From: Corynebacterium sp. sy039
Lineage (GTDB): Bacteria > Actinomycetota > Actinomycetes > Mycobacteriales > Mycobacteriaceae
Reading direction: 5' to 3'
DNA length: 64,000 bases
NCBI RefSeq assembly: GCF_007904105.1
Contig: NZ_CP042325.1
Coordinates: 496,001-560,000 of the forward strand
In this document: in pieces, positions 1-64,000 of the stretch
How the letters are laid out: the number at the start of each line of letters is the position of its first letter
How positions within the stretch are numbered: the first letter of the stretch is position 1
Program-made: the position numbers and the translations under genes
The notes under the pieces: model-generated
Told to the model about the DNA's origin: nothing
Databases searched by the model: none
What the model saw: the letters and a program-made list of their open reading frames with translations, nothing else

Positions 1-395
1 AGCGAGGCAGGAGGTTGTCCCATTGTTTCACCAGTGTCATCGGGTGGAACATCATCACGTACCTTGGGAGTATTAATTTCCTCGCCATTCATCATTCTTT
101 CCGTGGCAGTCGTCCACTGCGTGAGCAAAGAAATCAGATCTTGTTTTCTGCTGACCGTCATATCAAATGCCACCATGAGCATTTGCTGTTGCGCAGGAGT
201 GATAATGCCTGATTGATGTGCGCCGCGAAAAGGAACAATTGTGCCAGTAGGAGAGTGCTCTTTGCGGATATGTCCTAATTCAAGCGCACCTGTACCAAGC
301 GCACCGACACCTGCTCCACCCAAACCAGCTAGGAGTTGCCGACGAGAGAGGGAAAACCCACCGGAATGAGAATTATTGGAATCATGCTGTGGCAT
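1..395 (-). CDS. efeB: EfeB, Tat-exported Dyp-type heme peroxidase (deferrochelatase), C-terminus outside window
   Basis: Only the first 131 codons are in the window. The start ATG (395-393) overlaps the efeO stop as TGATG, so the two are translationally coupled. Residues 15-25 carry a twin-arginine signal (SLSRRQLLAGLG) followed by a small-residue hydrophobic stretch, as expected for EfeB, which is folded with heme in the cytoplasm and exported by Tat. The mature part begins HxGIITPAQQQMLMVAFDM, typical of the start of the Dyp peroxidase fold. In the EfeUOB system EfeB is thought to oxidise ferrous iron or release iron from heme at the cell surface. Catalytic heme residues lie beyond the left edge. 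Assignment rests on the Tat signal, the start of the domain and the operon. Confidence 0.88.
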   Translation of the reverse strand, partial: MPQHDSNNSHSGGFSLSRRQLLAGLGGAGVGALGTGALELGHIRKEHSPTGTIVPFRGAHQSGIITPAQQQMLMVAFDMTVSRKQDLISLLTQWTTATERMMNGEEINTPKVRDDVPPDDTGETMGQPPAS

Positions 396-1600
396 CACGA
401 GATAATCGCCTCAGTGAGCTTTGCTAATGGCACTCGCAGTGCATCTACTTTGTCAGAGAGCTCACGACGTTGTTTGTCGTCGAGATCAGTATATGAGGCA
501 AAACCATCACCAGTGCGATACTTATCCAATGCCTTTTCGATCTCGTCGAAACGCGCAGAAATTGTATCAGCCAATTGTGCGTCTTTTTGCTTAGCCAAAG
601 CCTCTACATTGCCAAAAGCAACTTTTGCCCCTTCTACATTGGCAAAGAAATCATAGAGATCAGTATGTGAGAAAATCTCTTCTTCCCCAGTGATCTTCGT
701 GGTGGCAACTTCTTCTAGCAGTCCAATAGCGCCATTGGAAATATCATCGATATTTACAGTGAACTGATCAGAATAAACCAGGTCATAGAGTTTTTGAGTA
801 TCAGCAACTAATTGATCAGCAATATGGGTTGCTTCCTCGACTGATAACCCAGCATATCCTTCTGGACGCCATAAATCTTTTTCAATGACATGCCAACCAG
901 TCCAGCTACGTGCCACCGCATCATCGGATTCCTGATGATCTGTTTCACGTTCATCAAGCGCAGGATCAATATCGCCGAATGCTTCAGCAGTAGGTTCTAT
1001 GCGCTCATAGAAAGCACGAGTTGGGGCATAAGCCATTCTGGCTTTTTCGACGTCACCTGCCTTGTAGAACGCAGCAAAGGCTTTGGTTTCCTCAAGGAGC
1101 TGCCCAGTTTGATCACGCACATATGCGGTGTAATTGGTAACGGCGTTAGTAATGAGTTCCTGTTCGTCAGCAGAGACTGCTACTTTTTCCCCAGAATCAT
1201 TCACGGTGAATGGGCGTACATCAACTAGCTTGCCCACCATATTTTTCTTACACGCCGTGTAGTATGTACCTGGTTCTAATACCAGCGTGTAATCAGTTTT
1301 TGTGCCCGGTCCAAGATTTTCTCGCTCCCCGACGATGCGTAGTTGGTCTTCAGCAAGAATCTCGAACTCATTGCGCACTGTACCAGTGTTGCTGAGCGAG
1401 AAACTCACTCGTCCTGAACTAGCAGAATCTGCTGCTACATCACAGGTATCATCGCTAATTTTCACGTCGATAGTGCTTGTGCCACTCTTAGCCGAAGATT
1501 CGGTATTCTCCGGGGTATTAGCAACGCACGCACTCAGCGCACTGGCTGCGCTGAGTGAAACAACCAAGGGTAATGCGGTATGAATGAGATGCTTTTTCAT
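395..1600 (-). CDS. efeO: EfeO iron-binding lipoprotein (cupredoxin plus M75 domain)
   Basis: A 401-residue surface lipoprotein of the EfeUOB iron importer. The signal peptide ends in a lipobox LSAC with the lipidated Cys at residue 25. Roughly residues 45-140 form a cupredoxin-like EfeO N-domain and the rest is the helical M75 'imelysin' domain, with the HxxE motif in GWHVIEKDLW near residue 240 that binds metal in this family. I chose ATG at 1600 because it places a normal lipoprotein signal at the N-terminus and has AAAGG 11 bases upstream; a longer form from 1633 would add 11 residues before the Lys pair. It lies 51 bases after efeU and overlaps efeB by one base. It is expected to pass iron to the permease. 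Confidence 0.92.
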   Translation of the reverse strand: MKKHLIHTALPLVVSLSAASALSACVANTPENTESSAKSGTSTIDVKISDDTCDVAADSASSGRVSFSLSNTGTVRNEFEILAEDQLRIVGERENLGPGTKTDYTLVLEPGTYYTACKKNMVGKLVDVRPFTVNDSGEKVAVSADEQELITNAVTNYTAYVRDQTGQLLEETKAFAAFYKAGDVEKARMAYAPTRAFYERIEPTAEAFGDIDPALDERETDHQESDDAVARSWTGWHVIEKDLWRPEGYAGLSVEEATHIADQLVADTQKLYDLVYSDQFTVNIDDISNGAIGLLEEVATTKITGEEEIFSHTDLYDFFANVEGAKVAFGNVEALAKQKDAQLADTISARFDEIEKALDKYRTGDGFASYTDLDDKQRRELSDKVDALRVPLAKLTEAIIS

Positions 1601-1651
1601 TATGATATTTACCTTTCGAGTCATAGTGAACAAGTACGAACAAGTACAGCG

Positions 1652-2503
1652 TTATTTTTGCTCATGCCTATGGGGGCGGGTACGCATAATAAATAGTGTG
1701 CAGACGACAAGCAAGTATCCGAACCAGCCAAAAAATTGCAGGTAAGTAGGCGAGAGATTGAGCTGGAACATTGCTTCTAGAAGGACAAACCACCACGACG
1801 TAGTGCTAAGCCCTGGGATATGTCCATCGAACAATCCGGTCACATCATAGACAGTATGTCCCCAACCAGGAAGAATGTTTGCTTCCTGGAAGTCGCCGAT
1901 ACCATAAGAGACAATGCCTGCAGCAACAAAAATCAATAAGAATGCGGTGGTATTAAAGAATTTTTTGAGATTGATATGCGTCGTACTGCGATAAATAAGC
2001 CAGCCGATTGCAATCGCACACAATAAACCACAGAGCACACCCAAACTGGGAGCAAGGAAACCACCATTGAGTGTTCCTCTAACAGTTGCCCATGTGAATA
2101 CAGCAGTTTCTAGTCCTTCGCGTCCAACGCTGAGTGCGCTGAGCCAGACAATACGCCAATCAGTTCCTGTGCTAAGGATGCGATTGGTTTTTTCGGTGAT
2201 GTCGGCACTGAGGGTTCGTGAATGTTTCCCCATCCAAAAGATCATCCATGTGACCATACCTACAGCGAGCAATGATAAAGAACCGCCGAGGATTTCTTGG
2301 GCTTGGAAGGAGAGAGTATAAGGACCCCATGTCATAAATGCACCCGCAGCTGCAGGAATGATCACAGCCAGAGCGATGCCTAGCCACATTTTTGGTAGGA
2401 TATCGCGCCTATTCATTTTATTGATCAGGGCGACCATGATACCGATGATCAGTGCGGCTTCGACACCTTCACGTAGTGCAATGAGAAAGTTAGCAATGAA
2501 CAT
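1652..2503 (-). CDS. efeU: EfeU, FTR1-family iron permease
   Basis: A 283-residue polytopic membrane protein with about seven hydrophobic segments. Two REGxE motifs (REGVEAALIIG near residue 11 and REGLETAVF near residue 128) are the hallmark of the FTR1/EfeU permease family, whose acidic residues bind iron within the membrane. It is the first gene of efeUOB, which runs leftward. The upstream region (2504-2649) contains a TATAAT -10 box overlapped by a sequence resembling the DtxR operator, which fits repression by iron-loaded DtxR. Length is normal for the family. Confidence 0.93.
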   Translation of the reverse strand: MFIANFLIALREGVEAALIIGIMVALINKMNRRDILPKMWLGIALAVIIPAAAGAFMTWGPYTLSFQAQEILGGSLSLLAVGMVTWMIFWMGKHSRTLSADITEKTNRILSTGTDWRIVWLSALSVGREGLETAVFTWATVRGTLNGGFLAPSLGVLCGLLCAIAIGWLIYRSTTHINLKKFFNTTAFLLIFVAAGIVSYGIGDFQEANILPGWGHTVYDVTGLFDGHIPGLSTTSWWFVLLEAMFQLNLSPTYLQFFGWFGYLLVVCTLFIMRTRPHRHEQK

Positions 2504-2572
2504 GGGTTAGCCTCTATGCTCTTGCCAGATTATGTCCCTTAAGGAACTGATGGAAAAAATCTTCACAAAATT

Positions 2573-2591
2573 ATTATAAGGCTACCCTTGG
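2573..2591 (-). promoter_or_regulatory. Candidate efeU promoter with DtxR-like operator
   Basis: On the minus strand a perfect TATAAT lies at 2578-2573, about 70 bases before the efeU start. The same bases fall inside AAGGGTAGCCTTATAA, which matches the 19-bp DtxR consensus at about 11 positions, including the core TAGCCT. A second TAGCCT core with GGGT before it spans the efeU start (2498-2516), matching about 10 of 19. No good -35 is seen. DtxR control of iron uptake is established in corynebacteria; the sites here are only partial matches. Confidence 0.4.
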
Positions 2592-2649
2592 CTATCTTTT
2601 GTGAGGAATCGTTTAATGTGACTGAAATAATGATGGTGCGGTTACACTA

Positions 2650-4218
2650 TTAGTTGACACAGCGTGGGCCGGTATTATCCGCATCAATTTTTGGCGATGC
2701 GTTTTCTTCACCTAGAGCGTTACCTGGTTGTCCAACCTGTTCATTAGGATCATTTTCTTTTAGCTCAGCTGTAGGTCCTGCATAATCGTCGGCAGTGACA
2801 ACGATAACAGTACCTGCCTCGAGGGAGGCATTAACAGTGACAGGTAGACTTAGTTCTTTGGCAATATCTTGAGCTGTTTGATCATCTTGACTTGTGGCAA
2901 TGACTTGTGATTCTGAGTATATTCCGGCCTCTGCTGTGGAAACTGCATAGACTTTCCAGTTTTGGTTGCGCAAATGCTGGGCAACGGTGGGTGCTAAAGA
3001 CTCATCTTCACTGGCATTGAGCACATGAATCTCATTGCTTGGTGCAGCTTGATCGTCATTGGCATTGTCATTTTCTGCCGGTGCTGGATTGTTTTTGGCA
3101 TCGTCAGATTCGGGGGAATCATTGAGCAGGCTCTTGAAGAAATCGCGTACCGCAGTTTTATCAATGGTGACTACAGATTCGCCATGATCGCCAGTGCCAT
3201 CAATGGATGTGACTGGAATGGTATTGAAGGAGACATTGCCTCCAGCTAAGTTTTGGAGTTGGGTAGCAAAACTCATCACATCCCAGTCTTCATCAATGAG
3301 AACTGAGCGGCTTACTGCATTACTGAGGCTAGAGAGACGACCAGGGTTAGCGAGAGTTCCCGAAGAGAGCACTTTAGAAACAAGAGAGGCCATATATGCT
3401 TGTTGGCGTACGATACGGTCAAGATCTCCACGTGGGAGTCCGTGTCGTTGGCGTACAAAAGCAAGCCCTTGTGCGCCATTGAGGGTTTGCGGACCAGCTT
3501 GGAAATCTGCACCAGAGTATTCATCATAGACAGCGTCATTGAGGCATACATCTACGCCACCGACGGCATCGGTAAGCAACACAAAACCCAATAAGCCAAT
3601 TTCGGCATAGTGGTCGACGGTGATGCCAGTTAGGTCGCTAATGGCATTGATAAGCCCTTTTCTGCCTGCATCTTTAGATTTTTCTTCTAATTTTTGTTCA
3701 TCGCTCAGACCATCGGTGATAAGGTCTTGTTTTTCTTGAGCCTTGTATGCAGAATAAACGCCATTGATTTTCAGATTCCCCATCTTTTTATCATGAATAT
3801 AGGTGTCGCGGGGGATGGAAATTGCGGTTGCAGAGGAACCATCATCAGGTACACGAATAACCATGATGGTATCAGTATTATCAGCTTCTTCATCGCCGGC
3901 GTGTAATACTTCTATTTCTTGTGGGGTGAGAGGATTGCCTTGTGCGTCTGTGCGGGAATCGGAACCAACTAAGAGGATGTCGGTAGCGCCATCAGTTGCT
4001 TTTCCTTTCATGCCATTATTACCTAGGGATAGGTTGCCTGAAGCGACAGTTTTTCCGATACGGCCAACGGTAAAATATCCCAGCGCAGAGGTGAGCAGTA
4101 CAATAGTTGCCAAAATTGCTAATACGGTTTTGAGGGTCTGGGAACCAGCTTGGCTAAGAATAGGACCGCGGGTAGGTGGTGCTTGAATATCACGCGTGTG
4201 GCGGATCCTATTGTTCAT
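2650..4218 (-). CDS. LytR-CpsA-Psr (LCP) glycopolymer ligase with LytR_C domain
   Basis: A 522-residue membrane-anchored LCP protein. A single transmembrane segment spans about residues 31-52 after a basic cytoplasmic stretch. The LCP catalytic domain (about 80-360) shows DILLVGSDSR, the SIPRDTYI strand and the RQRHG/GDLDRIVRQQ segment, whose arginines and aspartates bind the polyprenyl pyrophosphate substrate. A C-terminal LytR_C domain is seen at about 390-475 (NEIHVLNAS onward), then a polar tail. In corynebacteria and mycobacteria these proteins attach arabinogalactan to peptidoglycan. It is divergent from wbbL, which makes the linker of that same polymer, as with Rv3267 in M. tuberculosis. 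Confidence 0.9.
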   Translation of the reverse strand: MNNRIRHTRDIQAPPTRGPILSQAGSQTLKTVLAILATIVLLTSALGYFTVGRIGKTVASGNLSLGNNGMKGKATDGATDILLVGSDSRTDAQGNPLTPQEIEVLHAGDEEADNTDTIMVIRVPDDGSSATAISIPRDTYIHDKKMGNLKINGVYSAYKAQEKQDLITDGLSDEQKLEEKSKDAGRKGLINAISDLTGITVDHYAEIGLLGFVLLTDAVGGVDVCLNDAVYDEYSGADFQAGPQTLNGAQGLAFVRQRHGLPRGDLDRIVRQQAYMASLVSKVLSSGTLANPGRLSSLSNAVSRSVLIDEDWDVMSFATQLQNLAGGNVSFNTIPVTSIDGTGDHGESVVTIDKTAVRDFFKSLLNDSPESDDAKNNPAPAENDNANDDQAAPSNEIHVLNASEDESLAPTVAQHLRNQNWKVYAVSTAEAGIYSESQVIATSQDDQTAQDIAKELSLPVTVNASLEAGTVIVVTADDYAGPTAELKENDPNEQVGQPGNALGEENASPKIDADNTGPRCVN

Positions 4219-4377
4219 CTACCTGCTCCCATGTATGGCACGACAGTGCGTAATTGGTTTTAATAAAATAGTTACTTAAAAATAATTAGTAATTCTATGT
4301 TATTTCGTTTTTTCAGAGCCAGTCACACGCACGTATGACTACGCAAAAATACAGTAGTTACTTTCCCGATGAAAGAA

Positions 4378-4431
4378 GACCACTGGTATAAACGACAAAC
4401 TTACGTAAATAGTTACACATAATCAGTGGTC
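4378..4431. promoter_or_regulatory. Inverted repeat between the divergent LCP and wbbL genes
   Basis: The 253-bp divergent intergenic region holds GACCACTG at 4378-4385 and its exact complement CAGTGGTC at 4424-4431, 38 bp apart. It lies just before a possible wbbL -10 box TATGCT (4448-4453), which is 19 bases before the wbbL ATG and implies a very short leader. The repeat could bind a regulator of both cell-wall genes; function is unproven. Confidence 0.3.
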
Positions 4432-4471
4432 GTTCCCACGAAAAAGTTATGCTCCGACTAAAATTCGAGGA

Positions 4472-5362
4472 ATGAATAAGCCCTTAGCCGTCATTGCCGT
4501 TACCTATTCTCCCGGGAAATACTTGACTGATTTTCTGCAGTCGATTCCTGCAGCTCATGCTGCTCCAGTGAAAGTTATTTTGGCGGATAATGGGTCTGTT
4601 GATGGTGTGCCACAACAAGCAGCACAGGATAATGAGTGGGTTATTTTTCTCCCCACGGGCGGCAATGTTGGCTATGGTAGCGCCATTAACTTTGCGACGA
4701 AGCATCTGGAGAAAATGCGTGCTGTGGGCGATATCAATGATGAATTTTTTGTTATCGCTAATCCTGATGTGGTTTTTGACCCGCAAGCGGTAGATGCCCT
4801 GATTGATTGTGCGCATCGTTGGGCAGCTGATGGTTATGAGGTTGCTGCAGTAGGACCATATATTCGTCAAGATGATGGGTCGGCTTATCCTTCGGCGCGT
4901 GCAGTTCCCACTCTTAAGAATGGTATTGGTCATGCACTTTTTGGTGCTGTGTGGAAAAACAATCCTTGGTCTGCTGCGTATCATGCCAATGCAGAGATGG
5001 ACGTCGAACGCTGTGCTGGATGGTTATCTGGTTCTTGTTTACTTGTGCGGTGGGATGCGTTTTTAGCGATTGGTGGTTTTGATGAACGGTATTTCATGTA
5101 TATGGAAGACGTTGATTTGGGTGATCGCTTTGGTAAGGCTGGTTATGTCAATGTGTTCTGTCCGCAGGCGCAGATCACTCATGCGGTAGGGCATGCTGCA
5201 GGGAAATTGCCGGAGAAGATGTTGCCTGCTCATCATGATTCTGCATATCGTTTTCAGGCAGATCGATTGCATCATTGGTGGCAGTTGCCAATTCGTGTGG
5301 CCTTGTGGTGTGGGTTAAAAGCACGCGCACAGATAGTGGTGTGGTCGAAGAAACGGCGTTAA
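4472..5362 (+). CDS. wbbL: WbbL-type GT2 rhamnosyltransferase
   Basis: A 296-residue family 2 glycosyltransferase. It shows the N-terminal nucleotide-sugar fold (VIAVTYSPG, then ILADNGSVDG), an acidic PDVVF segment, and the late MEDVDLGDRFG motif with the probable catalytic base, the pattern of the WbbL group. WbbL transfers rhamnose from dTDP-rhamnose onto decaprenyl-PP-GlcNAc, completing the linker that joins arabinogalactan to peptidoglycan. It sits before the mannose-1-P guanylyltransferase gene, as Rv3265c does before Rv3264c. CGAGGA directly abuts the ATG, too close for an ordinary ribosome site, so the leader may be very short. The rmlD gene that precedes it in mycobacteria is not here. 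Confidence 0.88.
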   Translation: MNKPLAVIAVTYSPGKYLTDFLQSIPAAHAAPVKVILADNGSVDGVPQQAAQDNEWVIFLPTGGNVGYGSAINFATKHLEKMRAVGDINDEFFVIANPDVVFDPQAVDALIDCAHRWAADGYEVAAVGPYIRQDDGSAYPSARAVPTLKNGIGHALFGAVWKNNPWSAAYHANAEMDVERCAGWLSGSCLLVRWDAFLAIGGFDERYFMYMEDVDLGDRFGKAGYVNVFCPQAQITHAVGHAAGKLPEKMLPAHHDSAYRFQADRLHHWWQLPIRVALWCGLKARAQIVVWSKKRR

Positions 5363-5440
5363 TCGGTGCGTCACTCGCTTGCTATAAGAGTCGATGGGTT
5401 AGCCTAGCAAGCGAAGAAAATCATACAGAAATGGAACTCA

Positions 5441-6529
5441 ATGGCTGAAGATAAGATGAAACAAGATGTTGATGCAGTAATTCTTGTTGGTGGAAAAGGT
5501 ACGCGCTTGCGTCCATTAACTGTGTCTACACCAAAGCCTATGCTGCCGACGGCAGGAGTGCCATTCTTGTCTCACTTATTGGCACGTATTAAAGCTGCTG
5601 GTATTACTCATGTGGTTTTGGGTACGTCATTTAAGGCGGAAGTATTCGAGGAATACTTTGGTTGTGGCGAAGAGTTTGGGCTTGAAATTGAGTATGTGGT
5701 GGAGGAGCGTCCGCTGGGTACTGGTGGTGGTATTCGCAATGTGTATGACAAATTACGTGCTGATACTGTCATGGTGTTCAATGGGGATGTTTTGGGGGGT
5801 ACGGATCTAGGTGGCATTTTGCAGGAGCATTATGACAAGAATGCCGACCTTACTATGCACCTTGTTCGTGTTCCTGATCCGCGAGCTTTTGGTTGTGTGC
5901 CGACCGATGCTCAGGGGCGGGTAGAGGCCTTTTTGGAGAAAACAGAAGATCCTCCGACTGACCAAATTAATGCTGGATGTTATGTCTTTAAGCGTGAGTT
6001 GATTGAACAGATACCTGCTGATCGCGTGATATCTGTGGAGCGAGATACTTTCCCTAAACTGCTTGAAGATGGATTCAAGGTCTATGGCTTTGTTGATACT
6101 TCTTATTGGCGGGACATGGGTACACCAAGTGATTTTGTTCGTGGTTCTTCTGATTTAGTGCGTGGTATTGCACCTTCGCCTTTGTTGGCTGGACGTGTTG
6201 GTGAGTCGCTGGTGGATGAAAGTGCTGGCGTACGTGATGGTGCTTTGTTGTTGGGAGGCACTGTTATTGGTCGGGGGACAGAGGTTGGTGCCGGGTGTCG
6301 TTTGGATGACACTGTGGTGTTTGATGGTGTCACCATTGAGCCTGGTGCAGTTATTGAAGATTCTATTATTGCGTCGGGGGCTCGTATCGGTGCTAATGCG
6401 AGGTTGCGTGGTTGCATTATTGGTGAGGGGGCTATCATTGGTGCTCGTTGTGAGCTTCTCGACGGTGTGAGAGTGTGGCCTGGTGTTGAGATCCCAGATA
6501 ATGGGGTGCGTTTTAGTTCTGATGCTTAG
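5441..6529 (+). CDS. manC: Mannose-1-phosphate guanylyltransferase
   Basis: A 362-residue sugar-nucleotide pyrophosphorylase. Residues 15-30 carry the GGKGTRLRPLT nucleotide-binding signature and PKPM; FNGDVLGG is the metal/sugar-phosphate site. After about residue 255 there is a left-handed beta-helix with hexapeptide repeats (GALLLGGTVIGRGTEVGAG and following). It makes GDP-mannose from mannose-1-P and GTP for mannosylation of lipomannan, PIMs and glycoproteins. Its position after wbbL and in the same region as phosphomannomutase and manA supports this over the closely related glucose-1-P thymidylyltransferase, which cannot be excluded by sequence reading alone. The ATG at 5441 has only a weak ribosome site; ATG 5456 is an alternative. 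Confidence 0.85.
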   Translation: MAEDKMKQDVDAVILVGGKGTRLRPLTVSTPKPMLPTAGVPFLSHLLARIKAAGITHVVLGTSFKAEVFEEYFGCGEEFGLEIEYVVEERPLGTGGGIRNVYDKLRADTVMVFNGDVLGGTDLGGILQEHYDKNADLTMHLVRVPDPRAFGCVPTDAQGRVEAFLEKTEDPPTDQINAGCYVFKRELIEQIPADRVISVERDTFPKLLEDGFKVYGFVDTSYWRDMGTPSDFVRGSSDLVRGIAPSPLLAGRVGESLVDESAGVRDGALLLGGTVIGRGTEVGAGCRLDDTVVFDGVTIEPGAVIEDSIIASGARIGANARLRGCIIGEGAIIGARCELLDGVRVWPGVEIPDNGVRFSSDA

Positions 6530-6958
6530 CGATACTGCGTGTAGCAGTGTAACTACTGGGTCTGTTGGGGTTTGTTGGAAAAATTATTTTCCACAGCCCT
6601 TTCTTTTTTTGTTGTGTCCTCATGGTTTTTGACCATTCTTATGGTAGGAAAAAGTCCTTTATGGTTGTTTTCTTTCGTGTGGGCACAATATATAGCACCC
6701 CCGACAACCTCCCCCGCTCATTATTTCCTGATAACTCGTGTGACTATTGATACAAACAAACAGGGATAATGTGTATATTTGTCAGAATTTTTTTCTGAGG
6801 GTTTGACTGTATCTAGTGTTCGCGTGTTGAATTGCATATATGTAATTCTTAGTTACCACGCGAATGGTGCAGCTGATTTAGTTGCCAGCGGGTAATTATG
6901 TTCCGGAACTGTTATCTGAACGGTTTTTAGATAACAACTATGAGGAGAGGAGTGTGGC
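6530..6958 (+). promoter_or_regulatory. whiB2 upstream region with a hairpin near the start
   Basis: A 429-bp AT-rich region without a convincing gene; the short frames in it have no ribosome site and no recognisable product. The clearest structure is GTTATCT at 6911-6917 with the exact complement AGATAAC at 6929-6935, placed 24 bases before the whiB2 start and just before its GAGGAGAGGAG ribosome site. It could be an operator (for example for WhiB2 itself) or an RNA hairpin. Confidence 0.35.
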
Positions 6959-7258
6959 GTGAAAGATATGGCGAGCAACGCCGCGCCTCGTACTCAGTCG
7001 CTACTAGATCAATCTCTAGATGACATATTCGGTGCGGTTGAGCGAGAGTGGCAGGAGCAAGCACTATGTGCTCAAACTGACCCAGAGGCTTTCTTTCCGG
7101 AAAAAGGTGGTTCCACCAGGGAAGCAAAGCGTATTTGCCAGGCATGCTCTGTTCGTGATGAGTGTTTGGAATATGCCTTAGCGCATGATGAGCGTTTTGG
7201 TATCTGGGGTGGATTATCTGAGCGTGAGCGTCGTCGTCTGAAGCGAGATATTGGTTAA
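6959..7258 (+). CDS. whiB2: WhiB2-type iron-sulfur regulator (WhmD/WhcD)
   Basis: A 99-residue WhiB protein with four cluster cysteines at 37, 60, 63 and 69 (C-x22-C-x2-C-x5-C), the GIWGG turn at 81-85, and a basic C-terminus (RRRLKRD) used in DNA or sigma-factor contact. WhiB2 proteins govern cell division and septation in mycobacteria (WhmD) and corynebacteria (WhcD). The start is GTG 6959 with a strong GAGGAGAGGAG site 6 bases upstream. It converges on the next gene with 13 bp between stops. The position between mannose genes matches Rv3260c. Confidence 0.93.
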   Translation: MKDMASNAAPRTQSLLDQSLDDIFGAVEREWQEQALCAQTDPEAFFPEKGGSTREAKRICQACSVRDECLEYALAHDERFGIWGGLSERERRRLKRDIG

Positions 7259-7271
7259 TAACACTTCGGCA

Positions 7272-7778
7272 TTAGTGGTATAGATATGGATCAATATCCT
7301 CTGGTGCGATTTCAAGATAATCGGCTACCAGCGCGATAAGAGTTTTTTGGAGCAATTCATATTGCTCCTTTTTATTTTGGCTACGCTGCTCAATCGGCAT
7401 ACGGAAAATCACAATGCAATCTTTGGTAGGATTCCTCCGTCGATCGCTGCCTGCACTAATAACACAACCGAGTGGTACAGAGCCATCACGCACAATTCCT
7501 ACTGGAATGGTTCCATCTGAGGTACTAAAAATTGGTTCGTTTGTTTCCAAGGAGCGTGGTTGGTTGCTGATAAAAATATGCGGCACAGTATCAACCACAA
7601 CATCCACATTGCTTAATTGCTGAGCATATTTTTTTTCGATAGGGGAGTAAGCCTCTACAACAGCAGCGTCGAATAGCTGTCGACGAGTACGATGACGTGG
7701 CACATCAGGTGGTAACAGCATACTGCGGATACCTCGACCATGTCGGTCGCGTGGAGAGTGTGGATTGTGAGGATACAT
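7272..7778 (-). CDS. Rv3259-like conserved protein, degenerate zincin-like family
   Basis: A 168-residue protein with an N-terminal basic RGIRSMLLPPDVP stretch and a body (RRQLFDAAVVEAYSPIEKKY, VVVDTVPHI, IVIFRMPIEQRS, then a helix and YLEIAPEDIDPYL). This matches the conserved actinobacterial gene next to whiB2 and the DUF3499 gene (Rv3259), sometimes annotated as a metallopeptidase family protein. The HExxH zinc motif expected in active relatives is absent: the corresponding helix reads EQYELLQKTLIALVADYL. Any peptidase activity is therefore doubtful. Family membership is by recall of motifs and synteny. Confidence 0.7.
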   Translation of the reverse strand: MYPHNPHSPRDRHGRGIRSMLLPPDVPRHRTRRQLFDAAVVEAYSPIEKKYAQQLSNVDVVVDTVPHIFISNQPRSLETNEPIFSTSDGTIPVGIVRDGSVPLGCVISAGSDRRRNPTKDCIVIFRMPIEQRSQNKKEQYELLQKTLIALVADYLEIAPEDIDPYLYH

Positions 7779-7873
7779 GATGATTCCACAGTATTGTGCT
7801 GGTCTGTGATGCTGGTGGGGACGCGCCGAAAAGGACTATCGTTGTCTGAACCTCTACTTAGAGTCTAGACTTT

Positions 7874-8323
7874 GTGTTTGTGAATCAATTTCGTCGTTGC
7901 TCTCGTCCTGGATGTGGTAAGCCTGCCGTGGCTACACTTACCTATGCCTATGCGCAATCAACAGCAGTCGTTGGACCACTTATGCACACGAGTGATCCGC
8001 ATAGTTGGGATTTGTGCGAATACCACGCATCGCGTATTACCGCCCCAATGGGCTGGGAACTCGTGCGGGTGGACGATATCGACGATGACGAAGATCTAAC
8101 CGCATTAGCACAAGCAGTGCGAGAAGCTGGGCAGACGACCTCGGGTCTGGTTGATCCGGTTGAGTCGGATCATAAAGATGATAAGGATAATGCCCAACCG
8201 AGTGCACAACACCCAGTGCATAGGGCGCAGGAACATCAGAAACGTCGTGCTCATCTGCGTGTTATTTCATCGCAATCAGATGTTACGCAGCGGTCTGATT
8301 CCAGCTCATCTCGGCATGACTAA
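7874..8323 (+). CDS. DUF3499 family small zinc-ribbon-like protein
   Basis: A 149-residue protein. The first 70 residues carry RRCSRPGCGKPAVATLTY and later WDLCEYHA, giving three to four Cys plus His likely to bind zinc, followed by the MGWELVRV strand typical of DUF3499 (Rv3258c). The C-terminal half is polar and probably disordered (DHKDDKDNAQPS). Function is unknown. It is divergent from the Rv3259-like gene and precedes phosphomannomutase. The start is GTG 7874 or GTG 7880; neither has a strong ribosome site. Confidence 0.8.
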   Translation: MFVNQFRRCSRPGCGKPAVATLTYAYAQSTAVVGPLMHTSDPHSWDLCEYHASRITAPMGWELVRVDDIDDDEDLTALAQAVREAGQTTSGLVDPVESDHKDDKDNAQPSAQHPVHRAQEHQKRRAHLRVISSQSDVTQRSDSSSSRHD

Positions 8324-8394
8324 TTATCGTATTAAGATAGTAGAGAAGAAAAACCCCAGGAAAAACCATAACATCTGAAAGGTGCAGCACCGCT

Positions 8395-9780
8395 ATGCGT
8401 TCACTCGAAGCAGTTAGCAAAGTTATTAAAGCCTATGACATTCGCGGTATCGTCGATGAGGATATTGACTCTGACTTTATTGAAGAAGTAGGCGCTGCTT
8501 TTGGCTACTTAATGAGGCAAGAAGGCGTGAAAAAAATTGCAGTCGGGCATGATATGCGTCCGTCATCTGCGCCATTATCTCAGGTTTTTGCTAAAGGAGT
8601 TAATTCTCAGGGGCTTGATGTGCTCTATCTAGGGCTAACATCAACTGATCAGTTGTATTATGTGTCCGGTGTGCAGGATTGTCCTGGTGCCATGTTCACC
8701 GCATCGCATAATCCTGCTCAATATAATGGCATCAAATTGTGCCGTGCGGGGGCAAAACCAGTAGGGCAAGAAACCGGATTGGGTGATATTATCACCATGC
8801 TCGTCGAGGGTATTCCAGAGTATTCGGGAGCAACTGGTGTTATCGAAGAAAAAGATTCGCTCCATGATTATGGCGCATTTTTGCGTGAGCTTGTTGATTT
8901 GAGCGCAATTCGCCCGCTCAAAGTAGCCGTTGATGCTGCCAATGGTATGGCTGGTCACACTGTGCCAGAGGTATTTGCTGGACTGCCCATTGAAGTAGAG
9001 CCACTATATTTTGAGCTTGATGGGACTTTCCCTAATCATGAGGCAAATCCGCTTGATCCAAAGAATCTGGTTGATTTGCAGGAATTCACCCAAAAAGTTG
9101 GGGCAGATATTGGTTTAGCTTTCGACGGTGATGCAGACCGTTGTTTTGTCGTTGATGAGAAAGGCCAGCCAGTAAGTCCCTCAGCTATTTGCGCCATTGT
9201 TGCCGAGCGCTATTTGACGCAGTATCCAGGGGCAACAATCATCCATAATCTCATTACCTCACGCGCTGTACCAGAGGTAATTCAGGAGCATGGTGGACAA
9301 GCTGTGCGAACCAGAGTAGGGCATTCTTTCATCAAAGCCGAAATGGCGCGTACTGGTGCTGTTTTTGGTGGTGAACATTCTGCACACTACTATTTCACTG
9401 ATTTCTTTAATGCAGATTCGGGAATCCTTGCAGCTATGCACGTCCTTGCTGCTTTAGGAGGGCAGCAACTGCCACTATCGGAGATGATGGCTCAATATAA
9501 TCGCTACGCAGCTTCTGGGGAGATCAACTCTCGTCTTGATTCTGTTGCGCAACAGCAGCAGCGTACTCAAGCAGTGCTAGAGGCTTTTGCTCAGCGTAGC
9601 GCAAGCGTCGATGAGCTCGATGGCATTACAGTGACTCTCAAAGACAGCCCAGCATGGTTTAACCTGCGTGCATCCAATACCGAGCCATTATTAAGGTTAA
9701 ATGTAGAAGCTCCTACTCAGGGTGAGGTCGATGAGCTCGTGCAGGAGATCCTCGGCATTATTCGCCAAGAAAGCAACTAA
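8395..9780 (+). CDS. manB: Phosphomannomutase/phosphoglucomutase
   Basis: A 461-residue alpha-D-phosphohexomutase. The phosphoserine loop is TASHNP with the catalytic Ser at residue 104, the Mg-binding loop is DGDADR at 244-249, the sugar-binding loop is GGEHSAHYYF, and the phosphate-binding RASNTEP is near the C-terminus, so all four domains are intact. It interconverts mannose-6-P and mannose-1-P, between ManA and the guanylyltransferase in GDP-mannose synthesis. The manA gene begins 10 bases after its stop. The mycobacterial gene Rv3256c that sits between these two is absent. Confidence 0.93.
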   Translation: MRSLEAVSKVIKAYDIRGIVDEDIDSDFIEEVGAAFGYLMRQEGVKKIAVGHDMRPSSAPLSQVFAKGVNSQGLDVLYLGLTSTDQLYYVSGVQDCPGAMFTASHNPAQYNGIKLCRAGAKPVGQETGLGDIITMLVEGIPEYSGATGVIEEKDSLHDYGAFLRELVDLSAIRPLKVAVDAANGMAGHTVPEVFAGLPIEVEPLYFELDGTFPNHEANPLDPKNLVDLQEFTQKVGADIGLAFDGDADRCFVVDEKGQPVSPSAICAIVAERYLTQYPGATIIHNLITSRAVPEVIQEHGGQAVRTRVGHSFIKAEMARTGAVFGGEHSAHYYFTDFFNADSGILAAMHVLAALGGQQLPLSEMMAQYNRYAASGEINSRLDSVAQQQQRTQAVLEAFAQRSASVDELDGITVTLKDSPAWFNLRASNTEPLLRLNVEAPTQGEVDELVQEILGIIRQESN

Positions 9781-9790
9781 AGGATTTGTT

Positions 9791-10972
9791 ATGCAATTGC
9801 TGAGTCCAAGTGTGCAACATTATTCCTGGGGTTCACGAACCCTCATCGCCCAATTAAAAGGGGAAGAGGCAAGTGCACGTCCAGAAGCAGAGCTATGGTT
9901 TGGTGCGCATCCTGGGGCGCCAAGTTTGGTGGAAAATGGCGATACTCTCTTGCACTACATTGAGCAGGATCCAACAGTGTTGGGCGAACGAGTATGTGCT
10001 AAGTACCGCAATACTCTTCCATTTTTGCTGAAAATTCTTGCTGCTGATGCCCCGTTATCCTTGCAAGCACATCCATCGAAACAACAAGCCGAAGAGGGCT
10101 TTGCTAAGGAAAATGAGCAAGATATTGCACTTAGCGCGCATAATCGAAACTACAAAGATGATAATCATAAACCGGAACTCATTGTGGCGCTGACTCAGTT
10201 TCATGCAATGGCTGGTTTTCGACCGCTTGCACGCACCCTTGAACTTTTTAACACGCTCGGTTGCGATCAGCTAGCGCGTTATTGCAGCGTGCTTGACGAC
10301 TCTGGTTCGGACGAGAGTAATTTACGCGCATTATTTACTACATGGATCACTATTCCAATCAAAGCGCGGCATGAGCTTATCGACGCAGTCATCTTAGCTG
10401 CAAAAAAAGCACTTGATATGCCAGCGCCAGTATGGATAAAAGACTGCCTAACTAATGTAATAAATCTCAATGAGCGTTATCCTGGTGATATTGGCGTATT
10501 GAGCGCATTATTGCTGAATTACATTGTTCTAGAACCTGGTGAAGCGCTTTATCTCGATGCAGGTAATCTCCATGCTTATGTGAGTGGGCTTGGCGTAGAG
10601 ATCATGGCGAATTCAGATAATGTATTACGCGGTGGCTTAACACCAAAGCATATTGATATTGCAGAGCTGATTAAAGTATTACGTTTTGATTCTCTTGATG
10701 ATCCACGAGTGCCATGTGAGCATGGACACTATCGCGTTCCCATTGATGAGTTTGCGTTGCGTTGCTTGGTGCTAGATTCACAGCAATCTTCGGAGGACAT
10801 TGTTTATGACAGTGCATGTATTGCATTGTGTACTCGTGGAGAAGTAACTGTGCGTAATGCACAAGAAACGAAAACTCTTTCAGCTGCTGGCGCTGTGTGG
10901 ATAGATGCGCATGAGGAAGTGCACATTAGCGGCAAAGGTCATGTCTACCTTGCCACGGTTAAGGTGACATAG
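9791..10972 (+). CDS. manA: Mannose-6-phosphate isomerase, class I
   Basis: A 393-residue type I phosphomannose isomerase. Zinc ligands are seen in LSLQAHPSKQQAEEGFA and in DDNHKPEL, and the catalytic-site segment GEALYLDAGNLHAYVSG is present. It links fructose-6-P with mannose-6-P and so feeds the mannomutase just upstream. I chose ATG 9791 because AAAGGATT lies 7 bases before it and it does not intrude into the preceding gene; a longer frame from 9722 would overlap that gene. It converges on the next, minus-strand gene with 27 bp between. Confidence 0.94.
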   Translation: MQLLSPSVQHYSWGSRTLIAQLKGEEASARPEAELWFGAHPGAPSLVENGDTLLHYIEQDPTVLGERVCAKYRNTLPFLLKILAADAPLSLQAHPSKQQAEEGFAKENEQDIALSAHNRNYKDDNHKPELIVALTQFHAMAGFRPLARTLELFNTLGCDQLARYCSVLDDSGSDESNLRALFTTWITIPIKARHELIDAVILAAKKALDMPAPVWIKDCLTNVINLNERYPGDIGVLSALLLNYIVLEPGEALYLDAGNLHAYVSGLGVEIMANSDNVLRGGLTPKHIDIAELIKVLRFDSLDDPRVPCEHGHYRVPIDEFALRCLVLDSQQSSEDIVYDSACIALCTRGEVTVRNAQETKTLSAAGAVWIDAHEEVHISGKGHVYLATVKVT

Positions 10973-10999
10973 CAGCATATAACAAGCTAGTGCGGGTGG

Positions 11000-11929
11000 T
11001 TATTGTCGATCTGCTATTGCTTGGGCAGTCGGAGTTACTGAGTCCGCCTCGGTTACTTTAGCGGTATTTTGATTGACGCTTTCGGTAGCAAGAGGAGCAA
11101 TGAGATCCAGTTCCTCTTCATCTGGTTTGGATATGAGGTCAGCCTCTGACTCTGACTCTGGTTCTTGGGAAGGTTCCTCGGTGGTGATGCTACTAATAGG
11201 CTCAAGAGCTGTTGGGATCTCGATTGCGTCAGTGCTGTCCGGAGTATCGAGATCTGGGGTAGGGGTTTGAGGCTGGTAGGTCTTCTGATATGCCTCAGGT
11301 GGAAGTAACGGTGCTTCTTGGATAGTCGGTAACTTGTTCACAAGTGATTCAATCACTTCACCTGTTTCCTTGCCTGGGGTAGGCAGTGCTGGTGTATGTG
11401 GTAACAACTTCTGTAAGTCAGATAAGAGTTGATCAGTTGTTTGCGGATAACGTTGCTCAATGCTAGTGATAGGACGCTTTATGCGTTCCTCATCTTCTGA
11501 GTAAACGCTATCGGTATCGCGATCTTCAACTTGTTGATCGTCAATAGATGCGTCTGATTCGAGTTTATCCTGCTCATTTTCTTCATTGCCCACAAAGCCT
11601 GTAGGTGAAGTATTTTTTTGCTCAGGTGAGCGTCGATAAGCCTTTTTTTTGGTAGGTTCAGTAGTTTTTGCAACGAGGCTACTCGACGATTGGGCGGAAC
11701 TGGTGCTCACTCGAGTGCTTTGTGTACTGCGCGAGACGATGTTTGCTTCTTGGGTAATGCGGGTAGGGCTTGTAGTGGCATTGGCCTGCGGACCGGCGTG
11801 TGCTTCGGTAGTAGTTGTTGATTGCAGACTAAGACGCCATGCAAAAAAGCCAATGACTAAGGCTATGACGCAGCCTGTAACAATAAAGACCAAAAAGCGT
11901 CGTGCTGAGTTATTTTTGGCCTCAACCAC
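11000..11929 (-). CDS. Unknown single-pass membrane protein with acidic, Pro/Thr-rich exterior
   Basis: I do not recognise this 309-residue protein. A transmembrane helix at about residues 12-31 follows a short basic start, so it is type II or a signal anchor. The outside part is low complexity: Ser/Thr-rich to about 90, a short Lys/Arg cluster (KKKAYRRS), an acidic stretch (about 110-150), then a more ordered section around IEQRYPQTTDQLLSDLQKLLPHTP, then a Pro/Thr/Glu-rich tail. It could be a wall-spanning or scaffold protein. No homologous domain is evident. It is divergent from the DUF4259 gene. Confidence 0.6.
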   Translation of the reverse strand: MVEAKNNSARRFLVFIVTGCVIALVIGFFAWRLSLQSTTTTEAHAGPQANATTSPTRITQEANIVSRSTQSTRVSTSSAQSSSSLVAKTTEPTKKKAYRRSPEQKNTSPTGFVGNEENEQDKLESDASIDDQQVEDRDTDSVYSEDEERIKRPITSIEQRYPQTTDQLLSDLQKLLPHTPALPTPGKETGEVIESLVNKLPTIQEAPLLPPEAYQKTYQPQTPTPDLDTPDSTDAIEIPTALEPISSITTEEPSQEPESESEADLISKPDEEELDLIAPLATESVNQNTAKVTEADSVTPTAQAIADRQ

Positions 11930-12205
11930 TTCTGCTATACCTCTCTGTGTTTCTGAACTATCTAGACTAGCTAGATATCTACACTTCTTATTTTCTTATA
12001 TAAAACTATATCGAAAGTGTTATGCGGGCAAGATATGTGCAAAACTGCTGGTGCTTGCCAAACATATCGCTACATTGAGCTACTTCATACATCATAAAAC
12101 TATTACAAATTGGTTACAATTAGGAGGGTGACACTCAAGTGTGCACTGTTTATCAAAAACTCAATCTTTAAGTCTTATAAGCACCGGGAAAGATAGGACA
12201 CAATA

Positions 12206-12559
12206 ATGAGTGCATGGGAAAGAAACATTTTCAACGAAGAAGTCAACATTGATTTTCTTGAAGAGTTGAATGATCTCGATGAGGAAAATGTCGTCGAGGC
12301 TATCTTTGATGCAGTCATGCTAGTACGTAATGACGTTGCTCGTACCGAGGAAGAACAGCTCAATGGGCAAGCGGCAGCGACCATTGCCGCAATTTGGGCA
12401 GGGGCTCCTTATTCTTCTGGTGAGATTATTGCGATGTATCCGTTTATTCGTGATCTCATTGGTGCAGGAGATGAACAGTTACGTGAATCTGCGGCCGCGG
12501 TATTAGAAACTGTGGAAACAGACGATGACTTAGAAAGCTATATTGAAGCCCTTTCTTGA
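12206..12559 (+). CDS. DUF4259-type conserved protein
   Basis: A 117-residue acidic helical protein starting MSAWERNIFNEEVNIDFLEEL, the W-x-x-x-x-F-x-x-E/D-x-x-x-D-F pattern of DUF4259 proteins, followed by repeated helices with GxAAATIAAIWAG. These proteins are common as stand-alone genes and have no known function. A predicted cytoplasmic location follows from the lack of signal or membrane segments. The upstream 276 bp (11930-12205) is AT-rich with no clear gene. The ribosome site is weak (GATAGGA, 11 bases from the ATG). Confidence 0.6.
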   Translation: MSAWERNIFNEEVNIDFLEELNDLDEENVVEAIFDAVMLVRNDVARTEEEQLNGQAAATIAAIWAGAPYSSGEIIAMYPFIRDLIGAGDEQLRESAAAVLETVETDDDLESYIEALS

Positions 12560-12715
12560 GTCTTGAGTCTGAAACCCTGAGCCTTGTGGATCATCTCGAA
12601 TCACCCAAATAACTCCGTAGGGTCATTGCCTTGTAGAGTGGAGCTTAACGATAAAGACAAAAGAATATGATGCAAAATGAGTATAGCTGCGTCATGTAAG
12701 GAGAGTAGAGAGAAT

Positions 12716-14170
12716 ATGTCCCAATCCCAATCTGTGCTGACCTCACAAGATTATAAAGTTGCTGATCTTCACCTTGCTGAAGCGGGTCGCCATCAAATCC
12801 GTTTGGCGGAATACGAGATGCCAGGATTGATGCAATTGCGTGAGGAATACCGCGAACAGCAACCTCTTAAAGGGGCTCGCATTGCCGGTTCTATCCATAT
12901 GACTGTGCAGACTGCGGTACTGATCGAAACTCTTGTGGCATTGGGGGCACAGGTACGGTGGGCATCGTGTAACATCTTTTCCACTCAAGATGAAGCAGCG
13001 GCAGCAGTGGTTGTGGGAAATGGCACCCCGGAGAATCCACAAGGTGTGCCAGTTTTTGCGTGGAAAGGGGAAACTCTAGCGGAGTATTGGTGGTGCATTA
13101 ACCAGATTTTTAGCTGGAAAGATGAACTACCCAACATGATTCTTGACGACGGCGGTGACGCCACTATGGCTGTTATTCGTGGTCGTGAATATGAGCGTGC
13201 TGGTGCTGTTCCTGCCATCCAGCCAGATGACTCCGACGAATATCAAGCATTTTTGACAATGCTTGCCACTACCCTAGAACAAGAGAATGGCAAATGGGAC
13301 AAGATTGCCGCTGCCATTAAAGGGGTAACGGAAGAAACCACCACAGGAGTACATCGTCTCTATCATTTTGCGCAGCGGGGAGAATTGCCATTCCCAGCCA
13401 TGAATGTCAATGATGCGGTAACCAAGTCAAAGTTTGACAACAAATATGGCACGAGGCATTCGCTTATCGACGGCATTAACAGGGCAACCGATATGCTCAT
13501 GGGCGGAAAAAATGTCCTTATCTGTGGTTATGGCGATGTAGGTAAGGGATGCGCGGAAGCAATGGCAGGCCAAGGCGCTCGGGTTAAAGTTACGGAAGTA
13601 GATCCTATCAATGCGCTCCAGGCACTTATGGATGGCTATGCCGTCGTTACTGTTGAGCAGGCAATATCAGATGCGGATATTGTCATTACTGCTACGGGTA
13701 ATCGCGATATTATTTCTTTTGATCATATGCTTGCTATGAAAGATCATGCAGTGGTGGGGAACATAGGTCACTTTGATAATGAGATTGATATGGCGTCGTT
13801 GCTTCATCGCGACGATGTTAAGCGGGTGACTATTAAATCGCAGGTTGATGAGTTCCAATTGCCTAATGGAAAATCAATTGTTGTGCTCTCTGAAGGACGC
13901 TTGCTCAACCTTGGTAATGCTACGGGGCATCCAAGTTTTGTTATGTCTAACTCTTTTGCGGATCAGACTATTGCGCAGATTGAGCTATTCAATAACGATG
14001 GTCGTTATACTAACGATGTTTATCGTCTGCCAAAAATTCTTGATGAAAAAGTCGCCCGCATCCACGTAGAAGCACTAGGTGGTACTCTCACCCAGCTCAG
14101 TCAAGCGCAAGCAGAATATATTGGAGTGGACGTCGCTGGTCCATATAAGCCTGAGCACTATCGCTACTAA
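12716..14170 (+). CDS. ahcY: S-adenosylhomocysteine hydrolase
   Basis: A 484-residue NAD-dependent AdoHcy hydrolase that splits S-adenosylhomocysteine into adenosine and homocysteine, closing the methylation cycle. The NAD-binding GYGDVGKG lies at about 271-278, the substrate region includes [20 protein letters not shown] and [10 protein letters not shown], and the C-terminus ends in KPEHYRY, whose Lys/Tyr complete the neighbouring subunit's cofactor site. The ATG at 12716 has AAGGAG about 11 bases before it; the frame opens at 12677 but would add 13 unlike residues. I see no SAH riboswitch in the 156 bp upstream. tmk follows after 20 bp. Confidence 0.95.
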
Positions 14171-14190
14171 TTTTTGAGGTATAAGCATTT

Positions 14191-14805
14191 ATGATCATCG
14201 CAATTGAAGGCATCGATGGTGCAGGAAAAAACACACTGGTAAGTGCATTAGTGCAGGATTTTTCTGCGCGCGTTATGAGTTTTCCTCGTTATGATCAGTC
14301 CATTCACGCGCAATTAGCCCGGCAAGCGCTGTATGGGAATATGGGTGATATGAGTGATTCTGCTTATGCAATGGCGACACTCTTCGCCCTAGATCGTCGG
14401 GAGGCGAAAGCGGATATTGATGCCTTTGTAGGCAGCGAATCAATTTTGTTACTCGATCGTTATGTAGCGTCAAATGCTGCATATACTGCTGCACGTTTAG
14501 CTGATGAAAATGCAATAGAGTGGGTGGCTCACTTAGAGTTTGAGCAGTTTGGTTTAGCGCGTCCAGATCTTCAGATTTTGCTTAACACCCCTCCTGAGCT
14601 TGCACAACAGCGTGCTCAGATGCGAGAAAAAAACGATGCGACGCGTCAGCGAGATCTTTATGAGTCCGATAATTCCTTGCAAAACAATACGGCATTGATA
14701 TATGGACAACTTGCACAGAAGCAGTGGCAATCCCAGTGGCTGATTGCCGAACCAGATTATAATGTGGAAGACATGATTAAATCGGTGCGCCAAAGGCTTG
14801 CGTGA
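14191..14805 (+). CDS. tmk: Thymidylate kinase
   Basis: A 204-residue dTMP kinase that makes dTDP from dTMP and ATP. The P-loop is EGIDGAGKNT at residues 6-15, the DRY motif is LLLDRYVASNAAYTAARL, and a lid region with basic residues follows (RAQMREKNDATRQRD). It lies between ahcY and mtrA as in M. tuberculosis (Rv3247c). The length is typical of the mycobacterial-type enzyme. Confidence 0.93.
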   Translation: MIIAIEGIDGAGKNTLVSALVQDFSARVMSFPRYDQSIHAQLARQALYGNMGDMSDSAYAMATLFALDRREAKADIDAFVGSESILLLDRYVASNAAYTAARLADENAIEWVAHLEFEQFGLARPDLQILLNTPPELAQQRAQMREKNDATRQRDLYESDNSLQNNTALIYGQLAQKQWQSQWLIAEPDYNVEDMIKSVRQRLA

Positions 14806-14892
14806 GATTTGGGCTGAAAGCACCGTTGGTCAATCTAGCAAGAAGTGCTCATAGCAATGCGTATGAGCTGTGGGAAGGATATTTCTTTTAAT

Positions 14893-15570
14893 ATGGCGCT
14901 GAAAATTCTCGTCGTCGATGATGATCCAGCTATCTCTGAGATGCTGACTATTGTGCTCAACACCGAAGGGTTTGAGGCAGTGGCTGTAACCGATGGTGCA
15001 GAAGCAGTAGCTGCTTTTAGGCGGGAAAACCCAGATCTTATTTTGCTTGATCTGATGCTACCGGGGATGAACGGTATTGATATTTGCCGCATTATTCGTC
15101 GTGAATCAGCAGTTCCGATTGTGATGCTTACTGCGAAAACAGATACCGTTGATGTGGTTCTTGGTTTGGAATCAGGTGCTGATGATTACATCAACAAGCC
15201 GTTTAAGCCTAAAGAACTTGTCGCTCGTATTCGAGCACGGTTGCGTCGTAGTGATGACATTGAAGCGGATACCATTGAGATTGGTAATTTGCTTATTGAT
15301 GTTCCTGGCCATGTGGTTACGTGTGCTGGTGAAGAGGTAAAACTCACTCCGTTGGAGTTTGATCTTTTAGTTGAGCTTGCCTCAAAACCAGGGCAAGTGC
15401 TTTCTCGTGAGGAGCTGCTCAAGAAGGTATGGGGTTATCATAATTCTTCTGATACCCGACTGATCAATGTTCATATCCAGCGCTTGCGTTCTAAAATTGA
15501 GAAGGATCCGGAAAACCCAGAGATTGTGCTCACCGTTCGTGGTGTCGGGTATAAGACTGTGCAGGAGTAG
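14893..15570 (+). CDS. mtrA: MtrA response regulator
   Basis: A 225-residue OmpR/PhoB-type regulator. The receiver domain has the acidic pocket D9-D10-D11, phosphorylated Asp 53 (LLDLMLPG), Thr 80 and Lys 102 (INKPF). The winged helix at about 130-225 has KLTPLEFDLL, VLSREELL and VRGVGYK. MtrA controls cell-wall hydrolases, osmoprotection and division in corynebacteria. I chose ATG 14893 (MALKILVVDDDP) over 14845, since the longer form adds 16 unlike residues and GAAGGA lies about 12 bases before 14893. It is the first gene of mtrA-mtrB-lpqB. Confidence 0.95.
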   Translation: MALKILVVDDDPAISEMLTIVLNTEGFEAVAVTDGAEAVAAFRRENPDLILLDLMLPGMNGIDICRIIRRESAVPIVMLTAKTDTVDVVLGLESGADDYINKPFKPKELVARIRARLRRSDDIEADTIEIGNLLIDVPGHVVTCAGEEVKLTPLEFDLLVELASKPGQVLSREELLKKVWGYHNSSDTRLINVHIQRLRSKIEKDPENPEIVLTVRGVGYKTVQE

Positions 15571-15648
15571 GCAGCAATTTTAGTAGAATGGCTAAGAAAC
15601 CAGACGCATCGGTTTCTGACTCAATGGCGTACTTCCATCCAGACGCGG

Positions 15649-17232
15649 GTGTTAGGATCTATCCTTTCTATTTCCGCGATCATGATGATCATTTTGGTAT
15701 TTGTGCTCGTCAACCTCGTGACACAAAACTTGCTCAATGCCAAACTTGATGTTGCCAATTCGGAAATTGATCGTGCTCGTGTGGCGGTGGAAGAGCAAAT
15801 TAATGCCACCAGTGCTTCTACATCATTGCAAACTCGGCTCAATGCTGCCCGTGCAGCTTTAACAAATCAAGATACTAATGGGTTTTATGCGCAAACTACC
15901 TATGAACCAGTTATTGTGGTCAATAATCCTGATGGATCTATAACGGCTTCTCCCGAAGGGTATCGCATCCCAGAGCGACTTCGTAGTTTTGTGCAAAAAA
16001 ATCAGATTTCTTATCAATTTGCCACGATTGATCGTCAAGATTCCAGTACCTATAAAGCGCTGATCATTGGTTCTCCCACAAAAACAGATATTCCTGATCT
16101 GCAGGTGTATCTGGTTATTTCTATGACCAGCGAAGAGTCAACAATTGCCCTATTGCGTGGTCTGTTTTCTGCGGCTGGAGTAGTAATCGTCGTGCTGCTT
16201 GTGGGCATTGTGTGGCTGCTAATTCAGCAAGTTATTGTGCCAGTTCGTTCTGCAGCCTTGATTGCGGAGCGCTTTGCGTCAGGGCATCTGCGAGAGCGCA
16301 TGATTGTCGATGGCGAAGATGAGATGGCTACCCTGGCAGTTAGCTTCAATTCAATGGCTGAGTCATTGTCGAAAAAAATAAAACAATTGGAGGAATACGG
16401 CAATTTGCAGCGGCAATTTACCTCTGATGTGTCGCATGAATTACGTACCCCATTGACCACGGTACGCATGGCTGCGGATCTTATTGAGTCGCAAACTGAT
16501 GACTTACCTGAGAGCGTGCAGCGTGCTGCGGTATTGATGCAGACTGAATTGGGTCGTTTTGAGGTTCTCCTTGAAGATCTGCTTGAGATTTCGCGTCACG
16601 ACGCTGGTGTGGCAGATTTGTCAGAGAGTGCTTTGGATATTCGCTCTTGTGTTGCGTCCGCATGGCAGCAAACACAGCATTTAGCAGAGAAACTTGATGT
16701 ACCTGTGCGCTTTCATATGTATGCCAACGATGATGTCCTGGCTAGCCAAGAACAAGACCAAGAACACGACTTAGACAGTGCACGCACGCAGATGGCTACA
16801 TCTGTAACAGGGGACCCTCGACGCATTGAGCGTATTATCCGTAACTTATTGGCCAACGCAATTGATCATTCTGAAGGGAACCCAGTCGATGTGTATGTTG
16901 CTCGTAATGAGCAGGCCATTGCCGTTGGCGTAGTCGATCATGGGGTGGGATTAAAGCCTGGGCAAGAAGATCTGGTCTTTAACCGTTTCTGGCGGGCAGA
17001 TCCGTCGCGAGTACGTCATTCAGGCGGTACTGGATTGGGGCTTGCAATCTCTAGAGAAGATGCTGCTTTGCATGGTGGTGCGCTTGAAGCGATTGGTGAA
17101 CAAGGCGTGGGGACTATGTTCCGGCTTACATTGCCCATCACCCCACACGCTAGTTATGAACAGAGCCCACTAGAATTAGCGGTTCCACGTTCGCTAGAAC
17201 CAGAGCAGTTAGAGGTTGCAGCAGATGAATAG
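15649..17232 (+). CDS. mtrB: MtrB sensor histidine kinase
   Basis: A membrane histidine kinase partnering MtrA. Two transmembrane helices (about residues 3-25 and 170-195 in this numbering) flank an extracellular sensor; a HAMP domain follows (QQVIVPVRSAALIAERF), then the HisKA motif FTSDVSHELRTPL with the phosphorylated His near 263, and the HATPase with NLLANAIDHS, DHGVGL and GGTGLGLAI. The given start, GTG 15649, opens directly into the first helix without the usual basic leader. The same frame is open back to 15571 and encodes WLRNQTHRFLTQWRTSIQTR, which looks like the true N-terminus, but holds no ATG, GTG or TTG; only CTG 15616 or ATT 15577 (AGGAG 9 bases upstream) remain. It overlaps lpqB by 8 bases. 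Confidence 0.93.
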   Translation: MLGSILSISAIMMIILVFVLVNLVTQNLLNAKLDVANSEIDRARVAVEEQINATSASTSLQTRLNAARAALTNQDTNGFYAQTTYEPVIVVNNPDGSITASPEGYRIPERLRSFVQKNQISYQFATIDRQDSSTYKALIIGSPTKTDIPDLQVYLVISMTSEESTIALLRGLFSAAGVVIVVLLVGIVWLLIQQVIVPVRSAALIAERFASGHLRERMIVDGEDEMATLAVSFNSMAESLSKKIKQLEEYGNLQRQFTSDVSHELRTPLTTVRMAADLIESQTDDLPESVQRAAVLMQTELGRFEVLLEDLLEISRHDAGVADLSESALDIRSCVASAWQQTQHLAEKLDVPVRFHMYANDDVLASQEQDQEHDLDSARTQMATSVTGDPRRIERIIRNLLANAIDHSEGNPVDVYVARNEQAIAVGVVDHGVGLKPGQEDLVFNRFWRADPSRVRHSGGTGLGLAISREDAALHGGALEAIGEQGVGTMFRLTLPITPHASYEQSPLELAVPRSLEPEQLEVAADE

Positions 17233-18982
17233 ACATGAAGTAAAACGGATTTTTTCCTGTGTAGTGTCAGCTAGCGTGTTATTATGCAGCGCATGTACTG
17301 CTTTGCCGTCGAATACTGAGCCACAGGTGTTAAGGGATTTTTCTGATTCTGCACAAGATAAAGTTGAAACCCCGATACAAGACCGTGAGCCAGATCTTTT
17401 GGTGCGAGATTTTTTTGTCGCCAATGCGCAACCCACGCAGCAATATCAAAGTGCTCGTGCCTTTTTAACTGAGGACAATGCTTCACGATGGCAACCCAGT
17501 GCCACGGTGTATGTTGTGGATCGGCTAGACGTTAATCTAGCTAGTAATAATCCTGGTCGGGATGCCGCTAATGCTGGGTCAAAGGATTATCTTGCGTATC
17601 AGGTTCAAGGAACGATTGTGGGAACCCTAGGCCCTGGTGGGGGTTTTGTTCCTCGTGATGAAAAATATAGTGATGTTGTTGAACTGAAAAAAGAAAATGG
17701 GCAGTGGAGGATAAATTCTTTACCTACTCGTATTGTGGTAGAGCGTTCTGAACTACGTAATAGATATGCTCAGCATGATCTGTATTTCTTTGACCCCAGT
17801 GGTTCAGTGTTAGTTGCCGATAAGCGGTGGATATATAACACTAATGCCGCTATCGACATGAATTTGCTGTCTCTACTATTGGATGGGGCTTCAGATACTC
17901 TTGCTCCTGGGGTACTCAATGAGGTTCCCAATAGTGCTTATTTTGCCGGAGTAAAAGACGGCGCCTATGCCTTTACTGGTGTGTCTTCGTTACGTAAAGA
18001 TGCACAGCGACGGCTTGCCGCACAAATTGTATGGACTCTCGCTGCAGCCAGTGTCCCTGGTCCGTATCATTTATCTTTCGACGGTACTCAGGTGACGGCA
18101 CCAAACTCAACAGCAGTGGAGCTTACTGTAGAGGATTATCCAGAGTATAACCCTCAGGCATCTCGTAGGTCAGTGGGGACAGTATATGCGTTGAGCAGAG
18201 GGCGGCTTACTCGCATTTATCAAGGGCGTTTAGATCCTGTCCCTGGTCAATTTGGTTATATGGAAAATATCGAAAGTGCGGATATTGCCACTGAAAAAAA
18301 CCTGGTTGTTGCAGTAACTGCTAGTGGAGCCGGGGCGTCGAAAGCCTCTCAACTTATGCTTTCGACGCTCAACGGTGAAGCCATTGAATTGCTCCATGCG
18401 CGTAGCCTTACGCGCCCTAGCTTTGAGTATGGTGCCAATAGTTTGTGGACTGTCATAGATGGCACGACGGTGGCACGTATTTCTCGTTCAGCTGATACTG
18501 GTGAGATAGCGCAGACTGAAGTTGATACCAGTGATGTGCCCAATGCGGGGGATCATCTTATTACTTCGCTTCGTCTTTCTTATTCAGGAGTACGAGCGGC
18601 ATTTATCATTGACGGGGCAGTGTATGTGGCAACAGTGTCGCGTCCTAATGCTGGTGAGCGAAAACTGACCAATGTTTATGAATATCTTGGCAAAGATACT
18701 CGTGCAGTAAGTGTGGAATGGGAGCCAGATGGCAGTTTATTGGTAGGCACTGCTGATTCCCAAGCGCCAGTACAGCATGTAGCAGGTGATGGTTCTATCA
18801 CGCAATGGCTATCGACGAGCAATATCATTGCTCCGGTGTCTTCACTGGCTTCTACAGGTGCAACAGTATATGCCTCTGATGCGCGAACTGCACTAGAGCT
18901 TAATAACTCGGATTCGCCTTTTTGGCGTGAAGTACAAGGCTTAGAAGGCACCCAAGGAAAAGTGATTGTGCCACGTTATTAA
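17225..18982 (+). CDS. lpqB: LpqB lipoprotein, MtrB partner
   Basis: A 585-residue lipoprotein with lipobox LCSAC, the lipid-bearing Cys at 24. The N-terminal half contains an NTF2-like region (DFFVANAQPTQQYQSARAFLT) and a GerMN-type domain; the C-terminal half reads as a beta-propeller. LpqB interacts with the extracellular domain of MtrB and modulates MtrA phosphorylation in mycobacteria. I chose ATG 17225, with AGAGG 9 bases before it; it overlaps the mtrB end in another frame, indicating tight coupling. The TTG at 17216 is less likely. Confidence 0.93.
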   Translation: MNRHEVKRIFSCVVSASVLLCSACTALPSNTEPQVLRDFSDSAQDKVETPIQDREPDLLVRDFFVANAQPTQQYQSARAFLTEDNASRWQPSATVYVVDRLDVNLASNNPGRDAANAGSKDYLAYQVQGTIVGTLGPGGGFVPRDEKYSDVVELKKENGQWRINSLPTRIVVERSELRNRYAQHDLYFFDPSGSVLVADKRWIYNTNAAIDMNLLSLLLDGASDTLAPGVLNEVPNSAYFAGVKDGAYAFTGVSSLRKDAQRRLAAQIVWTLAAASVPGPYHLSFDGTQVTAPNSTAVELTVEDYPEYNPQASRRSVGTVYALSRGRLTRIYQGRLDPVPGQFGYMENIESADIATEKNLVVAVTASGAGASKASQLMLSTLNGEAIELLHARSLTRPSFEYGANSLWTVIDGTTVARISRSADTGEIAQTEVDTSDVPNAGDHLITSLRLSYSGVRAAFIIDGAVYVATVSRPNAGERKLTNVYEYLGKDTRAVSVEWEPDGSLLVGTADSQAPVQHVAGDGSITQWLSTSNIIAPVSSLASTGATVYASDARTALELNNSDSPFWREVQGLEGTQGKVIVPRY

Positions 18983-19000
18983 CTGCTATCATAAGCGGTT

Positions 19001-19648
19001 ATGCAGGGGGCTTTTCGGGAATTACTTTTTCCATGTAATTGTGCAGGTTGTGGTGCTGCTGGTTATCGCTTATGTGCGCATTGTGCAATACATTTGCGGC
19101 AACCGCCACAGCGGATAAGCGCAAAAATCTATTCGCATATACCACTATGGTCTTTGGGTGCCTATGGTGGGGCGCGTAGGAAAATTATTATCGCCACTAA
19201 AGAACGAAACCGGCGAGATATGATTGCGCCCCTTGGTGCCATGCTTGCTAGTGCAGTGTCTTATCTCATTGCGCAGGGTGAGGTAGAGGAGGATATTGTG
19301 CTTGTGCCTGCGCCGACGAGTCGTCGTTCTGCATTAAAACGTGGTGGTGATCCTGTTACTCGGGTATGTCAGCGTACTCCTTTTCCAGTCGCCAATCTTA
19401 TTGAACATAGAGCAGGGGTGCGTGATTCAGTGGGGTTAAGTATGCGGCAGCGTCATACAAATATGATCGGTGCTGTAGTGCCGACTCCTACAGCAGTACG
19501 CTTGCATACTGCTGGTGGGTTGAGTGGTTTTAGTGTTTTGCTTATCGACGACATCCTCACCACAGGGGCAACCTTAGCTGCTTCGACGGCGGTACTTAGT
19601 GCTATGGGAGTGAAGATTCGTGGTGGTTTGGCGTGGGCACATGCTTGA
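19001..19648 (+). CDS. ComF-family phosphoribosyltransferase-like protein
   Basis: A 215-residue protein with two Cys pairs at the start (FPCNCAGCGAAGYRLCAHCA), forming the zinc finger of ComF/GntX proteins, and the PRPP-binding loop VLLIDDILTTGATL near residue 180. ComF proteins are associated with DNA uptake in other bacteria; in actinobacteria without known competence the substrate and role are unknown. It corresponds to Rv3242c, lying between lpqB and hpf. It begins 18 bp after lpqB and probably shares its transcript. Confidence 0.88.
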   Translation: MQGAFRELLFPCNCAGCGAAGYRLCAHCAIHLRQPPQRISAKIYSHIPLWSLGAYGGARRKIIIATKERNRRDMIAPLGAMLASAVSYLIAQGEVEEDIVLVPAPTSRRSALKRGGDPVTRVCQRTPFPVANLIEHRAGVRDSVGLSMRQRHTNMIGAVVPTPTAVRLHTAGGLSGFSVLLIDDILTTGATLAASTAVLSAMGVKIRGGLAWAHA

Positions 19649-19659
19649 TTCTTGTGCGC

Positions 19660-19691
19660 AATAGGCAAATAGGCAAAAAGGCAAATAGGCA
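19660..19691. repeat. Four tandem 8-bp repeats (AATAGGCA)
   Basis: Units AATAGGCA, AATAGGCA, AAAAGGCA and AATAGGCA run head to tail just after the ComF gene and 145 bp before hpf. It is a short microsatellite in a non-coding spot. Such arrays can vary by replication slippage; no function is implied by position alone. Confidence 0.8.
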
Positions 19692-19836
19692 TAGGTATCG
19701 CGAAAAGTTCATGCTTATTGTCTCAAAGGGGAGTAGGGTAGAAGTACAGGTTAATTCCATTTAGCCATCATGTGAATAATGAGGCAGTTTGATGTTTCTT
19801 ATCTGCGTGATGGTGCTCTAAGAGGAAGGTACAGTC

Positions 19837-20490
19837 ATGGTTACACCTGCTCATCATGAGTCACTGAGTCCAGAAGTTAAAGTTACTATCACTGGACGCA
19901 ATGTGGAAGTTCCAGAGCATTTTGCTGAGCGTGTGCACGCTAAACTTGCCAAAATTGCACGTTTGGATTCAACGCTGACATTCTTCCACGTGGAATTACA
20001 ACATGAACCAAATCCACGGCGTGCTGATGAAAGTGATCGCATCCAAATTACTGCCACTGGAAAAGGTCATGTTGCTCGTTCTGAGGCTAAAGAGGATAGC
20101 TTTTATGCAGCTTTAGAAACGGCACTTTCTCGTATGGAGCGCTCTTTGCGTAAGGTAAAGGCTCGTCGTTCGATTTCTCTTTCTGGCCATCGTGCCCCAA
20201 AGAGCACAGGAGAGATTGCTGCTGATTTAGTGCATGAGGCGCAGCAAGCACAGCAGCAAGGTCAATATGATGTTGATCCTTATGCCGATAAAGTCGAAGA
20301 TATTATTCCTGGGCAGATTGTCCGTAGAAAAGAGCACTCTGCTACCCCGATGAGCGTCGATGATGCTTTGAGTGAGATGGAACTTGTGGGGCACGATTTC
20401 TATTTATTTGTTAATGAGGAAAATGGTCGCCCATCTGTGGTTTATCGTCGTCATGCGTATGACTATGGTTTGATTACCTTAAGCGAATAG
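19837..20490 (+). CDS. hpf: Long-form ribosome hibernation promoting factor
   Basis: A 217-residue long HPF. The N-terminal domain (about 14-115) is the S30AE/YfiA fold that binds the decoding centre of the 30S subunit (VTITGRNVEVPEHFAERVHAKL), then a linker, then the C-terminal dimerisation domain at about 165-215 (DALSEMELVGHDFYLFVNEE, SVVYRRHAYDYGLI) that pairs ribosomes into 100S particles. It acts in stationary phase or stress. It has a strong GGAAGG-like ribosome site (AGAGGAAGGT) 8 bases before the ATG. A hairpin terminator follows, separating it from secA. Confidence 0.94.
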   Translation: MVTPAHHESLSPEVKVTITGRNVEVPEHFAERVHAKLAKIARLDSTLTFFHVELQHEPNPRRADESDRIQITATGKGHVARSEAKEDSFYAALETALSRMERSLRKVKARRSISLSGHRAPKSTGEIAADLVHEAQQAQQQGQYDVDPYADKVEDIIPGQIVRRKEHSATPMSVDDALSEMELVGHDFYLFVNEENGRPSVVYRRHAYDYGLITLSE

Positions 20491-20507
20491 GGCTGATATA
20501 GCTCGGA

Positions 20508-20555
20508 ATATCCTCAGCTAGCGCAGATTTTATTGTCTAGCTGAGGTATATTTTT
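20508..20555 (+). terminator. Rho-independent terminator after hpf
   Basis: CCTCAGCTAG (20512-20521) pairs perfectly with CTAGCTGAGG (20537-20546), a 10-bp stem with a 15-base AT-rich loop, followed by TATATTTTTGT. It lies 18 bp after the hpf stop. Confidence 0.8.
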
Positions 20556-20691
20556 GTCTGTTGCTTGGGCGATATACGATATAAGCTGATATTGCTTGAT
20601 ATTCACCTATTGTCGCTTTGAGGCGTACAATAGCGACGATAACAACATTACTGTCAATAAATACAATTGATTTTACGAAGGAATAGCCTAC

Positions 20692-23235
20692 GTGTTTGGA
20701 CTTAGCAAGATGCTCCGTATGGGTGAGGGGCGTGCAATTAAGCGGCTGAAGAAAATTGCCGATGATGTCATTGCGCTTGAGTCGGATTATGCTGAGCTTA
20801 GTGATGAGGAGCTTAAAGCAAAAACTCAAGAGTTTCGTAAGCGCATCGAGGACGGTGAAACTGTCGACGACATCATGCTCGAAGCCTTTGCTGTTGCACG
20901 TGAAGCATCCTGGCGTGTGTTAGAACAAAAGCACTACCATGTTCAGATTATGGGTGGTGCTGCCTTGCATTTCGGTGATGTAGCTGAGATGCGCACTGGT
21001 GAGGGTAAAACTTTGACCTGTGTATTGCCTGCTTATGTTAATGCGTTGGCTGGTAAAGGCGTGCACGTTGTTACGGTTAATGACTACCTTGCTAAGCGTG
21101 ATGCTGAATGGATGGGGCGTGTGCACCGATTCCTTGGGCTAGAAGTGGGTGTCATCTTATCGGAAATATCAGATCCGCAGTTGCGTCGAGAAGCATATAA
21201 AGCGGATATTACGTATGGCACCAATAATGAGTTTGGATTCGATTATTTGCGCGACAACATGGTGCGCAGTCTCGATGATATGGTGCAGCGCGGACATAAT
21301 TACGCTATTGTCGACGAGGTTGACTCCATTCTTATTGATGAGGCGCGTACACCGTTGATCATTTCTGGGCCATCTGATAGCTCATCACAGTGGTACTCAG
21401 TTTTTGCTCAGATTGTGCCTCAGATGAAACAAAATACCCATTATGATGTTGATACTCGCAAACGTACCGTAGGTATTAAAGAAGAGGGCGTTGCTTTTGT
21501 AGAAGATCAGCTTGGTATTGATAACCTTTATTCACCAGAGCATTCGCAATTGGTTAGCTATCTTAATAATGCGATTAAAGCTAAAGAGCTTTTCGCCCGA
21601 GATAAAGACTATTTGGTGCGCGGTGGCGAGGTTCTCATTATTGATGAGTTCAACGGTCGTGTTCTAGAAGGTCGTCGCTATAACGAAGGTATGCACCAGG
21701 CCATTGAGGCAAAAGAAGGTGTAGAGATCAAGAATGAAAACCAAACACTGGCGACGATCACCCTGCAAAATTACTTCCGTCTTTATGACAAACTCGCTGG
21801 TATGACGGGTACTGCAGAAACTGAGGCTGCGGAGCTGCACCAGATTTACAAACTCAATGTGTTGCCAATTCCAACGCATAAGCCGTCGCAGCGTGAGGAT
21901 CTTACCGACTTGGTCTATAAGACTCAGGAAGCGAAGTTTGCTGCGGTTGTTGATGATATTGCAGAGCGTTCTGCCAAAGGACAGCCAGTGCTTGTTGGTA
22001 CTACGTCGGTAGAGCGTTCTGAGTATCTTTCTAAGTTGCTTAAGCGTCGTGGTATTGCGCACAATGTGCTTAATGCAAAATATCACGAGCAAGAGGCGCA
22101 GATCATTGCGAAGGCTGGTTTGCCAGGTGCTGTTACTGTAGCTACTAATATGGCTGGTCGTGGTACCGATATTGTACTTGGTGGTAACCCAGAAACCATT
22201 GCTGATCTTAACTTGCGTGAGCGTGGTTTGGATCCGGTCAATACTCCTGAAGAATACCAAGAAGCATGGAGCGAGGAAGTCGCTAAGGTTACTGCCAAGG
22301 GTGCTCAAGCTGCTGAAGAAGTACGCGAAGCAGGCGGACTCTATGTTCTTGGTACGGAGCGTCATGAATCCCGTCGTATTGATAATCAGTTGCGTGGTCG
22401 TTCTGGTAGGCAAGGTGACCCTGGGGTAACGCGTTTCTACTTATCGATGCGCGATCCACTCATGTTGCGTTTTGGTGGTTCCATGGAAAGCATGATGAAC
22501 CGCTTGAATGTCCCAGATAATGTGCCTATTGAGGCAAAGCTGGTTACTACGACGATCAAGAATGTTCAGGCTCAGGTAGAAAACCAAAACTTTGAGGCTC
22601 GTAAGAATGTGCTCAAATATGATGAGGTTATGAATGAGCAGCGCAAAGTTATTTATCGGGAGCGTCGTGCCATTCTAGAATCGGCTGATATTGCTAGCAA
22701 CATTCAGCATATGATTGACGACACCATCAATGCTTATATTGATGCTGAGACTGCTACCGGCTATGCCGAGGATTGGGATATGACTTCCCTCTGGCACGCC
22801 CTTGAGGCGCTTTATGGTCCAACAGTAAGCGCACAAGAGCTTATCGACGGTACCGAATATGGCAGTGCTGGTGAGCTTAGCGCAGAGCAATTGCGTGAAG
22901 CGATCCTTAAAGATGCACACGAGCAATATGATGCAATGGAAGCGCAGGTCAATGCCATTGGCGGCGATAATCGTATGCGCGAGCTGGAGCGTTTGATGAT
23001 TCTGCCAGTTATTGACCAGAAGTGGCGAGAGCACCTGTATGAGATGGACTATCTCAAAGAGGGCATTGGTTTGCGTGCTATGGCACAGCGTGACCCATTG
23101 GTGGAATACCAAAAAGAGGGTGGCGATATGTTCAATGCGATGAAAGATAGCATTAAAGAAGAAACTGTGCGCCAGCTTTTCTTGTTGCGGAAGCAATTTG
23201 CTGAGCAACCTGCCCCAGCATCAGCTGAGGCTTGA
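20692..23235 (+). CDS. secA: SecA1 preprotein translocase ATPase
   Basis: An 847-residue SecA, the motor of the general secretion pathway at SecYEG. Walker A is [10 protein letters not shown] near residues 99-108, the DEAD motif is [10 protein letters not shown], the second nucleotide-binding fold includes [15 protein letters not shown] and [11 protein letters not shown], and the helical scaffold/wing domain follows. The C-terminal Cys/His zinc tail that binds SecB is absent (ends PAPASAEA), as usual for actinobacterial SecA1. The start is GTG 20692 with GAAGGA 9 bases before. Confidence 0.97.
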
Positions 23236-23290
23236 GACTGAGGCTTGAGGCTTAGTGGGCAAAAATTAGATGAGTAGCGTCGCGATGGCG

Positions 23291-23749
23291 TTAGAGAATA
23301 TCTAATTGTTGGACTTGGAGTCCAAATAGCGCATCTTTTATCAGAGCCAGATAGGCGTAGGCCTTCTGGCTCTTTATATGTATCACCGTTCCGTAGGCTT
23401 GAAAAGTGTCGGGTGATATTTCGCGAAAGCGAATAGAGACGATCCCGATTGGTCCAGGTGTTAGTATCTTGTTCGGGCCAGGTGTGGTGGATAAGCGTCT
23501 AATGGCGGGGCTAAAACGCTTGGTGTTCAGACTATGCGCTGGTCTGAGGCCAAAAGCTGCGGCAAGACTTGTGTGAGTGAGGGCATAGATTTCTTGTTTG
23601 CGTTGTGCAGTAAGGTGCTTATGTATTGTTGCTATACCCGTAGTGGTTGTGTGTTCCGGCAGCCTAGTGGTTTGTTCTAGTTTCAGTAAAAATCTTGTTC
23701 CTGGCATCGGAACGAGTTGTTTTTCGTGACGAGAAGATGCACAAAGCAT
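23291..23749 (-). CDS. Rv3235-like conserved actinobacterial protein
   Basis: A 152-residue basic protein with a C-terminal half (PGPIGIVSIRFREISPDTFQAYGTVIHIK onward to the end) resembling the Rv3235 family found near secA in actinobacteria. It has no signal peptide or membrane segment in this form. The frame is open to 23827, but AAGGA lies 8 bases before ATG 23749, which I take as the start; 23707 (MPGTRF) is another option. Function is unknown. Confidence 0.6.
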   Translation of the reverse strand: MLCASSRHEKQLVPMPGTRFLLKLEQTTRLPEHTTTTGIATIHKHLTAQRKQEIYALTHTSLAAAFGLRPAHSLNTKRFSPAIRRLSTTPGPNKILTPGPIGIVSIRFREISPDTFQAYGTVIHIKSQKAYAYLALIKDALFGLQVQQLDIL

Positions 23750-23899
23750 AGAAAACATCCTTGAGGAAAGAATCTCAAGGCAAGTGACGCTACAATAAAT
23801 AATAAATATAGAGCATTTGTATAGCAATTGTATGGCGGTCTATGGAAAAATGAATGCCGCCAAAACAGATTTTGAGAAAAGGTGAGGTGCAGCCAAGAC

Positions 23900-24307
23900 A
23901 TGCGTGGCTTGATTGTTGATTACGTAGGTGTGTTAGATGGCAGTGATGAGGATCAGCGTCGGTGGCGCCATCTTTTAGAGGCTGCTCGAGCTAATGGTGT
24001 TGCCTTGGCTGTGCTTTCTAATGATCCAGGGGTCAACGCTGATCATATTCGTGTTTTGCAGACGCAGGGACTTGTCGATGCTGTAGTGCTCAGTGGGGAT
24101 ATTGGGGTGGAGAAACCAGAGAAAGAGGCATTCCAGGCAGCTGCTGATGCTCTTGAGTTGCCTATGCGTGATTGTGTCATGGTTGATGATTCCATCCTTA
24201 ATGTTCGTGGTGCGGTAGAAGCAGGATTAGTTGGTGTGTATTATCAGCAATTCGATCGTGCAGTGGTAGAGATTACTGGCTTGTTTGGTATTGACAAGGA
24301 GTTTTAG
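23900..24307 (+). CDS. HAD-like hydrolase, small, cap-less
   Basis: A 135-residue HAD-superfamily protein. Motif I reads LIVDYVGVLDG, motif II VLSND, motif III the Lys in GVEKPEKEAF, and motif IV VMVDDSILNVRGA. The usual second Asp of motif I (DxD) is Val here, a change also common in HAD members with DYGGVL-type loops, so phosphatase activity is not certain. I preferred ATG 23900 to GTG 23882; both follow AGGTGAGG. The stop overlaps the next GTG start as TAGTG, indicating translational coupling with the DUF6912 gene. Confidence 0.82.
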   Translation: MRGLIVDYVGVLDGSDEDQRRWRHLLEAARANGVALAVLSNDPGVNADHIRVLQTQGLVDAVVLSGDIGVEKPEKEAFQAAADALELPMRDCVMVDDSILNVRGAVEAGLVGVYYQQFDRAVVEITGLFGIDKEF

Positions 24308-24810
24308 TGCGGGTTTATCTTCCAGCTACTTTTTCCATGCTTCGTGAGTTGTCGCAAACGGGAGTGATTCATGCTCGCTCTGGCTATGGTTTTGCGGTAA
24401 CGCCAGCGTTAACTGATTTTTTTGAGTCTGGCACTGAAGAAGAAATCGCAGAGTATGCTTTCGACGAAGCCTCTCGTGCATCTTTGCGACTATTGGCGAT
24501 TGGTGATGACTTCTTCCCGCATCGGCGTGTTGTGGTAAGTGTCGATATTGATGATGGGCGTGTAAGTTTTGTGCCTGATCTCGACGAGGCAGTGCTTAAG
24601 ATTGAGCCAGCGCAGATAGCTGTATCGGATGTTGCTGCGATACATATTGATGTGGAATCAAGTGAGGAAGCAGTAGCCAAAGCGATTGCTGTTATTGATG
24701 AGGCAGATCTTGGTGATGAAGACGCCATGCTGGTAGTGGGCGACGCATTGGATAATTTTTTGGCTTGGTATGACCCTAGCGAATTATCTGCCTTAGTAGA
24801 GTTGTTGTAG
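24307..24810 (+). CDS. DUF6912 (Rv3231c-like) conserved protein
   Basis: A 167-residue protein beginning MRVYLPATFSMLRELSQTG, which matches the conserved actinobacterial family of Rv3231c. It is rich in acidic residues with alternating strands and helices and no signal or membrane segment. No catalytic motif can be named. It starts with GTG overlapping the stop of the HAD gene and is followed 41 bp later by a strong terminator, so it ends this operon. Confidence 0.8.
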   Translation: MRVYLPATFSMLRELSQTGVIHARSGYGFAVTPALTDFFESGTEEEIAEYAFDEASRASLRLLAIGDDFFPHRRVVVSVDIDDGRVSFVPDLDEAVLKIEPAQIAVSDVAAIHIDVESSEEAVAKAIAVIDEADLGDEDAMLVVGDALDNFLAWYDPSELSALVELL

Positions 24811-24851
24811 CACTACTGTGTGTTACCTGGTATCTCGGTAGTTTCTATTTT

Positions 24852-24889
24852 CTCCTAGCTCTTTGTGGCTAGGAGTTTTTATTTTTTCT
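24852..24889 (+). terminator. Rho-independent terminator after the DUF6912 gene
   Basis: CTCCTAGC (24852-24859) pairs with GCTAGGAG (24868-24875), loop TCTTTGTG, followed at once by TTTTTATTTTTTCT. Confidence 0.9.
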
Positions 24890-24930
24890 AGGTGCAGTGG
24901 TGCTGTGCTTTTGCAGTGTGTTTTCAGGAA

Positions 24931-24983
24931 AGTTACCTACTTTAGCGTAACTTATAGACAAGTAACTTACTAAAGCGTAATAT
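24931..24983 (+). promoter_or_regulatory. Promoter with two operator-like direct repeats, reductase/desaturase operon
   Basis: A -35 TAGACA (24955-24960) and -10 TAATAT (24978-24983) are separated by exactly 17 bases. The spacer (AGTAACTTAC then TAAAGCG) belongs to a 20-bp unit at 24961-24980 that repeats, with about five differences, at 24931-24950, a spacing of 30 bp, about three helical turns. Each unit also contains TTAC and GTAA half-sites (for example TTACTAAAGCGTAA). This is the layout of a repressor, perhaps TetR-type, bound over the promoter; the regulator is not in this window. Confidence 0.55.
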
Positions 24984-25023
24984 GAGGCGTTGTTGATGTA
25001 CTCACCAAGAAATGGGGATCACA

Positions 25024-26106
25024 ATGCCCAAAGATGCCTTAGGGAAAATACGTGGTGTGCTCACCAGGCTGACTACGCCATTGTTGCCTGATGATTATTC
25101 AGTATTGGCTAATCCCTTGTGGTCCACCCGGCAATTGCGTGGACGCATAATATCTATCGAACACGATAAGAATGCATCAGATGTGGTGCATATTGCGATT
25201 CAGCCCGGTTGGGCAGTACCTACCACTTTCTATGCAGGGCAATATATTGGCGTTGGCGTCGCTATCAATGGTCGATTTGTGTGGCGAAGTTACTCACTCA
25301 CTAATGCTCCCGTCTTATCTGAGGAAGAAGATAAGAGTGCCCTATTATACATCACGGTTCGAGCAGTAGAAAAAGGCCAGCTTTCTCAGCATTTAGTGGG
25401 CAAGACCCAGCCGGGAACTATTATTCGGCTTCTGGCACCCGCTGGTGATTTTCAGTTAAGCCAGCCACCAGCTCCGAAAATGGCTTTTATCGCAGCAGGT
25501 ACAGGCATTACCCCCATTATTTCTATGTTGCGTACCCTTGCTCGTCGAGGTGATTATGCCCACTGTGATGTCGTGATTGTGTACTCGACAAAAAATAGCC
25601 ATGAGGCACTCTTTGCTACACAAATCCAGGAATTAGCTGACACCTATCCTAGTGTGCACGCCATATTCCATTACACGCAAGAAAAACCACGTCTTCACGC
25701 TCAAGATTATGGCACTCTTATTCCAGATATTGCGCACAGAACTATCTATGCTTGTGGTCCGGCGCATATGCTCAGAGATTTAGAACAGTGGGCTAAGCAA
25801 GAATCTTTATGCCTAAAAACAGAGCATTTTACGCTTGATCGACGATCCGATGCGCAGGGCGGCGTGGTGACTTTCGGACATCGTGGCGCTATCACTACCG
25901 ATGGAGCCACAACAATTCTTGAAGCAGGCGAACAAGCTGGGATAAATATGCCCTTTGGTTGTCGTATGGGACTGTGCCATACCTGCGTGCGGCCATTGCG
26001 CAAAGGGCACGTATTTAATGTGCATACTGGTCATACCCATGAAGCTGGGACACAGATACGTACGTGTGTTTGTGTCGCTGCTGGTGATGTCACTATTGAT
26101 GTCTAA
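25024..26106 (+). CDS. Ferredoxin reductase with C-terminal 2Fe-2S domain (Rv3230c-like)
   Basis: A 360-residue electron-transfer protein. An FAD-binding domain (RSYSLTNAP near the flavin site) is followed by an NAD(P)-binding fold (FIAAGTGITPIISML, CGPAHML) and a plant-type ferredoxin domain with CRMGLCHTC and a later Cys in RTCVC that hold a 2Fe-2S cluster. In M. tuberculosis Rv3230c supplies electrons to the stearoyl desaturase DesA3 (Rv3229c), and a desaturase follows here after 35 bp. GGGGA lies 5 bases before ATG 25024; ATG 25012 in the same frame would add 4 residues. Confidence 0.92.
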   Translation: MPKDALGKIRGVLTRLTTPLLPDDYSVLANPLWSTRQLRGRIISIEHDKNASDVVHIAIQPGWAVPTTFYAGQYIGVGVAINGRFVWRSYSLTNAPVLSEEEDKSALLYITVRAVEKGQLSQHLVGKTQPGTIIRLLAPAGDFQLSQPPAPKMAFIAAGTGITPIISMLRTLARRGDYAHCDVVIVYSTKNSHEALFATQIQELADTYPSVHAIFHYTQEKPRLHAQDYGTLIPDIAHRTIYACGPAHMLRDLEQWAKQESLCLKTEHFTLDRRSDAQGGVVTFGHRGAITTDGATTILEAGEQAGINMPFGCRMGLCHTCVRPLRKGHVFNVHTGHTHEAGTQIRTCVCVAAGDVTIDV

Positions 26107-26141
26107 GAAAAATAATCACTCTGATCGATAAGGACTTTTTA

Positions 26142-27410
26142 ATGGCAATTGATAATATCAAGGCTTATTCTCATCTAAGCGACGACGATATAGCAGAAAT
26201 TGGTGCGCGCCTAGATCGCATTAAAGCTGAGGTAGAAAATGATTTAGGCACAAAAGATGCGCGTTATATTTATCGACTCATTCGCACTCAGCGAGTTCTC
26301 GATCTCGCTGGCCGAGCAGTATTGATTTTCTCTGGCAATAAAAAGTGTTGGTGGACTGGTACTGCCTTACTTACTACTGCAAAGGTGCTAGAGAACTTAG
26401 AAATAGGGCACAATGTTTTGCATGGTCAATGGGATTGGATGAATGATCCAGAAGTGCACTCGACGACATGGGAGTGGGATATCGTATGCCCATCCTCACA
26501 GTGGATGCATTCGCATAATTATGTGCACCATACTTATACCAATGTCTTAGGCATGGATCACGATGTAGGATATGGTATTTTGCGTGTTACTCGTGATAAA
26601 AAATGGACTACGCTCCATGCCTTCCAGCCTCTTGTCAACACAGTGCTCGCTACTCTTTTTGAGTGGGCAGTAGGATACTATGACGTAGAGCTGGGTAAGT
26701 TTTTTAGCGGCCGTGCCACATGGGCACAAACTCGGGAAAAGTTTTGGGAGACTACGCGCAAAGCCGGACGACAAGGTGTGCGTGATTATGTTCTTTATCC
26801 GTTATTGTCCGGAAAAAATTTCCGCCATACGCTTGGCGCTCACGTCAGCGCTAATATCTTGCGTTCACTGTGGGCATATGCGGTTATTTTTTGTGGACAT
26901 TTTCCAGATGAGGTAGAAACCTTTACCAAGGAGCAGTTCAAGGACGAAGATCATAATCAGTGGTATTTGCGCCAAATGCTGGGCTCGGCAAACTTTCGTG
27001 GCGGAAAAGTGCTCACGATTTTATCCGGTAACTTGAATTACCAAATCGAGCATCATCTATTTCCTGATATGCCATCAAATCGTCTTGCTGATGTGGCGAA
27101 AAAAGTACAACAGCTGTGTGCAGAATATGATTTGCCCTACAATATCGACTCATTCCCGGTGCAGTTATTGAAGGTGCAAAAGACACTGCTCAAACTCACA
27201 TTGCCGAATAAGTATTTACTCGCTGATCCAGACAATGCCCCAGAAGTGCGTTCTAACCGAGCGTTTACGCATAACCCAGATGTGGAGGAACAATTATGGG
27301 TTGGGGTTAAAGATAATCAGCGTGCCGGGTTGCGTACTGGACTCACACTCTTAAAGAAGTTACGACCACGGATAACGGATGTGGCGCGTAATTATTTTCG
27401 CCGTGCATGA
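26142..27410 (+). CDS. Membrane fatty-acid desaturase (DesA3-like)
   Basis: A 422-residue diiron acyl desaturase. Histidine boxes are GHNVLHGQWDW, HSHNYVHHTY and QIEHHLFPD, together providing the eight His typical of the membrane desaturase family; hydrophobic segments lie between the first and third boxes. It probably introduces a cis double bond into stearoyl or palmitoyl chains, using electrons from the reductase encoded just before. It converges on rsgA with only 8 bp between the stops and no separate terminator. Confidence 0.92.
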   Translation: MAIDNIKAYSHLSDDDIAEIGARLDRIKAEVENDLGTKDARYIYRLIRTQRVLDLAGRAVLIFSGNKKCWWTGTALLTTAKVLENLEIGHNVLHGQWDWMNDPEVHSTTWEWDIVCPSSQWMHSHNYVHHTYTNVLGMDHDVGYGILRVTRDKKWTTLHAFQPLVNTVLATLFEWAVGYYDVELGKFFSGRATWAQTREKFWETTRKAGRQGVRDYVLYPLLSGKNFRHTLGAHVSANILRSLWAYAVIFCGHFPDEVETFTKEQFKDEDHNQWYLRQMLGSANFRGGKVLTILSGNLNYQIEHHLFPDMPSNRLADVAKKVQQLCAEYDLPYNIDSFPVQLLKVQKTLLKLTLPNKYLLADPDNAPEVRSNRAFTHNPDVEEQLWVGVKDNQRAGLRTGLTLLKKLRPRITDVARNYFRRA

Positions 27411-27418
27411 CCCTGTAG

Positions 27419-28429
27419 CTACCAGTCCACGTTATTGCGCAATGTGGTGAGTAATTTGCGTACGGCTTGCACTCGACGACCAGTGGGGGAGTCATGGGGA
27501 AAATCATCCAGCTTGCATTCCGGATCTGCAGGTGCTCCCATGTGTGTGCAACCACGTGGACAATCCTCTACTGAGGAAGCTAGATCCTCGAACACATTGA
27601 CAACGGTATCTGCATCAACGTGTGCTAGTCCGAAGGAACGGATACCAGGAGTATCGATGATCCACCCACCGTGTGGTAGTGCTAATGCAACAGCTTGGGT
27701 GGATGTATGCCGTCCTTTTCCTACACCGGATACTTCTCCGGTTTGTCGTCCGGCTCCAGGAACTAATCTATTGACAAGTGTGGATTTGCCTACACCGGAG
27801 TGTCCGATTAGTGCTGTCAAGGAATTATTCACAATGTCATTGATCGGTTCTAATGGGTCATCGATGCCGCAGACTATGACCGGAACGTCGAGAGCGGCAA
27901 ACTCAGCAGCAAATTCTTGTGGATCAGCAAGATCGGATTTCGTCAGACAAATAATAGGCTTGAGATTGCCGACAAAGGCAGCAATGAGTGCTCGCTCGAC
28001 AAAACCCGCTCGTGGTGGAGGATCAGCGACTGCACAGACGATGAGGAGGTTTTCGGCATTGCCGACGACTATGCGTTCATAGGGATCGTTATCATCAGCG
28101 GTGCGTCGCAGAACGGAAGATCGCTCTGCTATTTTTACGATTCTTGCCAAGCTGCCTTGCCTACCTGAAGTATCGCCGACGACGCCTACTCGGTCGCCAA
28201 CTTCAACGGGACTGCGACCAAGTTCTCTGGCGCGCATACAAGTAACGGTAGTGCCGGTGTCGAGAACTACGCCCCACCTACCGCGATCTTTAGAAATGAC
28301 CATGCCAAATTCAGCGTCATCATGCTGAGGACGTGTTTTGGTGCGTGGTTTAGAGCGTTTTCCAGGACGAATTTTCACGTCTGATTCATCCCATGCACCA
28401 CGGCTGCGATGAGTGATTTTTTTAGCCAT
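27419..28429 (-). CDS. rsgA: RsgA ribosome small-subunit-dependent GTPase
   Basis: A 336-residue circularly permuted GTPase. Motif order is G4 (LTKSDLAD), then G1 (GHSGVGKSTLVN), then G3 (DTPG), preceded by an OB-fold and followed by the zinc-binding end CPRGCTHMGAPADPEC. RsgA helps late 30S maturation. Its ATG lies inside the last codons of aroA (8-bp overlap), so the two are coupled. The same pair is Rv3228-Rv3227. A basic N-terminal extension (about 45 residues) precedes the OB-fold. Confidence 0.94.
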   Translation of the reverse strand: MAKKITHRSRGAWDESDVKIRPGKRSKPRTKTRPQHDDAEFGMVISKDRGRWGVVLDTGTTVTCMRARELGRSPVEVGDRVGVVGDTSGRQGSLARIVKIAERSSVLRRTADDNDPYERIVVGNAENLLIVCAVADPPPRAGFVERALIAAFVGNLKPIICLTKSDLADPQEFAAEFAALDVPVIVCGIDDPLEPINDIVNNSLTALIGHSGVGKSTLVNRLVPGAGRQTGEVSGVGKGRHTSTQAVALALPHGGWIIDTPGIRSFGLAHVDADTVVNVFEDLASSVEDCPRGCTHMGAPADPECKLDDFPHDSPTGRRVQAVRKLLTTLRNNVDW

Positions 28430-29699
28430 GCATCATCTGCTCCCACATAGCGGCAAAATTGGGCAAGGTTTTGGCAGTAGTCTCAATATCTTCCACAGTC
28501 ATATTTGGTACACCTAGACCAATGATGGCGCCAGCAGTTGCCATGCGATGATCTGCATAAGAATGCCATTGTGCTCCATGATAATTATGCGTAGGTTCAA
28601 TATAGAGTCCGTCGTCAAGCTCAGTGCACACACCACCGATCTTATTGATTTCGGTGCATAGCGCAGCCAAGCGATCTGTTTCGTGACCTCGCAGATGAGC
28701 AATGCCACGCAGCGTAGTAGGGGAATCAGCAAAAACTGCCAATGCTGCGACGGTAGGGGTAAGTTCACCGATATCGGACATATCAAGATCAATACCGCGC
28801 AAAGAGCCTGTGCCTTCTACCGTTAAGGTGCCATTATGCAGGGTTATTTTAGCTCCCATAGCGTCGAGGATTGGGCGAATACGATCGCCAGCTTGGGTGG
28901 TATGCGTTGGCCACTGCCTAATGCGAACACGGGATTGGCTGATAGCTGCCGCGGCGAGAAAAGGCGTAGCATTGGATAAATCAGGTTCGATCACCCATTC
29001 TCTGCCAGCAATAGTGCCAGGGGAAACGTGCCATTGGTTTTCTACACTGTGGTCAACGTGTACTCCTGCTTGTTCGAGCATTGCAATGCTCATGTCAATA
29101 TGAGGCATACTCGGCAAAGTATTCCCAATGTGTTTGATGCTTAGACCTTGCTCAAAGCGTGCCCCAGAAAGCAAAAGTCCCGATACGAATTGTGATGAAT
29201 GCGAAGCATCAATTTCTACTGTGCCGCCTGGTGCACAGCCGGTACCGTGAATACTAAACGGCAAGCGATCGCCAGATACTGTTACTCCAGCTTGTGTCAG
29301 ACCATGCAGAATTTGAGTCATTGGGCGAGAACGTGCTTGCTCATCGCCATCGAATACCACTTCACCCTGGGCAAAAGCAGCCACAGGTGGCACAAAACGC
29401 ATGACAGTACCAGCAAGCCCACAGTCAATGTGTGCACTGTGAAAAGGCGCAGGTGTGATATGGAAAGTTCCAGTATCATCTGTGCTTATTTCAGCACCGA
29501 GGCTACGGAGTGCCTGTGCCATTAAATCAGTATCACGCGAACGTAGTGCACCGCGGATAGTTGAAGGCTGATCGGCAAGAGCAGACAGGATGAAAGCACG
29601 ATTAGTCATTGACTTTGAGCCAGGAATGCTGAGCGTGGCGTCGAAAGCCTGTGTGCAATGTGGAGCTTGCCATAATGGGGTAGGGGTGGGGCTAGACAT
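28422..29699 (-). CDS. aroA: 3-phosphoshikimate 1-carboxyvinyltransferase (EPSP synthase)
   Basis: A 425-residue EPSP synthase catalysing the sixth step of the shikimate pathway. The N-terminal PGSKSMTNRA holds the substrate-binding Lys and Arg, GTVMRFVPP and DGDEQARSRPM follow, and LRGHETDRLAAL and SYADHRMA complete the active site. It is upstream of and overlaps rsgA. A good promoter is placed so close to the ATG that the mRNA is probably leaderless or nearly so. Confidence 0.95.
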   Translation of the reverse strand: MSSPTPTPLWQAPHCTQAFDATLSIPGSKSMTNRAFILSALADQPSTIRGALRSRDTDLMAQALRSLGAEISTDDTGTFHITPAPFHSAHIDCGLAGTVMRFVPPVAAFAQGEVVFDGDEQARSRPMTQILHGLTQAGVTVSGDRLPFSIHGTGCAPGGTVEIDASHSSQFVSGLLLSGARFEQGLSIKHIGNTLPSMPHIDMSIAMLEQAGVHVDHSVENQWHVSPGTIAGREWVIEPDLSNATPFLAAAAISQSRVRIRQWPTHTTQAGDRIRPILDAMGAKITLHNGTLTVEGTGSLRGIDLDMSDIGELTPTVAALAVFADSPTTLRGIAHLRGHETDRLAALCTEINKIGGVCTELDDGLYIEPTHNYHGAQWHSYADHRMATAGAIIGLGVPNMTVEDIETTAKTLPNFAAMWEQMMHG

Positions 29700-29707
29700 A
29701 GTTATCT

Positions 29708-29736
29708 ACTATAGAGTCTTAATGCGATCATGTGAA
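29708..29736 (-). promoter_or_regulatory. aroA promoter, probably leaderless
   Basis: On the minus strand, -35 TTCACA (29736-29731), a 17-base spacer, and -10 TATAGT (29713-29708). The aroA ATG begins at 29699, so transcription should start at or within about two bases of it. No Shine-Dalgarno sequence is present, which fits a leaderless mRNA. Confidence 0.65.
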
Positions 29737-29819
29737 TGGGGCAGGCACAAGAGCAACTGTGTAGTCTAGCAAGAAGAAGCTAGGATTGAACACGAGCCTA
29801 AGGAGGGTGACGATACATC

Positions 29820-30494
29820 TTGGCTGAGCGATCTGAGAAAAAGCATAAAACACCTGCGTCTGGTTCGGAGTTAGAACAGCGATTCAAGCAAGAGGCACTG
29901 CCGCTTTTGGATCAGCTCTATGGTGGCGCATTGCGTATGACGCGCAATCCCGCAGATGCAGAGGATTTGGTTCAAGAAACCTATATGAAGGCCTTTAGTG
30001 CATTTTCTTCCTTTACCCCAGGGAGTAATCTTAAGGCGTGGTTGTATCGCATTATGACCAATGCTTATATCAATAGTTATCGGAAAAAGCAGCGGCAACC
30101 ACAACAATCATCGGCCGATGACATCACCGATTATCAGCTACTTGAATCCTCCTCGCATACGGCTACTGGTTTGGAGTCTGCTGAGGTAGCAGCGTTAAAA
30201 AATATCCCTAATCAGCATATTGTGCAAGCAATGAATGAGCTTTCCGACGATTATCGCATGGTCGTTTATTATGCTGATGCTGAAGGACTGCCCTATAAAG
30301 AAATCGCTGAGATTATGGATATTCCTTTAGGGACTGTCATGAGTCGTCTGCATCGGGGAAGAAAACAGTTGCGTGGTGCGTTGAAAGATGTGGCGCGTGA
30401 ATATGGCATTGGTGTGACTGGCACGAAAAATGCTCAAGAGACGAAAAAGACGCACAAGGCGGATAGTGAGAAACAGAAAGTGAGCACGCAATGA
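29820..30494 (+). CDS. sigH: SigH ECF sigma factor
   Basis: A 224-residue ECF sigma. Region 2 includes [25 protein letters not shown] and [19 protein letters not shown]; region 4 includes [35 protein letters not shown]. SigH responds to disulfide and heat stress in corynebacteria and mycobacteria and is held by its zinc anti-sigma RshA, encoded next with ATGA overlap. The start is TTG 29820; there is no in-frame alternative upstream because of a TGA at 29808, and AGGAGG lies about 13 bases before, a long spacing. The basic tail beyond region 4 is probably disordered. Confidence 0.94.
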
Positions 30495-30769
30495 GTCATG
30501 ACAGTTCTTCTCGTTCATCTGAATGTAGTTGCTCCGAGGTTCATGTGGGGATGTATGCGTTACTTGACCGTGAGCTTACCCCTGCTGAGTGTCAGCGCTT
30601 GGAAGCTCATGTGGCGCAATGTCCTGAGTGTGCTCAACAAATAGCGGCAGAAGTAGATTTGCGGCAACTTCTTAAAAAATGTTGTTGCCAGCCAGCACCA
30701 GAGAGCTTAAAAGAACGAATAAGTGTATCGATTAGCACTGTGTCCCTTAGGACAGAGGTTATCGAGTAA
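30491..30769 (+). CDS. rshA: RshA zinc anti-sigma factor (mycothiol-system type)
   Basis: A 92-residue ZAS-family anti-sigma with the H-x3-C-x2-C motif ([12 protein letters not shown]) that senses thiol oxidation: disulfide formation releases SigH. An additional CCC cluster ([11 protein letters not shown]) is unusual and may take part in redox switching. It overlaps the end of sigH by 4 bases and is followed by a hairpin terminator shared with the opposing bL37 gene. Confidence 0.92.
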
Positions 30770-30790
30770 AAGCCTGAAGATAAAAATAAA

Positions 30791-30828
30791 GAGTGCGTAT
30801 CTTTGTTAAGAAGATCGCACTCTTTTAC
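30791..30828. terminator. Bidirectional hairpin terminator between rshA and the bL37 gene
   Basis: GAGTGCGTATCTT (30791-30803) pairs with AAGATCGCACTC (30811-30822) with one bulge. TTTTACTT follows on the plus strand and TTTATTTTTA on the minus strand, so it can stop transcription from both sides. Confidence 0.8.
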
Positions 30829-30903
30829 TTATGCGTTAGGACGCTTGCCGTGGTTAGCTTTTTTCTTACGACGATCCTTGCGCTTACGACCACGCTGGCT
30901 CAT
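30829..30903 (-). CDS. Ribosomal protein bL37 (24 residues)
   Basis: A 24-codon gene encoding MSQRGRKRKDRRKKK followed by ANHGKRPNA, an extremely basic peptide matching the mycobacterial 50S protein bL37, which is also 24 residues and ends ANHGKRPN. The ATG at 30903 has a perfect GAGGAG 8 bases upstream, which argues for real translation. It lies between the rshA terminator and whiB1 and is too small for ordinary gene finders. Confidence 0.88.
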   Translation of the reverse strand: MSQRGRKRKDRRKKKANHGKRPNA

Positions 30904-31007
30904 GAAGATACTCCTCACTCATTGGGATAATAACAGCTATACACTTTAGCTGTTTGCAGTGCACGAACTGAAATTAAGGCTGTGCACTGCTGTTTTGGGT
31001 TGGTCTT

Positions 31008-31271
31008 TTAGGAAACGATGCTGCGGGCGCGTCCACGACCACGGTTCTTGCGTCGTTTGAGCGCACGACGCTCATCTTCGCTCATGCCGCCCCATACGCC
31101 AGCATCTTGCCCGGTTTCTAGTGCCCATGCGAGGCACTGAGAAGTAACAGGGCAGCGGTTGCAGACAACCTTTGCAGAGGCAATTTGGGCAAGAGCTGGT
31201 CCTGAATTACCGACAGGGAAGAATAGCTCGGGATCTTCGTCTCGACATACTGCTTGGTGACGCCAGTCCAT
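31008..31271 (-). CDS. whiB1: WhiB1 iron-sulfur regulator
   Basis: An 87-residue WhiB1. Cluster cysteines are 9, 37, 40 and 46, the GVWGG turn is at 58-62, and the basic tail KRRKNRGRGR binds DNA. WhiB1 is essential in mycobacteria, binds the primary sigma factor region 4 and reacts with nitric oxide. AAGGAG precedes the ATG by 7 bases. The long upstream region holds a CRP/GlxR-type site and two palindromes, and M. tuberculosis whiB1 is likewise under CRP control. Confidence 0.95.
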   Translation of the reverse strand: MDWRHQAVCRDEDPELFFPVGNSGPALAQIASAKVVCNRCPVTSQCLAWALETGQDAGVWGGMSEDERRALKRRKNRGRGRARSIVS

Positions 31272-31396
31272 GAAAAAACTCCTTAAAGATAGTTGTGGGG
31301 TTGTTGCTTTGTCATTGGGACACAGTTGTGCAGAGCTTAGTGGGAAATAAGGGTGTTATATGCCCAGAAGCTGCGTTATGGAATCAGCTCGTAGTG

Positions 31397-31415
31397 CATG
31401 AACGTGTGGTTCATG
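31397..31415. promoter_or_regulatory. Palindrome upstream of whiB1
   Basis: CATGAAC (31397-31403) and GTTCATG (31409-31415) form a perfect 7-bp inverted repeat with a 5-bp spacer, 126 bp before the whiB1 start. It is a plausible dimeric operator; the binding protein is unknown. Confidence 0.4.
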
Positions 31416-31540
31416 TGTTTACGTACTGTTTACTTTGCAACTGTGCAAAATGCTGAAGTTGATCTCTTATGATCACTTCAGGAAGTGCTTATGAAATAAT
31501 GTCACGACTTTGGCAACTTCGCTAGGTTTATCTGGGTAAA

Positions 31541-31556
31541 AGTGATTAAACTCACA
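31541..31556. promoter_or_regulatory. GlxR/CRP-type binding site upstream of whiB1
   Basis: AGTGATTAAACTCACA matches the corynebacterial GlxR consensus TGTGA-N6-TCACA at nine of ten defined positions. It lies about 270 bp upstream of whiB1 and 430 bp before the next plus-strand gene, within the 716-bp gap 31272-31987, which otherwise contains no gene I can support. cAMP-responsive control of whiB1 is known in mycobacteria. Confidence 0.6.
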
Positions 31557-31619
31557 TATTTATGTCATGTTTTGATAGTTTTCCCGCTCCCATGACGCGC
31601 CGTCTCTTGAAGGTAAGGG

Positions 31620-31634
31620 TAACCTTTTAGGTTA
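31620..31634. promoter_or_regulatory. Palindrome TAACCT-TTT-AGGTTA
   Basis: A perfect 6-bp inverted repeat with a 3-bp centre, preceded by AAGGTAAGGG. The half-sites resemble DtxR half-sites but in the opposite order, so a DtxR site is unlikely. Its target is unclear: whiB1 to the left or the membrane protein to the right. Confidence 0.35.
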
Positions 31635-31987
31635 ATAGGGGTGATTGAACAGCCTTTTCTCTAATATCTTCGAGAACACCCTTGCGTTATTACGTCAAAT
31701 TACCAATGCGCAAAATGGGGCACTGTGGTTTGTGAACTATGGCGAAAAACTTAGGCAAAAAACTCAAAAAAATCACAGGAAAAAGAATCTGATGGGCGTC
31801 GTAGGTGCACAATGAGGCAAGAGATAAGAAAAGGGAGAGGGTGACGAAAAAGTAAACACAATATGAAAGAAGATCGGATTGCGCTTGTGTTGGTATTAGT
31901 ATGTGTGGAAGTTTGTCGAAAACAGAAAGCGCTATAGTCGCTAGAATAAAGTTCTATTGTTATCAATAAAAATAAATAGGAATGGTC

Positions 31988-32470
31988 ATGTCGTCGCACC
32001 CAGGAACACAAGAGCACTTAGAACACAACAAGACAACACAGCTCGCACCCCCACAAACACTGAAAAAAGCAGGGGTTATTGCCATTGCACAATCAATGCT
32101 AGGGATCGCCTTTGCAGCGTTTTTAATTATTCGAGAAATATCTGGACTTCATGACGAGTCACTTGTCTATGAGACTAAAGCTAACGACCTCACGCATACC
32201 GGAGTAGGTTATGGTACCGCACTATTTTTTATCATTGTATTTGGTGTGGTGATAATCGCTGCAGCCATGATGATTAAAGGGAAACGATGGGGGCGTGGAC
32301 CAGTGCTTATGCTTGAATTACTCTTACTACCCATCAGCTACTATATGTGCACCGGTGGGCAAATTATCGCTGGGATCATTACTGCTTTATCTGCCCTCAT
32401 AGCGCTCGCTTTGTTATTTAGTGCGCCAACCTTGCAATGGTTAGCGCACACTACTCGTAGCGCACAATGA
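31988..32470 (+). CDS. Small integral membrane protein (Rv3217c-like position)
   Basis: A 160-residue protein with a polar N-terminus (about 25 residues) and four predicted membrane helices (about 28-48, 75-95, 105-122 and 125-148). No catalytic motif is visible. Its location close to whiB1 corresponds to the small membrane protein Rv3217c, an inference from order only. I chose ATG 31988, with TAGGA 7 bases before it; the frame also opens at ATG 31982. Confidence 0.7.
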   Translation: MSSHPGTQEHLEHNKTTQLAPPQTLKKAGVIAIAQSMLGIAFAAFLIIREISGLHDESLVYETKANDLTHTGVGYGTALFFIIVFGVVIIAAAMMIKGKRWGRGPVLMLELLLLPISYYMCTGGQIIAGIITALSALIALALLFSAPTLQWLAHTTRSAQ

Positions 32471-32529
32471 AAGAGCAAGTGATGAGACAGGAAAGCAGGA
32501 GCAGAGGCACCTCGCCTTTCAGGTAAGCG

Positions 32530-33705
32530 TTAAGTAAGCGGTAGGAGCTTTTCGCCGTGCGCAAAAGTAGCTCGCACAGTGTGATCCTTATTGAGCGCCA
32601 CAATATCTGCTCGTGCCCCTGGCTCCAACCTACCACGATCAGGCAATCCCAATAATTGGGCTGCGCGCGTCGACGTAAAACGAACCGCATCAGCTATACC
32701 ATGCCTGGAAGCAAAGCGTGCAAATTGCTGAGCAAGTGTTGACGTCCCACCAGCAATAGTGTGCGTGCCCTGGGCATAGGCATCAGCTAAAAATGCGCCG
32801 CCTTGCTCTACTACAACTGATAAAGAACCAAGCTGATAGTGACCGTCAGGCATTCCGGCAGCTTCCATCGCATCAGTGACCGCAATGGCGTTATGCGGAT
32901 AACTCATATCCACCACAGCATCATGAAGATGAACTCCATCAGCTACTAACTCACAGAACACCTTATTTTCTTGAGCAGCATTAAGCAGTGCTACCGTTGC
33001 ACCGGGGGTGCGATGATGAATAGGGGGCATAGCATTAAACAGATGCGTCGCACTGACTGTGACACCCAATTGCCGAGCCTTATCAATCACTGCCAGGGTG
33101 CTGTGATAATCAGCATCTGTATGCCCAAGACTAGCAATGACATTATGCTTGGCGCACAGGTCAAGCAGTTCATCAATATGATCAGTCTCTGGGGCGAAAG
33201 TAATGGAGCGCAAAAAGCCCTGCGCATTATTGATAACCTTTTCTAAAATTTCAGGATTGCCTGGAATAATGTGGTGTGGATCTTGAGCGCCGCACTTATG
33301 CGCACAAATAAAAGGCCCTTCCATGTGGATGCCGTAGATTTCTCCTTCTTGCGCAAGACGGGCAAGAATGCGCGTTTGAGCATATAGCTGTTGCTCTGAT
33401 GCAGAAACCAAACTGGCGAGCAATGTTGTCGTACCATGACTGCGATGAAAGCGAGCTGCACGTTTGCAATCCTCATAGTCCCCATTGGGAAAAGAACCAT
33501 GAAACCCACCATGATTATGCACATCAATGAAACCTGGTACTAGCAGGGGTAACGATGCGGCTTGTTGCTCATTTTCTGGTTCATACTCGCTAATATCAAT
33601 GATCTGTCCTGATTCAATACGTATGGTATGTGCCTGCATTTTTTCATCAGAGCAGTCAGAGTAGCCAGAATATAAATATCCGTTAATCATATGTGAATCA
33701 GTCAT
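32530..33705 (-). CDS. nagA: N-acetylglucosamine-6-phosphate deacetylase
   Basis: A 391-residue amidohydrolase with the NagA motif set: DVHNHGG (metal), GIHMEGPFI, LGHTDAD, SATHLFNAMPPIHHR, and VTDAMEAAG with the catalytic Asp. It converts GlcNAc-6-P to GlcN-6-P, recycling amino sugars from peptidoglycan or the environment. It stands alone here without nagB, nagE or a nag regulator. The frame opens with TTG 33711 and tandem ATGs; ATG 33705 is best spaced (7 bases) from AAGAGG. Confidence 0.94.
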   Translation of the reverse strand: MTDSHMINGYLYSGYSDCSDEKMQAHTIRIESGQIIDISEYEPENEQQAASLPLLVPGFIDVHNHGGFHGSFPNGDYEDCKRAARFHRSHGTTTLLASLVSASEQQLYAQTRILARLAQEGEIYGIHMEGPFICAHKCGAQDPHHIIPGNPEILEKVINNAQGFLRSITFAPETDHIDELLDLCAKHNVIASLGHTDADYHSTLAVIDKARQLGVTVSATHLFNAMPPIHHRTPGATVALLNAAQENKVFCELVADGVHLHDAVVDMSYPHNAIAVTDAMEAAGMPDGHYQLGSLSVVVEQGGAFLADAYAQGTHTIAGGTSTLAQQFARFASRHGIADAVRFTSTRAAQLLGLPDRGRLEPGARADIVALNKDHTVRATFAHGEKLLPLT

Positions 33706-33756
33706 CATCAACCTCTTATTGTGCCTTTGTTGTGCATCATTATGTATGATTGCGCA

Positions 33757-35067
33757 TTATTGCGCCTGAAGAATTGCAACTGTATCTCCGCGCTTTTCGA
33801 CGACATACTCGCCAGCGAGAGCAAGAGAAACATCCCCATCATAAGTACCACGATCGACAGGAATAATTCTTTCGATTGCATAAGTATCAGGATTAGCGAC
33901 CGCAATACCGCTGCGAATAGGTAGTAGTAAAGAACCCTCTACTGCAGCACCAGTGCCAATAACATTGCTGAAAATATGCAGCAGTTTTTGCGTGCTAGGG
34001 TCAAAAAGATAGAGGGAATGACCGTCGAACCAGCTCATGTGATGAGGTAAATCAGCGGTTTTGGGATTAAACACATGACTATCGGGATCAACAACAAGTT
34101 CTGGTGGCGTGGAGATTTTTGTTCTGGCAGTGACTTGACCATCTTTTTGGTAGCTTATGATGCTTGGTTGAGGACCAGGAACATATACTGCAGCTCCTTC
34201 CTGTCCAATGGATACAAGCTGTGCCTGAGGATTATCTAGTTTTACTTCATGCTCTATTTTTGGTTCTCGAGAATCCTCAGGTGTAGTTTTCTGAAAACGT
34301 AACCACGCTTGACCATCACATATGTCTACGCTCGCCAACAGTTCTGTGCGGGTAAGCGCGGAGGCGATTGTACAATTTTCATGTGGCTGTTGATTAGGTT
34401 CTTGTTTCGCAGGGATTTTTCCGTATTCGACTGTCCGAACAAAATCACTAGGTCGCCATAGCTCTAATCGCGTGGAGCTTACGACTCCAACATAGGAATT
34501 AGACCGCAATAGCGCACTATGTTCGCTGGCAATAGCACTGCGCGTACCTGCATAATCGCCAGTTGTGGCATCAATACCTACGACATCACCGCATCCGACA
34601 CCAGTAGCAAAGACCAGAACAACTTTTTCATCCAACGTGCTCAGCGCACACAAGGCTGCGTCACGTTCATAGCTCCAGACCTGTTTATTATTTTCTGGGT
34701 TGATTGCGCTGACTACTGAATGAGAACCAGTATTGTGTGCTGAAATAACAAGTCCATTGGTGACAATAGGTTTGTGGTTAAAAGAGTCAGCGGGAAAAGA
34801 ACCTCTGTCTCCTGAAAAGCTCGTAGGGATAGTCGGTGCAGTAGCAGATTCTTCATAATGTGAGAGCACCGTAAGATGTGCTTGTCGAATGGGAGCGCTG
34901 AGCCATGCACATATAAGCGCAGCAATGCTCACAATGCTGATGACGCCACAAATAATCCAATTCTTTTTACTAAAACCAGGTGTGACCGCTAGAGACGTAG
35001 CTGTATTTACGTCTGTATTGTCTCTATCTGATTTTTGAGTCTGAATCTGCTCAGGTGCTTGCGTCAT
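33757..35067 (-). CDS. Membrane-anchored beta-propeller protein (Rv3212-like)
   Basis: A 436-residue protein with a cytoplasmic N-terminus (about 35 residues), one transmembrane helix (about 37-58) and an extracellular domain of repeated strands with PQQ-propeller-like turns (AINPENNKQVWSYERD, VVGIDATTGDYAG, SLYLFDPSTQKLLHIF). This architecture and position suit the Rv3212 group of conserved actinobacterial proteins; the ligand and function are unknown. ATG 35067 lacks an evident ribosome site; the frame extends to TTG 35094. Confidence 0.7.
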   Translation of the reverse strand: MTQAPEQIQTQKSDRDNTDVNTATSLAVTPGFSKKNWIICGVISIVSIAALICAWLSAPIRQAHLTVLSHYEESATAPTIPTSFSGDRGSFPADSFNHKPIVTNGLVISAHNTGSHSVVSAINPENNKQVWSYERDAALCALSTLDEKVVLVFATGVGCGDVVGIDATTGDYAGTRSAIASEHSALLRSNSYVGVVSSTRLELWRPSDFVRTVEYGKIPAKQEPNQQPHENCTIASALTRTELLASVDICDGQAWLRFQKTTPEDSREPKIEHEVKLDNPQAQLVSIGQEGAAVYVPGPQPSIISYQKDGQVTARTKISTPPELVVDPDSHVFNPKTADLPHHMSWFDGHSLYLFDPSTQKLLHIFSNVIGTGAAVEGSLLLPIRSGIAVANPDTYAIERIIPVDRGTYDGDVSLALAGEYVVEKRGDTVAILQAQ

Positions 35068-35252
35068 AAAACCATTGTTAATGAGAAAAAGCAAAGACGC
35101 AAAAGTACATCACATTAGGTATAAGATTCATCTCTCGATTTCGAGCTATGATAGGAGGACATATGTTTAACTCAAGAACCTCTTGTTTATGAACTGAGAA
35201 GAACTGGGAAGAACGAAGAAAAATCAACAACCTGAAAGGATATGAGTTCCAC

Positions 35253-35492
35253 ATGGATATTAAAATTGGTTTAACGCAATCACCACGTGAATTGGTAATT
35301 AGTTCAACTAATACGCAAGAGGAACTAGCTGCACAGGTGAGTGCTGCTTTTACTGCAGAAAACGCCCAAGGGTCAGGGGTGTTAGATCTCGTCGATGAGC
35401 GCGGCAATCGTTATCTTGTGCGTACTGCACAGATTGCGTATGTTGAATTAGGTAGTAATCAAACCCGAACCGTTGGGTTCGCAGGAGCATAA
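35253..35492 (+). CDS. DUF3107 family small protein
   Basis: A 79-residue protein starting MDIKIGLTQSPRELVISSTN and containing LVDERGNRYLVRTAQIAYVELG, the pattern of DUF3107 (Rv3208A in M. tuberculosis). It is a small beta-rich cytoplasmic protein of unknown role, conserved in actinobacteria. GAAAGGATATG lies before the ATG. The DUF3152 gene begins 4 bp after its stop. Confidence 0.9.
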   Translation: MDIKIGLTQSPRELVISSTNTQEELAAQVSAAFTAENAQGSGVLDLVDERGNRYLVRTAQIAYVELGSNQTRTVGFAGA

Positions 35493-35496
35493 GTTC

Positions 35497-36399
35497 ATGG
35501 CACACACTGATGAGGGATTTCTCGTACGCTTTGCACGCAATTATGGTTGGCGTGCTTATGCAATACCAGTGCTGATTGTGATTAGTATTTGGGTGCTTTA
35601 CGACGTTCTCATCAGTCCTGCTTTAATCGAAAAGCGCACGCAACCTGTGGCATCAACGGTCGCGACGGTATCAGAAGCGGAGAAAAGCGTAAGCAATACC
35701 GATAAAAAGTCTGCTATTCCCGGTCCGAATCCAGCTAGTGCGCGTAAGTTAGCCAATGACGCGGCACAGTTACCTCTAGGCGGTTCTTATACAGAAAAAG
35801 GTGATGAGTCATATCGCACCGTTGGTGTCGCAGGAGCAGCGGTTGGGCAGGGGCGAGAAAAAACCTTTACCTATGTTGTAGAGATTGAAAATGGCATAGA
35901 TTCTGCTGCTTATGGTGGTGATGATGGATTTGCTGCCATGGTTGATGCCACTCTTGCTAATCCCAAAGGTTGGACTGCAGATTCTCAATATAAGTTTGAG
36001 CATATTAACGACCCTGAGCGAGCTGATTTGCGTATTCAACTCACTTCACTTGGTACCACTCACAAATTATGTGGCGATGACATTGCTATGGAAACAAGCT
36101 GCTTTTATTCTGAAGGCAATCGCGTGGTCATCAATGAATCTCGTTGGGTTCGAGGTGCAGCAACTTTTAACGGTGACCTAGGGGCATATCGCCAATACTT
36201 GATTAACCATGAGGTTGGGCACGGCATTGGTTTCTCTCAACATCAACCCTGTGCACGCAATGGTGAATTAGCGCCGATAATGATGCAACAGACATTGAGC
36301 TTATCTAACTCAGAACTGTTTAGAATAGAACCTAATGAGGCGTATGCAAATGACAACGCAGTATGTGCGCCGAACGCATGGCCTTATCCACGTGGTTGA
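35497..36399 (+). CDS. DUF3152 membrane-anchored zinc metalloprotease-like protein
   Basis: A 300-residue protein with one transmembrane helix at about residues 19-40 and an extracellular domain. The motif NHEVGHGIGFSQH (HExxHxxGxxH) is a metzincin-type zinc site, and four further Cys (DIAMETSCFY, QPCARN, AVCAPN and LCGDD) may form disulfides. It corresponds to Rv3207c. Substrate is unknown. I chose ATG 35497, with AGGAG 9 bases upstream inside the end of the DUF3107 gene; the frame also opens at TTG 35473. Confidence 0.88.
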   Translation: MAHTDEGFLVRFARNYGWRAYAIPVLIVISIWVLYDVLISPALIEKRTQPVASTVATVSEAEKSVSNTDKKSAIPGPNPASARKLANDAAQLPLGGSYTEKGDESYRTVGVAGAAVGQGREKTFTYVVEIENGIDSAAYGGDDGFAAMVDATLANPKGWTADSQYKFEHINDPERADLRIQLTSLGTTHKLCGDDIAMETSCFYSEGNRVVINESRWVRGAATFNGDLGAYRQYLINHEVGHGIGFSQHQPCARNGELAPIMMQQTLSLSNSELFRIEPNEAYANDNAVCAPNAWPYPRG

Positions 36400-36481
36400 A
36401 TCATAGCCAAACCATAGCTGCTGAGCACAGCATATAGAGAGTACACAGCTACAGTGCAGGATTGAGAGGATAGTAGCAATC

Positions 36482-37321
36482 ATGGATCATCAGAACCTAC
36501 CAGATCATGTTCGTGATGCTTTTCATGCTTCTCATGCATCAGCACACATACTCGATGTTGCATGGGGCTATGGTTGGCGCGTTGATGATCTTGTGCTCTC
36601 TGCTGTTACTCGGCATGATCATAGTGCTTGGTCAGCGCGGATAAGAGAGAAGCTCAATGTTCATGGTCTACGTATCGTGCGCCCAGTGCGTGCTACAGAT
36701 GGCAGATTTATTAGTGCTGGTTGGTGCGCTAATACCTTCGTCGAGGGCAAAATAGAACCACGAGTTGATGAAACAGTTGCTGCGGCACTGCGCCTAGATA
36801 CTATGTTGGGGCAATTGGATATTCCAGACTTCTTCCATGAGCCTGATCCTACAGATATTTTTGCTCTTGCCGACGTTCATGCCTGGCTCCCTAACCCAGC
36901 ACATACATTAACCTTTGACCAGGAGATTCCTACGCAACGCCTTGCCGCAGAGCTTGTGACACAATTAGCACCCTACTTCTCGCTTATCGACGCCCCTCGC
37001 CAGGTAAATCACGCCGATATGATGGCGACAACCATCTACGCTGGTAGCCAAGCTCCTGTGCTGACGGAACTTGTAGGAGTAGCGCGTCCTTATGGATATA
37101 GTGCGGCTTTAGCTATTATTGATGCACTGCTTATCGGGGCAACTGATGAGAAAATTATTGATCGCTTTGCGCATATCGCACATCGTGATCAGCTTTTGTT
37201 AAGGGCACTAACGTATCGAATTTGTTTGCATGCCTATCATCCGGAAGCTAAACAAAAAGCAGGGGAAAACCTAAAATGGGTGACTGGTGCGCTTATCTCG
37301 CGGCTATCTGCCAAACTATAA
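36482..37321 (+). CDS. TIGR02569 family actinobacterial protein (Rv3205c-like)
   Basis: A 279-residue protein starting with a helical DHVRDAFHAS region; the centre has RIVRPVRATDGRFISAGWCANTFVEG and a later NHADMMATTIYAG. These suit the TIGR02569 group, which resembles aminoglycoside/choline kinase folds. The HxDxxxxN catalytic loop appears only as NHADMMATTI, so kinase activity is uncertain. It lies 3 bp before adnA and is probably co-transcribed with it. Confidence 0.75.
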   Translation: MDHQNLPDHVRDAFHASHASAHILDVAWGYGWRVDDLVLSAVTRHDHSAWSARIREKLNVHGLRIVRPVRATDGRFISAGWCANTFVEGKIEPRVDETVAAALRLDTMLGQLDIPDFFHEPDPTDIFALADVHAWLPNPAHTLTFDQEIPTQRLAAELVTQLAPYFSLIDAPRQVNHADMMATTIYAGSQAPVLTELVGVARPYGYSAALAIIDALLIGATDEKIIDRFAHIAHRDQLLLRALTYRICLHAYHPEAKQKAGENLKWVTGALISRLSAKL

Positions 37322-37324
37322 GCT

Positions 37325-40300
37325 ATGACTGATAAGACAGATACAACTCATGACTCGATTTTTCTAGGGCAGCGCAGTCCTATTCCTCGTATTCGCCTTC
37401 ACGCTCCTGAGCGGCAGAATGTCGCACGTACGTGGGATAATGATTTATATCGTGAGCATAAGGGGATTTGGCGCTTACAAGGTAGTGCAGGTAGTGGTGT
37501 GAGTAGCCTGATCCTTGATACCGTCGCAAAGCGTATTGAGCAAGGATGTGATCCCGCCAGTATTATTGTGATCGGTACTACTCAGGCAGCTGTTGCTTCA
37601 CTGAGGTGGGGACTGGCACAGCGATTATCCGATAGTCAATTCGCGAGCACTAATACAATTGTTCGTTCAGTACACTCGCTTGCTTTTGCCATGTTGAGAA
37701 TAAATATGGCAGAACATACTCAAGAAGAGTTAAGGCTGATCCCTGGTGCGCAGCAGGACGCAGTTATGCGTGAGCTATTGGCTGGTCATGCGGCTGCTGG
37801 GGCGCCTGGATGGCCAGAACAAATGCGAGAAGCCGTGGGAATGCTTGGCTTTGCCCGGCAGCTTCGTGATTTTCTCTTGCGCTCAGCAGAACGTGGGGTA
37901 GGGCCGGAGGATTTAGAAGAACTGGGGGCGCGCTTTCACCGTCCAATGTGGACCAGTGCTGGAGCATTCATGCGCGAGTACGAGCAGACTATGGAATTGG
38001 GGGGTAACCGTTCCTTGAGTGCTTCTGAGCTCATTAGTGCAGCATTAGCATACTCGGCTACCGATTATGGTTTTAGGACAGTTATTGTTGATGATGCGCA
38101 AAACTTAGATCCACAGGCTGCCCGCTTGATTGATCGGCTTCTGCACTATGCAGATTTTGGTATTATTGCCGGAAATCCTCAGCACAGTATTTTCCACTTC
38201 CGTGGTGCGCATACGCAATTTTTAGAACACTACCCTGTAGATCATGAGCTGTATCTGTCGGATAGCTACCGTCAGCCAAATAAAGAAGTACATATTCTTG
38301 ATTCTGAGAATAAGCAGTGGGAATTAGCTGCTGATACTTTTCGCAGGAAACACTTGTTAGAAGCAGTGCGGTGGCGCGACATGGCACTTATTGTGCGTTC
38401 ATCCACAATGGTCGATGCAGCACGTCGTACGCTGTTGGCAGCAGGAGTGCCGGTACATACTGATCCAGGCGATATTATCCTTGCTGAACAACCTATTGTT
38501 GCTGCACTTTTGCGTATTCTACGTTCCTTGTCTCAGCCACTTAGTGCTCGTGAACTAGAAGACCTTGCCCTAGGGCCACTAGGCGGTGCCGACCCAGCAA
38601 CAATGCGGCGTCTTTTACGTGGATTGCGGTTATTAGAGATACGTCGAGGTGGAACGCGTCGGGCAATCGAAGTGCTCCAGATAATAATTAGTGCACAGCC
38701 AGAACACCAGAATGAGAAAGCTGAGCTATATGAGCAAGCGCACAGTGTGCTGACACAGCGTGAGTTAGACATTCTTGACCGTATCAGCAAAGTTTTTATT
38801 GCTGCTGCACAGGCTTATCGTAGCAAAGCCAATATCGAAGAAGCATTGTGGGCTGTGTGGTCGACATCTGGCTTAGCAGAGCATTTACTGGCAGTAAGTT
38901 TACGTGGTGGTACTGCAGGTGCACAGGCAGATCGTGATTTAGATGCAGTAATGGCGCTTTTCGACGCAGCGAGCGACTGGGTACGTCGTCGTCCAGGAGC
39001 AAGCATCCATTCTTTCCTTGTGCATATCGACGAGCAGGAATTACCTACAGGAGTGCGTGATCGTCGGGTACTTAGACCTGATGCTGTGCAGATCTTGACA
39101 GCTCATAGCGTGGGTGCACAAGAATGGGACATTGTTTTTATTGCAGGGGTACAAGAGAATACGTGGCCGGATATGGCAATCACGGGTTCACTTTTTGGTC
39201 AGGAAGAACTTATTGATTACCTTGACTCAGGTATTGAACCTGGTACACCAGTATCACAAATTAGTGCACGTGTTGCAGAAGAAAAGCGGTTATTCGAGTT
39301 AGCAATCAGTCGTGCAACGACATTAGTGCAAATCAGTGCGGTGGATGATCCAGAAGGGGATATTCCCTTAGAACCATCACGATTTATTTATGACATACCT
39401 GGGGCAGAATACTATGACAGCCATGATAAAGCAGCTACTACCACAGGTGAGCAACACGCGGGGGCTGACAGTGGCACGTCGGATGCGTCGCATACTACTA
39501 AATCCACTGAATCCACTAATTATTTTCGATTCTTTTTGCTCAGCTCACTGGTAAGTGAGTTGCGTAGGGCAGTAAGTGATGAAGAGAACCCACCGCAATT
39601 GCGAGAACAAGCAGCACGTCAGCTTGCAAAACTAGCTGAGACAGGGGTGCCAGGGGCAGATCCTGATTCTTGGTGGGGAATACAGGAACCTAGTGAGTCA
39701 GAACCAATAACAGTACGCAGTTTATCTCCGTCGGCTGTGGAAAAAGCAATGGAGTGTCCATTGCGTGTCAGCCTAGATAATAAGAAACTTTCCGCTGATG
39801 CAAGCAATGCTTTTGCTATGCACAAAGGCACTCTAGCTCATGCTTATGCCGAAGCAATCACGAATGGTATGCCCGAGGAAAAAGCGCGAGCACTGGTCAA
39901 CGAAGCATTTGTGGATTTGGCGGAACTGCCATCGTGGCGTAAAGATACCGCCATAGAAGAATGGGAAAATATACTGGCTAAGTTACGTAGTTGGTTGGCG
40001 GGAAGAACCGGAAAGACTGAACTGCTAGGGGTGGAAGTGAGCGCTGATGTGCGTATTTCTGATTCTCTGCGGTTGCGCGGCAGGATTGACCGACTCGATA
40101 AGACCGAAGATGGGGTATGTATCGTCGATATTAAAACGAGTAAAACTGCCATCAGTGTCAAAGACGCCGAGGACAATAAGCAATTGCTGACCTATCAGTT
40201 GATGTTGAGCCGTTCGCAGTTGGAAGAACAAGACGGTGAAATCCATATTCGCAGTATTCCTATGCGAGGTACCGGTAACAACAGCGACGATGCCAACGAC

Positions 40301-40552
40301 ACAGCACGTGTAGGAATAGACGTTGATGAGGCAATGTTGGTGTATCCTGCTACCACCTCCAAAGGCGTTACGGTACGTTCTCAGACGCGTCGTACTAGAG
40401 AAACTCTTGATGAGTTGGCAGCAGAGCTTATTTATGTGGCTCAGGAATTACGTGGTCCCACTATTATCGCGCGGAAGAATAAGCAATGCGATTTGTGCGA
40501 TTACAAGAGCATATGCCCAGTGCAACCTGAAGGAAAGACGGTGTTATCATGA
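37325..40552 (+). CDS. adnA: AdnA subunit of the AdnAB helicase-nuclease, with degenerate ATPase motifs
   Basis: A 1075-residue subunit of AdnAB, the actinobacterial end-resection machine. The N-terminal UvrD-like motor spans about 1-700, with GNPQHSIFHFRGA and a motif VI-like ELAISRATT. The C-terminal RecB-family nuclease has GRIDRLD and the catalytic IVDIKTS. An iron-sulfur staple is formed by Cys in AMECPL and CDLCDYKSIC. Walker A reads GSAGSGVSS, where Val replaces the essential Lys, and Walker B reads VDDAQ instead of DExx. The motor is therefore probably inactive, leaving AdnB to drive translocation while this subunit keeps nuclease function. It overlaps adnB by 4 bases. Confidence 0.9.
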   Translation: MTDKTDTTHDSIFLGQRSPIPRIRLHAPERQNVARTWDNDLYREHKGIWRLQGSAGSGVSSLILDTVAKRIEQGCDPASIIVIGTTQAAVASLRWGLAQRLSDSQFASTNTIVRSVHSLAFAMLRINMAEHTQEELRLIPGAQQDAVMRELLAGHAAAGAPGWPEQMREAVGMLGFARQLRDFLLRSAERGVGPEDLEELGARFHRPMWTSAGAFMREYEQTMELGGNRSLSASELISAALAYSATDYGFRTVIVDDAQNLDPQAARLIDRLLHYADFGIIAGNPQHSIFHFRGAHTQFLEHYPVDHELYLSDSYRQPNKEVHILDSENKQWELAADTFRRKHLLEAVRWRDMALIVRSSTMVDAARRTLLAAGVPVHTDPGDIILAEQPIVAALLRILRSLSQPLSARELEDLALGPLGGADPATMRRLLRGLRLLEIRRGGTRRAIEVLQIIISAQPEHQNEKAELYEQAHSVLTQRELDILDRISKVFIAAAQAYRSKANIEEALWAVWSTSGLAEHLLAVSLRGGTAGAQADRDLDAVMALFDAASDWVRRRPGASIHSFLVHIDEQELPTGVRDRRVLRPDAVQILTAHSVGAQEWDIVFIAGVQENTWPDMAITGSLFGQEELIDYLDSGIEPGTPVSQISARVAEEKRLFELAISRATTLVQISAVDDPEGDIPLEPSRFIYDIPGAEYYDSHDKAATTTGEQHAGADSGTSDASHTTKSTESTNYFRFFLLSSLVSELRRAVSDEENPPQLREQAARQLAKLAETGVPGADPDSWWGIQEPSESEPITVRSLSPSAVEKAMECPLRVSLDNKKLSADASNAFAMHKGTLAHAYAEAITNGMPEEKARALVNEAFVDLAELPSWRKDTAIEEWENILAKLRSWLAGRTGKTELLGVEVSADVRISDSLRLRGRIDRLDKTEDGVCIVDIKTSKTAISVKDAEDNKQLLTYQLMLSRSQLEEQDGEIHIRSIPMRGTGNNSDDANDTARVGIDVDEAMLVYPATTSKGVTVRSQTRRTRETLDELAAELIYVAQELRGPTIIARKNKQCDLCDYKSICPVQPEGKTVLS

Positions 40553-43500
40553 GTTTTGCGAATAAAGCTAATAAAAACGCCACCAGTGAGATAAAAATTT
40601 CTCCGCAGGAACTTTCGGTTGCGCTCGGGCAAAAATTTCCCCCTACAGAACAACAAGCAGCAGTTATTGCTGCCCCGCTTCATTCTATGCTGGTCGTCGC
40701 GGGTGCAGGTGCGGGTAAAACCGAAACAATGGCGGCTCGGGTTGTGTGGTTAGTGGCTAATGGTTTTATACGCCCAGATCAGGTTTTAGGCTTAACTTTT
40801 ACCCGGAAAGCAGCACAAGGACTCAGTGCTAGGATTCGTCAGCGTTTAGAGCAACTTGTTGGTGCCCCGATTATTAAAGATCTAGATCCCACCGGAGAGC
40901 TGGAAAAAACTCTCGAAACCATTGCGCCTGTGAGCTCTACCTATGATGCGTTTGTCGGGAAGGTTATGGGGGAGTTTGGGTTACTGCTGCCGGCGGAACC
41001 AGGGGCACGTTTGATTGGTGAGACTGAACTATATCAACGTGCGCATACTTTTGTCACTGAGTATCGCGGCACGTTGAGTACGAGCCACAGCACTGCTACC
41101 GTAGCGGGAACACTATTAAAACTCATTGCTGAGTTAGATAATCATCTCATTGACGAGAAAGAATTAGCTGAAGAAACTGATGCATTTGACAAGCTTTTCG
41201 ACGAACTGCCTCCAGGGCCACGTCAGAAATCTACGCTCAATCAAACTCTGCAAAAAATACGTGATCTCCAACTAAATCGTTTGGAATACGTCGATCTTGT
41301 ACGGCTATTCAAGCAGCAATTGCGGGAAGATCGACTCAAGACTTTCGGCGAGCAAACTGCCCAAGCTGCACGGTTGGCACGGCAAGATCCCAGCGTGGGC
41401 GCATTGTTATCCCAGCGCTATCCAGTAGTTATGCTCGATGAGTATCAAGATACCAGCTATGCTCAGCGGGTGCTTTTGCGTAGTTTATTTGCCCATAGTG
41501 CAGTTACTGCAGTGGGTGATCCCATGCAGTCCATCTATGGGTGGCGTGGTGCAACTGCTGCTAATCTCGAGCACTTTATTGCGGATTATGCTATTCGAGA
41601 TGAGCAGGGCGAAATAAGCGTTCCAGTAGAGCGCAAAGAACTAACGACAAGTTTCAGAAACCCAGAGCAAGTATTAGCACTTGCCAATGATGTCGCCGCT
41701 AGTGTCTTAGAAAAAAATGGTGCAGATAAACGTCCTGTCTCGCCTTTGCAGCCAGGTCCTGGTGCTCAAGACGGCATGATCCAATTTGGTTTTTTCGCAA
41801 CAGGGCAGCAGGAATGTGATTTTATTGTGGATGAACTCGCCCAAGCATATGAGCGTAGTCATATCCAATCTGATGGCGCTGCGAAAGATTTTCGTGCGGC
41901 GATTCTCTTGCGCAAAAACGCTCAGGCGGCACCCTTTGCCCAGGCCTTAGCTGAGCGTGGTATTCCTTATGAAATAGCTGATACCAGTGGGTTAATTCAT
42001 ATACCAGAGGTGGCAGATCTTATTGCAGTGGCAACAATGCTGATTCGGCCTCAGGATTCTCATGCTGCATTGCGCATTTTGCTCGGGCCACGGATTCAAT
42101 TGGGTCTTAATGATCTTGGAGCTCTTGCTCAGCGTGCTGCAACATTAGCTGGTCGTGTTCGCCATGAGGGGCAAACCCAACCTGAGGAGCAATCAAAGAC
42201 ACCTGAGGAAAAACTAAAAGATATCATCGCAGAGCTATATGAATCTGATCCTGATTTTTCCGTTGGGTTGGCAGATGCGTTGGCAGATTTGGGCGAGCCT
42301 GAGCAGTATTCTGTTCAAGGCTATCAACGTCTTTATCGACTTTCTGGTGAGCTACGTGCCTTGCGTACTCATAGTTTGCATCAGAGTTTGTCTGATCTAT
42401 TCAATGATATTGAACGGGTAATGGGGATTCGTACTGAAGTGCTCAGTCGTCAGGATCCTCATGCTGCGGGGGCAGTAGGCACAGTGCATTTGGATCAATT
42501 TGCCAAAGTCGTAGCCGATTATGCCAAAATACCTGGTGCAACGCTTGGCGCCTTCTTAGATTATTTGCGCGATAGTGAAAAGTGGGAGCGAGGTTTATCC
42601 CAAGGGCAAGTACGCGTTAATACTCAACGAGTGCAGATTCTCACGATTCACAAAGCTAAAGGCCTAGAGTGGGATTTTGTCATTGTCCCAGGGGTTGATC
42701 AAAAAGCATATGTCACTAATACAAGTACTTGGTTGAGCAAGGTGGAGTATGTGCCTTGTGGTGTCAAAGGTGATCCTGATGACGCAGTTGAGCCTGGAGT
42801 TCCAGTGCTTGACTTAGTTGAGGTGGAAAATCGCAAAGATCTCGAAGAAGCCTTAAAACACCATAAGAATGAATACATTATTGCTACTAAAGACGAAGCC
42901 ACGCGACTTTTCTATGTGGCACTCACGCGTAGCGAACGACGACTACTCATTACTGCATCGGCAGAAAATGAAGCTATTGTCTCTGGTGACCGTGAACCTT
43001 ATGAGCTTTTTAGCTCTCTTGCTGCGCACTATCCGGATTATGTAACCCAGTGGTATGGGCAAAACCTAGAGGTAGACATATCAGCAGAATCTGATCAACC
43101 TCTATGTGCCAAACCACCTGTCTCAGCAGTGGTAGAGGGGGCATTTCCGCAGCAATTAGAGCACTCACACAAAGCAGCATTACTTAGTGGTGCACAATTG
43201 GTGCGCCAGGCGCAACAGCAACTACCTGAGTTAAGTCAGGATCGAGAGATTTATGGCACGTGGGAAAAAGAAGTTGCTGCTTTGATTGAAGAACATCGAT
43301 TGGCACAGCAAGCATATGTCGATATTGAGTTATCTCAAGAATTGACTGCTACAGATTTGGTGAGTTTAAGCAGCAATCCTGAGTATTTTGCTCGCCGTCA
43401 ACGTCGTCCGGTGCCTTATAAACCACAGAGCAGTTCGCGGCTTGGTGAGTCTTTCCACAGTTGGTTGGAAAAACGTGTTGGTGTCCAAGCTCTGTTAGAT

Positions 43501-43935
43501 GAAAATGAGCTTGTAGCAGATGAAGAACAGGTTTCTACAGAACAACTTGATCAACTTAAAGCTGCTTTCTTAGCTAGCGATTGGGCACAGCGCACGCCAA
43601 CTTATGTGGAGTATCCATTTGAGATCGCCATTGGACGAGTGGTGGTGCGTGGCAGGATGGATGCAGTATTCACCCAACCTGATGGCACATGGCAGATTAT
43701 TGACTGGAAAACTGGGCATATTCCTGGGAAAAAAGAAATGGAGTCGGCAAAGATACAATTAGCGGTGTATCGTTTGGCATTATCGCGACTACATGGCATA
43801 CCAGTCGATTCCGTGTCTGCAGCGTTTTACTATGTTGCCCATGATGTGTTAGTCGCACCGAAAGATTTACCAACACAGCAGGAACTAGAGCAACTGTTGT
43901 TGATAGAAAGTGGAGGTAGCAACGAGCATGAGTAA
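40549..43935 (+). CDS. adnB: AdnB subunit of the AdnAB helicase-nuclease
   Basis: An 1128-residue protein with an intact UvrD-type motor: Walker A AGAGAGKTETM near residue 50, LTFTRKAAQGL, Walker B MLDEYQDTSYAQ, GDPMQSIYGWRGA, TIHKAKGLEWDFV and YVALTRSERRL. The C-terminal RecB-family nuclease has GRMDAVF and IIDWKTG. In mycobacteria AdnB is the leading motor that unwinds DNA from double-strand ends. Here it pairs with an AdnA whose ATPase motifs are lost. It starts within the end of adnA and overlaps the K+ channel gene by 8 bases. Confidence 0.95.
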   Translation: MSFANKANKNATSEIKISPQELSVALGQKFPPTEQQAAVIAAPLHSMLVVAGAGAGKTETMAARVVWLVANGFIRPDQVLGLTFTRKAAQGLSARIRQRLEQLVGAPIIKDLDPTGELEKTLETIAPVSSTYDAFVGKVMGEFGLLLPAEPGARLIGETELYQRAHTFVTEYRGTLSTSHSTATVAGTLLKLIAELDNHLIDEKELAEETDAFDKLFDELPPGPRQKSTLNQTLQKIRDLQLNRLEYVDLVRLFKQQLREDRLKTFGEQTAQAARLARQDPSVGALLSQRYPVVMLDEYQDTSYAQRVLLRSLFAHSAVTAVGDPMQSIYGWRGATAANLEHFIADYAIRDEQGEISVPVERKELTTSFRNPEQVLALANDVAASVLEKNGADKRPVSPLQPGPGAQDGMIQFGFFATGQQECDFIVDELAQAYERSHIQSDGAAKDFRAAILLRKNAQAAPFAQALAERGIPYEIADTSGLIHIPEVADLIAVATMLIRPQDSHAALRILLGPRIQLGLNDLGALAQRAATLAGRVRHEGQTQPEEQSKTPEEKLKDIIAELYESDPDFSVGLADALADLGEPEQYSVQGYQRLYRLSGELRALRTHSLHQSLSDLFNDIERVMGIRTEVLSRQDPHAAGAVGTVHLDQFAKVVADYAKIPGATLGAFLDYLRDSEKWERGLSQGQVRVNTQRVQILTIHKAKGLEWDFVIVPGVDQKAYVTNTSTWLSKVEYVPCGVKGDPDDAVEPGVPVLDLVEVENRKDLEEALKHHKNEYIIATKDEATRLFYVALTRSERRLLITASAENEAIVSGDREPYELFSSLAAHYPDYVTQWYGQNLEVDISAESDQPLCAKPPVSAVVEGAFPQQLEHSHKAALLSGAQLVRQAQQQLPELSQDREIYGTWEKEVAALIEEHRLAQQAYVDIELSQELTATDLVSLSSNPEYFARRQRRPVPYKPQSSSRLGESFHSWLEKRVGVQALLDENELVADEEQVSTEQLDQLKAAFLASDWAQRTPTYVEYPFEIAIGRVVVRGRMDAVFTQPDGTWQIIDWKTGHIPGKKEMESAKIQLAVYRLALSRLHGIPVDSVSAAFYYVAHDVLVAPKDLPTQQELEQLLLIESGGSNEHE

Positions 43936-44995
43936 TTCTCGTTCTCTGGCGCGCCGTCGGAAAGAACATAGCTCTGGGATTGCTGAATATGCGCAGTTAC
44001 ATACAGTGGGTTTGCCTAAGCCATATGTGGTTTCTCCGGTGCGGCTCATTGCGCAGCGTATTGCTTATGCTCTTATCCTTCTTGTTGCAGTAGCGCTTTT
44101 GGTCTATACCGACAAAGGTGGATATTCAGAGTCGTTGACGTTCATTGATGCTCTGTATTATTCGACCGTGTCACTTTCTACCACTGGTTATGGTGATATA
44201 ACCCCTGTGACTCAGCAAGCGCGATTGCTCAACATTATTATTATTGCTCCTTTGCGAGTAATGTTCCTTATTTTGTTGGTCGGTACGACATTGTCAGTGC
44301 TGACTGAAGAGTCACGAAGAATGTGGCAGATCCAGCGTTGGAGGAGAAGAATGCGCAACCATACGGTTGTTATTGGATATGGGACTAAGGGGCGATCCGC
44401 AGTGGTTGCCTTGCTTGCCGACGGAGTCCTACCGAAAGACATTGTTGTTGTTGATACAGACAAAGAGGCGCTTGACCTTGCAAACAGTGAGGGCTTGGTG
44501 ACCGTCGCTGGTTCCGCAACGAAATCGGATGTCCTAAAACTAGCCGGTGTGCCGAAGGCGAAAGCAGTGGTAGTGGCACCAAATCTTGATGATACTGCAG
44601 TGCTTGTTACCTTGAGTGTGCGTGAATTAGCGCCATCGGCGTGGATTGTGGCTAGTGTGCGAGAGTCAGAAAACCAAAGGCTTCTTGAACAATCTGGTGC
44701 TGATTCAGTAGTCATTTCTTCGGAAACCGCAGGTCGAATGCTTGGTCTTGCTACAGTAACGCCATCTGTGGTGGAAATGATGGAAGATTTGCTGTCGCCA
44801 GACGAAGGTTTTTCTGTTGCTGAACGCCTTATCGCAGAGGACGAAGTAGGTGCAAACCCTCGTCACCTCGCCGATATTGTGCTAGGAGTGGTGCGTTCCG
44901 GTGAGCTATACCGCATTGATTCTCCTGAAGCTGAAACAGTGGAACCAGGCGACCGTCTCCTCTACGTGCGGCGCGTTTTCGCTGATCAAGATTGA
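43928..44995 (+). CDS. Two-helix potassium channel with RCK (TrkA-N/TrkA-C) domain
   Basis: A 355-residue channel. Two transmembrane helices (about 45-65 and 100-125) flank the pore loop with the K+ selectivity filter TTGYGD. The cytoplasmic RCK N-domain has the nucleotide-binding VVIGYGTKGRSAV and VVDTDKEAL; a TrkA-C domain follows after about 280. It matches Rv3200c. I chose ATG 43928 with GGAGG 11 bases before; the frame also opens at 43910. It is coupled to adnB but has no known link with DNA repair. Confidence 0.93.
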   Translation: MSNSRSLARRRKEHSSGIAEYAQLHTVGLPKPYVVSPVRLIAQRIAYALILLVAVALLVYTDKGGYSESLTFIDALYYSTVSLSTTGYGDITPVTQQARLLNIIIIAPLRVMFLILLVGTTLSVLTEESRRMWQIQRWRRRMRNHTVVIGYGTKGRSAVVALLADGVLPKDIVVVDTDKEALDLANSEGLVTVAGSATKSDVLKLAGVPKAKAVVVAPNLDDTAVLVTLSVRELAPSAWIVASVRESENQRLLEQSGADSVVISSETAGRMLGLATVTPSVVEMMEDLLSPDEGFSVAERLIAEDEVGANPRHLADIVLGVVRSGELYRIDSPEAETVEPGDRLLYVRRVFADQD

Positions 44996-45029
44996 TAATC
45001 CATACCGCAATAGAGGCTGTAGCTAATAG

Positions 45030-47105
45030 ATGAGTATAGATTTAAGCCTTCTCGACGCCGACCAAAAGCAAGCAGCACTGGCTCCGCGAGGACCTGTTGC
45101 TATTTTGGCGGGTGCAGGTACTGGAAAAACTCGGACTATCACCTATCGTATTGCTCATTTAATTGAGCAAGGATTAGTAAGCCCACAGCGTGTGTTAGCC
45201 GTATCTTTTACCAAACGTGCTGCGGGTGAAATGCGCCAGCGCCTGACCAACATGGGTATTAGCGGAGTACAAACCAGAACTTTTCATTCTGCAGCGCATA
45301 AGCAACTCAGCCATTTTTGGCCGCAGATTGGCGGCTCATTGCAATGGCAACAAGTGGATAAAACCTATGCGCTGGTTGCTCAAGCAGCGCAACGGATTGG
45401 TGTTTCCAGTGAGAAAGAAAACATCAAAGACATCAAAACCGAGATAGATTGGGCAAAAGCTAATCTATTATCACCTAATGGATATGCGTCGTATGTGCAC
45501 CAGCATAATGACAGAACGCTGAATGAATCAGTGGAAAAAGTCGCTGCTGTTTATGCCGAATACGAGAGGCTCAAAGATGCAGGTGAGCATCTTCTTTTTG
45601 ACTACAATGACATTTTGCTCCACATCGCAGGGGCAATAGAAAATCAACCTGCTATTGCTGAGCAGATTCGTGAGCAATACCGCACTTTTGTTGTCGATGA
45701 GTACCAGGATGTTACTCCGCTGCAACAGCGATTATTAGAGGCATGGTTAGGTGGGCGAGACGACCTAACCGTGGTGGGGGATCCAAGCCAAACCATCTAT
45801 TCTTTTGGTGGGGCAACAGTGCGGTATTTGCAGGAGTTTTCTAAAAAATATCCGCACGCTGTCACTATCAAATTGCAGCGCGATTACCGTTCCACACCAG
45901 AAATAACTGGACTTGCCAATCATGTCATTAGCCAGGCTAAGGGGACACTTGCTGCTCATACACTCACGCTACAAGGTATGCAGCCTACAGGTCCACACCC
46001 AGCGTTTTCCCGTTACGCTGATGACTATGCGGAGGCACAAGCTGTAGCTCAGAAGATAAAAGATCTCATTGCTCAAGGGGTAGCGGCTGGACAGATTGCA
46101 ATTCTATTTCGGACAAACTCACAAACTGCGGTGTTGGAGCAAGCACTCGCCGAGGCACAGATTAGCTATTATGTCCACAATGATGATGAGTTTTTCCAAC
46201 GTCCGGAAATTAAGCAGGCAATAAGCCAACTCATCCGGATAAATATGCGCCTGGAACAGGAAAAAGCGCAACTCGATTCTGATGTAGCTCTAGTAGATTT
46301 GGTGCGCAATGCCCTTGCGCCAGTGGGGTTGGTGGCTCAAGAACCCCAGGGGCAGCACGCGAGAGCACGGTGGCAAACCTTGCGTTCTTTGATGGACATA
46401 ATCGTCGACATTGTGCAGCAGCAGCCACACATGGGGTTGGCGCAATTACTTACCGAGCTACATAACAGACACCAGCGGCAACACAATCCAGCTCCTAGTG
46501 GGGTCAGCCTCGCCACGCTACATACCGCCAAAGGTTTGGAATGGGAGGCGGTTTTCCTCATTGGGTTAAGTGATGGACTGCTGCCAATGACTCATGCAAT
46601 CACCGTGGGAGGGGAGGCTATTGAAGAAGAGCGTCGGTTGCTTTATGTAGGAATTACTCGTGCGCAGAAGTATCTTTATTGTTCCTATGCCAAGGCGCGA
46701 CACGCTGGTGGGCGAGCGAGTCGTCACTGTAGCCGATTTTTAGCTCATGGTGAGTATGGGTTCAATCCACAACCGAGTAGTGCGAAGAGACGTGGTGTGC
46801 ATTGCCGTGTGTGCGGCGTGAGTGTGACAACTGCTCAAGAGAAAACCTTGAGGCGCTGTAGCGCGTGTATGCAAGATATGCCAGCCCAGGTACATGAGCG
46901 TTTTGAGCAATTGGCACTCTGGCGTACCCGCCAAGCGCAAAGCCAGAATGTTCCTGCTTATATGGTTTTTTCCGATGCTACTTTATGGTCACTGGCGCTT
47001 GAGAATCCGAGGACAGAGTATGAATTGCTGTCTATATCAGGTATCGGTGCAGTGAAACTTGAGCATTATGGTTCCGAACTTTTAGCATTGCTTAAAAAGT
47101 TGTAG
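45030..47105 (+). CDS. uvrD2: UvrD2 DNA helicase
   Basis: A 691-residue superfamily 1 helicase. Walker A is LAGAGTGKTRTI near residue 32, VSFTKRAAGEM, DEYQDVTPLQQ, GDPSQTIYSFGGA, TLHTAKGLEWEAVF and YVGITRAQKYL complete the motor. A tetracysteine motif (CRVCGVS and RRCSACMQ) and a C-terminal HRDC domain (about 615-690) distinguish UvrD2 from UvrD1; in M. smegmatis these parts affect DNA binding. It is plus-strand as Rv3198c relative to its neighbours. The nudC gene that lies before it in mycobacteria is absent. Confidence 0.95.
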   Translation: MSIDLSLLDADQKQAALAPRGPVAILAGAGTGKTRTITYRIAHLIEQGLVSPQRVLAVSFTKRAAGEMRQRLTNMGISGVQTRTFHSAAHKQLSHFWPQIGGSLQWQQVDKTYALVAQAAQRIGVSSEKENIKDIKTEIDWAKANLLSPNGYASYVHQHNDRTLNESVEKVAAVYAEYERLKDAGEHLLFDYNDILLHIAGAIENQPAIAEQIREQYRTFVVDEYQDVTPLQQRLLEAWLGGRDDLTVVGDPSQTIYSFGGATVRYLQEFSKKYPHAVTIKLQRDYRSTPEITGLANHVISQAKGTLAAHTLTLQGMQPTGPHPAFSRYADDYAEAQAVAQKIKDLIAQGVAAGQIAILFRTNSQTAVLEQALAEAQISYYVHNDDEFFQRPEIKQAISQLIRINMRLEQEKAQLDSDVALVDLVRNALAPVGLVAQEPQGQHARARWQTLRSLMDIIVDIVQQQPHMGLAQLLTELHNRHQRQHNPAPSGVSLATLHTAKGLEWEAVFLIGLSDGLLPMTHAITVGGEAIEEERRLLYVGITRAQKYLYCSYAKARHAGGRASRHCSRFLAHGEYGFNPQPSSAKRRGVHCRVCGVSVTTAQEKTLRRCSACMQDMPAQVHERFEQLALWRTRQAQSQNVPAYMVFSDATLWSLALENPRTEYELLSISGIGAVKLEHYGSELLALLKKL

Positions 47106-47115
47106 GTGTGTGGCG

Positions 47116-48009
47116 CTAGCGTGTGGTTGATGTGTGTTGGCGCTGTTCATAGCAGTACACGCATAGTGGATGCGAGTGGCGTTGCTCGTGGTGCATATTC
47201 GCTGTGTAGAGGTCAAAACTGACGACAGTGCCCGCAGATAAGACAGGTGCCGTGATCGTTGGACTCATCCTTGCATTGTGAGTTGCACCATGAAAGGTAG
47301 CTGTGAGCAAGCCGGTGAGTTTAGCTGCTAAGAGGTGTTCATAAGCTGGTGCGTAGCGTTGGCTGGGGCTGCATTGTTCTAGCAGAGCTGTCCAATGTGG
47401 ATCAGCGTCAATGCAATAGAGCTCTATGCAATGTAGACAAGGACCAGAACCAGATAATTTGACTGGTCCGATAACACAATGTGTATCAATTATGCGGGCA
47501 GGAATGACGCTACGTCGACGAGCTAATGCCTGAGTAAGCGCCCCCATTGGTTGCTGCCCGACGACGATAATCGGGATATGTGCCTCGAGTCGTTGAATGA
47601 ATAAGCGTGGAGATTCATTGCGCATTGGCACGCGAGCTGCAATATCTGATTCGTTTAAGACTTCGTGCACAATAGCCGCACTACGTGAGTTGCCGATGAG
47701 AGCGACTGTTGTGGGCTGGTGGTGCCAAATGATGCCGTGTGCTATGAGCTCTTCTACCATAGTGCGTGCGGCAAGTTCGCCGAGTCCTGCTTGAACAAGG
47801 CGGGTTATGAATTGTTGCGTTATTGTGGGGGCACGTAATTCTAAAAAAGCTGCCAATACTGCGCTAATAATCTGTGGTTCGCATTGAATAATGCCAGCAT
47901 GATACGCATTCATGCCAAATTGGATTGCGCCGCCAGGGCGTAAAAATACTCGAGCGTGTGGGCTGAGTTTGATCATATGCGATGTATCGGAAATGCATAT
48001 GTTATGCAT
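47116..48009 (-). CDS. Stand-alone TOMM cyclodehydratase/ThiF-like protein (Rv3196-like)
   Basis: A 297-residue protein. Residues about 15-95 look like the winged-helix leader-peptide-binding part of TOMM cyclodehydratase docking proteins (VFLRPGGAIQFG, then a helical bundle). A Rossmann-like part follows (TVALIGNSRSAAIV), and two CxxC pairs (GPCLHCIELY and CVYCYEQ) form a zinc site as in ThiF/E1-like proteins. The full ATP-binding signature of active E1 enzymes is not evident, so it may be a binding protein. There is no YcaO or precursor gene nearby. It is divergent from the YgjP-type peptidase gene with 33 bp between, an arrangement kept from Rv3196 and neighbours. Start 48009 follows GGGGA; ATG 47976 is possible. 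Confidence 0.68.
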   Translation of the reverse strand: MHNICISDTSHMIKLSPHARVFLRPGGAIQFGMNAYHAGIIQCEPQIISAVLAAFLELRAPTITQQFITRLVQAGLGELAARTMVEELIAHGIIWHHQPTTVALIGNSRSAAIVHEVLNESDIAARVPMRNESPRLFIQRLEAHIPIIVVGQQPMGALTQALARRRSVIPARIIDTHCVIGPVKLSGSGPCLHCIELYCIDADPHWTALLEQCSPSQRYAPAYEHLLAAKLTGLLTATFHGATHNARMSPTITAPVLSAGTVVSFDLYTANMHHEQRHSHPLCVYCYEQRQHTSTTR

Positions 48010-48042
48010 AAGTTCCCCGTCCCCCTGTTGTCTTATACAATT

Positions 48043-48567
48043 ATGAAAACTATGCCAGACAAATACTCAGATGTCGAAATTATTGCTTCCACCAGGCGTG
48101 TTCGTAGCATTTCTGCAAAGGTCGTTGATGGGAGAATCCAAGTGCGTGTCCCTGCACATCTTCCTGCTGCTCAGCGCGATAAGGAAGTTGCCGCAATCGT
48201 GCGAAAATTACGCGCAAAGTTACACAAGGATACCTTGGATAATGATCAGTTGTGTGCGCGTGCGCACACACTCAATGCTCGCTATCTTGAGAACAGGGCG
48301 AGCTTTTCGACGATTACCTGGGTAAGCAATCAACATCAACGCTGGGGCAGTACGACGGTGAAGCACAATGCACTCAGTGAGATTCGCATTAGCCATCGAC
48401 TAGCTGAGGTACCAGACTATGTGCTCGACGCTGTGATTATCCATGAACTTGTGCATACTTTTGTTCCTGGTGGACACACTGCTGAGTTTTGGCTTTGGGC
48501 AGATAGAGCGCCCAAAGCCGAGCGAGCTAAAGGCTTTTTAGAAGCCTATAGCCGCTTTGGAGGCTAA
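48043..48567 (+). CDS. YgjP/DUF45-type small zinc metallopeptidase
   Basis: A 174-residue protein with VRVPAHLPAAQRDKEVAAIV, QHQRWGSTT and VIIHELVHTFVPGGHTAEFW, the HExxH plus downstream H set of the WLM/YgjP-like family. Members are single-domain metallopeptidases of uncertain substrate. The start at ATG 48043 follows a TATACA-like box by only a few bases, so the mRNA may be leaderless; ATG 48052 is also possible. The frame open to 47956 would overlap the divergent gene. Its stop overlaps that of the facing DUF2342 gene by 4 bases. Confidence 0.82.
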   Translation: MKTMPDKYSDVEIIASTRRVRSISAKVVDGRIQVRVPAHLPAAQRDKEVAAIVRKLRAKLHKDTLDNDQLCARAHTLNARYLENRASFSTITWVSNQHQRWGSTTVKHNALSEIRISHRLAEVPDYVLDAVIIHELVHTFVPGGHTAEFWLWADRAPKAERAKGFLEAYSRFGG

Positions 48568-49982
48568 TTCGATTTCGCCTCTGGATCCTCGTCTGGACCT
48601 TCGTCTGAACCTTCGACGCTACCGTTACCACTATCGCTATCGTCGGAAGAATCTTCTGCGTCTTCTGTTTGGCGTGCCTGCTCAGCAAGTTGTTCTTCCA
48701 GAGCGGTGATTTCTGCAATGGGGTCAAAATCATTGCCCAGTGCGTCGTCAAGCAATCCGTCGATGAATTCTGCTGAGTTATCGAGGTCTTCTGCAGTGGG
48801 GAGGAAATCTGGATGATCCCACACTTGATCTCTGCGCTCGGCACCTACTGCAACGGTCACACGTCGCCACAGCTCTACGGCTGCCGCTACTTTTGGTGCG
48901 TCAAATTCAATACCCACCACAGAAGAAAAGGCTTTTTCTGCAGATCCGCCTGTTTCGCGTCGATGCTTCCAGGCTTCATTCATGGCTGCGGTAGAAGGCA
49001 GCATTTCACTTAGGGCTTCGGTAACGACATATTCGACCCAGCCTTCGATAAGGGCAAGGAGAGTCTCTAAGCGGGTTACTGCGCCTAGGTTGCTGGAAGA
49101 GATATTAGGGGACAGATCCATCTCCTGTAATTGATGCATTGCATCTTGAATAGCAGAAGGATCTCCCGACTCTAAGTTCATCTCTCGCATTTTTTCTTCG
49201 ATATGGGACGTGTCGATCACAAGTCCGCTAGCGTATTCTTCTGCGGAAGATACTAGGCGCTCAATGAGCCAAGGAGCATGATGGAAGAGGCGCTGTCGTG
49301 CGCTTTCTTGTGCCGCTAGATAAACGAGAAGTTCATGCTGCGCAAACCCTAGTCCGTGGGAGATTTTTCCGAGATTTTTGGGCAAAAGCGCAGTAATTCC
49401 GGCAGGGGCAATGGGTAAGCCAAAATCGGTGCCAGTTAAAGTTTGGTCTGCTAAATCACCAAGAGCATTGCCTAGTTGCATACCAAAGTTCATGCCAGAC
49501 ATTTGGTTCATCATGCCGATCATAGGCCCTACCATTTCCCGAGCTTCTTCTGGTAGTGATTCCATTTGGGCTGCGTTCATATTTTCGGCAACTGGGGTGA
49601 CCATGCGTTTCCAGGTAGGCAGAGTGTTTTCTAACCAGTTTTCTTCATTCCATACCTCTACCTTGTTGCCTGAGGCAGGAAGGATAGTGGATTTATCTAA
49701 CCATAATTCAGCTAAACGTACTGCGTCATTAACTGCTGTGACATCAGAGTCAGTAATACGGCGCGATATATGTATTTGTTGCCTAGCAATGCGCTCTGCC
49801 AAGGCATAATTAACTGGGCCTTGCCCGTCGGGTGAGTTCATTGTGGAACCCATACCGGAGAGCATTTGCCCAAATTGATTGAGCATATCGCCTAAACCGC
49901 CCCCGAAGGGATTATTTTTGTCGTTGTTATCGTCATCGTCGTTGCCATTAAAGCTAAAAGAAAATCCAAAACCGTTATTCAT
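48564..49982 (-). CDS. DUF2342/TIGR03624 zinc-metalloprotease-like protein
   Basis: A 472-residue protein with a Gly/Asn/Asp-rich start, then VNYALAERIARQQ, DLADQTLTGTDFGLP, YLAAQESARQRLFHHAPWL and LIEGWVEYVVTEAL, a set typical of the actinobacterial TIGR03624 family (Rv3195). The name zinc-dependent metalloprotease comes from distant similarity; no HExxH is present here, the corresponding place reading QESARQ. The C-terminal 40 residues are acidic and disordered. Activity is thus doubtful. Confidence 0.82.
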   Translation of the reverse strand: MNNGFGFSFSFNGNDDDDNNDKNNPFGGGLGDMLNQFGQMLSGMGSTMNSPDGQGPVNYALAERIARQQIHISRRITDSDVTAVNDAVRLAELWLDKSTILPASGNKVEVWNEENWLENTLPTWKRMVTPVAENMNAAQMESLPEEAREMVGPMIGMMNQMSGMNFGMQLGNALGDLADQTLTGTDFGLPIAPAGITALLPKNLGKISHGLGFAQHELLVYLAAQESARQRLFHHAPWLIERLVSSAEEYASGLVIDTSHIEEKMREMNLESGDPSAIQDAMHQLQEMDLSPNISSSNLGAVTRLETLLALIEGWVEYVVTEALSEMLPSTAAMNEAWKHRRETGGSAEKAFSSVVGIEFDAPKVAAAVELWRRVTVAVGAERRDQVWDHPDFLPTAEDLDNSAEFIDGLLDDALGNDFDPIAEITALEEQLAEQARQTEDAEDSSDDSDSGNGSVEGSDEGPDEDPEAKSN

Positions 49983-50160
49983 AAACCCTAAGTTACCTGC
50001 GAGTGAGTGTATTTAGCTATTCATTATCAACGCTCTCAGCGAACACATAGGTATTCTTCGGTGTAGAAATTGGTGTGACCAGCATTGATATTCCAAAATG
50101 GGTGTGAGATAAAGTTTTGTGTCTAGGTTTTGTCGGGGGACACAGGGTAGTGTATGTAGC

Positions 50161-51210
50161 GTGAAACGAGGTTCCCGTACGTTAATTCTTGGCGCTATTC
50201 CACTGGTATTGCTTACTGGGTTGGTTACCGTTGATCATATTCCTGGTACCAATATCAGTTTGACTGTGCCTTATGCGGCTGAGGGGACAGGACCTACGTT
50301 TAATACTTTGGGTGAAGTAGATGGTCAGGATGTTGTCGAGATTTCCGGTGCGCAATTAGATGATACTGATGGTCACCTTAATATGACCACTGTGAGTGTG
50401 CGCTCGAATATGACCTTGGGGCAGGCTTTGGGGCGGTGGCTTTTTACCAAGGATACCCTTGTGCCTATTGAGCAGATTTTTCCGCAGAACATGACTGAAG
50501 AAGAAGTCAAAGAAGCAAACGAGAAGGCTTTTAGCACCTCAGAAGCCTCGGCGACGATTGCCGCTATGAATTATCTCAATCTCCCTCTTTCTATTGAAGT
50601 TTCTGACCTTGCTGAGGATTCTCCCGCAGCCGCAGTTCTAGAACAAGGCGATGAAATAATCGCTATCGACGACAAGCCCGTGGCACAACCAGAGGAAATT
50701 AAGCAGGCAGTGCAAGCCAAAAAGCCTGGTGATTCCCTGTCGGTTAAGTTTAAGCGTGCGGGGAAAGAACAAAGCATATCGCTACGATTAACAGCCAAAG
50801 AAGATGAACCTGACACTGCCTTTTTGGGTGCTTCGCTTGTGTCGATTCCTGCTAATGGCGTGGAAGTGACCTATCACTTGGAAGACGTCGGCGGGCCGTC
50901 GGCAGGCATGATGTTTAGTTTGGCAGTGATCGATAAGTTATCGAAAGGCAGTCTTACGGGGGGTAAGTTTATTGCTGGTACTGGAACTATTGATGCAGAT
51001 GGCACTGTTGGTCCTATTGGTGGGATTGAGCATAAAATTCGTGCTGCCAAAGAAGCTGGTGCGCAGTTATTCCTTGCGCCTGAAGCTAATTGCTCGCAGG
51101 CGCGTCGTGAAGCCTCGGGAATTACCTTGGCCAGCGTGGACAATATCAGTGACGCTATTGAGCAAATTAAGGCTTTTAATGAGGGGAAAGAGGTAAAGAC
51201 CTGCTCTTAA
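50161..51210 (+). CDS. PDZ-Lon membrane protease (YlbL-like)
   Basis: A 349-residue protein with an N-terminal membrane anchor (about 6-28), an extracellular PDZ domain (about 135-215, IEVSDLAEDSPAAAVLEQGDEI) and a Lon-type serine protease domain with the catalytic Ser in GGPSAGMMF and Lys in GGIEHKIRAA. It corresponds to Rv3194c. GTG 50161 gives a short basic start directly before the anchor; GTG 50119 would add 14 Cys-containing residues and looks less likely. Confidence 0.9.
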   Translation: MKRGSRTLILGAIPLVLLTGLVTVDHIPGTNISLTVPYAAEGTGPTFNTLGEVDGQDVVEISGAQLDDTDGHLNMTTVSVRSNMTLGQALGRWLFTKDTLVPIEQIFPQNMTEEEVKEANEKAFSTSEASATIAAMNYLNLPLSIEVSDLAEDSPAAAVLEQGDEIIAIDDKPVAQPEEIKQAVQAKKPGDSLSVKFKRAGKEQSISLRLTAKEDEPDTAFLGASLVSIPANGVEVTYHLEDVGGPSAGMMFSLAVIDKLSKGSLTGGKFIAGTGTIDADGTVGPIGGIEHKIRAAKEAGAQLFLAPEANCSQARREASGITLASVDNISDAIEQIKAFNEGKEVKTCS

Positions 51211-51259
51211 AATAGAGCTTTACGCCTAAGTCTAAAGCGCTGGCGTGGTGACACGTGGA

Positions 51260-51838
51260 TTAGTACCCCCCAGGGTGCTCAAAGGGATATTGCAGTGCTG
51301 CGATAACACCAGGGGCGATATTTTCCCCACCGCGTAATTCAATATCATCCTCAGCAAAAGGACCTTTGGTAGCTAGTTCTTCTTCGCTGGGACGCAATTG
51401 GAGCAGGGTTAATTGTGCATATGTGCCTAAGACTCCGGAGAATAAGCGTGCTGGGCGGGCTTGTGGCACAGCGGAAATGTCTAGTGCAGCGTCCGTGATT
51501 GACGTGGATGAATCGGATGCAGATGAGTCATAGAACATGATTTCTTGAGCCAGCACTGCACCAACTACTTGATCGGGCCAGACAATACTGGCAAGAAACT
51601 CGCCTAACTCTTCTGAGCCAGGCAGGATATGTTCTGGCAGCATATCTTGAACCACCAAGGCTAGAGGGGTGTGTTCATCTTCTTCGGCAAAGACCTCTGG
51701 CATGGCGTCGTCAAGCAAGGACGCGGGAACGAGTGCAAAAAGAGTGGGGGGCTGGTCCCATCCTTCGGCGTGAATAAAATCCACTGCCTCAAGCATGGAT
51801 TTATTGAGGGCTTGGGGCGGAAAATCAGAGGTAGTCAT
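51260..51838 (-). CDS. PPA1309 family conserved protein
   Basis: A 192-residue acidic cytoplasmic protein beginning MTTSDFPPQALNKSMLEAVDFIHAEGWDQPPTLFALVP and containing VWPDQVVGAVLAQEI, which suits the PPA1309 family found beside the UPF0182 gene in actinobacteria. No function is known. The frame extends to 52015 but the family start is ATG 51838, with AAAGGA about 12 bases before. The 255 bp to the next gene hold no gene. Confidence 0.82.
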   Translation of the reverse strand: MTTSDFPPQALNKSMLEAVDFIHAEGWDQPPTLFALVPASLLDDAMPEVFAEEDEHTPLALVVQDMLPEHILPGSEELGEFLASIVWPDQVVGAVLAQEIMFYDSSASDSSTSITDAALDISAVPQARPARLFSGVLGTYAQLTLLQLRPSEEELATKGPFAEDDIELRGGENIAPGVIAALQYPFEHPGGY

Positions 51839-52093
51839 GATAGTGCGTGTCCTTTGAGCAATGGTCGAACAATAGTTGAGCAATGGTTGCGGGGGATGAA
51901 CATTAGTTATACCCAAGTTATACCCAATTAACGATACGTGAAAAAGTATGTGTGGGGACAAAACTTTCTTGTTAAGCGTTAGAAAGGCAGCGTCATGTGT
52001 GCTTAACGCCCACACCGTGTCTGTCTTGTGTTGTATAAACTGGAAACATTAAGACTGAAAACTGAGAATGAGAGAGTTAAGGAGAACCGAGAG

Positions 52094-55000
52094 TTGTCGC
52101 TCAAAACCTCGTCTGCATTTCCGCAACGCAGGCGCCCACCTCGGCTATTGACCGGAATTATCAGCATTATTGGTATTCTTGCTGTTGCATTGCCGCTGAT
52201 TGTAGGGCTATACACCAATTGGCTTTGGTTTGGTGAAGTTCAATTCCGTGGCGTATTCAATAAAGTTATCCTGGCGAGGGTAAGCATTTTCCTTGCCTTT
52301 AGCATTATCGGCGCAGCCATTATTTGGCTGGCTGGGTATCTTACGTATCGCACTCGTCCGGATATGAGTGTGCTGAGTGCGCTGGCAGGAAAAAGCCCTA
52401 TTGTGGAGTATCGCAAGGTTCTGGATAAGTCTATTCGGAGGCTGCTTCCTGTGGCTGCTGTTGTTGGTGGTGTGGCTGCCGGAGTCATTGCTCAGCAAAA
52501 ATGGCAGGTCTTTCAGCTGTTTTTTCACAGGCAAACCTTTGGTAAAACCGATCCGCAATTTGGCATGGATTATGGTTTCTATGCTTTCGACCTTCCCTTT
52601 ATCCGCACAGTGCTTAGTGCATTGATCACGTACATTGGTATCGCTTTTGCGATTACCTTGGTGGGACATTATCTGCTGGGTAACATTCAGGTTGCCAACC
52701 AGTTGATTAGTACGAAAACGAAAGTGGCAAAAGCAGCACGTATTCAATTAGGGGTATGGGCTGGGCTGTGGATGCTGGCGCACGTAGCAGGCTATTGGTT
52801 TGACCGCTATGATTTGCTCAATAAAACTCATGAGACGTTCACCGGTGGTAGTTACACGGACATTAATGCTATTTTGCCGGCAAAAATTATTCTCATGGTC
52901 ATTTCCTTGGTGGTAGCACTGTCATTTTTCAGCGTGATTGTGCTCAAAGATCTTCGGATCCCGGCAGTAGCTACTGTGCTCATGCTCGTTAGTGGTGTTG
53001 TGATTGGCACTGCTTATCCTCTGGTCGTAGAGCGTTTCTCTGTTTCGCCAAACCGTGCTGAGAAAGAAGCGGAGTATATTGCGCGAAATATCGACGCTAC
53101 GCGCTATGCTTTTGGCATCACCGACGATAAAGTCACCTATAAAGACAACTGGGGTACGTCTACGACTCAAGCTGCAGAATCACAGCAGCGCACTGAGGAA
53201 GTATCACAGGATAATGCGACGATTAACAATATCCGACTGCTTGATCCTGAGGTAATTTCGCCCACCTTTACCCAGCAGCAACAGCTCAAAAACTTCTATG
53301 GTTTCCCAGCGTCGTTATCTATGGATCGTTATGAGATCGACGGTCAACTGCGTGACTTTGTGGTGGCGGCACGTGAGATTAACCCTAATTCTTTGCAAGA
53401 AAATCAGCGTGATTGGATTAATCGGCATACGGTCTATACCCACGGTAATGGGTTTGTTGCTGCTCAAGCTAACCAAGTTGATGAGGTTGCTAGGGATGTT
53501 GGCTCTGCGCGTGGTGGCTATCCGGTTTATACCGTGTCTGATTTGCAGGCAACCGATAAAGAAGCAGAAGAAGTGGGTATTAAGGTAACTGAGCCACGTA
53601 TTTACTATGGTCCTGTTATTTCTTCGGCACAAGATGGCGCTGATTATGCCATTGTTGGCTCCGACGACGGCAAATCAGTGGAATACGACTCCGATTCTTC
53701 TACCTACACCTATTCCGGTAAGGGCGGAGTAAAGATCGGCAATATCTTCAATCGCGCGGCTTATGCTATCCAATATCAAGAGATGAATTTGATTCTCTCT
53801 GATCGAGTAAATGCACAGTCCAAGATTCTCTATGATCGTGATCCTCGTGAGCGTGTGCATAAGGTTGCTCCGTGGTTGACCACAGATTCCACTACATATC
53901 CTGCTGTGATTGATGGAAAAATCAAGTGGATCGTGGATGGGTACACCACATTGAGCTCTTTACCTTATGCTCAGCGCACTAATCTGACTGACGCTACTCA
54001 AGATACTTCCTCTGATATTGGGGTAGGTGGGCAGCGCCCAGTCATTGATAATGTTGGCTACATTCGCAACTCGGTCAAAGCAGTCGTCGACGCTTATGAC
54101 GGTTCTGTGGAACTCTATGCGTTTGATGAGCAAGACCCAGTGCTTAAAGCATGGCGTGGCGTGTTCCCAGATACGGTAAAACCAAAGTCTGAGATTTCTG
54201 AAGAATTGATGAATCATATTCGCTATCCAGAAGATTTCTTCAAGGTACAGCGCGAAATGCTTTCTCGCTATCACGTCGATGATGCTCGCGAGTTCTTTAC
54301 CAATGACCGTTTCTGGTCTGTGCCGGGCGATCCTACTGCAGAGGAGAGTCAGCGTAGTGTGAACCAGCCACCATATTATGTTGTGGCTGCTGACCCTGAT
54401 ACTGCTAAGCCAAGTTTCCAGCTCATTACGGCTTTCCGTGGTCTTAATCGTGAGTTCCTTGCTGCACATATGAGTGCGTCCTCTGACCCAGATAACTACG
54501 GAAAAATCACTGTGCGCGTATTGCCAACAGATACGCAAACTCAAGGTCCAAAGCAGGTTCAAGACACAATGACCTCGTCGGATCAGTATTCCGCCAACCT
54601 CACCTTGTGGCGTGGATCCAATGACATCATTACGGGTAATTTGCTGACACTACCTGTGGGAAGTAATGAGATTCTCTACGTAGAGCCGATTTACTCAAAA
54701 CGCAAAGACCAAGCCTCAGCATTCCCTAAACTGTTGCGAGTATTGGTGAGCTACCGCGGTCAAGTAGGTTATGCACCTACTATTTCCGAGGCGCTGGCAC
54801 AGGTAGGCATTGACCCTAAGGCAGCACAAGATCTTGATGAGGCGGAATCCATTACCCCAGCTTCTCCTGCTGATAGTGCAGCTTCTGGTGATGCGGCTCC
54901 TGCTGAGCGTCCGGCCGCGCCAAGCCTGCCGGCCAGTGGTACTGGTACTGAAGGTGAGGCAATTGAGCGGATCAATAATGCGCTGAGCAACTTAGAAAAG

Positions 55001-55177
55001 GCGCGTAGTGGTTCGCATGAGGAATACGGTAAGGCACTTGATGCTCTCGACGCTGCGGTGGAGTCCTATCAGTCCATTGTAAAAGCAGGTAACGCTGGCG
55101 GTGCTGGTGCTGCTTCTGCAGCACAATCATCGGGGGCAAGTGCTGATACCCACGCTACAGATCAGAATAAGAAGTAA
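52094..55177 (+). CDS. UPF0182 family large membrane protein (Rv3193c-like)
   Basis: A 1027-residue protein with seven membrane helices in the first 320 residues (TGIISIIGILAVALP onward), then a large extracellular domain (about 330-910), and a disordered Ala/Pro-rich and coiled end (about 915-1027). This is the UPF0182 family; function is unknown. I chose TTG 52094, which has AAGGAG 10 bases before and gives the short Arg/Pro-rich start usual in the family (SSAFPQRRRPPR). The frame is open back to 52028. Confidence 0.9.
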   Translation: MSLKTSSAFPQRRRPPRLLTGIISIIGILAVALPLIVGLYTNWLWFGEVQFRGVFNKVILARVSIFLAFSIIGAAIIWLAGYLTYRTRPDMSVLSALAGKSPIVEYRKVLDKSIRRLLPVAAVVGGVAAGVIAQQKWQVFQLFFHRQTFGKTDPQFGMDYGFYAFDLPFIRTVLSALITYIGIAFAITLVGHYLLGNIQVANQLISTKTKVAKAARIQLGVWAGLWMLAHVAGYWFDRYDLLNKTHETFTGGSYTDINAILPAKIILMVISLVVALSFFSVIVLKDLRIPAVATVLMLVSGVVIGTAYPLVVERFSVSPNRAEKEAEYIARNIDATRYAFGITDDKVTYKDNWGTSTTQAAESQQRTEEVSQDNATINNIRLLDPEVISPTFTQQQQLKNFYGFPASLSMDRYEIDGQLRDFVVAAREINPNSLQENQRDWINRHTVYTHGNGFVAAQANQVDEVARDVGSARGGYPVYTVSDLQATDKEAEEVGIKVTEPRIYYGPVISSAQDGADYAIVGSDDGKSVEYDSDSSTYTYSGKGGVKIGNIFNRAAYAIQYQEMNLILSDRVNAQSKILYDRDPRERVHKVAPWLTTDSTTYPAVIDGKIKWIVDGYTTLSSLPYAQRTNLTDATQDTSSDIGVGGQRPVIDNVGYIRNSVKAVVDAYDGSVELYAFDEQDPVLKAWRGVFPDTVKPKSEISEELMNHIRYPEDFFKVQREMLSRYHVDDAREFFTNDRFWSVPGDPTAEESQRSVNQPPYYVVAADPDTAKPSFQLITAFRGLNREFLAAHMSASSDPDNYGKITVRVLPTDTQTQGPKQVQDTMTSSDQYSANLTLWRGSNDIITGNLLTLPVGSNEILYVEPIYSKRKDQASAFPKLLRVLVSYRGQVGYAPTISEALAQVGIDPKAAQDLDEAESITPASPADSAASGDAAPAERPAAPSLPASGTGTEGEAIERINNALSNLEKARSGSHEEYGKALDALDAAVESYQSIVKAGNAGGAGAASAAQSSGASADTHATDQNKK

Positions 55178-55313
55178 TTAAGCGCTCAGTGATCTGAAAA
55201 TCACTAAGCCCGCTGCATGAGCGAATCACTGTGTACGTAGTTGCTTGGTGCAGTACGTACAGTACATAGTCGTTTGGTGCGGCGGGCCTGCTAGCTGGTT
55301 CTTTATCGGTGAT

Positions 55314-55378
55314 TTGTCATTAGGGTGAACAAGAGGTAAAGTGTTCACTCGTTGCAAAGAAGTGTTCTTTGCAAGCGT
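55314..55378 (+). promoter_or_regulatory. Initiator tRNA promoter and palindromic leader
   Basis: -35 TTGTCA (55314-55319), 17-base spacer, -10 TAAAGT (55337-55342). GTGAACA (55325-55331) and TGTTCAC (55342-55348) form an inverted repeat around the -10. The leader then holds TTGCAAAGAA (55352-55361) and TTCTTTGCAA (55365-55374), a perfect 10-bp hairpin with a 3-base loop, ending 4 bases before the tRNA. The hairpin may guide 5' processing. Confidence 0.6.
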
Positions 55379-55452
55379 AGCGGGGTGGAGCAGCTCGGTA
55401 GCTCGCTGGGCTCATAACCCAGAGGTCGTTGGTTCGAATCCAGCCCCCGCCA
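55379..55452 (+). tRNA. Initiator tRNA-fMet (CAT)
   Basis: A 74-nt cloverleaf with anticodon CAT in loop CTCATAA. Initiator features are present: three G:C pairs closing the anticodon stem (CTGGG/CCCAG), an A11:T24 pair in the D stem (GAGC/GCTC), and a non-Watson-Crick first pair of the acceptor stem (A1 opposite C72, where C1:A72 is more usual). The T loop is TTCGAAT. CCA is not encoded (ACTA follows). Confidence 0.95.
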
Positions 55453-55458
55453 CTAATA

Positions 55459-55491
55459 GAGGCTCCCCACAGGGGAGCCTCGTTTTGTTTT
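55459..55491 (+). terminator. Terminator after the initiator tRNA
   Basis: GAGGCTCCCC (55459-55468) and GGGGAGCCTC (55472-55481) form a perfect 10-bp stem with a 3-base loop, followed by GTTTTGTTTTG. Confidence 0.93.
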
Positions 55492-55535
55492 GTGCGTACC
55501 TCAGACGTACCCTTAGTCCCCCCTTAACCTCCGCA

Positions 55536-56822
55536 CTAATCCTTTGTTCTCTTTGTCTGAATGCCGTCGGGAACTGCTCGTCCTTGTGGTGCAGCTAGTC
55601 GAGTATCGAATTGACTACTGGCTAGTCTGCGGTCGGCGTGGGTGATGAGGCTGAGGATGTCATCAGAGAAATAGCCTTGCAGACCATGTTTTCCGATAAT
55701 TTTTGTGCGTAAAATTCCAGCATTTTCAAGGCTATCTAGTGCTTTACGGGCATTAGCTGTACTTATGCCGTAAATTCGCTGGACAGAGGTGGTGGTTACA
55801 ATGGGATGTCCAGCAAGTCCCTGTAGTAATTGTGCTTCTATTGAATCTGTGCGTAATGCACGGGTTTTCCCTTGGGCTGTGCGTGCAATAGTTAAAGCGT
55901 CATGCCATTGCTGTTGAATATCGCGTAATTGGTTCGCAATTATTTGTGCTTGTTGTATCGCTTGTTCTGTTGCATCGAGAAAGATATTTAGCCAGGTATG
56001 AATGTCTCCTTTTCGGAAAGCTGTGAGTCCTTCGATATATAGCTGGGACCATGTTCCTAATATCAAACTTATGGGGAGTATGGTGCGTTGGATAAGATTA
56101 CGGCGTAGCAATACTCCGTGAATAAGCGCACGGCCAACTCTGCCATTTCCATCAGCGAAAGGGTGAATAGTCTCAAATTGAGCATGGGTAAGTGCAGCTT
56201 GAATAAGTGCACCATGTGCGGCTCCATTGAGGTATTCGCATAGATCTTCCATGAGCTCAGGGACATAGTTTGGTGGGGCGGGAATGAACTCTGCTCCGAT
56301 GGGGGTGTAGGAATTTCCACCAATCCAATTTTGTAATGTTCGTATCCCGGTGGGAATTGATGTTTTCCCAAGCAATTCTCGTTGGAATTTTTCTAATAAT
56401 TGGATACTGATAGTTTCTTCTGAGCGGAAGTGTGCTTCGATCCCGTGTAGAACGTGCACATTGCGCGCTACGGCTTCTGCGCCTTCTTTAAAGCCGCGTA
56501 TTTCTTCTTGTTGGGCGAGTTCGGCTAGGACTACTTTGTCTACTCGTGGTGCGATGCCTTCAATTCTGGAGGAGGATAGTGCTTCTGAGCGTAAAAGGAG
56601 ACGTGAGATATTTCCTAACGCGGTCATATCTTCGTGTGTGCTTAGTGTGCTAATTGCTTGTTCGACGTGTGCTGCGCGTTTAGCTATTTCGGGGTCAATG
56701 TGAAGTGGTGTAGTGCTAAGCAAATCGGGTACGTAGGCGCGGTATGTGCCTCCAGCTTTTTCACGCCGGGGTAGTCCTGAGCCATCTGGTGGGATCCAGT
56801 GGCATGTGATATGAGTGGGCAT
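55536..56822 (-). CDS. Fic-domain AMP-transferase with class II inhibitory motif
   Basis: A 428-residue Fic protein. The Fic core motif HPFADGNGRVGR near residue 215 has all catalytic and nucleotide-binding residues. An N-terminal helix has SSRIEG, the (S/T)xxxE(G/N) motif that blocks ATP in class II Fic proteins, so it is self-inhibited. A winged-helix DNA-binding end (VTTTSVQRIYGISTANARKALDSLENAGIL) suggests it may regulate its own gene or associate with DNA. Substrates of such proteins are mostly unknown. It begins the region after the tRNA where gene order conserved in relatives ends. No toxin-antitoxin partner gene is adjacent. Confidence 0.92.
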   Translation of the reverse strand: MPTHITCHWIPPDGSGLPRREKAGGTYRAYVPDLLSTTPLHIDPEIAKRAAHVEQAISTLSTHEDMTALGNISRLLLRSEALSSSRIEGIAPRVDKVVLAELAQQEEIRGFKEGAEAVARNVHVLHGIEAHFRSEETISIQLLEKFQRELLGKTSIPTGIRTLQNWIGGNSYTPIGAEFIPAPPNYVPELMEDLCEYLNGAAHGALIQAALTHAQFETIHPFADGNGRVGRALIHGVLLRRNLIQRTILPISLILGTWSQLYIEGLTAFRKGDIHTWLNIFLDATEQAIQQAQIIANQLRDIQQQWHDALTIARTAQGKTRALRTDSIEAQLLQGLAGHPIVTTTSVQRIYGISTANARKALDSLENAGILRTKIIGKHGLQGYFSDDILSLITHADRRLASSQFDTRLAAPQGRAVPDGIQTKRTKD

Positions 56823-56953
56823 TTAACGCTTTTCCGATCGAACTGAGACAAATGAAGAATGTTTAAGAGTTATCTATACACTCTACAGTAGTTTGATGTA
56901 CGGATAACTATTTTCCATATATTCTGAATGCTGCCTAGTGCACTGGCTTTTCG

Positions 56954-56984
56954 ACGCTCATGCTTTGTGCATGGGCGTTTTTTG
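56954..56984 (+). terminator. Orphan rho-independent terminator
   Basis: ACGCTCATGC (56954-56963) pairs with GCATGGGCGT (56969-56978), with one G:T pair and loop TTTGT, followed by TTTTTG. On the plus strand no gene ends here: the Fic gene is on the minus strand and starts at 56822. It may end an unannotated small RNA in 56823-56953 or be left from a lost gene. Confidence 0.75.
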
Positions 56985-57003
56985 TTATAGGGGTGCTGTA
57001 GTG

Positions 57004-57199
57004 TGCTGTGTTCTACCAAAATTGACATATAGATTTTACCTATAAAATATATAGATATTTTCCTGGTGTTTTACCAATTAGAGAGCGCGGCACCTCCGTC
57101 AACAACGTGAAAAAGAGGACACTTTATGCCAGTTTGCGTCCCTATCTGTGCAGGTGAGGGGTTCTTGTTAGTCTATGTCAATTTTGGTAGAACACAGCA
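57004..57199. mobile_element. MITE-like element, 196 bp, with 26-bp terminal inverted repeats and 9-bp target duplication
   Basis: Positions 57004-57029 and 57174-57199 are perfect inverse complements over 26 bp, beginning TGCTGTGTTCTACC and ending TTGACATA at the inner side. Immediately outside, GCTGTAGTG occurs as a direct repeat at 56995-57003 and 57200-57208, exactly abutting both ends, as left by transposition with a 9-bp stagger. The 144-bp interior has no coding frame; it has an AT-rich start with AAAATAT/ATATTTT (57044-57061). The left end supplies a TTGACA pointing inward. The family of the donor transposase cannot be named from this window. Confidence 0.9.
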
Positions 57200-57229
57200 G
57201 CTGTAGTGGGTGCGTGAGCACTCTCTCGG

Positions 57230-57262
57230 TTGGACATTTTTATGGGGGGGGGGGGCTACTCT
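57230..57262 (+). promoter_or_regulatory. Candidate promoter with a 12-G homopolymer in its spacer
   Basis: TTGGAC (57230-57235) resembles a -35 and TACTCT (57257-57262) a weak -10, separated by 21 bases that include a run of 12 G at 57244-57255. Loss of 3 or 4 G would give an 18- or 17-base spacer, so slippage could turn transcription of the repeat-protein gene (ATG 57306) on and off. The run also lies at the start of a possible small frame (ATG 57242). An in-frame TAA at 57294 rules out direct fusion to the main protein. Confidence 0.5.
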
Positions 57263-57305
57263 TTAGGTGTTTTATGTTTTCTTAAGGTTTTTCTAAGGAG
57301 TGTTC

Positions 57306-60300
57306 ATGGGGAAGAAACACTGGTTGCTGCGCCGTGTTGGTGCAGTGATTATGACTACTGGATTATTGTCCAGTGGTATGTGGGGTGGTGCTGGCTCTGG
57401 TGTTGGTGTGCCTGTGGTGTGGGCTGCTGATGAAACAACAGCACCAGCGGCGGATACTGCTAGCCCGAAAAAGTTGCCTGGTAAACCTGGTGAGCCTGGT
57501 TCAGCTATTAAAAGCCTGACAGTGGCAGCTGATCCTGATAACAAAAATAAGGTTGTGTTGAACGTTGATTTCGCGTTCCCTGATGACGCAAAACCAGGGG
57601 ATTATGTTGAATTCTCGGTGAGTAAGATGCAAGCAGGACGTGGCGGTTTTGCTTTCGTTGGAAGTGATTCACCTCTGAAGGATCCTAAGACAGGAAAAAC
57701 AATCGCTGTTGTAACATCAACCTTGGGTAGATTTCGTGTGACGTTGTTACCTGAATCCGATGGTCTAGTAAACCGTACCGCGCAGTTCACGCGTACAGAG
57801 GAGATCCCTTACAATCCATGTGATCGTGATCCAGCGTCGGTGGAATACACTGCGATAACAACTGATTCGCAGGGCAACAATCATAACTGGGGTTTATTCA
57901 CCGTGACAGAACGCAATAATACCGCATGCAATACCAACACGAACCCTATTCCTCGTGGCACGGTTGAGGGTATGCCTATCCCACGTATGGCATGTGCAAC
58001 ACGTCCCATGGTTTTGATGTATTATGATGCTCTCAATAAGAAAGCTACACAAGGTGCTGGCGTGTACGGTGATGCGAACGGTACTGTGTATGTGACTCCG
58101 CCGATTGGTGATGTTGGCGGTGCGAACGAAACCTTCCAAGACATCTATGTGCGTGTACGTGTAGATGAAGCACAAACACCCATGAAAATGATAGGGGGGT
58201 TCGATGCTGCTGGTGTGGATCTTAATGATTCTAAAACATCAGGTTTTGATGATAATCTCGTTGGTGGATGGAAGCCTGGTGACATTGGGACGAAGTACCC
58301 TGAGGGTACTCGTGTACCACCGCAAGCCTATGTGTATCCACCTGACTTTGATCTCGAGGGTGTGAAAGCGAAAGCACAACCAGGAACCAACGGACTAAGT
58401 GAGTCTTTTGACTGGAACAGTAAAACAATTACTCAAGAAGACGCTACTGCTTTAGGTAAATTGTTTAGGGAAGCATATGAATCCTGGAAGGAAGCTCATA
58501 AGCCTGAGGTGATTGGATCCAACACTGATCCTGCAAACGGCACCGTGTACGTGGACTATAAGATCCCTGGGTTGTATAAACCTGTGATCATGAAAAACGC
58601 CTGGGGAGAGCCTGTTGCATCATTGCGCACTAGAGGCGAGGTTGACCTTGATGAGAATGGTAATGCTAGTGCTAATGTCGTAGCTTCAATGCTCGAGACG
58701 AATGCCTTGTATCGACTCTCTGTTTTTGGTGGTGATGTGTTTGCTCCGTATTCTGGTGCTGCGAAGTACAACACTATCCTGACGTATTCCACTGATCCTG
58801 TGAGTTATAAGGAAGGTGCTCACGTCGGTGGTGGTGCGCATTATGGTTCCTGCGGTGAAGCAGGTGCTACACCGTTTGTTGCTCAGGAAGGTGTTGCTGC
58901 TGGTGATCCGCTCCAAGCAAAACCTGTGCCTCGTGTGAGCGTGAGCAAGAGGGTCAATGGTGAGGGTGCGAATGAGGCTCCTGGTATTGCTGCTGCTGAG
59001 GGCAAAGAATTATCGTTTAGGTTTATGATCCGTAACTCGGGTAATACGGTGCTGAAAAACCTGAAACTTGCTGATGATAAGATCCCAGCTGATCAAATCA
59101 CTTGTGGTAAAAACAGTCTTGATACTGTTGTGCTACAGCCTGCTGAAACAGTGGCATGTACTGCAACATTGCCTGCTCTGAAACCTGGTGAGCAGCATAC
59201 AAACATTGCGACAGTAACAGCAACACCAGTGGATAAGGATGGTAATCCTGTTGATGGTGGGGATGTTTCGTCACAGGATCCTGCGAATGCGCATGGTGCA
59301 GTCCCTGGTGTTGAACTTGTGAAGAAGATTAACGCTGTGGATGCTAACACCACACAGGATGCTGTTGTGGTTGATGCGGACTCAGATATGAGTGTCATGT
59401 TTGAGGTGACTAATACTGGTGATATGCCGTTGAAGGATATTGTGGTCAGTGATGATGTGATTACTGATCCAAGTAACATTACGTGTCCTGGTCGACCAGA
59501 GAAACTGAATCCTGGTGCGAAACTGATTTGTTATGCAACCCTGCCTGCACCTCAGGCTGGTGAGATGCATACGAATACGGGTACGGTGACTGCTACACCT
59601 GTGGATAAGGATGGTAATCCTGTGGGTGATACACCGTTAACGGATTCTGACCCAGCGAATGCTCGGGTACCGAAACCACGTGTTCCTGGTGTTCGGGTGG
59701 TGAAGTTGATTAATGGTGATGATGCGAATCGTGAGCCTGGTGTTGCTGTGAAACCTGGTGAGTCGTTGAACATTTCGTTTGAGGTGTCGAACACGGGTGA
59801 AACACCACTCAAAGACGTGACAGTGTCTGACGATCAGATTAAGAATGCTCAGGATATTGTGTGTGAGAATAAACCAGATGTTCTTGCACCGGGTGAGTCG
59901 TTTACGTGTACGGCCACGTTGCCGGCACCAAGCTCTGGTGTCACACATAAGGATACTGCGACAGTAACTGGTACTCCGGTGGATGAGGAGGGTCATCCTG
60001 TGGGTGATACTCCTGTCACTGATGATGATTCGGCGTTTGCGTGGTTGGATGAGCCAGCGAAAGTAGCCAAAATCCCATCGATTAAAGTGATTAAGAAGAT
60101 TGATGGTGATGATGCGAATGTGGCACCGGGTGTGAGGGTAGCCCCTGGTAGCGATATGAAGGTGTCGTTTGAGGTGACTAATGATGGTTCGGCAGCACTA
60201 GAGAACATTAATCTCACGGATAATGTGATCCCTGCGAAAGATATTGTGTGTGCGGATAAACCTGAGTCACTGAAGCCTGGTGAGTCGTTTACGTGTTCTG

Positions 60301-63164
60301 CGACATTGAAGGCTCCTGTGTCTGGTGATCATGTGAATATCGCAACGGTTGAGGCAACCCCTGTGTATGGTGATGGTGAGTTTGGTCCAACGAGCCCTGT
60401 GTTGGATGTTGATCCTGCGCGTGCGTGGGTGGATGAACCAGTAAAAGTAGCCAAGGTTCCTTCTGTGAAGGTGATGAAGAGTATTAATGGTGATGATGCG
60501 AATGCGTATCCTGGTGTGGGTGTAGCCCCTGGTAGTGATATGAGCATCTCGTTTGTGGTGACGAATGATGGTGATGTGGCACTGGAAAGCATTGATCTCA
60601 CGGATAATGTGATCCCAGCAGACCACATCACCTGTGCGAATAAACCAGAGTCACTTAAGCCTGGTCAGTCGTTTACGTGTTCTGCTACGTTGAAGGCTCC
60701 TGTGTCTGGTAAGCATGTGAATATCGCGGCAGTAGAGGGCACACCTGTTTATGGTGAGGGTGAGTCTGGTCCCACAAGCCCTGTGTCGGATGTTGATCCT
60801 GCGCGTGCGTGGGTGGATGAGCCAGCTTCGGTGGTGAAGACTCCTGCTATTAGTGTGATCAAAAAGATTAATGGTGATGATGCGAATGTGTATCCTGGTG
60901 TGAAAGTTGGGCCAGGTAGTGACATGGACATTGTGTTTGAGGTGACCAATACTGGTTCGGCAACACTGGAAAAGATTGATCTCACGGATAATGTGATCCC
61001 AGCGAAAGACATCACCTGTGAGAATAAACCAGAGTCACTCAAGCCTGGCCAGTCGTTTACGTGTTCTGCGACATTGAAGGCTCCTGCTACGGGTGAGCAT
61101 GTGAATATCGCAACCGCCCAGGCAACACCTGTGTATGGTGAGGGTGAGTCTGGTCCCACAAGCCCTGTGTCTGATGATGATCCTGCGCGTGCGTGGGTGG
61201 ATGAACCACAAAAAGAAGTGAAGAAGCCTTCTATTACTGTGGTGAAGAAGATTAATGACGAGGATGCGAACACGAAGCCTGGTGTGAAGGTTCAACCAGG
61301 TGAGGATATGGACATCGTGTTTGAGGTGACCAATACTGGTACCGCAACACTAGGCAATGTCACTGTGTCGGATAATGTGATTCCAGCAGACCACATCACC
61401 TGTGCGGATAAACCTGAAACACTCAAGCCTGGTGAGTCGTTCACCTGCCATGCGACATTGGCGGCACCAGCGTCTGGTGATCATGTGAATATCGCAACGG
61501 TTGAAGGCACACCAGTGTATGGTGAGGGTGAGACTGGCCCTGATTCTCCTGTGCGGGATTCTGATGAGGCGAATGCGTGGGTGGATGAACCACAGAAAGA
61601 AGTCAAGAAGCCTTCCATTACAGTGGTGAAGAAGATTAACGACGATGATGCCAATTCTAAGCCTGGTGTGAAAGTACAACCGGGTGAGGATATGGACATT
61701 GTGTTTGAGGTGACCAATACTGGTACCGCAACACTCGGTGACATTACTGTGTCGGATAATGTGATTCCAGCGAAAGACATTGTGTGTGAGGATAAACCTG
61801 AAACACTCAACCCTGGCCAGTCGTTCACCTGCCATGCGACACTCAAGGCACCAAGTACGGGTGATCACGTGAATATCGCAACGGTTGAAGGCACACCGGT
61901 GTACGCCGATGGTGAGACTGGTTCTGATGGGCCGGTTAAGGATGTTGATGAGGCGAATGCGTGGGTGGATGTTCCTGATGCACCTGTGATGAATCCTTCT
62001 ATTACAGTGGTGAAGAAGATTAACGACGATGATGCCAATGCGAAGCCTGGTGTGAAGGTTCAACCTGGTGAGGATATGAGCATCGTGTTTGAGGTATCGA
62101 ATGATGGTGATGTGGCACTCGGTGACGTTGCATTGTCGGATAATGTGATCCCAGCAGACCAGATTACGTGTGAGGATAAGCCTGACACGTTGAATCCTGG
62201 TGACAGTTTCACGTGTTCTGCGACACTTACAGCACCATTGTCTGGTGATCATGTGAATATCGCAACGGTGGAAGGTACCCCTGTGTACGCGGAGGGTGAG
62301 TCTGGTCCGACTGATCCTGTTATGGATTCTGATGTTGCTCGTGCGTGGGTGGATGAGCCTGAGAAGGTGGTGAAGGTTCCTTCCATTACAGTGGTGAAGA
62401 AGATTAATGGTGATGATGCCAATAGTAAGCCTGGTGTGAAAGTACAACCAGGTGAAGACATGAACATCGTGTTTGAGGTGACTAATACTGGTTCGGCAGT
62501 ACTGGAAGACATTGATCTTGCGGATAATGTGATTCCATCGGATCAGATCACGTGTGAGGATAAACCAGAGTCACTCAAGCCTGGTGAGTCGTTCACCTGC
62601 CATGCGACACTCAAGGCACCATCGTCTGGTGATCATGTGAATATCGCAACCGCCCAGGCAACTCCTGTGTATGGTGATGGTGAGACTGGTTCTGATCAGC
62701 CTGTGTTGGATGTTGATGTGGCTCGTGCTGTGGTGGTGGAGCCTGACCAACCAGAACAACCAGAGCAGCCTGAGGAAGGCAAGCCTTCTAAACCTGCTAA
62801 GCCTGCTAAGCCTTCCAAGCCTGAGGCGGACAAGCCTGCTGGGTCGTGTGGTGAGTCTGTGGGTGTTAAGCCTGCGTGTGGCACACCAAGCGAACCTGAG
62901 TCCAGCAAACCTGGGTCTGAGCCTGGCCAGTCTGGTGGTGTGATTGCTGGTGAGGTTGTGAAGCATTGCCAGAAACCAACCAACCCTGGTGATAGTCCTG
63001 CCCAGTCTGGCACCAATCCTGCCGAGTCTGGCGAGCCTGTGAAGGCTGAGCCTGGTGCGGATAAGACCGCTAAGACGGTGAAGGCTGGTGCTAAGACTAA
63101 TACTGGTGGCAAGACTCAGAAGTCTGGTGTGCGGGTAACTACGGGTGGTCATCTAGCAGCGTAG
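57306..63164 (+). CDS. Giant secreted repeat protein, candidate surface adhesin
   Basis: A 1952-residue exported protein. The signal peptide spans about 1-40, with likely cleavage after VWA (VWA-ADE). Residues about 60-540 form a non-repeated region reading as beta-sandwich domains (AIKSLTVAADPDNKNKVVL; DYVEFSV) with several Cys. Ten tandem ~128-residue DUF11-like Ig-type repeats follow (about 544-1812), each with a KKIN-DDAN-PGV start, FEVTNTG and a Cys pair in ITC-x13/15-FTC that could form a disulfide. The tail is Pro/Lys/Glu-rich, then Gly/Ser/Pro, ending TTGGHLAA. No LPxTG, hydrophobic segment or basic end is seen, so sortase anchoring is not supported. AAGGAG lies 5 bases before ATG 57306. 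The exact ligand is unknown. Confidence 0.85.
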   Translation: MGKKHWLLRRVGAVIMTTGLLSSGMWGGAGSGVGVPVVWAADETTAPAADTASPKKLPGKPGEPGSAIKSLTVAADPDNKNKVVLNVDFAFPDDAKPGDYVEFSVSKMQAGRGGFAFVGSDSPLKDPKTGKTIAVVTSTLGRFRVTLLPESDGLVNRTAQFTRTEEIPYNPCDRDPASVEYTAITTDSQGNNHNWGLFTVTERNNTACNTNTNPIPRGTVEGMPIPRMACATRPMVLMYYDALNKKATQGAGVYGDANGTVYVTPPIGDVGGANETFQDIYVRVRVDEAQTPMKMIGGFDAAGVDLNDSKTSGFDDNLVGGWKPGDIGTKYPEGTRVPPQAYVYPPDFDLEGVKAKAQPGTNGLSESFDWNSKTITQEDATALGKLFREAYESWKEAHKPEVIGSNTDPANGTVYVDYKIPGLYKPVIMKNAWGEPVASLRTRGEVDLDENGNASANVVASMLETNALYRLSVFGGDVFAPYSGAAKYNTILTYSTDPVSYKEGAHVGGGAHYGSCGEAGATPFVAQEGVAAGDPLQAKPVPRVSVSKRVNGEGANEAPGIAAAEGKELSFRFMIRNSGNTVLKNLKLADDKIPADQITCGKNSLDTVVLQPAETVACTATLPALKPGEQHTNIATVTATPVDKDGNPVDGGDVSSQDPANAHGAVPGVELVKKINAVDANTTQDAVVVDADSDMSVMFEVTNTGDMPLKDIVVSDDVITDPSNITCPGRPEKLNPGAKLICYATLPAPQAGEMHTNTGTVTATPVDKDGNPVGDTPLTDSDPANARVPKPRVPGVRVVKLINGDDANREPGVAVKPGESLNISFEVSNTGETPLKDVTVSDDQIKNAQDIVCENKPDVLAPGESFTCTATLPAPSSGVTHKDTATVTGTPVDEEGHPVGDTPVTDDDSAFAWLDEPAKVAKIPSIKVIKKIDGDDANVAPGVRVAPGSDMKVSFEVTNDGSAALENINLTDNVIPAKDIVCADKPESLKPGESFTCSATLKAPVSGDHVNIATVEATPVYGDGEFGPTSPVLDVDPARAWVDEPVKVAKVPSVKVMKSINGDDANAYPGVGVAPGSDMSISFVVTNDGDVALESIDLTDNVIPADHITCANKPESLKPGQSFTCSATLKAPVSGKHVNIAAVEGTPVYGEGESGPTSPVSDVDPARAWVDEPASVVKTPAISVIKKINGDDANVYPGVKVGPGSDMDIVFEVTNTGSATLEKIDLTDNVIPAKDITCENKPESLKPGQSFTCSATLKAPATGEHVNIATAQATPVYGEGESGPTSPVSDDDPARAWVDEPQKEVKKPSITVVKKINDEDANTKPGVKVQPGEDMDIVFEVTNTGTATLGNVTVSDNVIPADHITCADKPETLKPGESFTCHATLAAPASGDHVNIATVEGTPVYGEGETGPDSPVRDSDEANAWVDEPQKEVKKPSITVVKKINDDDANSKPGVKVQPGEDMDIVFEVTNTGTATLGDITVSDNVIPAKDIVCEDKPETLNPGQSFTCHATLKAPSTGDHVNIATVEGTPVYADGETGSDGPVKDVDEANAWVDVPDAPVMNPSITVVKKINDDDANAKPGVKVQPGEDMSIVFEVSNDGDVALGDVALSDNVIPADQITCEDKPDTLNPGDSFTCSATLTAPLSGDHVNIATVEGTPVYAEGESGPTDPVMDSDVARAWVDEPEKVVKVPSITVVKKINGDDANSKPGVKVQPGEDMNIVFEVTNTGSAVLEDIDLADNVIPSDQITCEDKPESLKPGESFTCHATLKAPSSGDHVNIATAQATPVYGDGETGSDQPVLDVDVARAVVVEPDQPEQPEQPEEGKPSKPAKPAKPSKPEADKPAGSCGESVGVKPACGTPSEPESSKPGSEPGQSGGVIAGEVVKHCQKPTNPGDSPAQSGTNPAESGEPVKAEPGADKTAKTVKAGAKTNTGGKTQKSGVRVTTGGHLAA
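58935..62741 (+). repeat. Ten tandem DUF11-like coding repeats, period 384 bp
   Basis: Repeat starts (the first residue before V-x-K) fall at 58935, 59310, 59691, 60081, 60465, 60849, 61233, 61617, 62001 and 62385. The last seven units are spaced exactly 384 bp (128 residues); the first three differ in length (125, 127, 130). Units 4-10 are closely similar, with long shared blocks at DNA level; units 1-3 are more diverged. This pattern indicates recent expansion of the C-terminal units by recombination. Confidence 0.93.
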
Positions 63165-63231
63165 TTGGAGCCTGCTTCTTAGACGGGATGGTGTGTCCTG
63201 CACGCGTATAGCACGTATAGTGTGGGCGCAG

Positions 63232-63265
63232 ATGTGGGGTGGTGTGACAAAGCACCACCCCACAT
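63232..63265 (+). terminator. Hairpin terminator after the repeat protein
   Basis: ATGTGGGGTGGTG (63232-63244) and CACCACCCCACAT (63253-63265) make a perfect 13-bp stem with an 8-base loop, followed by TTCACATTC, a weak U run. The stretch 63266-63487 to the next gene has no gene; it contains the upstream region of the transporter. Confidence 0.75.
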
Positions 63266-63487
63266 TTCACATTCAATGCCATTTATAACTTCTTAGCCAC
63301 AACGTCGAAAAGCTGCGTAGCATGATCAAGCAGTGCAGCGCACTCTGCGATTGTTCAGGCATCGCACAGTCCTCACCTCAGCAATCCTATTCCGGTACTT
63401 CATCTGGACTCCTTCAATTGCCAACCCATATTTCTATTTTCCTATTGAATTTCCCATTCTTGCTGAGCACACCCTAAAATACTTATC

Positions 63488-64000
63488 ATGTCCGATTCTT
63501 TATCTGCGCATAGCGCTCAACAAAGCGAGGAACCACCTGCAGTGGCAGACCGCGAGCATGGTTTCTTTGGTCACCCGTGGGGGTTGGCAAATCTTTCCGC
63601 CATCGAGATGTGGGAGCGATTCAGCTTCTACGGTATGCAAACATTAGTCGCATACTACATCTATTATTCGGTGTCCCAGGGGGGGCTAGGGTATAGCGAA
63701 ACTGTCGCTACTTCTATCCTTGGTGCCTATGGTGGTTTGGTCTACCTTTTCGCTATTGCGGGTGCTTGGGTTTCTGACCGTGTGCTTGGTGCTGAGCGTA
63801 CTCTTACTATTGCAGCGGTGCTTATCATGTGTGGTCACCTCACTCTTTCTTTCCTCCACAGTTTGCTTGGCGTGGGTATTGGTTTGGTGTTGATCGCCAT
63901 TGGCTCTGGTGCGCTAAAGACTACTACCTCTGTGGTTATTGGTTCGCTTTATCGACGCAGTGATAGTCGTCGTGACGCTGCTTTCTCCTTCTACTATATG
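63488..64000 (+). CDS. POT/PTR family proton-dependent peptide transporter, C-terminus outside window
   Basis: The first 171 codons are present and open to the right edge. The protein starts MSDSLSAHSAQQ, then HPWGLANLSAIEMWERFSFYGMQ, which contains the ExxER motif of helix 1 that couples proton and peptide in POT transporters. Further helices follow (AYYIYYSV, SILGAYGGLVYLFAIAGAWVSDRVLG, AVLIMCGHLTLSFL). It takes up di- and tripeptides. Start ATG 63488 has no strong ribosome site; the upstream AATACTTATC is AT-rich. Confidence 0.9.
   Translation, partial: MSDSLSAHSAQQSEEPPAVADREHGFFGHPWGLANLSAIEMWERFSFYGMQTLVAYYIYYSVSQGGLGYSETVATSILGAYGGLVYLFAIAGAWVSDRVLGAERTLTIAAVLIMCGHLTLSFLHSLLGVGIGLVLIAIGSGALKTTTSVVIGSLYRRSDSRRDAAFSFYYM

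Follow-up and report, generated by a model that had tools for sequence, protein, structure and literature searches.

The 64,000-nucleotide window analysed here covers positions 496001–560000 of the 2,236,339-bp, single-contig genome of Corynebacterium sp. sy039. A Fic-family gene on the minus strand (55536–56822) and a surface-protein gene on the plus strand (57306–63164), the latter encoding repeated DUF7507/DUF11-type domains, face away from each other across a region that contains, on the plus strand, a terminator-like hairpin with a T-run (56953–56979), the pentamer GGGGT (56990–56994), a MITE of 196 bp (57004–57199) related to a resident IS1595-family element and a promoter-like module (57230–57262). 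The surface-protein gene could start at GTG 57300 or ATG 57306, with AAGGAG at 57295; the ATG is the likelier start.

The terminal inverted repeats (TIRs) of the MITE, at 57004–57029 on the plus strand and 57174–57199 on the minus strand, are complementary at 26 of 26 positions and lie 144 nt apart. The nonamer GCTGTAGTG is duplicated directly outside both TIRs, at 56995–57003 and 57200–57208. Bases beyond the two copies are unequal on either side (t56994 versus a57199, and t57004 versus g57209), so the target-site duplication (TSD) is exactly 9 bp long. The element contains no open reading frame of 80 or more residues. The TIR, allowing up to three mismatches, did not occur in 100 shuffles of the window, and a repeat finder seeded with 12-base exact matches detected nothing else in the 64 kb that forms an inverted repeat of 18 bp or longer with no more than 600 bp between its arms. 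The coordinates and perfect pairing of the TIRs and the 9-bp duplication on both sides, as reported in an earlier note on this DNA, are thus exact, and its distance of about 100 bp to the giant repeat-protein gene is right (57199 versus starts at 57300 and 57306).

The genome holds four copies of the MITE, the other three being 94–97% identical to the window copy. Those at 152649 and 930291 are each 197 bp long and identical to one another, and have different TSDs. Perfect 9-bp TSDs, all mutually different, flank three of the four copies, including that of the window; the fourth (1050589–1050782) has decayed ends and no TSD. An orphan family end lies at 1049241, 1.3 kb from this decayed copy, with open reading frames of 217 and 123 aa in between, and the stretch 1049241–1050782 is possibly the remains of another passenger-carrying element. 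The copy at 152649 (L139 1250–1446) is plus-oriented and lies approximately 180 bp ahead of a plus-strand open reading frame, presumably encoding a phosphate-permease-type transporter.

The same genome contains seven copies of an insertion sequence (IS) of 1406–1411 bp that carries the same 25-bp ends as the MITE and is flanked by 9-bp TSDs in all seven cases. Three of these copies are identical; the 335-aa transposase frame is intact in four and altered or broken in three. MITE bases 1–25, and hence the first 25 bp of the left TIR, match the 1411-bp IS exactly at its left end. On the right side, MITE positions 145–196 correspond at 94% identity to IS positions 1358–1411, its final 54 bp, and positions 136–197 of a sister copy are 92% identical, giving shared ends of 25 bp on the left and 54–63 bp on the right. 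A genome-wide scan for the 24-bp end, in which three mismatches were tolerated, returned 25 places, corresponding to 14 IS ends, eight MITE ends, two ends of a larger transposon and the orphan end, compared with none for a backward-pattern control. Altogether, 12 complete family elements were found, and 11 of them (seven IS, three MITEs and the larger transposon) have a 9-bp duplication, the twelfth being the decayed MITE copy. The 196 bp is therefore a MITE: it is short, lacks a transposase gene, has TIRs and a TSD, occurs at several sites and bears the ends of an autonomous element.

Sequence comparisons place the candidate parent transposase in the IS1595 family. Queried with an altered copy of 324 aa (L031:357–1331), the NCBIfam IS1595 model NF033547 scored 119.8 bits (cut-off 75) and the Pfam IS1595 domain PF12762 scored 26.2 bits, slightly below its cut-off of 27. 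The N-terminal zinc-binding domain was matched by NF050000 at 36.9 bits (cut-off 28) and by PF03811 at 25.6 bits, slightly below 26.1. In an alignment of ten sequences, that of this genome included, D148, D228 and N260 are invariant and K267 is nearly so; we take these four residues to be the catalytic set (DDNK). No solved structure matched the transposase by sequence at E ≤ 1e-3.

A natural empty site is present in the same genome. At a paralogous locus at 56.8 kb, GCTGTAGTG occurs once, the MITE is absent and the flanks continue through the insertion point. After removal of the MITE and one copy of the duplication, the window aligns with this locus at 445 of 467 bases (95%); with the MITE retained, the aligned region breaks in two, and both parts cover the same 9 bp of the paralogue, which directly demonstrates the insertion. 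The DNA common to both loci begins at 56946 and includes the terminator-like hairpin. We infer that the two loci had already been duplicated when the MITE inserted, unless it was precisely excised from the 56.8-kb locus. The earlier note had proposed transposition of a 196-bp non-coding element, and had named as support multiple copies, an IS sharing its ends and strains whose site is empty and carries a single GCTGTAGTG. This genome holds four copies of the MITE and seven of such an IS, and its empty site is a paralogous locus rather than the same locus in another strain. The note's suggestion of a recent insertion is supported, as a fairly recent event, by the perfect TIRs and TSD, and by the insertion having followed a duplication that still leaves 95% identity over 467 bp.

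The promoter-like module of the surface-protein gene, at 57230–57262, comprises TTGGAC, a tract of 12 G residues (57244–57255) and TACTCT, and is situated wholly between the MITE and the gene, the MITE stopping 30 bp ahead of the first box. Related modules with a G-tract of 11–13 residues stand directly before the start of a surface-protein gene at seven loci: the window and genome positions 56863, 63032, 65143, 265652, 309938 and 2111711. The tract is preceded by (C/T)TGGACATTTT at six of the seven, with CTGGCGTTTTGAT at 65143, and followed by CTA(C/T)TCTTTAGGTG at all seven, one of them with an extra T first. The module hexamers are of the (C/T)TGGAC type ahead of the tract (CTGGCG in one case) and of the TACTCT/TATTCT type beyond it. 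From this arrangement, the modules are probably slippage-controlled, phase-variable promoters, their promoter function being predicted. A homopolymer affecting promoter spacing in an actinobacterium has been described for Propionibacterium acnes (PMC4746626, excerpt).

For the surface-protein gene, the insertion is most likely neutral or almost neutral, since the promoter-like module belonging to this gene sits on the downstream side of the MITE. The earlier note had suggested that the MITE, which carries TTGACA and AT-rich sequence directed at the gene, may alter its expression. We considered an inward promoter, TTGACA-N15-TAAAAT (57022–57048, plus strand), reading through to the gene, and a splitting of the gene's promoter from upstream DNA. 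Such an effect is possible but unlikely. The hexamers TTGACA (57022–57027) and TAAAAT (57043–57048), returned by a looser scan, match 11 of 12 consensus bases and are aimed at the gene, with no terminator-like site detected by scanning between them and the gene; the copy at 152649 is similarly plus-oriented ahead of an open reading frame, and a precedent is MITEAba12, for which transcripts arising at an outward promoter are known (PMC6382973, excerpt). However, the spacer of this weak pair measures only 15 bp, making its function doubtful, and a sigma70-type scan of 56800–57400 with 16–18 bp spacing returned no site. The TTGGAC/G-tract/TACTCT module is intact downstream, with related modules at six MITE-free paralogues, and in the alignment the sequence ahead of the insertion point recurs only at the 56.8-kb locus and, over some 20 bp, at the 265-kb locus. 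The proposed effect on expression is thus unsupported.

The family elements show a common feature at their targets. GGG in the 6 bp ahead of the TSD, or CCC in the 6 bp following it, was found at 9 of 11 insertions, among them that of the window with its GGGGT directly outside the TSD, against a background of 6.45% (binomial P about 1e-9). In the opposite orientation, the feature was also somewhat enriched, at 4 of 11 (P 0.004). These features were picked after viewing the sites, and the P-values are descriptive. A run of G4 or C4 near or in the TSD characterised 8 of 11 insertions (background 8.5%), and G3 or C3 within 8 bp of the TSD 10 of 11 (background 17.9%). The 11 targets belong to seven IS, three MITEs and the larger element, the fourth MITE being omitted for want of a duplication; the background consists of 200,000 places from 117 kb, comprising the window and stretches around G-tracts, and is hence a non-random sample. 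These observations suggest that short G-runs attract insertions of the family elements next to them; such a target preference would be sharp and open to experimental testing.

Two of the seven surface-gene modules have an insertion beside them: the MITE in the window and, at the 265-kb locus, a full-length IS that stops 42 bp before the CTGGAC/TTGGAC-type box. Two insertions in 7 × 100 bp compare with 0.0034 expected at random (P about 6e-6, calculated post hoc). A preference for G-runs could explain both. That a G-run-targeting IS1595-type transposase would repeatedly insert before surface genes with G-tract promoters, so that MITE and IS tune or insulate phase-variable promoters, is a speculative reading that we consider decidedly unlikely.

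In a comparison with the N-terminal 525 aa of the window's surface protein, five of the seven proteins, itself among them, matched at 71–100%, and this N-terminal part was found in its own genome only among 242 genomes of the genus. Between the surface-protein gene of the window and its paralogue at 56.8 kb, the DNA is 95% identical up to approximately 57614, while the proteins are 73% identical over the first 525 aa (57306–58880); this mosaic conservation suggests antigenic diversification. A second family comprises 18 genes with a tract of 10–11 C residues at the end of the signal peptide (L113, L115, L119–L124 and L126). The N-terminal frame, read in 13 of these 18 genes, continues beyond 300 aa in five and stops after no more than roughly 50 aa overall in eight. 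The genome has 33 distinct G or C tracts of at least 10 residues, 32 of which were examined. Taken together, the seven G-tract surface genes and the 18 C-tract genes are a probable phase-variation repertoire. We find these gene sets more surprising, and of more interest, than the MITE, and promoters with G-tracts together with C-tracts in signal peptides would make phase variation directly testable in this organism.

Returning to the origin of the MITE, its interior (positions 27–144, and 27–135 in the sister copies) matches neither the IS nor the larger transposon beyond short words. Internal deletion of an autonomous element is the usual but not an obligatory origin of a MITE; here the ends match the IS and the interior does not, so that the MITE is probably not a plain internal deletion of the IS copies of this genome, and its interior may derive from an older relative. 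The larger transposon (912916–916603; L041 317–4004) is 3688 bp long, has the same ends and is flanked by the 9-bp duplication GGTTCTCAG. Compared with the IS, its transposase shows 79% identity at the DNA level and 81% at the protein level, and the frame contains one stop. It also carries genes for an EcoRI-type adenine methylase and for a protein with GmrSD and HNH domains, which together look like a mobile restriction-modification passenger. The unmatched interior and the existence of this third element type with the same ends would agree with a larger or older element ancestral to both IS and MITE, the MITE being moved by another transposase. We regard this as improbable: among the elements described here, intact transposase frames occur only in the IS, and the right end of the MITE is closer to the IS (94% over 54 bp) than to the larger transposon (82% over 60 bp). 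It is scarcely credible that the repeats form a long host hairpin that acts as RNA or DNA, for instance in termination or attenuation, with the flanking repeat coincidental, since the strong folding of the single strand (−68.4 kcal/mol, z −6.38) is a consequence of the TIRs, an Rfam search of 56800–57400 gave no match up to E = 1, and the IS ends, the occurrence of copies at several places with distinct 9-bp duplications and the empty site speak decisively against such an element.

We therefore favour, with a probability of about 0.95, a non-autonomous MITE that was moved by the resident IS1595-family transposase and inserted upstream of the surface-protein gene, after the duplication of the locus, most likely with little or no effect on the gene. 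The anatomy, copy number, shared ends and empty site can be read directly from the genome; from the sequences, we infer that the IS transposase was the mover. According to this model, the transposase would recognise the ends of the MITE and generate 9-bp target duplications, favouring sites beside short G-runs. The surface-protein gene and its upstream region would first have been duplicated between the window and the 56.8-kb locus, and the MITE would then have jumped into the site ATAGGGGT^GCTGTAGTG^GGTGCG, which is the context of the insertion. The locus thus provides a clean example of MITE insertion, in which the element, a candidate parent IS and a natural empty site all occur within one genome.

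Among the genomes searched, the element family was confined to this one. The earlier note had also proposed looking for copies in other Corynebacterium genomes; among 201 genomes of the genus, full copies of the MITE were confined to its own, and one other genome gave a single 26-bp match (E 9.9e-4), which we took as chance. The transposase was likewise found in its own genome only, both among 242 genomes of the genus (E ≤ 1e-30) and among 401 genomes drawn from the taxonomic family (E ≤ 1e-40). The exact 24-bp end was present in none of the viral contigs, and the MITE had no match in plasmids at E ≤ 0.01. The transposase matched 99 plasmid records; in the best 15 of the 99, the best places were all below 60% identity, with 36.6% at the top. 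At E ≤ 1e-3, its relatives numbered 15 proteins, two of them from its own genome, and the nearest protein outside it is 76% identical and lies on contigs no longer than 2,013 bases. A search of genome contigs with the single transposase protein as query yielded 21 pattern stretches and no confirmed relatives. An alignment-based search of genome contigs recovered 11 relatives with 28–37% identity, nine of which carry Eggerthellaceae, Coriobacteriaceae, Olsenella or Slackia in their titles. In the literature on IS1595, Corynebacterium IS and MITEs, and Corynebacterium phase variation, with most subscription journals outside its coverage, none of the papers listed describes the element by title and start of abstract; a search of the same coverage found no paper on MITEs in Corynebacterium diphtheriae.

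The resident IS resembles the IS1595 family in its NCBIfam match above cut-off, its N-terminal zinc-binding domain, its single transposase gene and its TIRs. The zinc-binding domain is present in every group of the family except IS1016. The family usually generates 8-bp duplications (PMC8101967, excerpt), unlike the 9 bp seen here at 11 of 11 duplicated sites, which is a small departure from the family. Merlin, a eukaryotic relative of IS1595, shares with the resident IS a related catalytic domain and has duplications of 8 or 9 bp, but it lacks a zinc-finger domain and has 5'-GG ends, whereas the resident elements end in TGCTGTG (PMC8101967, excerpt).

Among the MITEs compared, the closest is associated in Haloquadratum walsbyi with ISHwa6, of the IS1595 family (165 bp, seven copies, IR 25, DR 8; PMC3852290, excerpt). 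It is, like the window MITE, a short IS1595-family derivative of nearly equal size and TIR length; it differs in its archaeal host and its 8-bp duplications, the likeness being one of description. MITEAba12 of Acinetobacter (PMC6382973, excerpt) is similar in having a resident parent IS, 9-bp duplications and outward promoters under discussion. By its description, it is set apart by its parent, ISAba12, with 16-bp TIRs, and by its preference for AT-rich regions, whereas the window MITE adjoins G-runs; its promoter is supported by transcripts, while the promoter-like pair of the window MITE is putative and a sequence match only. MITEs of the IS1595 family are already known, and the window MITE is a further one, ordinary for bacteria.
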